This document shows, piece after piece, positions 1 to 32,756 of a DNA stretch of 32,756 nt; within the stretch, counting starts at the first letter, position 1; each line of letters begins with the position of its first letter. The stretch covers positions 1 to 32,756 of the forward strand of contig JAPOPA010000396.1 in the NCBI GenBank assembly GCA_026713145.1, read 5' to 3'. The notes under the pieces were generated by a model. The model searched no databases. It was not told where the DNA came from and was given only the letters and a program-made list of their open reading frames with translations. A program made the translations under genes and the position numbers. The stretch is from Chloroflexota bacterium. GTDB lineage: Bacteria; Chloroflexota; Dehalococcoidia; Lucifugimonadales; VXLM01.

Positions 1-894
1 GAGGTTGATCGAGTGACCGCTGGCGCTCGGCAGCACCGCCGCAAGGTGCAGCGTCATAGCCTTCATCAGCGTGCCGCCCGTGAGCTGCAAAATCACCTGC
101 GCATTCGCCTTCGACGCGAGTATGCCCCGCGTCATGATGTCTGCTACCGACTGCCCCATCATGTACGCATCGGCAACCCCGTGAGCCGTCTCGGGGTACC
201 CTCCTCCTATGGGGACGCCCCCGTGCACGATCGTCAGACTCGTATGGTGCCGGAGCTCTCGCCATCCGTCGAAGTCGGCCCGGGGCAGCGCGTCTTCGAT
301 GAACCCCACTATTGGATAGTCACGCTCCATCTCGGCGATGAGAGGCTTGACGGCGCCAACCGTTCTGCCGCCGCCGTTGAAGTCGAAGTGGATCTTGAAA
401 CCCGTCGGAAGGTCCAGGTCCGATGCCGCCGCGGCCTGTTCCAATGGGTCATACGACGCATTGGTGTGCATCTTGAACACCATATACCCTTCGTCCCGTG
501 AACGCTGCACCTCCTGGGCGAACACCTCTGCCGGGCATGGCCTCGTCCACGCGGCAACCGTCATCATGTCTCGCACCTTCTGTCCCAGCAGCTTGTAGAC
601 AGGGACCTCCAGGTACTTGCCCATAGCATCGTAGAGTGCGGAGCCGAGACCCAGGTTGAAGTCGTTCATCATGAACTCGAACGGGTTGCGATCGATCAGG
701 TGCTCGAAAGTCGACGCGGGAGGCGGAGGTCCGGGCCAGTCATAGTCGCCGTACCCGACAATGCCCACATCAGTACTGACCTTGAACACGATGCGACTGT
801 CAATTCCGCCCATCCTGCCGCGACCTGCCGCGTTGTCGTACCGCTTCGCCAGCGCAGGATGGATTGGGATGGCCTCAATGTCGGTGATCTTCAT
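1..894 (-). CDS. Enolase-superfamily enzyme (mandelate racemase/muconate lactonizing type), C-terminus cut by window edge
   Basis: Reading the minus strand from the ATG at 894 gives 298 codons without a stop, running off the left edge. The N-terminal capping domain ends in the typical segment LYDAMGKYLEVPVYKLLGQ (about residues 86-105), followed by the barrel domain. Barrel motifs are FKMH (K141), KIHFDFN with a probable metal-binding D171, and GFIED with a probable second metal ligand E200. Members of this family abstract a proton next to a carboxylate using Mg2+, as sugar-acid dehydratases, racemases or cycloisomerases. The exact substrate cannot be read here because the last barrel strands, which usually carry an acid/base residue, are missing. 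No clear Shine-Dalgarno site precedes the ATG. Family confidence is high, substrate unknown. Confidence 0.88.
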   Translation of the reverse strand, partial: MKITDIEAIPIHPALAKRYDNAAGRGRMGGIDSRIVFKVSTDVGIVGYGDYDWPGPPPPASTFEHLIDRNPFEFMMNDFNLGLGSALYDAMGKYLEVPVYKLLGQKVRDMMTVAAWTRPCPAEVFAQEVQRSRDEGYMVFKMHTNASYDPLEQAAAASDLDLPTGFKIHFDFNGGGRTVGAVKPLIAEMERDYPIVGFIEDALPRADFDGWRELRHHTSLTIVHGGVPIGGGYPETAHGVADAYMMGQSVADIMTRGILASKANAQVILQLTGGTLMKAMTLHLAAVLPSASGHSINL

Positions 895-1182
895 GCGTCA
901 CCTCGAAAGCAGTCGTTAGAGCGGCACTAGCCTACCACGTCCGACATACCGTGAGAACACCGGAGTCCCACAGGCCTCTCTCCCCTTGGACTTGGTCGCC
1001 TCCACCAGGTCTGTTCTCAGCAGAACAAACTACATGCGTGGGTCGTACCAATGGTGAATCGTCCCCGATGATCTCTCCCCCACGCGGGGAAACAACCTCG
1101 ACACTACATCCCTAGTCATTGGAACAAGTGCGGTGTCTTGAGTCCGGTGAGGGAGCAATTGTTGGTTTCTGAATGCCCGCTA
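895..1182. other. Non-coding stretch between two minus-strand genes
   Basis: No convincing gene is seen on either strand in this roughly 290-bp gap. It holds a small GC-rich inverted repeat around 1072-1090 (CTCTCCCC followed by a GGGG run). This resembles, in degraded form, the TCTCTCCC/GGGAGAGA hairpins at 5247, 6661, 23890 and 24494. Confidence 0.5.
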
Positions 1183-1887
1183 TCACGCACTCGCACGAAT
1201 CTTATCGGCGTTCTTGAGAGCCTCGCGGGCGGATAGCCTGCTAATGCGGTCGCGGTTTCGGTCGACGTAGTCCTCTACGGTCGGTAGGTCAGTCCACGCC
1301 AGGGAGCGCAAGGCCCACCCTATGGCCTTTCGGATGAAGAAGTCGGGGTGGGACAGGTTGGGATCGATGCAGTCGAAGAGGAGGTCGAGGTCGGTCTCGT
1401 CTTTGCGGTTGATCTGGCAGATGATGGACGACCTGCGCTTCCACATGTTGTCGTCGAGCCTCCATGATCGCATTTGGCGTGCCATGTCAGTCGGATATCG
1501 TTCGAGGAGTTCACGCAGGCGGTGGGTGGCGACCTCGTCGACGTAGTCCCACCATGCGCCGGTCACGACCACCTCTTCGAGCATTGGCAGGACGTCGAGG
1601 GTTCGGAAGTCCAGGTACATCGGCGCACCGGCGATGTCGAGTGCGACGTAGCGCTCTTCGCGATACTCTGCCTTGCGCCAGAGATCGAGGACCGTGTCCC
1701 GCCAGATGGTCTTGTTGCCCAGAGGGTCGGTGCGAAGGACTGCGGTCACCACCTTGCGACGGGCAGGTTTCTGGACGCCTCTGAATGGCATCTCCGACTT
1801 CATGTAGGCCCTCATGCCCTCGGCCTTTTCGGGGTTGGCGTTGTCGGCGAGGGCCTGTCGGATGTCGTGGACTAGCTGGGAGGTCAT
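1183..1887 (-). CDS. AlkD-like DNA alkylation repair protein (HEAT-repeat DNA glycosylase)
   Basis: A 234-residue, helix-rich protein of the AlkD family. AlkD enzymes remove bulky or cationic alkylated bases by wrapping DNA in HEAT-like repeats without flipping the base. Visible family motifs are YMKSEMPFRGV (about 28-38), GAWWDYVDEVA (110-120) and HPDFFIRKAIGWALR (180-194). By eye, W113 and D117 correspond to the catalytic Trp/Asp pair of Bacillus cereus AlkD, R151/R152 to its DNA-contacting Arg, and W191 to its second Trp. The length is normal for the family. It starts 14 bases after the stop of the membrane-protein gene at 1902-2318 on the same strand, so the two may be co-transcribed. Activity is inferred from the retained residues. 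Confidence 0.88.
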   Translation of the reverse strand: MTSQLVHDIRQALADNANPEKAEGMRAYMKSEMPFRGVQKPARRKVVTAVLRTDPLGNKTIWRDTVLDLWRKAEYREERYVALDIAGAPMYLDFRTLDVLPMLEEVVVTGAWWDYVDEVATHRLRELLERYPTDMARQMRSWRLDDNMWKRRSSIICQINRKDETDLDLLFDCIDPNLSHPDFFIRKAIGWALRSLAWTDLPTVEDYVDRNRDRISRLSAREALKNADKIRASA

Positions 1888-1901
1888 TGTTTCGGAAGTC
1901 T

Positions 1902-2318
1902 TCAGTCGGAGGATGCGTCCCTCCAGAGGTGGACGCTAACTCTAGTAATGAGAATCACGTACACCACGTCTATGAGCACCCAGTAGTTCCCATTCACTTC
2001 GCCCTCCGAGCCGCCGCCGACCACCAGCTCATTGACCCAGTTCCAGAAGTAGACGACCGCCAGCGCCGCGGCGGCGTAGAATCCCACGTTGACGCGGATG
2101 TACGAGTTCGTGTCATCTTCCCTTCCGACTTCTTTCTTCGCCAGGTAGGTCACGATCAAGGCGACCAATACGCCAAAAGCCATGAACCAGTTGAGCACAT
2201 TCCAGACTTCGTGGCTTTCGATCACGTCCTCGTAGACGGGACCGAGCACGAAATGAACGAGCACGGCCAAGGCCGTGAGACCGAGAATCACAGCCAGAGG
2301 TTTTCTGAGCGTTTCCAT
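1902..2318 (-). CDS. Small membrane protein, four predicted helices, unknown function
   Basis: Reading from the ATG at 2318, which follows a GGGGAGG ribosome site, gives 138 residues. An upstream in-frame ATG at 2438 is possible but adds a non-conserved-looking leader and lacks a ribosome site. Hydrophobic stretches at about residues 7-27, 39-60, 75-95 and 110-128 suggest four membrane helices. The second loop is charged (KKEVGREDD) and the third loop is Gly-rich (VVGGGSEGEVNGN). I do not recognise the family. It sits directly upstream of the AlkD-like gene on the same strand and is divergent from the Zeta-toxin-like gene at 2465. A function in DNA repair is not implied by this arrangement alone. 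Confidence 0.75.
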   Translation of the reverse strand: METLRKPLAVILGLTALAVLVHFVLGPVYEDVIESHEVWNVLNWFMAFGVLVALIVTYLAKKEVGREDDTNSYIRVNVGFYAAAALAVVYFWNWVNELVVGGGSEGEVNGNYWVLIDVVYVILITRVSVHLWRDASSD

Positions 2319-2464
2319 GGCTACCTCCCCAGTAAGCTTAGCGTTTATGGATTTGGAGACCTGTGAGAATATCAGAGCACAGGCACAGGGGTAAGTCAAA
2401 CCACGAGGTCGAGAGGCTTTCGATCTGCTAGAATCCACCTTGTTGGTGATATGCTCTACAAGCT

Positions 2465-2989
2465 ATGGGGAATGAAAAAAGAATACTGATCATCGCCGGT
2501 CCCAATGGCGCAGGTAAGACCGTTTTCGCCACCGAGTTCTTGCCGAATGAAGCGAACTGCCCGACCTTTATTAATGCCGACATGATTGCGGCTGGCATAA
2601 GCCCGTTTCGACCGCACGCGGCATCTGTTGGCGCGGGAAGACTGATGCTAAACATGATGCGCGAATATGTGAAGCGAGGCGAAAGCTTCGCCTTCGAGAC
2701 CACGTTGAGTGGGCGTGGATATGTACGCTCGATCCATAACTGGCAGGAACTTGGTTACCGCGTAGAGCTTATCTTCCTGCGGCTGGGGACTCCAGAGATG
2801 GCAATTGAACGCGTGAGGCAGCGAGTCCTAGAAGGTGGGCATGATGTGCCAGAAGACGTCATCCGTCGACGTTTTGAGGCGGGTTGGCATAATTTTCAGA
2901 CAATTTATGGCGACTTGGTAGATCACTGGAAGTTATATGAAAACTCCTCGGGTAAGCCATTTCTCATAAAGGAGGGAGAAAATCGATGA
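2465..2989 (+). CDS. Zeta-toxin-like P-loop kinase (COG4185 type)
   Basis: A 174-residue P-loop protein. The Walker A motif is GPNGAGKT (12-19). It is followed by FINADMIAAG (35-44), where the Asp is expected to orient substrate, then FAFETTLSG (75-83), and a helix GHDVPEDVIRRRFEAGWHNF (125-144) with the arginines typical of this family. Zeta toxins phosphorylate UDP-N-acetylglucosamine-type sugars; shorter COG4185 members like this one are poorly characterised and may have other substrates. The start ATG at 2465 has no obvious Shine-Dalgarno site. The stop overlaps the start of the next gene (ATGA), so the two are translationally coupled. The region is visibly AT-richer than its neighbours, consistent with horizontal gain. 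The toxin role is inferred. Confidence 0.85.
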   Translation: MGNEKRILIIAGPNGAGKTVFATEFLPNEANCPTFINADMIAAGISPFRPHAASVGAGRLMLNMMREYVKRGESFAFETTLSGRGYVRSIHNWQELGYRVELIFLRLGTPEMAIERVRQRVLEGGHDVPEDVIRRRFEAGWHNFQTIYGDLVDHWKLYENSSGKPFLIKEGENR

Positions 2990-3195
2990 CCTCTAATGGC
3001 AACTCCAGAAGTCGAGATCAGGTAAGGAGCTCGCTCGATTTAGATTCTGCTGGCATCATGGCGGCGCTTGAGCGGGCAGCCATTCATGCACAGCGGCGAG
3101 CTATAGAAACGACAGGTTCGTATGCAGTTCTAAGAGATGGCAAGATCTTACGCATGACTGAGATCCCAAGGCTGAGCAATAACGAGAGTAGGTAG
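2986..3195 (+). CDS. Small partner of the Zeta-like kinase, candidate antitoxin
   Basis: A 69-residue protein starting inside the stop of the Zeta-like gene (ATGA overlap), with a strong AAGGAGG site 10 bases upstream. A predicted helix (AALERAAIHAQRRAIETTG, about 26-44) is followed by a short strand-turn-strand (SYAVLRDGKILRM). A basic helix plus a 'RDGKI' hairpin is a layout I associate with small genes found after short Zeta-like kinases, but I cannot name a domain. It could be an antitoxin or an accessory factor. Classical epsilon/zeta systems place the antitoxin first; here the order is reversed. Confidence 0.65.
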   Translation: MTSNGNSRSRDQVRSSLDLDSAGIMAALERAAIHAQRRAIETTGSYAVLRDGKILRMTEIPRLSNNESR

Positions 3196-3260
3196 GAATG
3201 ATAGAGCGCGTGGACACGTGCTATCCCGAGAATGACGTCTATTGACACAAGGAGGACAAG

Positions 3261-4256
3261 GTGCCAACAGTAGTGGTTAGCGGGGACAATCCGAACGGTG
3301 CCAACGGGCCGGCAATCCAGTTGCTAGAGGGCCGGGGTTTCAATGTGCGGGTGGTGGACGACGCGCTGTTCGGGCAGGGGAATCGGAGCAATGAGGAGGA
3401 GATCGAGTACCTCAAAGGGGCGAATGGCGTGGTGGCGTGGGGAGAGCGATACCCGGCAGCGGTGATCGAGGAGCTTCCCGACCTGAGGGTCATCGCGCGA
3501 ATGGGCGTGGGCTTCGACAAGGTCGATCTCAAGTCTGCGAGCGAACGTGGCGTCGTCGTTACGATCACGCCGAACTCGAATCACGAGGCGGTGGCGGAAC
3601 ACGCGCTGGCGCTCATCATGAGCATCGCAAAGACCATCGTCACGGCTGACAAGCAGATGCGAGAGGGCGGGTGGCCTTCTGGTCCGGGGAGAGCGCTTCG
3701 CGGAAGCACGCTGGGCATCGTGGGACTGGGCCGGATCGGTCGCAGCCTGGCGGTGCGCGCGCTCGGCTTGAGGATGCGGGTCATCGCGACGGAACTCTAT
3801 CCCGACCAGGACTTCGTGGCCGAGCATGGCATCGAACTCGTCGACCTCGACACGCTACTGGGAGATTCTGACTACGTGAGCCTGCACTGTCCCCTCAATG
3901 ATGAGACGCGAGGGTTCGTGAACAAGACTCTTTTGGAGTCGATGAATCCGAACGGGGTGCTCATCAACACGGCGCGCGGCGGCCTGGTGGTGGAAAGCGA
4001 CCTGCAGGACGCTCTCAAATCGGGGCAGATTGCGGGCGCCGGGCTGGACGTGTTCGAGGAGGAGCCGACCGACCCGAACAACCCGCTGTACGAGTTGGAC
4101 AACGTCATCGTTTCGGCCCACGTGGCGGGGAACGACGAGCTTTCGCTGGTGGAGATGGCCCTTGAGGCCGCCCAGAACATCATCGACCTTCACGATGGCA
4201 AATGGCCGGGCGGATCGGTGGTCAACAGGGACCTGGAGGGTCGCTGGAGCTGGTAA
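3261..4256 (+). CDS. D-2-hydroxyacid dehydrogenase (phosphoglycerate dehydrogenase-like)
   Basis: A 331-residue NAD-dependent D-isomer-specific 2-hydroxyacid dehydrogenase that interconverts a 2-hydroxyacid and a 2-ketoacid. The GTG start at 3261 is fixed by an AAGGAGG site 5-6 bases upstream. The nucleotide-binding motif is GLGRIG (155-160). The catalytic set is R239 (in NTARGG), E268 (in FEEEP) and H287 (in SAHVAG). An acidic residue (E178) at the end of the second Rossmann strand favours NAD over NADP. No C-terminal ACT domain is present, so it is not a regulated serine-pathway SerA of the long type; the substrate may be glycerate, glyoxylate or a sugar-derived hydroxyacid. Its last 35 bases overlap the convergent glycosidase gene. 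Confidence 0.92.
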   Translation: MPTVVVSGDNPNGANGPAIQLLEGRGFNVRVVDDALFGQGNRSNEEEIEYLKGANGVVAWGERYPAAVIEELPDLRVIARMGVGFDKVDLKSASERGVVVTITPNSNHEAVAEHALALIMSIAKTIVTADKQMREGGWPSGPGRALRGSTLGIVGLGRIGRSLAVRALGLRMRVIATELYPDQDFVAEHGIELVDLDTLLGDSDYVSLHCPLNDETRGFVNKTLLESMNPNGVLINTARGGLVVESDLQDALKSGQIAGAGLDVFEEEPTDPNNPLYELDNVIVSAHVAGNDELSLVEMALEAAQNIIDLHDGKWPGGSVVNRDLEGRWSW

Positions 4257-5193
4257 CGGCGTGTATGCCGGTATTGTCGGCGTAGACTGGCACGGGGTCT
4301 GAGATTCGTTCTCCTTGCTCGTCTTTGATCGTCGCGAGCAGGTACCAACTACCATTGAACTCTACCAGCTGGGCGGCGTAGAAGACCGCGTCCGGGTCGT
4401 GTTCGACGATCTGGCCGGTGCCATGCACACGGAACGGCCCGAAGGGACTGCCGGCGACCATCGAGAAGTTTGATCTCTCCGGCAGGCCGCCGCCGAATCG
4501 CTCGGCGTGTTCGGGCGTCAGGAACCGGCCCAGCGTGCAGAAGACGAGGTACCAACATTCTCCTATTCGATAGAGTTGTGGCACTTCCATCTCGTCGGAT
4601 ATGCGGTCGTGTTCCAAGGGTGGCAGGACTTCCCACACCTGCATATCAACGCTGCGGGCCAACGCTACGGTACCACGCGCTCCCGTGGGGCCTTCGTTCC
4701 TACGGGCGCAGACCAGTTGATAGACGGCGTCCCCTTCCTCGAACAGGAACGGGTCGCGCCAGTGATGCATCTTGCGCTGTCCCGTGCCCATGCGCTCGTA
4801 ATGGGGAGCGACTGCCTCGGTGACGGGATTTTCGGGCAGCTTTGCCCATGTGATGAGGTCGTCGGAGACGGCCATTCCCGCGCGCTGGACGCGATGCTGC
4901 TCTTCGTGGGTGCTGTCATTGAGGCTGGTTGCGGAGTAGGCCATCCAGTACTGGCCGTCGCGCTCGATGACGCTTCCGGTGCAGATGCGGAGGTCGTCCC
5001 ATGAACCGGGCGGGCCGGTGCGGAGGGCCGTTGGTAGCCGCTCCCATGTCACGAGGTCGCGGCTGATCGCGTGGCCGACGAATGATGGCCCCCCCTCCAA
5101 AGGCTCGGCGAGATGGAACATGTGGACGGCGTCGTTCTCGTCGTCCACGAAGTACCAGGCGTCGTGCATCATGTGGTCTTCGTAGGTGTACAT
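4222..5193 (-). CDS. Glycoside hydrolase of the GH32/clan-J five-bladed propeller type
   Basis: From the ATG at 5193 the protein has 323 residues. Three clan-J signatures are seen: HDAWYF near the N-terminus (D11 as probable nucleophile, in place of the usual NDPNG), HWRDPFLF (R146-D147-P148, the transition-state-binding RDP motif), and EMEVPQLY (E203 as probable acid/base, replacing the usual ECP). Repeated blade-like segments (SRDLVTWERLP, SDDLITWAKLP, SVDMQVWEVLP) support a propeller. GH32 enzymes hydrolyse fructosides such as sucrose or fructans, but the altered motifs leave the substrate open. An earlier in-frame ATG at 5328 would read through a repeat and is unlikely. There is no signal peptide. 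Its 3' end overlaps the dehydrogenase gene tail to tail. Confidence 0.8.
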   Translation of the reverse strand: MYTYEDHMMHDAWYFVDDENDAVHMFHLAEPLEGGPSFVGHAISRDLVTWERLPTALRTGPPGSWDDLRICTGSVIERDGQYWMAYSATSLNDSTHEEQHRVQRAGMAVSDDLITWAKLPENPVTEAVAPHYERMGTGQRKMHHWRDPFLFEEGDAVYQLVCARRNEGPTGARGTVALARSVDMQVWEVLPPLEHDRISDEMEVPQLYRIGECWYLVFCTLGRFLTPEHAERFGGGLPERSNFSMVAGSPFGPFRVHGTGQIVEHDPDAVFYAAQLVEFNGSWYLLATIKDEQGERISDPVPVYADNTGIHAVTSSSDPPGPC

Positions 5194-5203
5194 GGCGGGA
5201 TCA

Positions 5204-5223
5204 GGTGCTGGGTGCTTGGTGCT
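5204..5223 (-). repeat. 20-bp dispersed repeat, copy 1
   Basis: On the minus strand this reads AGCACCAAGCACCCAGCACC, identical over 20 bases to 25924-25943 on the plus strand. It sits 10 bases upstream of the glycosidase ATG. The other copy lies upstream of the MFS transporter. Confidence 0.8.
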
Positions 5224-5246
5224 GTGGAGAAGGCCGTCTATCTGTG

Positions 5247-5268
5247 TCTCTCCCCAGGGCGGGAGAGA
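5247..5268. repeat. Hairpin repeat TCTCTCCC / GGGAGAGA
   Basis: A perfect 8-bp inverted repeat with a 6-base loop, in the divergent gap between the glycosidase and the nuclease-domain fusion. It belongs to the same family as the hairpins at 6661, 23890 and 24494, a REP-like intergenic element. Confidence 0.75.
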
Positions 5269-5304
5269 GATTTCTAATGTATTGTGCCACTTATCATCCT
5301 GAGT

Positions 5305-5334
5305 TTGACAGGGGTGTACGCAGTTCACTATGAT
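5305..5334 (+). promoter_or_regulatory. Near-consensus sigma-70-type promoter for the nuclease-domain fusion gene
   Basis: TTGACA (5305-5310) is a perfect -35 box. After an 18-base spacer comes TATGAT (5329-5334), five of six bases of the -10 consensus. Transcription would begin near 5341, leaving a leader of about 120 bases before the ATG at 5461. Confidence 0.7.
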
Positions 5335-5460
5335 TCAAGTGAGCTTTGGGGGAAGCCTCCGAGTCCGCGCAAAGGCCGAGCCTACCCCCTCCACGACGGA
5401 ACGACGAACACTCTTTTCTGCCCGATCACGCGGACGCCGGGCAAACGGAAAGGAGTGCTT

Positions 5461-6639
5461 ATGCCACCTCATTCTCTGCCCGCGCGCCCGAGTCTTGAGC
5501 AGCTCAAGAATCAGGCCAAAGACCTCCTGAAGGCCTATCGAGCCGGACAGCCCACGGCTGTCGCTCGTCTTCGGGAATCGATGCCCCGACGCTTCGGGGC
5601 CGTGAACGACCAGCCGGACCCGCCCTCTGTTTCCCTGCGCGACGCTCAACACGTAGTCGCGGCGGAGTACGGGTTTGCCAGTTGGTCACAGATGCACTCA
5701 CACATCCTGGAAAGAGAGAGTATCCCCATGATCGAAATGACCGTCGAAGGCATAAAGTTAAGTCACAGAAATCAACAACGTGTGGTCGTCCTCAAAGGGA
5801 AAGGAGTGAACGTCTACCTGCCGATATGGATAGGCCCGGCAGAGGGCGACTCGATTGCTATGAAACTTCAAGGCAGGGAAACGGTCCGCCCGATGACCCA
5901 CGACCTGATGGACTCCATGATCGGGGACTTGGGAGGAACCGTGAAGCGCGTCATTGTGAGCGAACTGAAGGCCGAGACATTCTTCGGCAAGATCGTGCTT
6001 CAGCGCAACGGAACGACCATTGAGCGCGACTCCAGGCCGAGCGATGCCATCGCGCTGGCAGTCCGGACGGGGGCGTCCATCTATGCCGAGGAGGACGTGC
6101 TTGACCGTGCGGGTGTCGAATTCGACCCGGAAACGGGCGAGGCAATATCAACGAAGTGGCAGTGGATATCGCGCACGCTGAAGGAAATTAAAGAGTTCGA
6201 TTACGCATTTTCGGAAGAGGCCAGGAAGCTATTCGAAGAGGCGGGCCACCGTGCCTACCTACTCGGACACGAGGAGATCACGCAGGAGCACCTTCTGCTG
6301 GCACTTCTCAACGAAGCAGAAGGAGCGGGTGCGCGAGTGCTAAGTGACCTCGGCTTAGATCTCGCCGCAGCAAGAGCCGAACTGGAAGGACGCGCCGAGC
6401 GTGAGTATCGAGAATCCGACAGAGGCTTGATTGATTTCAGCGAAGCGAGCCGGAGCGTGCTTAGCTTGTCCAGAACGGAGGCCTACATGATCTTCGAGGG
6501 GCAGGTCGGGACCGAGCACATCCTGCTGGGCTTGATCTTGGCCGACGAAGGGCTAGCCTCACACATTCTCAAGGACGGGGGAATTGAGATAGAGGCGGCG
6601 CGGGCGGCCGTGCGCAAGATGACCGAAAGCGAGGCGTGA
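5461..6639 (+). CDS. Three-domain fusion: N-terminal helical domain, bifunctional nuclease (DUF151) domain, Clp N-terminal repeat domain
   Basis: The ATG at 5461 follows a GGAAAGGAG site and gives 392 residues. Residues about 10-84 form the helical domain often seen at the front of actinobacterial and chloroflexal ankyrin-like proteins (SLEQLKNQAKDLLKAYRAG ... GFASWSQMHSHI). Residues about 90-215 are a BFN/DUF151 domain (YLPIWIGPAEGDSIAMKL; SRPSDAIALAVRTGASIYAE). Residues about 228-390 hold two Clp_N-type repeats (LGHEEITQEHLLLALLNE; GQVGTEHILLGLILADEG), the substrate/adaptor-binding module of ClpA/ClpC. No AAA+ ATPase domain follows. BFN proteins are reported to have DNase/RNase activity; the Clp repeats could recruit degradation-tagged or arginine-phosphorylated proteins. 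A link between nucleic-acid cleavage and proteostasis is my inference. Confidence 0.88.
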   Translation: MPPHSLPARPSLEQLKNQAKDLLKAYRAGQPTAVARLRESMPRRFGAVNDQPDPPSVSLRDAQHVVAAEYGFASWSQMHSHILERESIPMIEMTVEGIKLSHRNQQRVVVLKGKGVNVYLPIWIGPAEGDSIAMKLQGRETVRPMTHDLMDSMIGDLGGTVKRVIVSELKAETFFGKIVLQRNGTTIERDSRPSDAIALAVRTGASIYAEEDVLDRAGVEFDPETGEAISTKWQWISRTLKEIKEFDYAFSEEARKLFEEAGHRAYLLGHEEITQEHLLLALLNEAEGAGARVLSDLGLDLAAARAELEGRAEREYRESDRGLIDFSEASRSVLSLSRTEAYMIFEGQVGTEHILLGLILADEGLASHILKDGGIEIEAARAAVRKMTESEA

Positions 6640-6660
6640 GGCGTGAGCGCCCCCTCTCGA

Positions 6661-6691
6661 AATCTCTCCCTCGCTCGACGGGGGAGAGATT
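6661..6691. terminator. Bidirectional hairpin terminator between convergent genes
   Basis: A perfect 10-bp inverted repeat, AATCTCTCCC (6661-6670) and GGGAGAGATT (6682-6691), with an 11-base loop. A-rich and T-rich ends flank the GC core. It lies between the 3' ends of the convergent fusion gene (stop 6639) and VOC gene (stop 6710), where it can stop transcription from both sides. It also belongs to the TCTCTCCC hairpin family. Confidence 0.7.
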
Positions 6692-6709
6692 CTTAAACCC
6701 TGAGTACCC

Positions 6710-7081
6710 TCAGACGTGTTGGTCCACCAGAATCGGATTGCCGTCCGGGTCCACAGCTACAAAGCTTGCGGGGCCAGTGGTGCTCTCGTCCGCTTCCACC
6801 TGCAAGTCTATGCCGCTTGCCTTTAGCTGCCTCTGCAGCTCGCGCACGTCGGTAAAGGAGTCGAGGGGCTGGGCGAGCTTGTCCCAACCGGGATTGAAGG
6901 TCAGAATGTTCTGTTCGAACATCCCCTCGAACAGACCGATAGTGTGATCGCCGTTCCTGAGGATTAACCAGTCTTGCGAAGGGTCCCCACCCACAACCTC
7001 GAACCCCAGTTTCTCGTAGAAGGACCTCGAAGCTCCGAGATCCTTGACGGCTAAGCTAACTGAAAAAGCGCCCAGTTCCAT
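6710..7081 (-). CDS. VOC-superfamily protein (glyoxalase/bleomycin-resistance-like)
   Basis: A 123-residue protein with the two beta-alpha-beta-beta-beta halves of the vicinal oxygen chelate fold: [27 protein letters not shown] at the N-terminus (usually followed by a cupped strand) and a C-terminal [16 protein letters not shown]. An AAGGAG site lies 7-8 bases upstream of the ATG. The first metal-binding His common in glyoxalase I is not at its usual place (position taken by Phe/Ser), so this may be a binding protein or a diverged enzyme. The substrate is unknown. It converges with the nuclease-domain fusion gene across the hairpin at 6661. Confidence 0.85.
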
Positions 7082-7161
7082 GTTCTTTTGCTCCTTGGTG
7101 AATTGAAGAATTCAGCTTTGAGTTTCACCCGCATCCCCTCACGGCGTGTGGTCACCCTGCA

Positions 7162-7605
7162 TCACGAGAGTCGGATGATTATGGGGACGACGATTGCCGT
7201 GAGTCCCAATGTCGCGATCACGCCACCGAAGAGAAGATAGCGTACGCCGTAGTTCGACATGAGGGACGGGTCGTAGTACCTGTCGACATCATTGTCTCGA
7301 TACATGGCGACAAGACCTCCGAGAAGTATGCCGCGGTTGCGCCTCCCGAGAACCAAGGCCACCACCGCGACGATGTTGAGTAGCACCGTCATCAAGATGA
7401 AGACGGCCAACAGGACATCGTATGTGGCGGTCGATATGGAATCGACTCCTGCAGAGGTCTCCTCCGCTATTGCCGCCGTGGATATGCCGGAGTTGACGGC
7501 CAAGACGATCAGGTTGAAGACGATGGCAGTGAGCACGAAGATGGTGTCCGTGCGACTGCTCTCGCCAAGCTCGCGGACGATGTGGTCATGGACCTGACCG
7601 AGCAT
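7162..7605 (-). CDS. Membrane protein with three predicted helices, unknown function
   Basis: A 147-residue protein with a short charged N-terminus (DHIVRELGESSRTD) and hydrophobic stretches at about 22-45, 62-88 and 123-145. The loop between helices two and three carries RRNRGILLGGLVAMYRDNDVDRYYDPSLM, an unusually charged and Tyr-rich segment. A purine-rich AAAGGGG precedes the ATG. I do not recognise the family. It is on the same strand as the VOC gene, 80 bases upstream of it, which is loose for an operon. Confidence 0.7.
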   Translation of the reverse strand: MLGQVHDHIVRELGESSRTDTIFVLTAIVFNLIVLAVNSGISTAAIAEETSAGVDSISTATYDVLLAVFILMTVLLNIVAVVALVLGRRNRGILLGGLVAMYRDNDVDRYYDPSLMSNYGVRYLLFGGVIATLGLTAIVVPIIIRLS

Positions 7606-7685
7606 CTTTTTGCCCCTTTCGTTGGTGATGCGCCATCGGACTCTTGGTTATGGCGGCGCGTTCTCACTGATTGAGCTTACTGGAT

Positions 7686-7701
7686 TCCGGCCTCCGCCGG
7701 A
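7686..7701. repeat. Short palindromic repeat TCCGGC-CTCC-GCCGGA
   Basis: A perfect 6-bp inverted repeat with a 4-base loop in the 188-bp gap between the membrane protein and the cyclodeaminase-like gene. The surrounding bases (TGGATTCCGG ... GGAGTGACGAGG) look like the dispersed 'GGATTCC...GGAATGACG' palindromes of many bacterial genomes. Only one copy is seen in this window. Confidence 0.5.
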
Positions 7702-7793
7702 GTGACGAGGGACCGTTTCCTATGAGGGTTCAAGACACCAAGAATGGAGAATCGTTCAACTGCATGACGGCGGGCATCCAAGAAAGTCGAGAT

Positions 7794-8747
7794 TCAGAAC
7801 GGCATCGCCCGGCCTAGACCTTGCTTTTTAGCCATGTTGTAGACGCGGATGCCGACGGTGATGTCCTCAATGGCGAGACCCTGCGACTCGAAGAGGGTGA
7901 TGTCGTCGTCGGAGGTGCGTCCCGCTACCTGGCCCGTCACCACGTCGGACAGGTTGCGGACGTGGTTCCAAGTGGTGATGCCGCGGTCGATGGGATAGAC
8001 GAGGTCGCCGCACTCGATCTTTGCGTCGTCTACGTCGTCGGCGACGAGCACGGCGGATCGCTTGACGACGTCGTAGTCGATTTCCTGCTTCATCCAGTGG
8101 TTGTTTCCAGCCGCATTGACGTGCGCTCCGGGCGACAGCCATTCGCCGAGAAGGACGGGTTTCGGTGCCGTGGTGATGACGTTGACGATGTCCGCGCCTT
8201 CCACGCACTCCTGACCGCTGTCGACGGGACGGACATCGATGCCGAGTCGACGCTCAAGGACGGAGGCGAGACGCTTACGGTTCTCGCTGGTGCGGGAGTA
8301 GATTCTCGCACTTGTGATGTCCCTTACCCTGCACACTGCTTCCAGCTGTGTGCTCGCCTGATAGCCGGAGCCGATCATGCCGACCGTGGATGCATCGTCG
8401 CGTGCCATGTACTTCGTGGCCACCCCACTGGCGGCGCCGGTGCGTACCTGTCCCATGCCATTCGCTTCGATCAGGGCGATAAGCTCGGTTGAGTCCGTGT
8501 CGTAGAGGTACACATAGAAACGTGAGCGACCGGAACCTACGCCGTAGGTCTTCATGCCCATGACGCCGAGATCGGGAGCGGTCGCGGTCATGAAATTGAA
8601 GGAGCCCCTGCCGTTGGGCAGTCGGTTGCGGGGGAAGTTGTAGGCCTTGCCTTCTGCGAGGTGAACAAAGCCCTTTTCGACCTCTTCGAGGGCGATGTCC
8701 ATCGTGAGGACTGCGGCGACGTCTTCTTCCGAAAGGTAGAGGGCCAT
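7794..8747 (-). CDS. Ornithine cyclodeaminase/mu-crystallin family protein
   Basis: A 317-residue NAD(P)-dependent protein of the OCD/mu-crystallin family, whose members include ornithine cyclodeaminases, alanine dehydrogenases and ketimine reductases. The family core QVRTGAASGVATKYMA (100-115) and nucleotide-binding TVGMIGSGYQA (121-131) are intact. K66 in GMKTYG matches the usual substrate-carboxylate-binding Lys. The ATG follows a GGAGAA site. It lies 32 bases after thiD on the same strand, so the two probably share a transcript. Ornithine specificity cannot be read from motifs; an imine-reducing or amino-acid dehydrogenase role is equally possible. Confidence 0.9.
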   Translation of the reverse strand: MALYLSEEDVAAVLTMDIALEEVEKGFVHLAEGKAYNFPRNRLPNGRGSFNFMTATAPDLGVMGMKTYGVGSGRSRFYVYLYDTDSTELIALIEANGMGQVRTGAASGVATKYMARDDASTVGMIGSGYQASTQLEAVCRVRDITSARIYSRTSENRKRLASVLERRLGIDVRPVDSGQECVEGADIVNVITTAPKPVLLGEWLSPGAHVNAAGNNHWMKQEIDYDVVKRSAVLVADDVDDAKIECGDLVYPIDRGITTWNHVRNLSDVVTGQVAGRTSDDDITLFESQGLAIEDITVGIRVYNMAKKQGLGRAMPF

Positions 8748-8779
8748 TTGGGTTCTCCGTTGTAGGTGGGTGTCGGGAG

Positions 8780-9574
8780 TTAGCCGCGGAGCATGTAGAA
8801 GTGATTCAGGGGGCCGTTTCCCTTGCCAATGTTGGGGGCAAAGCGGATGGCCTCGGTGACGTACTTCTTGGCGTCACCCACGGACTCGCGGACGGACAGA
8901 CCCTTGGCGAGACCGGCAGCGATGGCCGATGCGAACGTGCAGCCGGTGCCGTGCGTGTTGTCGGTTGAGATGCGCGGCGAGGTGAAGGCCTTGGCCTCCG
9001 TCCCGTCGTAGAAGATGTCGGTGGCGGGGCCATCCATGTGGCCTCCCTTCACGACGACGGACTGAGCGCCGAGCGCGACGATATCCTCCGCGGCCTCCCG
9101 CATGTCGTCCATGTCCTCGATCTTGCGGCCAACCAGCGCTTCGGCCTCGGGGATGTTCGGCGTGACCACGGTCGCGTGGGGGATAAGCAAGGACTTGAGG
9201 GCCTCGACGGCGTCCTCGCGCAGCAGCCTCGCGCCGCCCTTCGCCACCATGACGGGGTCTACGACGAGCGGGGTCATCCCGTGTTCCCCGACCTTCTCGG
9301 CCACGATCTCGATGATGACTGCGCTGGAAAGCATCCCGGTCTTGACTGCGTCCGCGCCGATGTCGGATATGACTGCGTCGATCTGCGACCTGATCATCGA
9401 GTTGGGCATGTCGACGACCTCGGTGACGGTCTGCGTGTTCTGCGCCGTGACTGCTGTAAGCACCGAAGTGCCATAGACGCCCATGGCGGCGAAGGTCTTC
9501 AGGTCGGCCTGTATGCCCGCCCCGCCGCCGGAGTCGGAACCGGCAATCGTCATCGCTTTCGCGAGGTTTCTCAT
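8780..9574 (-). CDS. thiD: Hydroxymethylpyrimidine/phosphomethylpyrimidine kinase ThiD
   Basis: A 264-residue ribokinase-fold kinase that phosphorylates hydroxymethylpyrimidine and its monophosphate in thiamine biosynthesis or salvage. Key motifs are [17 protein letters not shown] (11-27), the [11 protein letters not shown] stretch (104-114), VVKGGH (174-179) and the anion-hole HGTGC (208-212) just before the catalytic region. The length is typical for a stand-alone ThiD with no ThiE or TenA fusion. No other thiamine gene is in the window, so it may serve salvage, and no TPP riboswitch is visible upstream. It leads an apparent two-gene operon with the cyclodeaminase-like gene. Confidence 0.95.
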
Positions 9575-9680
9575 CGTTGGGTTACCCGCGTGGTGCTAGG
9601 ACTATTGTTATCGGGCGTTAGTATGACAGATGCCATAAGATGTGTGAAAGTGGCGCGCTGTTCGCCTACTAATGAGGTAC

Positions 9681-9709
9681 TCGACACACTGTAAACCACG
9701 GTTTACAAT
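9681..9709 (+). promoter_or_regulatory. Promoter of the HigB/HigA-type module
   Basis: TCGACA (9681-9686, five of six -35 bases), a 17-base spacer, and TACAAT (9704-9709, five of six -10 bases). The expected transcription start falls at about 9716, the A of the toxin ATG, so the message is probably leaderless. No Shine-Dalgarno site is present upstream of that ATG. Confidence 0.7.
9690..9707. promoter_or_regulatory. Palindromic operator of the toxin-antitoxin module
   Basis: TGTAAACC and GGTTTACA form a perfect 8+8 inverted repeat around AC. It fills most of the promoter spacer and overlaps the -10 box. A dimer of the HTH antitoxin bound here would block RNA polymerase, the standard autoregulation of such modules. 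Confidence 0.75.
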
Positions 9710-9715
9710 AATTGA

Positions 9716-10009
9716 ATGATCGTTGTGGTCGAAAGTGCCACATTCAAGAAATGGGTACGCGGCTTAAGGGACCGGCGCGCCGTTGCTCGGATCAACGCTC
9801 GACTCAGGAATATTTCACTGGGCAACTTCGGAGACAGCAAGCCCATAGCAGACAAAGTATCTGAGATACGCATCCACTACGGACCGGGGTACCGTCTCTA
9901 CTTTGCCCGCGAGGGCAATACCTTCGTAGTACTGCTCTGCGGCGGTGTGAAGGGCAGCCAGCGGCGGGACATCGAACGCGCGAAACGGCTAGCCGACGAT
10001 TGGAGGTGA
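9716..10009 (+). CDS. RelE/ParE-superfamily toxin (HigB-like, HI1419 group)
   Basis: A 97-residue toxin of the phage Gp49-like/HigB group. Family features are FKKWVRGLRDRRAVARINARL (9-29), GDSKPI near 41-46, the core EIRIHYGPGYRLYF (52-65), and a C-terminal GSQRRDIERAKRLADDW helix. These toxins cleave ribosome-associated mRNA. Arg/Tyr/Lys residues suited to that role are present in the core and after the last strand. The toxin gene comes first, the usual order for HigBA-type modules, and the antitoxin starts 3 bases after its stop. The ATG at 9716 coincides with the predicted transcription start. Confidence 0.9.
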   Translation: MIVVVESATFKKWVRGLRDRRAVARINARLRNISLGNFGDSKPIADKVSEIRIHYGPGYRLYFAREGNTFVVLLCGGVKGSQRRDIERAKRLADDWR

Positions 10010-10012
10010 ATC

Positions 10013-10300
10013 ATGCCTGAAACGTTTACCCGATGGGATGTCACAGACTATCTGCGCACCAAAGAGGATGTCCGTTACTACCTTGAAGCCGCTGCGGAAG
10101 AAGATCCCGGTGATGGAAGCCTGATTCGTGCCGCACTGAACGATATAGCACGCGCTCAAAACATGAGCCAGTTGGCCCGAGAAGTCGGGATGACCCGCGA
10201 GGGACTCTACAAAGCGTTGTCGGATAAGGGCAACCCGACATTTGCGACGGTTCTTCGCATTACCCGCGCGTTGGGGATGCAACTGCGGATTACGGCATAG
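10013..10300 (+). CDS. HTH antitoxin of the addiction module (HigA-like, HI1420 group)
   Basis: A 95-residue antitoxin. The N-terminus (FTRWDVTDYLRTKEDVRYYLEAA) is the toxin-contacting segment typical of the HI1420 group. Residues about 46-95 form an XRE-type helix-turn-helix (MSQLAREVGMTREGLYKAL; NPTFATVLRITRALGMQL). A GGAGGTGA site at the end of the toxin gene fixes the ATG at 10013. It probably binds the palindrome at 9690-9707 to repress the module. Its last 11 bases overlap the convergent methyltransferase gene. Confidence 0.92.
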   Translation: MPETFTRWDVTDYLRTKEDVRYYLEAAAEEDPGDGSLIRAALNDIARAQNMSQLAREVGMTREGLYKALSDKGNPTFATVLRITRALGMQLRITA

Positions 10301-11099
10301 GATTCTCCGATTTGCGCGCTGTGAGGATGCCGTTCGTCTTCCGGATGACGAACTTGCCGTCGCAGGTGATTCGATTTCGGACGCGCCGGCGGATCTCCGA
10401 TGCTTGCCGATCGTTCAGCTTGTGTCCGGTGGAGTTTATGTAGTCTATGACCGGGCCGGCGTCGGTTACGTGTAGAGCGTCCGGGTAGCGGCCAACCGTA
10501 ACCTTTGGAAACACCTCCCGCAACTCTCGTTCCCCACCCTCCAGCCTGAAGCGGCTTTCAACACGATCGAATTCCGCACGGGCGGCCGTATCCAGCATGT
10601 CCCACAGCTCGCTCATATTGTCCCTGCCGTTCGTAGCGGCGAACAGGAGACCACCCGACTTCAGCACGCGGTGTATCTCAACGATGCCCTTCGCCCGATC
10701 AGGTACGTGGTAGAGCATGTGATTAGCGACGACACCGTCGAATGTGGCTTCGGGATACGGGATGCTCTGGGCGTCGATCACTTCGTAATCGAATTGTCTC
10801 CCGGAACCTTTGAGATTCGATCCGGCCTCCTCGATCATCCCTGGCGAGAGGTCGGACAGGGTGATCCTCCAATCCGGTGGAATGCGATCACGGTTCTCGA
10901 CCCACACGTCACCGCGGCCACAGCCAAGCTCCAGAATTCGAGCATCACCGGGAAGGTCGGTCAGGTGGTCGAAGACCCACCTGTGCCAGCCGTAGCCGTT
11001 CGTGCTGAATAGCCTGTGGAGCCGGATACGTGCGGAGAGATTCGACGAGTCTTTGTACTGGTCGTCAACGAGGTAATGCTGGTCTGCTACCCTGTCCAC
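10290..11099 (-). CDS. Class I SAM-dependent methyltransferase
   Basis: A 269-residue Rossmann-fold methyltransferase with motif I ILELGCGRGD (55-64), motif II-like DLSPGMIEEA and a UbiE/Methyltransf_11-like stretch (FDGVVANHMLYHVPDRAKGIVEIHRVLKSGG). The GTG start at 11099 lies two bases after the stop of the small basic protein at 11102-11248, suggesting coupling. The C-terminal half, with charged helices and KFVIRKTNGILTARK, probably shapes the acceptor site. The substrate cannot be inferred from sequence or context. It is convergent with the antitoxin gene, with an 11-base overlap. Confidence 0.9.
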   Translation of the reverse strand: MDRVADQHYLVDDQYKDSSNLSARIRLHRLFSTNGYGWHRWVFDHLTDLPGDARILELGCGRGDVWVENRDRIPPDWRITLSDLSPGMIEEAGSNLKGSGRQFDYEVIDAQSIPYPEATFDGVVANHMLYHVPDRAKGIVEIHRVLKSGGLLFAATNGRDNMSELWDMLDTAARAEFDRVESRFRLEGGERELREVFPKVTVGRYPDALHVTDAGPVIDYINSTGHKLNDRQASEIRRRVRNRITCDGKFVIRKTNGILTARKSENPMP

Positions 11100-11101
11100 G
11101 A

Positions 11102-11248
11102 CTATTTCTTATCGTCTTCGGCTCGCTCCGCCTTGCGCCGGATGATCTCCTGAAGCCGGCGAACGCTCTGGCCGGATACGCCCATGTGGCGGCTCTTGCG
11201 GCGTTTCTGTTCGCGGCGTTCTGCTTTGGTCGGCTGTTCCTCAGTCAT
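11102..11248 (-). CDS. 48-residue highly basic small protein
   Basis: From the ATG at 11248 the minus strand encodes 48 residues ending at a TAG at 11102-11104. About a third are Lys/Arg (TKAERREQKRRKSRHMG; SVRRLQEIIRRKAERAEDDKK). The pattern of a basic helix, an HMGVSG turn and a second amphipathic helix suggests nucleic-acid or ribosome binding, but no named domain is recognised. It ends two bases before the methyltransferase GTG, so the two are likely one transcript. Codon use is like that of its neighbours. Confidence 0.6.
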   Translation of the reverse strand: MTEEQPTKAERREQKRRKSRHMGVSGQSVRRLQEIIRRKAERAEDDKK

Positions 11249-11388
11249 GGGTCACTATGATACCGGAACCGATAGGGGAAAGTGCCGGCATGGGATATGC
11301 GGTCACCTTCACGTGCATCGTGTAGTATAGGGGCCGAGCGTGACAGGGTGAGGAGAGTTGCGACGTGAGACTATTGAGTTCGTGAGAC

Positions 11389-12852
11389 ATGAGACAACGA
11401 CGCACGATCTACCATAACGACGCACGGCACTATTACCTGTGGCTGTGGGACCCTCCGATGCGGATGAGGGACGCATGGCGGCCCATCGATGAGGTTGCCG
11501 GGACGGCGGTGGACACCTTCAGCTACTGCGTTGAGCGAGGGGACGGGGCCTTCTACCCGACGAAGGTCGGGATGGTGTTCGGGTCGGACAAGCAACCTTT
11601 CACCAATCCCATCTCATGGCACTCATGGCACGCTATGCAGAGCCTGATGGAGCGGGGACTCGACCCGCTGCAGGTGCTCATCGACCGGGCGCACGAGAAG
11701 GGGATGGAGTTCTGGGCCGATCTGAGACTCGGCAGCTATGGCGGCATGGAGCCGAAGCTAAAGCTGGAGAACGGGGGAAGGTACTTCGCCGAGGATACTG
11801 TCAGAGACCACCTGGCGGCGATCGCACGGGAGCTTGTTCTGGACTACCCCTCAGACGGCTTGGAGCTGGACTTTGCCATAGCAAACGGCAACCGTCCTTC
11901 GTACCTGAAACCGGAAGACGTGAAGACGTACACTCCCGTCATTACCGAATGGGTCGCAGGCCTCGCCGACGCGGTGCGGAGCCGGGACGGAGGCGGCACC
12001 ATTGGCGCCAGGGTCTATCCTGTCGAGGAACTGAACCTTCGCCAGGGGCTGGATGTGCGGAGTTGGCTGGAGGAGGGGATCGTAGACTTCGTCGTTCCCT
12101 TGATGTACGAGTACAACCGTCTTGACCCGAACATGCCGATGGACTGGCTCATCGAGGCGGCGCACGAGAATGATGTCTCGGTCTACGGAATGCTCCAGCC
12201 GACGGTCCCCTCTCAGGAGGTCGCGCTGGGGCAGGACAACAGGGTGTACGCGTCTATTGAGCAGCTACGCGGTGCCGCCGCGAGCTTCTGGTCGCGAGGA
12301 GTGGACGGCCTGTACACGTGGTTTCTGAGGTGGCCGCACGGCGAAACCGAGCGCGCGTTCCTGTCGGAGATGGGCGATCCCGACCTGATCGAGGAGAAGG
12401 ACAGGACGTACTTCGTGCTGCGGCGGTCGGGTGAGCAGGACAACCCGGCCTACGGAGCGCCGCTGCCCCTCGAGATACCACAAGCCGATTCCGACAAGCT
12501 GTACGAGATACCGTTCTACGTGGGCGACGACATCGCCGAATCGGACCGCATTTGCTCGGTGGTATTGAGCATCAAGGTGATGAACCTCATCATGGGTGAC
12601 AGGCTGACGCTGACGCTCAACGGGCAGTCGATTGCAGACGAGCCTGTCACTCGGGACTTCGCGCACAACACGCCCCACATCGCCCCGCGTGGACTGGATC
12701 TGCAGTACCACCTGCGGGACGTCCTGCCGCGCAAGGGCTGGAACACGCTCGAAATATCGCTGGACGAACGGCCCGATCTCATGGCGGGCGGCATCACCGT
12801 CGATCAAGTCGAACTGCGGGTGACGTACAGCCCATACCCGTCGGTGAGGTAG
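11389..12852 (+). CDS. Glycoside-hydrolase-like barrel protein, paralogue 1
   Basis: A 487-residue protein. The N-terminal ~330 residues read as a (beta/alpha)8 barrel related to the 'family 10-like' hydrolase group: TIYHNDARHYYLW at the start, VLIDRAHEKGMEFWADLRLGS (about 99-119), DGLELDFA (E159, D161) and VDFVVPLMYEYN (233-244). The C-terminal ~140 residues (from about DKLYEIPFYVGDDIA) look like a beta-sandwich of the kind that binds sugars. Acidic residues at strand ends could be catalytic. No signal peptide is visible, so it should act in the cytoplasm. It is clearly paralogous to the gene at 13116 and forms an operon-like run with it. The substrate is unknown; 'hydrolase' is inference. 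Confidence 0.75.
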   Translation: MRQRRTIYHNDARHYYLWLWDPPMRMRDAWRPIDEVAGTAVDTFSYCVERGDGAFYPTKVGMVFGSDKQPFTNPISWHSWHAMQSLMERGLDPLQVLIDRAHEKGMEFWADLRLGSYGGMEPKLKLENGGRYFAEDTVRDHLAAIARELVLDYPSDGLELDFAIANGNRPSYLKPEDVKTYTPVITEWVAGLADAVRSRDGGGTIGARVYPVEELNLRQGLDVRSWLEEGIVDFVVPLMYEYNRLDPNMPMDWLIEAAHENDVSVYGMLQPTVPSQEVALGQDNRVYASIEQLRGAAASFWSRGVDGLYTWFLRWPHGETERAFLSEMGDPDLIEEKDRTYFVLRRSGEQDNPAYGAPLPLEIPQADSDKLYEIPFYVGDDIAESDRICSVVLSIKVMNLIMGDRLTLTLNGQSIADEPVTRDFAHNTPHIAPRGLDLQYHLRDVLPRKGWNTLEISLDERPDLMAGGITVDQVELRVTYSPYPSVR

Positions 12853-12856
12853 CTGG

Positions 12857-13129
12857 ATGGACTGGCTGAAAGCGTTGTTCGGGCAGAATGACGACCCAGA
12901 CCGTCTGGTACGCGTCGGCGGGATGATGCCGGAGCCTGAAGCGGAAATGTGGGCGGGCGTGCTCAAGGGCGAGGGAATTGGAGCGGCGGTACAAAATGAG
13001 GGTTATCCTCCCTATACCAGCTCGATGAGTTCCAGTTACAGCGTCTGGGTGAGATTTCGCGACGCCGAGGCCGCGGAGCGGATGATAATGGGCAGACCGC
13101 GCGATGGAGGGCCGCATGAGACGACGTAG
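12857..13129 (+). CDS. DUF2007-like small protein
   Basis: A 90-residue protein starting 4 bases after the stop of barrel paralogue 1 and overlapping barrel paralogue 2 by 14 bases. The segment LVRVGGMMPEPEAEMWAGVLKGEGIGAAVQNEG followed by YSVWVRFRDAEAAERMI resembles DUF2007 proteins ('putative prokaryotic signal transducing'), which have a compact ferredoxin-like fold with an N-terminal 'where to look' helix and a C-terminal strand-helix. The function is unknown. Its place inside the hydrolase cluster suggests a regulatory or binding role for the same substrate. Family assignment is moderate. Confidence 0.7.
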   Translation: MDWLKALFGQNDDPDRLVRVGGMMPEPEAEMWAGVLKGEGIGAAVQNEGYPPYTSSMSSSYSVWVRFRDAEAAERMIMGRPRDGGPHETT

Positions 13130-14600
13130 GACGATCTATCACAACGACGCTCGACACTCGTACCTGTGGTACTTCGAGCCTCCGATGCGGCTTGAGGACG
13201 CCTGGATACCGATAGACGAGGTGGCCGGAACGGCGGTTGACACGTTCAGCTACTGCGTAGAGCGTGGCGACGGGATGTTCTACCCCACGAAGGTGGGAAA
13301 GATGTTCTCCGTCGAGGATGGGAAGGCGCAGTCGGCACATAACTATGAGTGGCGGGCGGCGGCGTGCATGCTCAGCCTCATGGAGCGCGGTCTCGACCCG
13401 CTTCAAGTTCTCATCGACCGGGCGCACGAGCACGGTATGGACTTCATCGCCGACCTTCGCCTGCAGCGGCTTGGCCTAATGTACCCGGAATCGGAGCTCG
13501 AAAACGGCGGCGGGGGATGGGCCGAGGAACGTGTCCGGGACCTGAAGTTCGACATCCTGCACGAGCTCGTCACCGAATACCCGACCCAAGGTGTGGAGTT
13601 GGACTTCACAGCCGCCTTCGGTGGTGGCAAATACTTCTATTTCGCCGACGGTGGCACGCCTGAAAACACCGCGACAATGACTGAGTGGGTGCGGCGAGTC
13701 TCGGAGATGGTTCGCTCGCGACCCGAAGCTCCTGGCGTGGTGGGAGCGCGGATCTTCCCGACTGAGAAGGGCAACCTAGATCAGGGTCTGGACGTGCGGA
13801 CGTGGCTGAACGAAGGGTTGCTGGACTTCGTCGTGCCGGTGGCGTACATCTACACCGTCCTCGATCCGAATATGCCGTTCGACTGGGTTGTCGGGCCGGC
13901 GCACGAGTCCGGCGCATCCGTGTACGGCTTCCTGCAGCACCACCTGCAGGACGAAGTCGTAGGCGCAAATGGGCGGCTCTTCCCCAACCTCGAGCACTTT
14001 CGTGCGGCTGCCGCCAACTACTGGGAAAAGGGCGTGGACGGCCTGTACACGTGGATGATGGACTGGCCTCTTGGAGACGCGGAGCGAAACATCCTCACCA
14101 TGATTGGGTCGCCGGAGCTTGTACGAGGGAAGGACAAGCTCTACGCCGTCTCTCGCTCATACGACGGAGCGGAGCGGTTCGACTACCGTCACCACTTGCC
14201 GTACGACCTCTGCCCGCCCCTTCCGACGGCGGCACACACGATCCCGTTTACCATCGCCGACGACATCGCAGCGGAGGACAGCAGGGTCGGCGAGACGAAG
14301 CTGCGCATCTATCTGTCGAACGTCGTAGCCGGTGATCGGTTCAAGGTTGCGCTCAACGGGCGTTCGTTGGCGGACGAGACGATGAGGCGGGTCTGGAAAA
14401 AGAACCGCGACGCATATCCGCACACCAACCAGCGAAACCACTGGCTGGAGTTCGATCTGGTCGACATCGTGCCGCATAAGGGCGAGAACCTCTTGGAAGT
14501 GTCGCTCGAAAGCCGGCCTGAGGGCCTGACGGGCAACGTCACGATTGCGGAGGTAGAGGTGGAGGTGCGGCATAACCCGTATCCGGCGGGTCTTGAGTGA
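13116..14600 (+). CDS. Glycoside-hydrolase-like barrel protein, paralogue 2
   Basis: The ATG at 13116 follows GGAGG by 5 bases and aligns with the start of paralogue 1 (both begin M-R-x-R-R-T-I-Y-H-N-D-A-R-H); an ATG at 13104 is less likely. The protein has 494 residues with the same architecture: barrel motifs VLIDRAHEHGMDFIADLRLQ, QGVELDFTAAF (D163) and LDFVVPVAYIYTVLDPNMPFDW, then a C-terminal beta-sandwich-like domain from about HTIPFTIADDIAAED. The two paralogues agree best around the barrel strand ends and differ in the loop after strand 3 (here GGGKYFYFADGG), which points to different but related substrates. No signal peptide is seen. Confidence 0.75.
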   Translation: MRRRRTIYHNDARHSYLWYFEPPMRLEDAWIPIDEVAGTAVDTFSYCVERGDGMFYPTKVGKMFSVEDGKAQSAHNYEWRAAACMLSLMERGLDPLQVLIDRAHEHGMDFIADLRLQRLGLMYPESELENGGGGWAEERVRDLKFDILHELVTEYPTQGVELDFTAAFGGGKYFYFADGGTPENTATMTEWVRRVSEMVRSRPEAPGVVGARIFPTEKGNLDQGLDVRTWLNEGLLDFVVPVAYIYTVLDPNMPFDWVVGPAHESGASVYGFLQHHLQDEVVGANGRLFPNLEHFRAAAANYWEKGVDGLYTWMMDWPLGDAERNILTMIGSPELVRGKDKLYAVSRSYDGAERFDYRHHLPYDLCPPLPTAAHTIPFTIADDIAAEDSRVGETKLRIYLSNVVAGDRFKVALNGRSLADETMRRVWKKNRDAYPHTNQRNHWLEFDLVDIVPHKGENLLEVSLESRPEGLTGNVTIAEVEVEVRHNPYPAGLE

Positions 14601-14774
14601 GCGGAAATTTGAGACCGTTGAGTGGAGAGTAGGGGCGAGGTAGGCGCCCGTTAGGTGGGCCGATACAGCGGAATTGGTCTCTCATATGTGATTCTTGTGT
14701 TGTCGGGCGAACTGGGTGCCTCGTGAAGTTACGGGACTGAGTGTGAAAACTCGGAAGCTCAGGAGTTGTCTGTC

Positions 14775-17294
14775 ATGTCGGACTATGAGCCTATCGACCT
14801 ATCGGAACTCTGTAACGCCGGGGCGGACTTCCTGCCCTCGGAGGACCCGCCCGCCATCGGAGCGCAGACGTTTCGTGGCCTGCCGTTTCAGGTGGGCAGG
14901 ACGGGCAGTCCTAACTGTTTCATACGGCTGAGCGAGGGCGACGACCCAGTTAGCATTACGGTCGGGGCGAAGGCCCGGCAGGTCGTCTTTGCTCACCGGC
15001 TCCTGGAGACCGACGTTCCGCAGGGCGGCATGGTGGGCAACCACGTCGCGGACTATGTCTTTCGCACGTCGACGGGCAACGCCGTAACGGTTGCCATTCG
15101 CGAACGGTTCCAGATATCGGCGTTCGGGCCGCCGTACGCTGCCGGGACGTACACCGGCGCTCCTTACGCTCCCTATCAGGCTGTCCCCGACCAAAAGGCC
15201 ACACTATATCCACCCTACGAGGGCGAGTACAGCGACGCGGGCAACAGGCAGACCGAGGCGATGCAGGCGGATGCACGGTGGTACTACCTGTGGGCATGGG
15301 AGAACCCGGACCCGGACGACACTATCGAATCGATAGAGATCACACCAAGGGGCGGGCCCTTCATCATCGCTGCTATAACGCTGGGAAAGGTTGATGAGCA
15401 CCCCCTCTATCGTGAGGCGAACCGTGCGGTAAAGATCGAGATTACCGACCCGGACTTGGCCTCCCAGCCGTTCGATGTCGAGGCGGAGGTCGACCGGGGC
15501 GAGACGACTTATGTCTACCCTCTCCCCAAGGCGAGCGCGGACGAGTTCGTCGAAGGCCCGAACAAGGGCTGGGGCGAGCGGCAAAACGAGACGTCTAGCC
15601 CGTCGTATGTGGAGGTGTCTGCCACGCCGTCGGCCATTCTCAGCGTGAAGCAGGGCGGGACCACCCTTGCACGGGCGAAGTGGGACGCCATCGTGTCGAG
15701 CGGTTCGGTTGCCGGTCCTCAAACGCGCATCGAGCTGATCGACGCCGCCAGGAACTGGGTGAATGTCACGGTTGTGGACGACGACACGGGGCAGCCGGTC
15801 CCCTGCCGCATCCACTTCAGATCGCCGGACGGCGTACCGTACCAGCCACACGGCTTTCACAATCACGTCAACTCAAATCTCGATACGTGGCACAAGGACG
15901 TGGGTGGCGACCTGCGCCTCGGCCAGATCACATACGCCTATATCGACGGCACGTGCCAGGGGTGGCTGCCACGAGGCGAGGTGATCGTCGACATAGCGCG
16001 TGGGTTCGAGTACGAGCCGCTTCGCGAGAGGGTGCAGATCCAACCCGGTCAGCGACGACTCAACCTCCGGCTGAAACGTTGGACGAACATGAACGAACGG
16101 AGATGGTTCAGCGGCGATTCGCACGTCCACTTCCTTACGCCGGATGGCGCCCACCGCGAGTCACAGGCCGAAGACCTCAACGTCGTCAACTTGCTCCAAT
16201 CGCAGTGGGGCAGCCTGTTCACTAACACGGAGGACTTCACGGGCGCGCCAAGCGTCTCCCGCGACGGGAGCAACTTCGTCTACGTCGGACAGGAGAACCG
16301 GCAGCACGCCCTAGGACACATGATCCTCTGGGGGCTCAAACAGCATGTCATGCCGTGGTGCAGCGACGGACTCGGTGAGGCGGAACTGGCAGGAACGATG
16401 GATACCAACCTGAGCGACTGGGCCGACCGCGCTCATGCGCAGGGCGGCTTCGTCATCAATCCGCACTTCAACAGCCCGAACGCCTACGGGGAATACGCGA
16501 CCCTCATCGCCACCGGGCGAATGGACGCCATCGAGATGAAGAACCTCTCCGCGCAGCGGTACGGCGACTACTACGGCTATCTGAACTGCGGGTACCGCCT
16601 GCCAATGGTCAGCGGCACCGACAAGATGAGTAGCGACATCCCCGTCGGCGGGCATCGGGCTTACGTCAACATCCCCGAGGATGAGGAGTTCACGTACGAA
16701 ACTTGGTGCCGCAACGCAGTGAAGGGACGGACGTTCATCAGCGGCGGCCCGATGATCGGCTTCTCTGTGGACGGCAGGGAGATCGGCGACACCGTCGAGC
16801 TTTCCGGCGCGGGCACCGTCGAGGTCAAGGCATGGGCCGAGAGCATCTTCCCGATCCACAGCCTCGAAATCCTGAGCGGAGGGCGCGTTGTAGCCTCCGC
16901 CGAGTCCCGGCAGGGAACGCGGCGGCTGGAGCTAAGCGAGCAGATCGCCGTGGAAGGTCATACGTGGCTTGCGGCTCGGTGCGGCGGCCCCGGCTACTAC
17001 GACAACCGCATAGACTTCGGAACGAGTGGCCACGAGGTATACGCGCACACATCGCCCATCTACGTCGCGTGCGGAGGCGAGTGGCAGATGTTCGACCGGC
17101 GAGTGGCGGACAATATACTTACGTCGGTCGAGGGGACGCTAGCCTATATCCGTGGAAACACCCTCCAACATGATCCTGAGCGTACTACGCATCATCACGG
17201 CGAAGACGACCACATGGCCTACCTGGAGCGTCCTTTCATCGAGGCGCGCGAGGCTGTGCACAAGCGAATGCACGAGATGGGGTTAGCGCACTAG
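14775..17294 (+). CDS. CehA/McbA-family metallohydrolase with PHP domain
   Basis: The ATG at 14775 lies 9 bases after AGGAG, giving 839 residues. About 430 residues of beta-rich sequence come first. A PHP-type metallohydrolase domain follows: FSGDSHVHF (H450, H452), INPHFNSP (H564) and MVSGTDKMSS (D616), the metal-binding set of CehA/McbA proteins. CehA and McbA hydrolyse carbaryl-type carbamates, but most family members have unknown natural substrates. The C-terminus carries a beta-sandwich (EIGDTVELSGAGTVEVKAWAE) and an HHHGEDD-containing tail. No signal peptide is seen. It follows the two barrel hydrolases on the same strand after a 174-bp gap and may act on a related compound. Confidence 0.88.
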   Translation: MSDYEPIDLSELCNAGADFLPSEDPPAIGAQTFRGLPFQVGRTGSPNCFIRLSEGDDPVSITVGAKARQVVFAHRLLETDVPQGGMVGNHVADYVFRTSTGNAVTVAIRERFQISAFGPPYAAGTYTGAPYAPYQAVPDQKATLYPPYEGEYSDAGNRQTEAMQADARWYYLWAWENPDPDDTIESIEITPRGGPFIIAAITLGKVDEHPLYREANRAVKIEITDPDLASQPFDVEAEVDRGETTYVYPLPKASADEFVEGPNKGWGERQNETSSPSYVEVSATPSAILSVKQGGTTLARAKWDAIVSSGSVAGPQTRIELIDAARNWVNVTVVDDDTGQPVPCRIHFRSPDGVPYQPHGFHNHVNSNLDTWHKDVGGDLRLGQITYAYIDGTCQGWLPRGEVIVDIARGFEYEPLRERVQIQPGQRRLNLRLKRWTNMNERRWFSGDSHVHFLTPDGAHRESQAEDLNVVNLLQSQWGSLFTNTEDFTGAPSVSRDGSNFVYVGQENRQHALGHMILWGLKQHVMPWCSDGLGEAELAGTMDTNLSDWADRAHAQGGFVINPHFNSPNAYGEYATLIATGRMDAIEMKNLSAQRYGDYYGYLNCGYRLPMVSGTDKMSSDIPVGGHRAYVNIPEDEEFTYETWCRNAVKGRTFISGGPMIGFSVDGREIGDTVELSGAGTVEVKAWAESIFPIHSLEILSGGRVVASAESRQGTRRLELSEQIAVEGHTWLAARCGGPGYYDNRIDFGTSGHEVYAHTSPIYVACGGEWQMFDRRVADNILTSVEGTLAYIRGNTLQHDPERTTHHHGEDDHMAYLERPFIEAREAVHKRMHEMGLAH

Positions 17295-17478
17295 GGGAGC
17301 GCTCTTCACACCTTCTCCACTGATGCCGCTATGGAAGATTGCCAAGAATAGTCTTGAAAGTCGGCTGGTTTCGTTCCCCTTGTGGTAAAATTCTGCGCGA
17401 AAACGCCGCTCCGACAGACCGCAATTTGGGTTCTCAGGTGTTGGAGCGAGCAACTAGACTCCGAGGCTGTGTCTTTGT

Positions 17479-19359
17479 ATGCGTTTCTTAATTGATGCTT
17501 GGCGTCGGATAGGCACGCGCCTGTACATAGCGTTGGGTTTTGCAGTGCTCCTGACGCTGGTGTCGAGCATGGTCGGCATCTACTACTTCGAACGAAGCGG
17601 TGACCTGAACTTCCAGGTGAGGTCGGAGTCGGTGCCCGTGCTGGAAGCGGCGTGGTCGGCCGCGCGCGAGGGAGAGCGGATACGCTCGATAGGGATCGGA
17701 CTGCTTGGCGAGCCGGATGCCGCTCCTGCCGCCTCACAGCGAGAATCCGTAGAGGCAGTCCTTGGGCGGCTGGAAGCTGACCTGGGCGTGGTCGGTTCCG
17801 CTCCCGCCCTTTCATCGGACGCACAAGAGGTATATGACGCCGCTTTCAACTTGGCGAGGGTCGTCGATGACCTGACACTGAATCGAGGATTCTTGCAGGA
17901 AGCAAACGCGGTAGCCTCCGACCTTGATACTCGTGTCGGAGTAGCCTCAACGACTGACGGGGCGAATCTGCCCGCGCTGGCCGTCCTGAGCCGGATGTCG
18001 TCAGCAGGCGATGAGACGGAGTTGGACGGCCTGTGGGACGAATTCGCAGGTCTTTCGGTGACCGGCGGCGTTGACACTTCCCTGGGTGAAGGAGTGTACG
18101 TCGCGCGGGGACAGCAACTCGCGCTTGCCTCCAAGACCGCAGAGTTGGCAGTCGCATTTGACGGCGCCGAGGCTACCTTGAGTAGCTCCGTGACCCGCCT
18201 GCTGGAGGGCGCCCAGGCCGAGTCTTCGGAAGCTCTGGAGTCCTCCGTCCGCAGTTTCGACGAGGGAAGGCTTCTGCTGGCGCTGATCAGCGTGGCCAGC
18301 GTGATAGCCGCTACTCTCGCGGCTTGGCTATGGGTCGGCAACGGCTTGGTGCGACGGCTCTCCCGGTTGTCGGAGCGCATGCGAGGGATGGCGGCCGGAG
18401 ACATCGAGACGCCGATTCCCGAGGTGAGTCGCGACGAGGTCGGCGAGTTGGCCGGCACCCTGGAGGTATGGCGGCAACAGGCACTGGAGGTCCAGCGCCT
18501 GAACCTCGTCGAGCGCCTGTACGGGGAACTGCGCGAGGCAAACGCGGAACTGGAACGAATGCAGGAGCGTCTGATCGCCCAGGGGAAGCTCGCCGCCCTG
18601 GGCGAGTTGGTGTCCGGCGTAGCTCACGAGATCAGCAACCCCCTGAACTTCGTCAAGAACTTCACGGAAGGCTCGCTGGAGTCGTACAAGGAACTTACCG
18701 ACGTCTTGAACGACTACCGGAGTGAGATGAAGGAAGACGATGTTACTTTGCTGGACGAGATCAGTGAAGAACTCACCGACAGCTTGGAGAGGGTGCACTC
18801 CAATGGGACTCGAGCCTACGCCATTGTGGAGCGAATGAGCGGCTTGGGCGTCGTAGGCGGAGAACTTGTCCCAACCGACCTGAACAACGTGCTGCGGTCG
18901 GCCGTTCAGACAGGATGTGACACTTTCCGGGCAAATTGGGATGACTACGTGGTCCAGCCGGAGTATGACCTTGATTGCTCGGTCGATAGGGTCCCGATGG
19001 TGGCGCAAGACTTCAGCGAGGCTGTGGTCAACCTCATAACGAATGCCTGCTACGCTATGCGGCAGAAGCAAGAGACCGAGGGCGACGGCTACGAACCGGT
19101 CTTGACCGTTTCCACTCGCCAGGTCGACGGAGACGTGGAAATTCGGGTCCACGACAATGGCACCGGAATCGCGGACGACGTGATCGGGCGAATATTCGAC
19201 CCGTTCTTCTCAACACGCGAGGGCATCATGGGCGCCGGACTGGGCTTGGCGATCTCGGCGGACGTGGCGCGGCGAGCCGGAGGCAACTTGTCGGTCGATT
19301 CGGTGCACGGCGAGTACGCGGAATTCACCCTGAGTATGCCGACCGAGAAGAATGACTGA
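17479..19359 (+). CDS. Membrane sensor histidine kinase (HAMP-HisKA-HATPase)
   Basis: A 626-residue kinase. The first membrane helix lies at about 15-37 (LYIALGFAVLLTLVSSMVGIYYF) and the second at about 264-290, enclosing a periplasmic sensor of about 225 residues rich in Ala/Ser/Glu, probably a helical bundle. HAMP follows at about 290-345 (RMRGMAAGDIETPIPEVSRDEVGELA), then a coiled coil. The dimerisation domain carries LVSGVAHEISNPLNF with phospho-acceptor H383. The ATPase part shows VNLITNACYAM, HDNGTGIADD and GAGLGLAIS. All key residues look intact. No response regulator is in the window, so it is an orphan kinase here. The gene precedes the symporter on the same strand by 171 bases, allowing but not proving a link to solute uptake. 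Confidence 0.93.
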   Translation: MRFLIDAWRRIGTRLYIALGFAVLLTLVSSMVGIYYFERSGDLNFQVRSESVPVLEAAWSAAREGERIRSIGIGLLGEPDAAPAASQRESVEAVLGRLEADLGVVGSAPALSSDAQEVYDAAFNLARVVDDLTLNRGFLQEANAVASDLDTRVGVASTTDGANLPALAVLSRMSSAGDETELDGLWDEFAGLSVTGGVDTSLGEGVYVARGQQLALASKTAELAVAFDGAEATLSSSVTRLLEGAQAESSEALESSVRSFDEGRLLLALISVASVIAATLAAWLWVGNGLVRRLSRLSERMRGMAAGDIETPIPEVSRDEVGELAGTLEVWRQQALEVQRLNLVERLYGELREANAELERMQERLIAQGKLAALGELVSGVAHEISNPLNFVKNFTEGSLESYKELTDVLNDYRSEMKEDDVTLLDEISEELTDSLERVHSNGTRAYAIVERMSGLGVVGGELVPTDLNNVLRSAVQTGCDTFRANWDDYVVQPEYDLDCSVDRVPMVAQDFSEAVVNLITNACYAMRQKQETEGDGYEPVLTVSTRQVDGDVEIRVHDNGTGIADDVIGRIFDPFFSTREGIMGAGLGLAISADVARRAGGNLSVDSVHGEYAEFTLSMPTEKND

Positions 19360-19530
19360 GCTGCTCATGGGTCTGAAGTGTCTGCTTCACGTTGTCCGGA
19401 GCGCTGCGTTTACTGAACCCACCAGGGGTTGACCTGACCTTACCACCGGCTTGTGATGCTCCCGTATACTAGTCACTGCCTTCTCTACCTGATACTCCCT
19501 TTCAAAATCCCCAACTAAGGAATTGGGTCC

Positions 19531-20964
19531 GTGACTTCCGACGAATACTGGATACTACTAGTCTTCATAGCCTACTTCGTCGCCCTTATTGCCATATCCG
19601 TCCTCCGGTCTCGACAGATGGAAGATATGTCGGACTACGTGCTGGGCGGACGCAAGATGGGCCCCTTCACCTCCGCCCTGAGCTCCGCCTCCTCGGCCTC
19701 CAGTGGCTGGACCATGCTCGTGTTCCCTGCCCTCGCCTTTGCGGCAGGCCTTATCCACATGTGGACGGCCATAGGCATCGCTCTTGGCCACTGGCTGGTG
19801 TGGACGGTCTTGGCGAAGCGACTGCGGCGCTACACCATAGCAACCGACGATTCGCTCACTCTGCCGGAGTTCCTTGAGAGACGCTTCATGGATCGAACGG
19901 GAACCCTGCGCACAGTGTCGGCGATCATTACCATCTTCTTCGTAGTCTTCTACGTCAGCTCCGGTCTCGTTTCCGGGGCAAAGCTGCTTGAGGTAGTCTT
20001 CGACTTCAGCCACGAGGAGTACCACTTCGCAGGCGTCCTGATAACCCTGGCGGCCATCACCTCGTATACCTTCATCGGCGGCTTCCTCGCCGTCTCCCGC
20101 ACCGATGTATTTCAGTCTCTGATTATGCTGGCAGGATTTGTCCTCTTGCCTGCGATGCTGATCACGATGGCCAACGACCCATTCCAGGGTCTCGGAACGA
20201 CCGGAGAGGGATTCTGGAACCCGTTAACCGGCGAATCGGACAACGCCATCGGTCTCGTGTTCCTCCTCTCGACTGCCGGCTGGGGCTTGGGCGCACTCGG
20301 CTCACAGCGGATACTCGCCCGCGTGATGGCGGTAGAGCGCGAAGAATACATACCCGGCAGTCGAAATATCGGAGTGTCCTGGGTGATCCTGATGTTCGGC
20401 TTCGGCTTGCTGCTCGGAGTGGTCGCCGTGCCGGCTCTGACGGAGCGGGGTCTGCTCGAAGTCGTGATGGCAGACCCGGAACGCGTGTACCTGATTACCT
20501 CCACCACATTCTTCCACCCCCTCGTCGCGGGCCTGCTGCTCACCGCGGTCATCGCAGCCGTGATGAGTACTGCCGACTCGCAGCTCCTGCTGGCGTCTGC
20601 CGTCGCCACGGACGACATGCCCTTCATTAAGCGGTTTGCCTACTCCATCGATACGGGTTCCCGCGTCTGGCTGGGTCGCGGGATGCTGCTCTTGGTTGGA
20701 GTGATTTCAGCCATCGTGTCCATCTACCAACCGGACTCGGTGTTCAGCCTCGTGTCCCTGGCATGGGGAGGCATGGGCGCCGCCTTCGGCCCTGCCATAG
20801 TCCTTGCCCTGTACTGGCGACGGTTCAACTTCTGGGGCGCGTTGACGGCGATCTTGGTGGGCACCGTGGTCGCCACGCTGTGGTGGTATCTCCCCCTCGA
20901 TCCCGGCTCAACGCCGCCGCTCGACGCGCTCTCAGGCCTGTGGGAAATCTTGAAGGACACCTAA
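19531..20964 (+). CDS. Sodium/solute symporter (SSS/PutP-like), ended early by an in-frame TAA
   Basis: A GTG start at 19531 after an AAGGA site gives 477 residues. It matches the SSS family: DYVLGGRKMGPFTSALSSASSASSGWTM (about 35-62) is the Na+-binding first core-helix region, and YTFIGGFLAVSRTDVFQSLIML the conserved mid-protein helix. About 12 membrane helices are predicted. Family members import proline, pantothenate, acetate or sugars with Na+; the PutP-like 'GGRxMG...SASSGW' pattern leans to an amino acid. The frame continues past the TAA at 20962-20964 with a normal-looking symporter C-terminus up to a TAG at 21106-21108. So the gene has lost its last membrane helix or contains a recent nonsense change. 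It may still be active without this tail. Confidence 0.88.
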   Translation: MTSDEYWILLVFIAYFVALIAISVLRSRQMEDMSDYVLGGRKMGPFTSALSSASSASSGWTMLVFPALAFAAGLIHMWTAIGIALGHWLVWTVLAKRLRRYTIATDDSLTLPEFLERRFMDRTGTLRTVSAIITIFFVVFYVSSGLVSGAKLLEVVFDFSHEEYHFAGVLITLAAITSYTFIGGFLAVSRTDVFQSLIMLAGFVLLPAMLITMANDPFQGLGTTGEGFWNPLTGESDNAIGLVFLLSTAGWGLGALGSQRILARVMAVEREEYIPGSRNIGVSWVILMFGFGLLLGVVAVPALTERGLLEVVMADPERVYLITSTTFFHPLVAGLLLTAVIAAVMSTADSQLLLASAVATDDMPFIKRFAYSIDTGSRVWLGRGMLLLVGVISAIVSIYQPDSVFSLVSLAWGGMGAAFGPAIVLALYWRRFNFWGALTAILVGTVVATLWWYLPLDPGSTPPLDALSGLWEILKDT

Positions 20965-21108
20965 ACCGGCTGGTGGAACATCCATCCTGCAACGCCCGGC
21001 TTCCTGATCGCCACGCCCACGGCAGTGCTCGTAACGCTGCTTACAGCCACCCCTGCCCGACAGATGGCCGAACTCTTCGACCGGGTAACCGCAGCCGACG
21101 CGAAATAG
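20965..21108 (+). pseudogene. Detached C-terminal tail of the symporter, in frame after a stop codon
   Basis: In the same frame as the symporter and with no further stop until 21108, 47 codons read as TGWWNIHPATPGFLIA, TPTAVLVTLLTATP and MAELFDRVTAADAK. A final helix followed by an amphipathic tail is what PutP-like proteins have at this place. The full frame would encode 525 residues around one TAA. Between 21109 and the XRE-ImmA gene at 21321, about 210 bp hold nothing recognisable. Confidence 0.7.
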
Positions 21109-21320
21109 CCCAATCGGGACAAGCGCAAAGAACGCGCCATACGGTCAACCACCCCAGACGCGACGCCTCGTCCTCTGCCCCCAATTCACGGACTCTGAGG
21201 GGGCGTACGCGATCATTCAGGACATCGCCAGTTGATAATCTAGCGTGGAATCAAGAACCGAAAGAAACTGATTCAGCGTCTTCCAGTCCAGCACGCGTCT
21301 ACGAAGAGACTTAACTGGCG

Positions 21321-22475
21321 CTATTGGAACAAGCCTTCCAAGTCCCTGATGGCTTGGTTATATGCAGATTCTTCGTCGAGATACCCATGGGGAAGGTTCG
21401 CCAACTGTTCGATATCCTCTCGATTGAAAGGCAGGGCAGCTACGATTTGCGATCGTTCCAGTACATCGTTGTCGATGATTGCCTCGAACACTCGCCGAAC
21501 TAGGCGAGGCTTTTCCACTTCCGTTTCTCGATCCAAGGGCTCCCCCCGGTTCCAGCCCCGTCGGTTGTAATTTATGTATAGGCGCCTAGCCTCTTCCCGA
21601 TCAATGATGTTTAACTCCTGTGCTCGGTAAACCATCATTTTGATCGAGGTCCTCCACCTTGGCTTCAGAGTACGGAACACATCAAGGGTCGGGGCAGTTA
21701 TGTCAGGCGAGAAAGTGGAAGCGGGCGTCAGCAAGGCCGCAGCGAACCGATCCGCCTGGGACTCAATCATTTTGAAATATCTCTGGTCTTGGAACTCTAG
21801 CGGCGTAACTGTTCTATGCAAAACCAAGTGGCCGAGTTCGTGGCAGACGTTGAACCTTGTTCTGAAAGGGGATGGAATGTCAGTCCCTAGCACTATGTAT
21901 GGCCGCTGGTCATCATGATCTAGTGTAGAAAAGGCACTGAGATCCCTAGCGTTCATAGGAACCATCGTCACAATGATTCCGTTTTTCTCTGCTAACAATG
22001 TGACGTTACTTATCGGCCCGTCGCCTAGATTCCAATGGCGCCTCGTGCGCCTAGCGGACTCTTCAATGGCCTCATCTTCTAGCCTAGACCAGTCAAGGCC
22101 GTCGGGTGGGAAGTTCGGCGCTGGTAATGTGACAAACTGATCCAGATATTGAAGAATCTCACGTAGCCAAGTTCTCTGATGCTGGGCTCGCCTTCTTGTT
22201 GATTTAGTAGTGGAAGACTTGGATCGCTCAAAGATGGTCTGCCGAGTATCTTCAAGGCGAATTCCGGGCCGAAAGAAGAATTCTGTCCTGAAATTAAGTG
22301 TCTCAGTGATCTTGGCTAGGACTTCAGGGCTAGGTGTCCAATGTCCATTTTCGTATGCCGATACTGTGGCAGGCGTGACGTCGACCATTTCCGCTAAGGA
22401 TACCGCGGTTAGCTGGCGAACCTCTCTAGCCTCCCTGAGCCTACTGCCTACAAATCCCGGGCTACTTGTCGGCAT
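21321..22475 (-). CDS. XRE-family regulator fused to ImmA/IrrE-type metallopeptidase
   Basis: A 384-residue protein. The N-terminal HTH spans about 11-62 (LREAREVRQLTAVSLAEMVDVTPATVSAYENG). The ImmA/IrrE (PF06114-type) zinc peptidase domain has HELGH (212-216) and a third metal ligand E238 in MIESQADRFAAALLTP. A C-terminal ~130 residues follow, helical and charged. The ATG at 22475 has a GAAGGAGG site lying inside the upstream gene. Such fusions regulate mobile elements or act in toxin-antitoxin-like defence modules by cleaving a repressor or partner. It overlaps the unknown gene upstream by 14 bases, so the two are co-translated. The region is clearly AT-richer than its surroundings. Confidence 0.9.
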   Translation of the reverse strand: MPTSSPGFVGSRLREAREVRQLTAVSLAEMVDVTPATVSAYENGHWTPSPEVLAKITETLNFRTEFFFRPGIRLEDTRQTIFERSKSSTTKSTRRRAQHQRTWLREILQYLDQFVTLPAPNFPPDGLDWSRLEDEAIEESARRTRRHWNLGDGPISNVTLLAEKNGIIVTMVPMNARDLSAFSTLDHDDQRPYIVLGTDIPSPFRTRFNVCHELGHLVLHRTVTPLEFQDQRYFKMIESQADRFAAALLTPASTFSPDITAPTLDVFRTLKPRWRTSIKMMVYRAQELNIIDREEARRLYINYNRRGWNRGEPLDRETEVEKPRLVRRVFEAIIDNDVLERSQIVAALPFNREDIEQLANLPHGYLDEESAYNQAIRDLEGLFQ

Positions 22476-23121
22476 TCAGCGCCTCCTTCTTGAGTGTCAC
22501 CCCTAAACCCTCTTCCTCACTAATGTACTCTATTTCAGTTGGATCCCCCAAAGACCATTCGGCTATGTAGGAATCCAGGGGTATGGAAGGACGGCGGTTC
22601 CCGCCACCCCAGTGAGGGAAAGCTACATATATGAACCCCAGCTCCTGACGCTTCTGGCCTCTCAGCCCGCTGGGTCCATGAAGTATCTGAATATATTCAG
22701 CTGTCGATTTCGTTGGAATGGCAAGCCTAAACTCGTCCTGAGCCGTAACCTCGAACCAGCTCTGTAGCCCTTCGGCATAATCGTTCCGAAATCGCGCCGG
22801 TCTAGGTGGAGATTCGGGGTTCTCAACCGCAGAGATTGTCAGGAATAGCCTATCCTCAATCACAACTTTCACGTGGAATGCACTACCTCGTCGGTTTGGC
22901 ACGAACTGGGAAACCATTCCGGCGGTTTCGATTTGGAATACCTTATTCAGGACATTGTGCGCCAAGTACTGGCCAAAGGCAGTATGGACCACAGCTGGTT
23001 GGAACTTATACTCGTCCATCTGAACACAAGTATCGGCCCATGCGTCCTGAATGGCAGCCCTGATGGCTTCCAAGGCGACTCTGAGGCTTGCAGTTGCTGT
23101 TGTTTGAAGTTCTTGCGTCAT
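22462..23121 (-). CDS. Unknown 219-residue protein co-translated with the XRE-ImmA gene
   Basis: A 219-residue soluble protein. An N-terminal helix (SLRVALEAIRAAIQDAWADTC) is followed by a mixed alpha/beta region (FHVKVVIEDRLFLTISAVENP) and segments FIYVAFPHWGGGNRRPS and SYIAEWSLGD. No signal, membrane helix or named domain is recognised. It heads the operon and its 3' end overlaps the XRE-ImmA start, which is how partner genes of ImmA-containing modules are often placed. It is therefore a candidate toxin or target of the peptidase, purely from context. Codon use is AT-rich like that of its partner. Confidence 0.75.
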   Translation of the reverse strand: MTQELQTTATASLRVALEAIRAAIQDAWADTCVQMDEYKFQPAVVHTAFGQYLAHNVLNKVFQIETAGMVSQFVPNRRGSAFHVKVVIEDRLFLTISAVENPESPPRPARFRNDYAEGLQSWFEVTAQDEFRLAIPTKSTAEYIQILHGPSGLRGQKRQELGFIYVAFPHWGGGNRRPSIPLDSYIAEWSLGDPTEIEYISEEEGLGVTLKKEALNADK

Positions 23122-23143
23122 TTATGCACCCTACCCTAAAAGG

Positions 23144-23156
23144 TTAAGTCTCTTAA
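23144..23156. promoter_or_regulatory. Small palindrome in the divergent promoter region, possible operator
   Basis: TTAAG-TCT-CTTAA forms a 5+5 inverted repeat 23 bases upstream of the unknown 219-residue gene, in the gap shared with the divergent small membrane protein. It could be the site bound by the HTH of the XRE-ImmA protein. The repeat is short and could arise by chance. Confidence 0.3.
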
Positions 23157-23243
23157 GGTATGATGCACTTTTCTTGCAAAAAGATCAAGTGGAGTGGTAG
23201 AGTAACTGAAAGCGGCCCCAACGCTTTAGCATCAGGGCCGAAA

Positions 23244-23308
23244 CTCGGTATCACCGAGCGAGTCAGACACTCCTCAGGATACCGACACTTGCCGGGTGCG
23301 TCAAGTGT
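23244..23308 (+). promoter_or_regulatory. Two potential hairpins in the leader of the small membrane protein
   Basis: CTCGGT-ATC-ACCGAG (23244-23258) and ACACTTG-(10 bases)-CAAGTGT (23285-23308) can form stems ahead of the AGGAGGTG ribosome site at 23333. A possible promoter lies upstream (TTGCAA at 23174-23179, 18-base gap, TAGAGT). No known riboswitch is recognised. Confidence 0.3.
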
Positions 23309-23345
23309 GAGGCCGCTTCCTAATCTAATCGTAGGAGGTGGCGAC

Positions 23346-23573
23346 ATGCCCCGAAATCATGAAGAAGCTGACGAGGAAACTCAGACCAAGAACGGCATCC
23401 CGTTGCGAAAGAACGTCCTGGCGTTGATGGGAATTGCTTACGGCATCCTATTCCTAATCTTCGCCGTGGTTGCGATTTTCGATACTCCCTCAAGTGCGTA
23501 TGGAATAATCGGCGGTCCGTTCGTGGCCTTGATTGGCGGGACCCTCGCAATCGCCAAGGATCTAGTTAGGTAA
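23346..23573 (+). CDS. Small two-helix membrane protein
   Basis: The ATG at 23346 follows a perfect AGGAGGTG by 5 bases, giving 75 residues; longer upstream readings lack support. A charged acidic N-terminus (HEEADEETQTKNG) precedes two hydrophobic segments (NVLALMGIAYGILFLIFAVVAIF and GIIGGPFVALIGGTLAIA) and ends in KDLVR. I do not recognise it. It is divergent from the XRE-ImmA operon and might be an immunity or holin-like component, but size and topology alone do not show this. Confidence 0.65.
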   Translation: MPRNHEEADEETQTKNGIPLRKNVLALMGIAYGILFLIFAVVAIFDTPSSAYGIIGGPFVALIGGTLAIAKDLVR

Positions 23574-23603
23574 TTGGTATCCGGCGATATACGTCTCGTT
23601 CTT

Positions 23604-23837
23604 TCAGATTAGACGTGCCCACATCGTCACCGGACGGATCAACTCCTGCTCCGTGAACGCCTCTCTCGGATCGGAGGCAAGTCTCAGGGCATCGTACTTC
23701 TGTCGAACGGCCTCCCGGAACGACTCGAACTCCTGTCGCGCCGCCACGGACGCCGACCACTCCGGAGTCGCACGTATACCCTCTTCCAAGAAGTACTCGG
23801 TGAACAGCTGGCCCTGCACGTAGACGACCCTCCCCAA
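23604..23837 (-). pseudogene. Remnant of the N-terminus of a type IIG restriction-modification / N-6 DNA methylase gene
   Basis: The minus-strand frame reads VYVQGQLFTEYFLEEGIRAT, PEW, then FESFREAVRQKYDAL and EAFTEQELIRPV before it drifts into unrelated codons and stops at 23604. The order 'LF-EFL-EGI--T-EW ... F--FR ... TE-(E/D)LI-PVL--LGW' is what I know from the first ~90 residues of Eco57I-like type IIG enzymes, which are about 1,000 residues long. Only this stub remains, with homology ending at the point where LGW should follow. The start is unclear; a TTG at 23837 is possible. It lies among repeats, consistent with decay of a defence island. Confidence 0.5.
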
Positions 23838-23889
23838 TTGCGCCGCATTGTACCCCGCTTCCCCACAAACCGACTAGGCGCTTTATCCC

Positions 23890-23965
23890 CTCTCCCGTCC
23901 TGGGAGAGAGCTTGCCCCGTACCCCGATACGGGGGCGAGAGGCCAGCCCCGTACTTGATACGGGG
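23890..23965. repeat. Cluster of three hairpins: CTCTCCC/GGGAGAG and two CCCCGTA/TACGGGG
   Basis: CTCTCCC (23890-23896) pairs with GGGAGAG (23902-23908). CCCCGTA (23915-23921) pairs with TACGGGG (23928-23934), and a second CCCCGTA (23947-23953) pairs with TACGGGG (23959-23965). The last two units are near-tandem. Such arrays are typical REP/BIME-like intergenic elements. Confidence 0.75.
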
Positions 23966-24033
23966 GTGAGGGTCAGATCCCCCCACTTGACACACCAGAA
24001 CATCCGTGCCATCATGTATACATGCGACCAATA

Positions 24034-24281
24034 CAGTCAACCGAAAGACCTCCGCTCCCATCAAAGAGCGAAAGAGGGCAAATGTCTCAAAATGTCCCGC
24101 AATGTCCCTCAAATTCGAAGGCTCTAGGAGATGGCAACCCACCGGAAGCCAAGCGTTCAGTCAACCGGAATACCTCCGCTCCCATCAAAGAGCGAAAGAG
24201 GCCAAATGTCCCAGAATGTCCCGAAATGTCCCGAAATGTCCCTCAAATTCGAAGGCTCTAGCAGGTGGAAGCCTGCCGGAA
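24034..24281. repeat. Tandem direct duplication of about 124 bp
   Basis: CAGTCAACC at 24034 and again at 24158 start two near-identical copies. Both contain CCTCCGCTCCCATCAAAGAG, then AATGTCCC-type units, then CCTCAAATTCGAAGGCTCTA. The second copy has one extra 10-base AATGTCCCGA unit. Copy boundaries on the right are approximate because the ends have diverged. Confidence 0.8.
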
Positions 24282-24352
24282 GACCGTCGGCCCGCCCGCC
24301 GTCTCCTCACCCGCACCCACCACGGCATGACCACCATAACTTGACCATAATG

Positions 24353-24389
24353 AGCAAAATGCAACAAAATGCAACGCTATGCAACAAAT
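24353..24389. repeat. 10-base-period repeat (AAAATGCAAC type)
   Basis: About three consecutive 10-base units: AAAATGCAAC, AAAATGCAAC, GCTATGCAAC. The period equals one DNA helical turn. A related 10-base period (AATGTCCCGA) lies 100 bp upstream. Confidence 0.65.
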
Positions 24390-24493
24390 CCTCGAAAACT
24401 CCCGCCCTGTAGCGACCCCGTGCCGGTCGCACCCCTTTCACCTATCTCCAACTCTCTGCGCCCTCCGCCCCCTCAGCGGTGAGACCTCTTATC

Positions 24494-24516
24494 CCCTCTC
24501 CCGTCCTGGGAGAGGG
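24494..24516. repeat. Hairpin repeat CCCTCTCCC / GGGAGAGGG
   Basis: A perfect 9-bp inverted repeat around GTCCT, followed by CTAGGGTGAGGG. This is the common form of a REP-like element; the core and loop match the hairpin at 23890. Confidence 0.8.
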
Positions 24517-24554
24517 CTAGGGTGAGGGCAACACTCTCTCCACCACTCTCCGTC

Positions 24555-24668
24555 CCCCTTACGCCTGAACGGCGACTTCCGCCCGAACGGCGAGTTCCCC
24601 TTCCGCCCGAACGGCGAGTTCCCCTTAGGCCCGAATGGCGAGTTCCCCTTAAGCCCGAACGGCGAGTT
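24555..24668. repeat. 24-bp minisatellite, five copies, overlapping the end of the aminotransferase gene
   Basis: Units of the form CCCCTTCCGCCCGAACGG plus CGAGTT run from 24555 to 24668. The second unit lacks the first 6 bases, and two units carry single changes. The aminotransferase stop codon (24649-24651) and its last codons (ELAVRA) lie in the rightmost unit. Confidence 0.85.
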
Positions 24669-25815
24669 CCGACAGCACGTCGACAAGATTGTCGACCTCC
24701 TCTTCCAGGACGAAATAGGGTATCGACACCCGTAGCTCATCGTCCCTGCCGCTCACGAGGATGCGGTGCTCCTCCCACAGTCGGTCCGTGAGATCGCGTC
24801 CGTCTATGCCAACGCCGAAGGTCGAAATCCCCGTGCTGCGGACGGGGTCCATCGGCGTCCTCAGCGTGAAGCCGGGCACGTCCGTCAGTCGCCGGCGAAG
24901 ATGGTCCGCCAACTCCCAGCTGCGCCTCGCGATGTTCTCGATGCCAACCTCCTCCGCCATCCCAATCGCCGTCGACAGCGAGCCGAATACCGCCTTGTCC
25001 CTCGTCCCGAACTCGAACTTCGCCGCCGTCGTGAGAGGCTCGAACTCATAGGTGTCCTGGTCCCATGTCTCGGCGCTGCTCGCCCCGATCCACGTGATCT
25101 CCAGGTCGTCCAGCCTGTCCGCGTCGACGTACAGGAACCCCGTCCCCTGCGGCGCCAGCAGCCACTTGTGCCCGCACCCTGAGTAGAAATCGCACCCCAG
25201 CGCCTTCACGTCGACCGGTATGAGCCCCACCGCGTGCGCCCCGTCCAGCAGCACGGGCACGCCATGCCTGTGCGCCGCGTCCGCCACTTCGCGTGACGGC
25301 AGCACGAACCCCGTCCGCGTGGAGACGTGGCTCAGGCACAGCAGCTTCGTGCGCGGCGTGATCAGCTCGTCCAGCCGCTCCACGATCCCCTCCGTCTCGT
25401 ACGGCGCAAGCGGAAGCTGCCGCACCACGACCCCCCGCCTCTTAGCGAGATTCATCCACGGCAGCGACCCTGCCGGATGCTCCTCGTCGGTCACGATCAC
25501 CTCGTCCCCCGGCTCCCAGTCGATGCCGGTCGCGACTATGTTGATTCCCTCGGACACGTGCCGCGTCAGCGCGATCTCGTCGGTCGATGCCCCCAGCAGC
25601 CGCGCCACGTCGACCCGCGCCCCCTCGTACACCCGCTCGATCTCCTCCATCACCTCCTTCGCCAGCATGCCGCGCTCCTCGATATACCGCGCCATCCGCA
25701 CGACCTCGTCCGTCACCGGCGTCGGCTTCGGTCCGTAACTCATGTTCAGGTAACTGCAGTGCCTCAGTCCGGGAATCCGGCTTCGAATCTCATCGATGTT
25801 CACGTGAAACTCCAT
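24649..25815 (-). CDS. Class V aminotransferase (cysteine-desulfurase/isopenicillin-epimerase-like fold)
   Basis: From the ATG at 25815 the protein has 388 residues. It is a PLP enzyme: DGAHAVG (D191, H194, cofactor ring and phosphate contacts), SGCGHKWLLAPQGTGFLYV with Schiff-base K217, and TRHVSEGINIVATGI (84-98) as the phosphate loop region. No reactive Cys loop of a NifS/SufS type is evident, so it is more likely a transaminase, epimerase-like or kynureninase-like member than a desulfurase. No clear Shine-Dalgarno site precedes the ATG. The C-terminal codons and stop are made by the first unit of a 24-bp minisatellite, so the original end may have been altered. No partner gene is adjacent. 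Confidence 0.88.
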   Translation of the reverse strand: MEFHVNIDEIRSRIPGLRHCSYLNMSYGPKPTPVTDEVVRMARYIEERGMLAKEVMEEIERVYEGARVDVARLLGASTDEIALTRHVSEGINIVATGIDWEPGDEVIVTDEEHPAGSLPWMNLAKRRGVVVRQLPLAPYETEGIVERLDELITPRTKLLCLSHVSTRTGFVLPSREVADAAHRHGVPVLLDGAHAVGLIPVDVKALGCDFYSGCGHKWLLAPQGTGFLYVDADRLDDLEITWIGASSAETWDQDTYEFEPLTTAAKFEFGTRDKAVFGSLSTAIGMAEEVGIENIARRSWELADHLRRRLTDVPGFTLRTPMDPVRSTGISTFGVGIDGRDLTDRLWEEHRILVSGRDDELRVSIPYFVLEEEVDNLVDVLSELAVRA

Positions 25816-25923
25816 TGGGGAAGAAAGTAGTGCGTAGTGTGTAGTGAGCGCCCAATCCGGCGGCAGACATTGAAGCACAAGCGCCCGCCCCTAGCAACGC
25901 GGCCCCTTCTCCTCTCTCACACC

Positions 25924-25951
25924 AGCACCAAGCACCCAGCACCAAGCACCC
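25924..25951 (+). repeat. Two tandem 14-bp units AGCACCAAGCACCC; 20-bp dispersed repeat, copy 2
   Basis: Two exact 14-base units in tandem. The first 20 bases are identical to the reverse complement of 5204-5223. It lies upstream of the MFS promoter. Confidence 0.8.
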
Positions 25952-25958
25952 AGAACCC

Positions 25959-25987
25959 GTGACGTCCGCCCATTCCTGACGTATAAT
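25959..25987 (+). promoter_or_regulatory. Promoter of the MFS transporter gene
   Basis: A perfect TATAAT (25982-25987) with GTGACG (25959-25964, four of six -35 bases) 17 bases upstream. The in-frame ATG at 25986 overlaps the -10 box and cannot be in a message from this promoter; transcription from about 25994 supports the ATG at 26025. Confidence 0.6.
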
Positions 25988-26024
25988 GCACGCGCCTTCT
26001 CAGGAGCCTTCCACCGACCCGTCC

Positions 26025-27266
26025 ATGAACCCCGAGGAAACCAAGCAGGACATCACGCGCGGTCGCGCCTACATGGCTGCAGCCATCATGGTCGGTCACA
26101 TGATGAAGCACCTGTACAACTCCGGCTTTTCTAAGCTCATCCTCCCCGAAATCAAGGTCGAACTCGGCCTCAGCTTCGCCCGGTTTGGCTGGCTGGGGTC
26201 GGCGCAGGCCCTCGCGTGGTGGCTCGCCACGATGCTCGGAGGCTACCTCGGCGACCGCTTCACCGGCCGGACCGCCATCTTCCTCGGCCTGACCATGGTG
26301 CTCATCGGCTTCTCGCAGCTCGTCGTCGGATTCGTGAACAACTACTGGATACTCCTGGCCTCCATGCTGCTCATCGGCGGCGCGCCCGCAATGTTCCACC
26401 CCTTCGCAATCGGAGAGCTGTCCCGGCGGTTCCCCGACCGGCGTGGTTTCGCCGTCTCCCTCCACGGCATGGGCGGAATGTCCGGCGAGGTCCTCGGCCC
26501 CCTGATCGTCGCTGCAGTCCTCGGCTTCCTGATGTGGCGCGACATCCTCAAACTCAGCTTCTTCCCGGCCATACTCATCGGGTTCACCCTCTGGATCGTC
26601 CTGCGCTCACTCCCCCGCATGAAGTCCCAGGCGGCATCGCGGAAAGAGTACTTCGTCTCCATGGGCGCCCTCCTCCGCAACCCGATGCTCATGCTCCTCG
26701 TCGCCTCGACCGCCATCCGCGGAGTCGGCGAGAGCGCCGTCGAGGGCTTCCTCCCCGTCTACCTCAAGGAGACTCTCGAGTTCTCCGACCGCAACATCGC
26801 GCTGGTGTTCTCCGGAGCGCAGGTGGTCGGGCTTATCTCCCAGCCGGTCATGGGCTTCCTCTCCGACCGTGTGGGAAGAAAAGCCGTGCTCGTAACGGCC
26901 ACCGCCAGCCTCGGAGTCCTCTCCCTGCTGCTCAGTGTGGCTGATCCCATCATCCAGGTGGTCATCATCATACTGGCGAAGGGCGCCTTCAAGTTCTCGC
27001 TGCACCACATCTTCATTGCGGCGGCTATCGACACTTCAAAGGGAGAGGCGCAGTCCACCGTCACTTCATTCATGTACGGCGCGGGCCTGCTGGGGATCTT
27101 CTCTCCAGCCGTCGCGGGCGCGATATCCGACGCCTACGGCATCCACGCCGCATTCGTCTTCGGAGGAGTCCTCACGCTCGTGGCGCTGGCAGTGCTCGTC
27201 CGCTACCGCGCTCCTGCTCCCGGCTCCTTGGAGGAAGCTGCCGAGTCCGCTAACGACCGATCATGA
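26025..27266 (+). CDS. Major facilitator superfamily transporter
   Basis: From the ATG at 26025 the protein has 413 residues and about 12 membrane helices in two halves. The loop between helices 2 and 3 carries GYLGDRFTGRTAI, the MFS motif A (GxxxDRxGRR-like), repeated in the second half as GFLSDRVGRKAV. MFS carriers move small solutes by symport, antiport or uniport. The substrate is not evident. The longer form starting at ATG 25986 adds 13 hydrophilic residues but begins inside the promoter. It converges with the M24 peptidase gene with a 17-base overlap. Confidence 0.9.
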   Translation: MNPEETKQDITRGRAYMAAAIMVGHMMKHLYNSGFSKLILPEIKVELGLSFARFGWLGSAQALAWWLATMLGGYLGDRFTGRTAIFLGLTMVLIGFSQLVVGFVNNYWILLASMLLIGGAPAMFHPFAIGELSRRFPDRRGFAVSLHGMGGMSGEVLGPLIVAAVLGFLMWRDILKLSFFPAILIGFTLWIVLRSLPRMKSQAASRKEYFVSMGALLRNPMLMLLVASTAIRGVGESAVEGFLPVYLKETLEFSDRNIALVFSGAQVVGLISQPVMGFLSDRVGRKAVLVTATASLGVLSLLLSVADPIIQVVIIILAKGAFKFSLHHIFIAAAIDTSKGEAQSTVTSFMYGAGLLGIFSPAVAGAISDAYGIHAAFVFGGVLTLVALAVLVRYRAPAPGSLEEAAESANDRS

Positions 27267-28440
27267 CCGGCTCGCGCTGAATCGCAGTCGTCACGACCGG
27301 CCCGTCCTCCGAGATGTACACGTCGATCTCCGAACGGACGCCGAACCTGCCCGGCAGGTAGATGCCCGGCTCGACCGACGTGGCTATTCCCGGCATGAGC
27401 CTCCGCGTGTCGTGGGTCTCCCAGCTGTCGAGATTGACGGCGTTGCCGTGCACCTCGCGCCCGATACTGTGCCCCAGCCGGTGACTGAACCGCTCCCCGT
27501 ATCCGGCGTCGGCCACGTGGTCGCGAGCAACCTTGTCGATCTCCCAGCCCTGCGGTCTGCGAACCTGCTCGAAGTGCCCGGCGATCGCGGCCACCGCCGC
27601 GTCACGGGCGCCGACGACGACCTCGAACACCTCCCGATGCTCCGACGGGACGGCATCCCCAACATACCCCGTCCAAGTGATGTCGGCGTACATGTTTTCA
27701 TCACCCTCCATCCGCGCCCACAGGTCAATCAGCACCCAGTCGCCCTGTGCGATGACGTGCGAGTTCTCCGGAGTCGGGTCGAAATGCGGGTCGGCCCCGT
27801 GCTCGTTCACCGCGACGACCGGGCCGTCCGGCGCTTCCATCCCCTCGTCCCGGAATCGCGACCGGATGAACTCCGCCACGTCGTACTCGGTTGGGCCCAA
27901 GTTGAGCCGCTCGCCGATATACCGGAAGGCGTCTTGAACGATGGTATCCAGCCTGCCCGCTGCTTCCCTGTGGGAGACCAGGTCCGCCGCGCTCCATCGC
28001 TGCGTGGCGTACTGCACGGTGTCCGCCGAAGAGACCACCTCCACTCCCAGTCCCCTCACCATCTCGACCGTGCCCGCGTCCACCCACGACACCCGCGGAA
28101 GCGCCCCCTCGGGCGAGTACTCCATGGCGACGGCCCGCGCCCCACGCAACAGGTCGCGCAACCGGTCCCGCATCTGCATCCGGCTCACCCACAGCACCGT
28201 CTCGATGTCCAAATGACCGAAACGCCCCTGATCAACATACGACACCAGCAACCTCGGACTACCAGAGACGGGCACCCACAGCCAGCACGGCCGCGTCACA
28301 TTCGCAATCGCCCCAACCGTATCCGCAAAGATGGGGTTCATCCCCCTATAGTCATACAGCAGCCACCCATCGATCTCCTCCGACGACAGGTGCTCCCGTG
28401 CGTTGCGGAGCTTGGTGGCTAGGGGGTGTGGGGAGGTCAT
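27250..28440 (-). CDS. M24-family metallopeptidase (Xaa-Pro aminopeptidase/creatinase-like)
   Basis: A 396-residue protein with an N-terminal creatinase-like domain and a C-terminal pita-bread catalytic domain. Five expected metal ligands are present in order: D239 (VLIDLWAR), D253 (YADITWTG), H324 (RLGHSIG), E357 (SVEPGIY) and E371 (RSEIDVY). Members cleave Xaa-Pro bonds or hydrolyse creatine-like amides. No signal peptide, so cytoplasmic peptide or amide turnover is likely. It starts 6 bases after the stop of the TIR-like gene on the same strand; this is probably a secondary arrangement created by insertion of the TIR-like gene. Start codon is ATG at 28440. Confidence 0.93.
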   Translation of the reverse strand: MTSPHPLATKLRNAREHLSSEEIDGWLLYDYRGMNPIFADTVGAIANVTRPCWLWVPVSGSPRLLVSYVDQGRFGHLDIETVLWVSRMQMRDRLRDLLRGARAVAMEYSPEGALPRVSWVDAGTVEMVRGLGVEVVSSADTVQYATQRWSAADLVSHREAAGRLDTIVQDAFRYIGERLNLGPTEYDVAEFIRSRFRDEGMEAPDGPVVAVNEHGADPHFDPTPENSHVIAQGDWVLIDLWARMEGDENMYADITWTGYVGDAVPSEHREVFEVVVGARDAAVAAIAGHFEQVRRPQGWEIDKVARDHVADAGYGERFSHRLGHSIGREVHGNAVNLDSWETHDTRRLMPGIATSVEPGIYLPGRFGVRSEIDVYISEDGPVVTTAIQREPVMIGR

Positions 28441-28446
28441 CGGTGA

Positions 28447-29691
28447 CTACTTGCTTTTAATTGAGTCTGCGGCCTCAAACCCCTCACGCGTCACTCGGAA
28501 AACCTGACCTTTGCCTGTCTCGTCATTCACAAACCCAGAGTCAACGAGTTCAGAAAGGGCGCCTTTCCACATTGCTTCTAGGCGCGCGTTGCCACTCTCG
28601 CCGAATTCCTTACCGTGAGTTTGAATGCTCATACCCCCGAATGTGCGTGCTGTACCTATCGCCCCATCACTGTCTTTCGCCGCTTCCTTCAATAGCACGA
28701 TAGCCTCATCCGAGATTCCTGAGGTCGCGGCAACGGACACTTCCGAATCTGCTATTGATGTATGGTTGGAGGATGATTGAATAGACTCTTGCAGGGCAGA
28801 CTCGAAGTCGCCAGCCGTGTGCCAGTCAGTCCCTTCCAAGTTCACAGGACAACCCGCCGCCTCTAACCGTTGAGCTAACTCTTGCCGCCGTTTGGAACTA
28901 CCGTCAAGTCGAATTGTGTGACGGCCCGCAACGTCACTGAATGGACGCAATGTGCCAAGCTCCACAAGAACCGTTCGGTCTTCCGAGCGGCCCATAGCCA
29001 TTCCTGCTTCAAACAGAACGTTTGGTCTTGCCTGCCCAGTCAGCTCAATCTCATACGGAGGCTCGTCGTCACCCCATAGATGCTCTTGGAGTCTTGCTTC
29101 ATCGTCAGGTGTATGGAGAACTACCACAGCATGTGCCGTCGAGAAGGCCACGTCCAAAATCTCTCCTATATAGGGCAAGGGCTTGCCCGTGGCCTGAACA
29201 GCTTCCGACCATTCAAGGGGTTGAAGACCAATCGCCCTAATGAATACAAACAAAGCATCCCTAGCAGCCGAGTTTCTACCATGAACGACGAATACTCTTC
29301 GAGTGTCTGCCGCCGGAACAGGTCGACTCACGTTTTCGCCTGATTCAACCAACCTTGAGCCTGAGGGCCCCGCTATGAACTCGTCTGTAACGTCCATGCC
29401 TTCATCTTCAAAGGCATGTGATGGGTTCGAATAAGACATAGCCTTCAATACATACTGGATACGATGCAACAGTGATGGGTTTGAAGTAGGCACCTTTGTT
29501 CTTTTGATGTTTATGCTCCATATGTCATCAGGAGCTATTATCCTCCCATCGAGCACTATATGCTCCCGGTTCCGATACGGAGATACGACAACCCGTTCGA
29601 GGTAGTCAAGAGTTAGTTTGTATCTGAACTCCGTCGGGTCAAGCCTGTCCTTGAACCGTATACGGACGTTGTACAAGTTTTCTTTTGTCAT
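28447..29691 (-). CDS. TIR-like (PF10137-type) predicted nucleotide-binding protein, candidate NADase defence effector
   Basis: A 414-residue protein starting after a GGGAGG site. Residues 1-125 are an unrecognised beta-rich N-terminal region. Residues about 131-295 are the TIR-like domain of 'predicted nucleotide-binding' proteins: RRVFVVHGRNSAARDALFVF (131-150), AVVVLHTPDDEA (188-199), RPNVLFEAGMAMGR (222-235) with a probable catalytic E228. The related PCTIR domains act as NAD-degrading effectors in CBASS. Residues about 326-414 look like a winged helix (SDEAIVLLKEAAK ... ALSELVDSGFV ... FRVTREGFEAAD). No cyclic-nucleotide synthase, Thoeris or Argonaute partner is seen next to it. The gene is AT-richer than its neighbours. 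Defence function is inferred. Confidence 0.8.
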   Translation of the reverse strand: MTKENLYNVRIRFKDRLDPTEFRYKLTLDYLERVVVSPYRNREHIVLDGRIIAPDDIWSINIKRTKVPTSNPSLLHRIQYVLKAMSYSNPSHAFEDEGMDVTDEFIAGPSGSRLVESGENVSRPVPAADTRRVFVVHGRNSAARDALFVFIRAIGLQPLEWSEAVQATGKPLPYIGEILDVAFSTAHAVVVLHTPDDEARLQEHLWGDDEPPYEIELTGQARPNVLFEAGMAMGRSEDRTVLVELGTLRPFSDVAGRHTIRLDGSSKRRQELAQRLEAAGCPVNLEGTDWHTAGDFESALQESIQSSSNHTSIADSEVSVAATSGISDEAIVLLKEAAKDSDGAIGTARTFGGMSIQTHGKEFGESGNARLEAMWKGALSELVDSGFVNDETGKGQVFRVTREGFEAADSIKSK

Positions 29692-29776
29692 CGCACCTCC
29701 CTCTCGCGGTCAACAGACGTAGAACACTGACGCCTCAATTGATTGTACCCCCAACTCGGTTCTCGCGCGAACGCTT

Positions 29777-29785
29777 TGATACAAT
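29777..29785 (+). promoter_or_regulatory. Extended -10 promoter of the acyl-CoA synthetase gene
   Basis: TGATACAAT fits the extended -10 form TGnTATAAT with one mismatch, and no -35 box is evident. Transcription would begin near 29792, only about 5 bases before the ATG at 29797, so the leader is almost absent. Confidence 0.5.
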
Positions 29786-29796
29786 GCACCTTCACC

Positions 29797-31341
29797 ATGT
29801 CCATTCCCATCGTCGAGCGAGCCGGGGCCTTCACCACGCGACGGGCGATCGTCGCGACTGAAGGGACGTTCACCTACGGCGACCTGCTCGCGGCGTCGGA
29901 GCGGGGCGCGTCGGAACTGCTGGGCGGCGCCGATGACCTCGACGGCGCGAGGGTCGTGTTTTTGGTGCCCGGTGGGTTCCAGTACGTCGCCATGCAGTGG
30001 GCTATTTGGCGTGCGGGCGGCGTCGCCGTGCCGCTTGCGCTCTCGGAGACGGAGCGCGAGATTCGGTACAAGATCGACGACACCGAGCCCGCCGCCCTCA
30101 TCACCCATCCCGACTTTGCCAATACACTCCGTCCTCTCGCCGAGGAGGGAGATACTCGCTTTTTCATAACGACCGAGTTACTCGGTGGCGACCGGACGGC
30201 TTCCTTGCCGGATGTCGACCCCGAACGGGCCGCGATGATCCTCTACACGAGCGGCACCACGTCCGACCCAAAGGGAGTGGTCGCGACGCACCGGAACGTC
30301 GAGGCGCAGGTTGTGAGCCTCGTTGAGGCGTGGGGCTGGTCTTCCGACGACCGCATCCTCAACCATCTGCCGCTTCACCACGTGCACGGCATCATTAACG
30401 CCTTGTCGTGTGCCCTGTGGGTCGGCGCCACGTGCGAGCTTCTCCCACGGTTCGATGCCGAACGGCTCTGGTCACGCATCAGCGACCGCGAACTCACCCT
30501 GTACATGACCGTTCCGACGGTGTACAAGGCCCTCATCGCGGCATGGGAATCAGGATCCCGCGAATGGCAGATGGAGGCATCGGCGGCGTGCTCGAACATG
30601 CGCCTGATGGTCTCCGGCTCCGATGCCCTGCCCGTCGACACGTTCGAGCGATGGCAGGAGATATCGGGACACGGGCTTCTCGAGCGCTATGGCATGACGG
30701 AGATCGGCATGGCATTGTCGAATCCGCTGCACGGCGACCGCATCCCCGGTCACGTCGGCGCTCCGCTGCCGGGCGTCGAGGTAAGACTGGCCGACCTCGA
30801 TCTCGCCCTGTTTGAGGAGACGGGTGAACGCCGCTACGGGGAAAGTGTTGTTGGCCCGAACAGCCCCGGCGAGCTGCAGGTGAGAGGCTCCGGCGTATTT
30901 CAGGAGTACTGGCGCAAGCCTGACGCCACACGCGAGGCCTTCACCGACGACGGATGGTTCTTCACCGGCGACATCGCGTCGGTGAACGAAGACGGCATGT
31001 ACCGCATCTGGGGCCGCGCATCGCAGGACCTCATCATATCCGGCGGCGAGAACGTCTCCGCACTCGAGGTCCAGCGCGAGTTGCTGATGCACCCGGAGAT
31101 CGACTCCTGCGCCGTCGTGGGCGTCAAGGACCCGTTCTGGGGCAAGGCAGTATCCGCAGCGGTCATCACGCGAAACGGGAGCGGGCTGGACAGGGACGCC
31201 CTCCGCGAGTGGGCGAAAGGACGGCTGGCGCCCTACAAGGCACCCCAGCGAGTGATTTTTGTAAATGATCTACCCCGCAACGCCATGGGCAAGATCGTCA
31301 AGCCCAAAGTGCGCGACCTCTTCAAGGAAGCGACCAACTAA
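29797..31341 (+). CDS. Acyl-CoA synthetase, AMP-binding (malonyl-CoA/long-chain synthetase-like)
   Basis: From the ATG at 29797 the protein has 514 residues. It is an ANL-superfamily adenylating enzyme that activates a carboxylic acid as an acyl-AMP and then forms the CoA thioester. Core motifs: ILYTSGTTSDPKGV (148-161, P-loop), LPLHHVHG, ERYGMTEIG (296-304) and GWFFTGDIA. The adenylation lysine K499 is in NAMGKIVKP. The LHHVHG pattern and length resemble malonyl-CoA (MatB-like) synthetases, but Arg residues that read the second carboxylate were not verified. An ATG at 29743 is in frame but lies upstream of the probable promoter. It is divergent from the TIR-like gene. Confidence 0.93.
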   Translation: MSIPIVERAGAFTTRRAIVATEGTFTYGDLLAASERGASELLGGADDLDGARVVFLVPGGFQYVAMQWAIWRAGGVAVPLALSETEREIRYKIDDTEPAALITHPDFANTLRPLAEEGDTRFFITTELLGGDRTASLPDVDPERAAMILYTSGTTSDPKGVVATHRNVEAQVVSLVEAWGWSSDDRILNHLPLHHVHGIINALSCALWVGATCELLPRFDAERLWSRISDRELTLYMTVPTVYKALIAAWESGSREWQMEASAACSNMRLMVSGSDALPVDTFERWQEISGHGLLERYGMTEIGMALSNPLHGDRIPGHVGAPLPGVEVRLADLDLALFEETGERRYGESVVGPNSPGELQVRGSGVFQEYWRKPDATREAFTDDGWFFTGDIASVNEDGMYRIWGRASQDLIISGGENVSALEVQRELLMHPEIDSCAVVGVKDPFWGKAVSAAVITRNGSGLDRDALREWAKGRLAPYKAPQRVIFVNDLPRNAMGKIVKPKVRDLFKEATN

Positions 31342-31393
31342 TGCCGACAATATAGAATGTCTGCCAAGAACCCCCTACCTAGGTACAGCAATT

Positions 31394-31609
31394 TTGAGTG
31401 ACGCAGAAACCGACGAGGCCGAGATCGACCTCCGGCTTGCCATGCTCAAGCACTGGTACGGCGACCTGTTGACCGAGGATCAGTGGACTGAGATCCGCGA
31501 GGGTGTGCGCGAGGAACTGGTCGAGGTAGCCGACGCCCTCCGCGCCGTCGAGCTTGGATTCGACGACGAGCCCTTCCCGCTCTTCACGCCGTATCGGGGC
31601 GAGGACTAG
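31394..31609 (+). CDS. GatC/AtzG-like small subunit preceding the amidase
   Basis: Starting at TTG 31394 (no better start is in frame nearby) gives 71 residues, ending 3 bases before the amidase ATG. Predicted two-helix layout: RLAMLKHWYGDLLTEDQWTEIREGV and REELVEVADALRAVEL, then a conserved-looking tail GFDDEPFPLFTPYRGED. 'LR-VxLxxDEPxxxFxPYR' tails are typical of GatC and of AtzG/DUF4089 proteins, which wrap around and stabilise amidase-signature partners (GatA, AtzE). Gene order and coupling fit the same arrangement. Assignment is by pattern, not by alignment. Confidence 0.7.
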   Translation: MSDAETDEAEIDLRLAMLKHWYGDLLTEDQWTEIREGVREELVEVADALRAVELGFDDEPFPLFTPYRGED

Positions 31610-31612
31610 CCG

Positions 31613-32756
31613 ATGAATGCATCCGAAATCGTATACAAGCCGGTACGCCAGCTAGCCGGACTTGTACGTGAGAGGCAAGTCTCCCCCGTCGAGCTGACGG
31701 AAGTGTTCCTCGAACGGCTGGAGCGCATCGGCCCGCGCTACAACGCCCTCGTCACCCTCATGCCCGACCGCGCTATGGAAGAGGCGAAACTCGCCGAGCA
31801 GGAGATCGCCTCCGGCTCGTATCGAGGCCCATTGCACGGCATCCCCTACGGTCTCAAGGACCTCTTCGCGGCGGTAGGCGCTCCCACCTCGTGGGGCGCG
31901 ACGCCGTTCAAGGACCAGGTCTTCGACCACGACTCGGCAGTCGCGCGAAAGCTCAACGAGGCCGGAGCGGTGCTGCTCGGCAAGCTGGCCCTCGTTGAGA
32001 TCGCGGGCGGCATTCAATACAAGCAGCCCAACGCGACCTTCACCGGGCCGGGTATCAATCCCTGGGGCGGGACGACATGGGCGGGCGGTTCGTCCAGCGG
32101 CTCGGGCTCCGCCGTCAGCGCCGGCCTTGCTCCTTTCGCCATTGGGTCCGAAACGTGGGGATCGATACTCACGCCCTCATCCAACTGCGGAATCGCAGGA
32201 CTGAGACCGACCTATGGTTTGGTTAGCCGGGCGGGCGGGATGCCTCTTTCATGGACGCTCGACAAGCCGGGGCCCATGTGCCTGACCGCCGACGACTGCG
32301 GGCTGGTAGTAGAGGCCATCGCAGGCCCCGACTCAAACGACCTCGCGGCCACCGACCGCCCCTTCTCATACTCCCCCGAAGCAGTTGACCGTCGCTACAA
32401 GCTCGCGGTGCCAGCCGGAGCGATTGAGGAGGCGGACCCTCCCATGAGACGGAACTTCGAGGCCGCGCTGTCCAGGCTGGAGCGCATCGCAGACATCGAG
32501 GAGGTTGAACTCCCCGACTATCCATACTGGGCCGTGATCACGGCGATCTTCATGGGAGAGTCGGCCACGATATACTCCGAATTCACCGGGAGCGGAAAGT
32601 CGTCCGAGCTTACCGCGCCTGAAGACCGCTACGGAATCTACGCCCGGAGCGCGACGCTTGCCACCGACTACCTCCGGGCAATGCGCATACGCAAGATGAT
32701 CGCCCGCGATGTGGACTCCGTCATGTCCCGCTACGATGCTCTCGTGGGACCCGGCC
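31613..32756 (+). CDS. Amidase-signature family hydrolase (3' end cut by the window)
   Basis: The ATG at 31613 starts an open frame that runs to the right edge (381 codons). The amidase-signature triad is intact: K82 in YGLKDLF, S160 (cis-Ser in GGSSSGSGSA) and nucleophile S184 in ETWGSILTPS; the 24-residue spacing between the two serines is standard. The nucleophile loop reads ETWGS rather than the usual DTGGS, a notable change near the active site. The family hydrolyses amides; GatA, allophanate hydrolase, AtzE and general amidases belong to it. The preceding GatC/AtzG-like gene suggests a two-subunit enzyme. No gatB is seen in the window, so I do not call it gatA. Confidence 0.9.
   Translation, partial: MNASEIVYKPVRQLAGLVRERQVSPVELTEVFLERLERIGPRYNALVTLMPDRAMEEAKLAEQEIASGSYRGPLHGIPYGLKDLFAAVGAPTSWGATPFKDQVFDHDSAVARKLNEAGAVLLGKLALVEIAGGIQYKQPNATFTGPGINPWGGTTWAGGSSSGSGSAVSAGLAPFAIGSETWGSILTPSSNCGIAGLRPTYGLVSRAGGMPLSWTLDKPGPMCLTADDCGLVVEAIAGPDSNDLAATDRPFSYSPEAVDRRYKLAVPAGAIEEADPPMRRNFEAALSRLERIADIEEVELPDYPYWAVITAIFMGESATIYSEFTGSGKSSELTAPEDRYGIYARSATLATDYLRAMRIRKMIARDVDSVMSRYDALVGPG

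Follow-up and report, generated by a model that had tools for sequence, protein, structure and literature searches.

Putative cytoplasmic glycoside hydrolases with remodelled active sites from an expanded GH156 exosialidase lineage in a Dehalococcoidia genome

Two paralogous genes, GHa and GHb, in the 32,756-nucleotide stretch of Chloroflexota DNA analysed here (the window) probably encode cytoplasmic glycoside hydrolases of a GH156 exosialidase lineage that has expanded strongly and in a lineage-specific way, with remodelling of the active sites. The products are predicted GH156-derived glycosidases and are probably not Neu5Ac sialidases, and the altered active sites suggest that these bacteria cut a diversified range of acidic or modified sugars.

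The four genes of the block were located as open reading frames at the positions given in Table 1. The GHb frame opens at 13104 (498 aa), and the start at 13116 was preferred because orthologues begin with MRRRRTIYH or MRQRRTIYH. The frame of the PHP-type gene opens with a TTG at 14766 (842 aa); the ATG at 14775, with AGGAG upstream, yields the 839 residues given by the sequence-only reading. That reading had also described a small overlapping gene between the two paralogues, and this gene lies 4 nt after GHa and overlaps GHb by 14 nt when counted from 13116. The spacing between GHb and the PHP-type gene is 174 nt. A promoter and terminator scan of positions 11000-17600 found one of each, not above shuffled sequences.

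Table 1. Positions of the genes and residues discussed (window coordinates unless a contig is named)
Feature	Position	Strand	Remarks
GHa	11389-12852	+	487 aa; GH156/GHL10-type barrel hydrolase, remodelled clade; ORF and homology
GHa Asp11, counterpart of EnvSia156 general base Asp14	11419-11421	+	within YHNDARH; alignment
DUF2007-like small gene	12857-13129	+	90 aa; weak Pfam match
GHb	13116-14600	+	494 aa; GH156/GHL10-type barrel hydrolase; orthologue in several phyla
GHb Asp11, counterpart of EnvSia156 Asp14	13146-13148	+	alignment
CehA/McbA-family PHP-type metallohydrolase	14775-17294	+	839 aa; NF038032 match
HAMP/HisKA histidine kinase, neighbour 3' of the block	17479-19359	+	domain match; beside the block also in L032 and L031
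Canonical paralogue, example	L089:6956-8506	−

GHa and GHb are 49% identical over 493 aligned positions (E = 2e-164), so their paralogy is not a product of chance and the earlier description of two paralogous TIM-barrel hydrolases of about 490 residues holds. A profile of 47 family members matched EnvSia156 (PDB ID: 6rzd), described in PMC6811678 and PMC6254351 as an inverting GH156 exosialidase with a solved structure, at E = 2.9e-52 over residues 12-385, and single-sequence phmmer searches agreed with this kinship (6.5e-7 and 1.8e-8). For GHb, a model computed on 12 aligned sequences (mean pLDDT 60; below 50 for residues 1-84) was submitted to Foldseek, which ranked GH156 first (E = 5.9e-21, TM 0.44); active-site mapping on this model was given up on account of its pLDDT values. 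The second profile match was Cwp19 (3.6e-16), which we take to be a GHL10 member. The GHL10 gathering cut-off (PF02638, 27.9 bits) was not reached by GHa or GHb (27.1 and 22.3 bits) and five further paralogues scored below it or gave no match, so that none of the seven scanned members reaches it.

As read from the sequence, GHa and GHb both open directly at the first barrel strand in the EnvSia156 alignment, which agrees with the earlier assignment as proteins lacking a signal peptide; the predicted import of the substrate and cytoplasmic action are based on this missing peptide. Of the C-terminal sandwich also proposed, predicted strands are visible in the low-confidence model and the EnvSia156 profile alignment stops short of it, at residue 385. 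That the proteins had no substrate that could readily be named was a fair conclusion for a reading without database searches; it is now to be qualified, as a named relative exists in GH156 and GHa and GHb come from an exosialidase lineage.

The equivalent of the general base Asp14 (Asp11 in GHa and GHb) is Asp in 68 of 70 aligned rows, the remaining two being truncated there, and thus in 68/68 covering rows; conservation also extends to the equivalents of Arg129, Glu197, Asp199 and Arg246. At the general-acid position His134, GHa and GHb carry Gly, and the loop after strand 3, which bears His134 and Trp164 in EnvSia156, is shortened by about 22 residues. Of the carboxylate triad of EnvSia156, Arg129 is present in both proteins and Arg202 and Asn346 are absent. 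Among the 40 derived rows, His occurs at position 134 in one and neither Arg202 nor Asn346 occurs in any; the seven non-derived rows have Arg129 (7/7), Arg202 (6/7), Asn346 (5/7) and a His at position 134 (three rows) or 133 (four rows). In the mechanism proposed here, water attack would be aided by Asp11, a new acid would replace His134, for which the conserved Asp42, His14 and Asp163 are candidates, and the paralogues would differ in the acidic or modified sugar that each cleaves from the end of oligosaccharides taken up by the cell.

The family occupies 34 places on 26 contigs of the 3.46 Mb genome, GHa and GHb accounting for two of them, and five paralogues in the same genome retain most of the canonical GH156 residue set. 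Before family alignment A3, 10 of the 54 family matches were dropped, and the tree left out 10 family matches shorter than 400 aa. In this tree, EnvSia156, on a long branch, groups with six canonical rows (SH-aLRT 98), GHa and GHb fall in the derived clade, and L054, which has both Arg129 and His134, is placed on the derived side. A recent tandem origin of GHa and GHb was rejected because closer relatives of each lie in other genomes. GHb is equally similar in Latescibacterota-type MAGs, where it stands alone, and by sequence comparison is predicted to have moved between phyla by horizontal transfer; this transfer is readable in either direction, since subfamily members are present in 32 of 64 genomes of the phylum Latescibacterota. 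The family pattern query (A2) of viral contigs gave 14 pattern matches and no relative, plasmids gave no family match, and no report of this expansion was found in the literature searches made.

Genome content was compared across 40 genomes, our own included, of which 10 were GH-positive and 30 GH-negative. BNR_2 genes had a median of 14 in GH-positive against 1 in GH-negative genomes and DHDPS/NanA-superfamily genes, counted with TIGR00683 as superfamily matches, a median of 15.5 against 2, whereas the control PF00296 was reversed (8 against 17.5; for part of the GH-negative genomes, 42 is a lower bound). The GH-positive genomes are also larger (median 2.9 vs 1.85 Mb) and may be related to one another within the order, so that the co-expansion counts are not independent. 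In the window's own genome, one DHDPS gene (1.4 kb) and one BNR_2 gene (0.6 kb) lie near a family copy among the matches listed; with no more than these two near cases, we do not propose an operon of family copies with aldolase or BNR_2 genes.

This co-expansion with sialidase-fold and NanA-superfamily proteins counts in favour of the strongest alternative, in which GHa and GHb would have remained genuine sialidases acting on Neu5Ac, Kdn or another nonulosonic acid, the carboxylate being held by Arg115 and other residues and the acid being a different one. It would also fit with the Arg129 and Arg246 equivalents of the clade-II rows (34/34 and 33/34) and with the EnvSia156 His134 variants, for which a drop of '~30%' on activated substrate is reported, an incomplete loss. 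However, the acid and two of the three carboxylate ligands are gone, the loop carrying His134 and Trp164 is shortened, and the NanA cut-off (TIGR00683) was passed by 0/40 genomes; we consider this alternative unlikely.

Slightly less probable still is the dedicated pathway for one unusual compound put forward in the sequence-only reading. In such a pathway the barrel hydrolases and the PHP-type protein, as a metal-dependent esterase/amidase, would work one after another, with the small protein as regulator. The neighbourhood gives it some backing within the genus: GHa and the DUF2007-like gene are paired in 4/4 congeneric genomes, the whole block with GHb and the adjacent PHP gene is found in 3/4, and in L031 and L032 the block and the histidine kinase are conserved at 82-91%. 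The L031 copy of the kinase is cut by the contig end. A PHP homologue is moreover present in 10/10 GH-positive vs 5/30 GH-negative genomes, yet the co-occurrence of the whole block fails outside the genus. In G001, the GHa/DUF2007 pair, here overlapping, is followed by a different gene and there is no GHb orthologue; GHb occurs in loci of other phyla without the other three genes; the five loci inspected around further PHP copies have no family member nearby; and the gap of 174 nt before the PHP gene, like the small share of the family that GHa and GHb make up, also argues against it. The DUF2007 label proved weaker than proposed, the match to PF09413 scoring 16.1 bits against a gathering cut-off of 25.7, and no match to the small protein was found in the remaining 36 of the 40 genomes beyond the four congeners; it may serve GHa specifically, as its partner or regulator.

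The CehA/McbA identity of the PHP-type protein is borne out by 144.1 bits against NF038032 (curated cut-off 80). Its PHP-like domain spans approximately residues 440-765, with a GDSHVH motif at 447-452 that is present in 7/7 aligned rows (rows L025, L066 and L070 left out), and the N-terminal ~440 aa contain no named domain. The HxH motif binds metal in PHP domains. A structure model of this protein was set aside (3 sequences, mean pLDDT 32.6). The PHP-type protein would be a hydrolase that depends on metal and belongs to the overall lifestyle that GHa and GHb also serve, without its step being tied to theirs.

Loss of the acid and two carboxylate ligands, with Arg129 mostly lost too in clade III, could instead mean a non-glycosidase function, but a catalytically degenerate clade keeping the barrel as a sugar-binding or scaffold protein is highly improbable, given that Asp11, Glu161, Asp163 and Asp237 (GHb numbering), the conserved acidic residues anticipated earlier, are invariant across covering clade-II rows, which is unlikely without catalysis, and that EnvSia156 Asp14 variants are reported to be inactive.

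Returning to remodelled GH156-derived glycosidases, a broader and more tentative proposal is that this radiation has expanded together with BNR_2 proteins and aldolases of the neuraminate-lyase superfamily, has passed between phyla, and makes up an unrecognised scavenging system for diverse acidic (ulosonic-acid-like) sugars, probably in sponge-associated Dehalococcoidia and Latescibacterota, the remodelled sites representing new specificities. The window's genome is probably sponge-associated, judging by a cadherin/fn3 protein and by the names IRC4, COS4 and SB0661 in the records of close relatives, which may denote sponge-derived material, and we infer a SAR202-type placement from the Dehalococcoidia relative L032 and the PF00296 counts. 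Carbohydrate degradation was described in an earlier study as missing from sponge SAR202; if the proposal is true, its Dehalococcoidia side would fall in this lineage and the claim would need re-examination. An uncultured, probably sponge-associated lineage would then hold about 30 glycosidases missed by the Pfam cut-off (as seen in 7/7 scanned), and the GH156 mechanistic family would have radiated to new specificities with one catalytic residue retained. With canonical and remodelled paralogues within one genome, this lineage could also supply glycan analysis with novel enzymes of a sialidase-like kind.

Among known systems, SAR202 expansions of flavin monooxygenases, enolases and ring-hydroxylating dioxygenases, as described in PMC6946804, are similar in that a large paralogue expansion marks part of a Dehalococcoidia order, and differ in the enzyme family and in the PF00296 counts, which are opposite here; the glycosidase terms looked for are absent from its main text. 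The 14775-17294 product resembles CehA/McbA (NF038032) in its match far over the cut-off and its GDSHVH motif, and has an extra N-terminal region of ~440 aa; known CehA acts on carbamate pesticides according to PMC8292978. GHL10 (PF02638) and Cwp19 (PDB ID: 5oq2), the latter a peptidoglycan lytic transglycosylase according to PMC6811678, have the barrel superfamily in common with GHa and GHb, as seen in the weak Pfam match and the second profile match. Unlike EnvSia156 (PDB IDs: 6rzd, 6s00 and 6s04), GHa and GHb lack His134, Arg202, Asn346 and Trp164, have a shorter loop after strand 3 and a C-terminal module that does not align, and belong to a hugely multiplied family; they share with it the homologous catalytic barrel, the Asp14 base, Arg129, Glu197, Asp199 and Arg246.

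The window carries a real, well-conserved gene block, and its two paralogous barrel hydrolases, GHa and GHb, belong to an expanded, cryptic family derived from GH156. The gene positions proposed in the sequence-only reading were borne out, as was the paralogy of GHa and GHb (49% identity over 493 aligned positions, E = 2e-164). The small DUF2007-like gene follows GHa after a gap of 4 nt and overlaps GHb by 14 nt; its naming was sustained in part, the Pfam DUF2007 model matching with a score under the cut-off. The assignment of the last (PHP) gene to the CehA/McbA type (background in part of PMC8292978) was upheld using NCBIfam, with 144.1 bits against a cut-off of 80. No Pfam match was obtained for the PHP protein and no NCBIfam match for GHa or GHb. 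The Gp49-like and HI1420-type genes elsewhere in the window are probably a toxin-antitoxin pair.

Positions of the block genes and of two further genes in the window
Gene	Position	Strand	Evidence
Gp49-like	9716-10009	+	PF05973 match just under cut-off
HI1420-type antidote	10013-10300, right after Gp49-like gene	+	PF21716, 1.2e-23
GHa	11389-12852	+	ORF; Pfam GHL10 match below cut-off
Small DUF2007-like gene	12857-13129	+	ORF; Pfam DUF2007 match below cut-off
GHb	ORF 13104-14600, conserved start 13116	+	Pfam GHL10 match below cut-off
PHP gene	start most plausibly ATG 14775	+	AGGAG upstream; product 839 aa; NF038032

The nearest solved structure by sequence is EnvSia156, an inverting exosialidase and the founding member of GH156 (6rzd; E = 1.8e-8 for GHa and 6.5e-7 for GHb). 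A 47-member family profile matched it with E = 2.9e-52 across residues 12-385, Cwp19 coming next with E = 3.6e-16. A model of GHb built from 12 sequences, which was poor (mean pLDDT 60, residues 1-84 below 50), gave GH156 as the top Foldseek match (E = 5.9e-21, TM 0.44). The GHL10 cut-off was reached by none of seven family members scanned with Pfam; cut-off-based Pfam annotation would therefore miss these seven, and probably misses most of the remaining family too.

In the genome carrying the window (3.46 Mb, 92% complete), 45 family segments merged into 34 places, which are spread over 26 contigs and in some cases cut at contig ends. The family was present in 10 of 40 genomes of the order, this one counted, and in 7 of 294 genomes of a class-wide sample (E <= 1e-6, with no more than five candidates scored in each). 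Each of the nine genomes behind the related loci holds 1 to 36 family matches; the one with a single match, which lies on a 4.7 kb contig and bears a Bryobacterales label, may reflect a binning error. In the phylum that includes the Latescibacteria chromosome OX638377, matches were found in 32 of 64 genomes (E <= 1e-20), with GHb-type top scores in six, two of them from partial genes. Literature searches on GH156/sialidases, sponge symbionts and SAR202 yielded no report of this expansion. Other gene-family expansions are described for SAR202 in parts of PMC6946804, the main text of which contains no word beginning with glycos-, sialidase, carbohydrate or hydrolase. Passages of PMC6306507 describe sponge SAR202 genomes as lacking carbohydrate transport and degradation pathways, though some CAZymes were counted, and passages of PMC8163846 report an enrichment of GH33 in sponge symbionts together with its lateral transfer.

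Among 25 scanned neighbours of family copies, the sole Pfam-named glycosyl hydrolase was a GH32 gene lying between two copies (L079:189-4288, contig C32 of the window's genome). On other contigs of this genome, one family copy has a Fic-domain gene immediately at its start (L084:1993-4448, C13), and a cadherin and fibronectin-III protein shares a small contig with another (L074:5474-7363, C216). Domains of the latter types are reported as sponge-symbiont features in parts of PMC8163846, which place fibronectin-binding proteins in other Chloroflexota and not in Dehalococcoidia. SBP_bac_5 proteins with lipoprotein-like starts border family copies on two contigs.

In two related loci (L031 and L032, from records titled Chloroflexota and Dehalococcoidia), GHa, the DUF2007-like gene, GHb, the PHP gene and a histidine kinase occur in the same order, with 82-91% protein identity. 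The DUF2007-like protein was found in 4 of the 40 genomes, all four in one genus. In genome G001 its gene and the GHa orthologue overlap by 4 nt, no GHb orthologue was found, and the next gene is Ldh2-like by reading of the sequence. From this distribution and the G001 pair, the conserved core of the block is GHa with the small protein. GHb was present without the other three genes in MAGs of other phyla (L028-L030, L033-L036), four loci having 8 kb on each side and three being cut by contig ends. The linkage of all four genes holds in L031 and L032, but not in G001 or these MAGs. A pathway dedicated to one unusual compound is the weaker reading.

The GHb of the window is 80-82% identical in protein, 79-80% in nucleotide and 61-62% in third-position sequence to five full-length other-phylum copies (79-81% in protein to the partial copies of L034 and L035), and 82%, 79-80% and 60-61% identical, respectively, to its congeners. 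As GHb is as similar to other-phylum copies as to congeners, whereas GHa is 88-91% identical in congeners, transfer of GHb between phyla is indicated. A carbon-nitrogen hydrolase gene, identified by Pfam in one locus and by near-identical sequence starts in the rest, adjoins GHb in five other-phylum loci. The genomes of L029 and L033-L035, from records titled Gemmatimonadetes, Gemmatimonadaceae or Gemmatimonadota, fall within the OX638377 phylum as the search tool groups them; older labels may therefore be misleading.

The GDSHVH motif was intact in all seven correctly read PHP rows. The window's genome has one more near full-length PHP copy, on C369, as well as two fragments at contig ends, covering residues 2-618 (C150) and 619-839 (C369), which may be the two parts of a single gene; no family copies were found on C150 or C369. 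PHP homologues were present in 15 of the 40 genomes, comprising 10/10 with a family member (GH-positive) versus 5/30 without (Fisher p = 3.5e-6; p = 7.7e-5 using one genome per genus; kinship not controlled). CehA/McbA homologues lie near BNR_2 genes in G034 (C5 and C70) and G036 (C1, about 922-937 kb), the last also near a DHDPS-family match. In G034 C70, as in C150 of the window's genome, a 2-hydroxyacid dehydrogenase-like gene lies upstream of the PHP gene.

Gene content was compared between GH-positive and GH-negative members of the same 40 genomes, with PF00296 as the control family. Median BNR_2 matches were 14 versus 1 (p = 1.9e-6) and median DHDPS/NanA-superfamily matches 15.5 versus 2 (p = 2.7e-6), the TIGR00683 matches being at superfamily level: the NanA cut-off was passed in none of the 40, and 14 of 14 control genomes also match the model. 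The control was lower in GH-positive genomes (8 versus 17.5, some high counts being at least 42), and genome size was larger (p = 0.005). These PF00296 luciferase-like monooxygenases number 3-13 in GH-positive genomes and are many in most GH-negative ones, the two expansions being opposed. Two family copies of the window's genome have such a gene nearby: a canonical one, with a DHDPS match (Pfam 5.9e-56) at 1.4 kb, and a derived one, with a BNR_2 match at 0.6 kb; the remaining copies have no DHDPS or BNR_2 neighbour among the matches listed.

Active-site positions were taken from one HMMER and two MAFFT alignments. According to parts of PMC6811678, EnvSia156 uses Asp14 as base and His134 as acid, and binds the carboxylate through Arg129, Arg202 and Asn346. 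Asp11 of both GHa and GHb aligns with Asp14 (HMMER, MAFFT), a position occupied by Asp in 68 of 70 rows, the remaining two being truncated there. The Arg129 equivalent is kept in all 34 rows of clade II, which contains GHa and GHb, and is gone from at least 20 of 22 rows of the likewise derived clade III. Among 40 derived rows, His is found at 134 in one, and Arg202 and Asn346 in none. Between the equivalents of Arg129 and Arg177, GHa and GHb are shortened by about 22 residues relative to EnvSia156, and Trp164 falls in a gap. Arg13 and His14, adjoining Asp11, are newly conserved in the derived clades; His14 aligns with EnvSia156 His17, whereas the canonical paralogues are gapped at this position. 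Seven canonical-looking rows, five from the window's genome and two from G036, have Arg129 in seven, Arg202 in six, Asn346 in five, and His at 134 in three and at 133 in four. In the tree, EnvSia156, on a long branch, groups with six of these (SH-aLRT 98), the seventh (L054) branches basally on the derived side, and GHa and GHb are nested within the derived clade. A fresh tandem origin of the pair was rejected, since GHa and GHb are each more closely related to proteins from other genomes.

There is a reasonable probability that GHa and GHb would function like glycosidases. They should be kept apart from the GH156 sialidases, because, compared with EnvSia156, both keep the Asp14 base but lack the His134 acid and the ligands Arg202 and Asn346.
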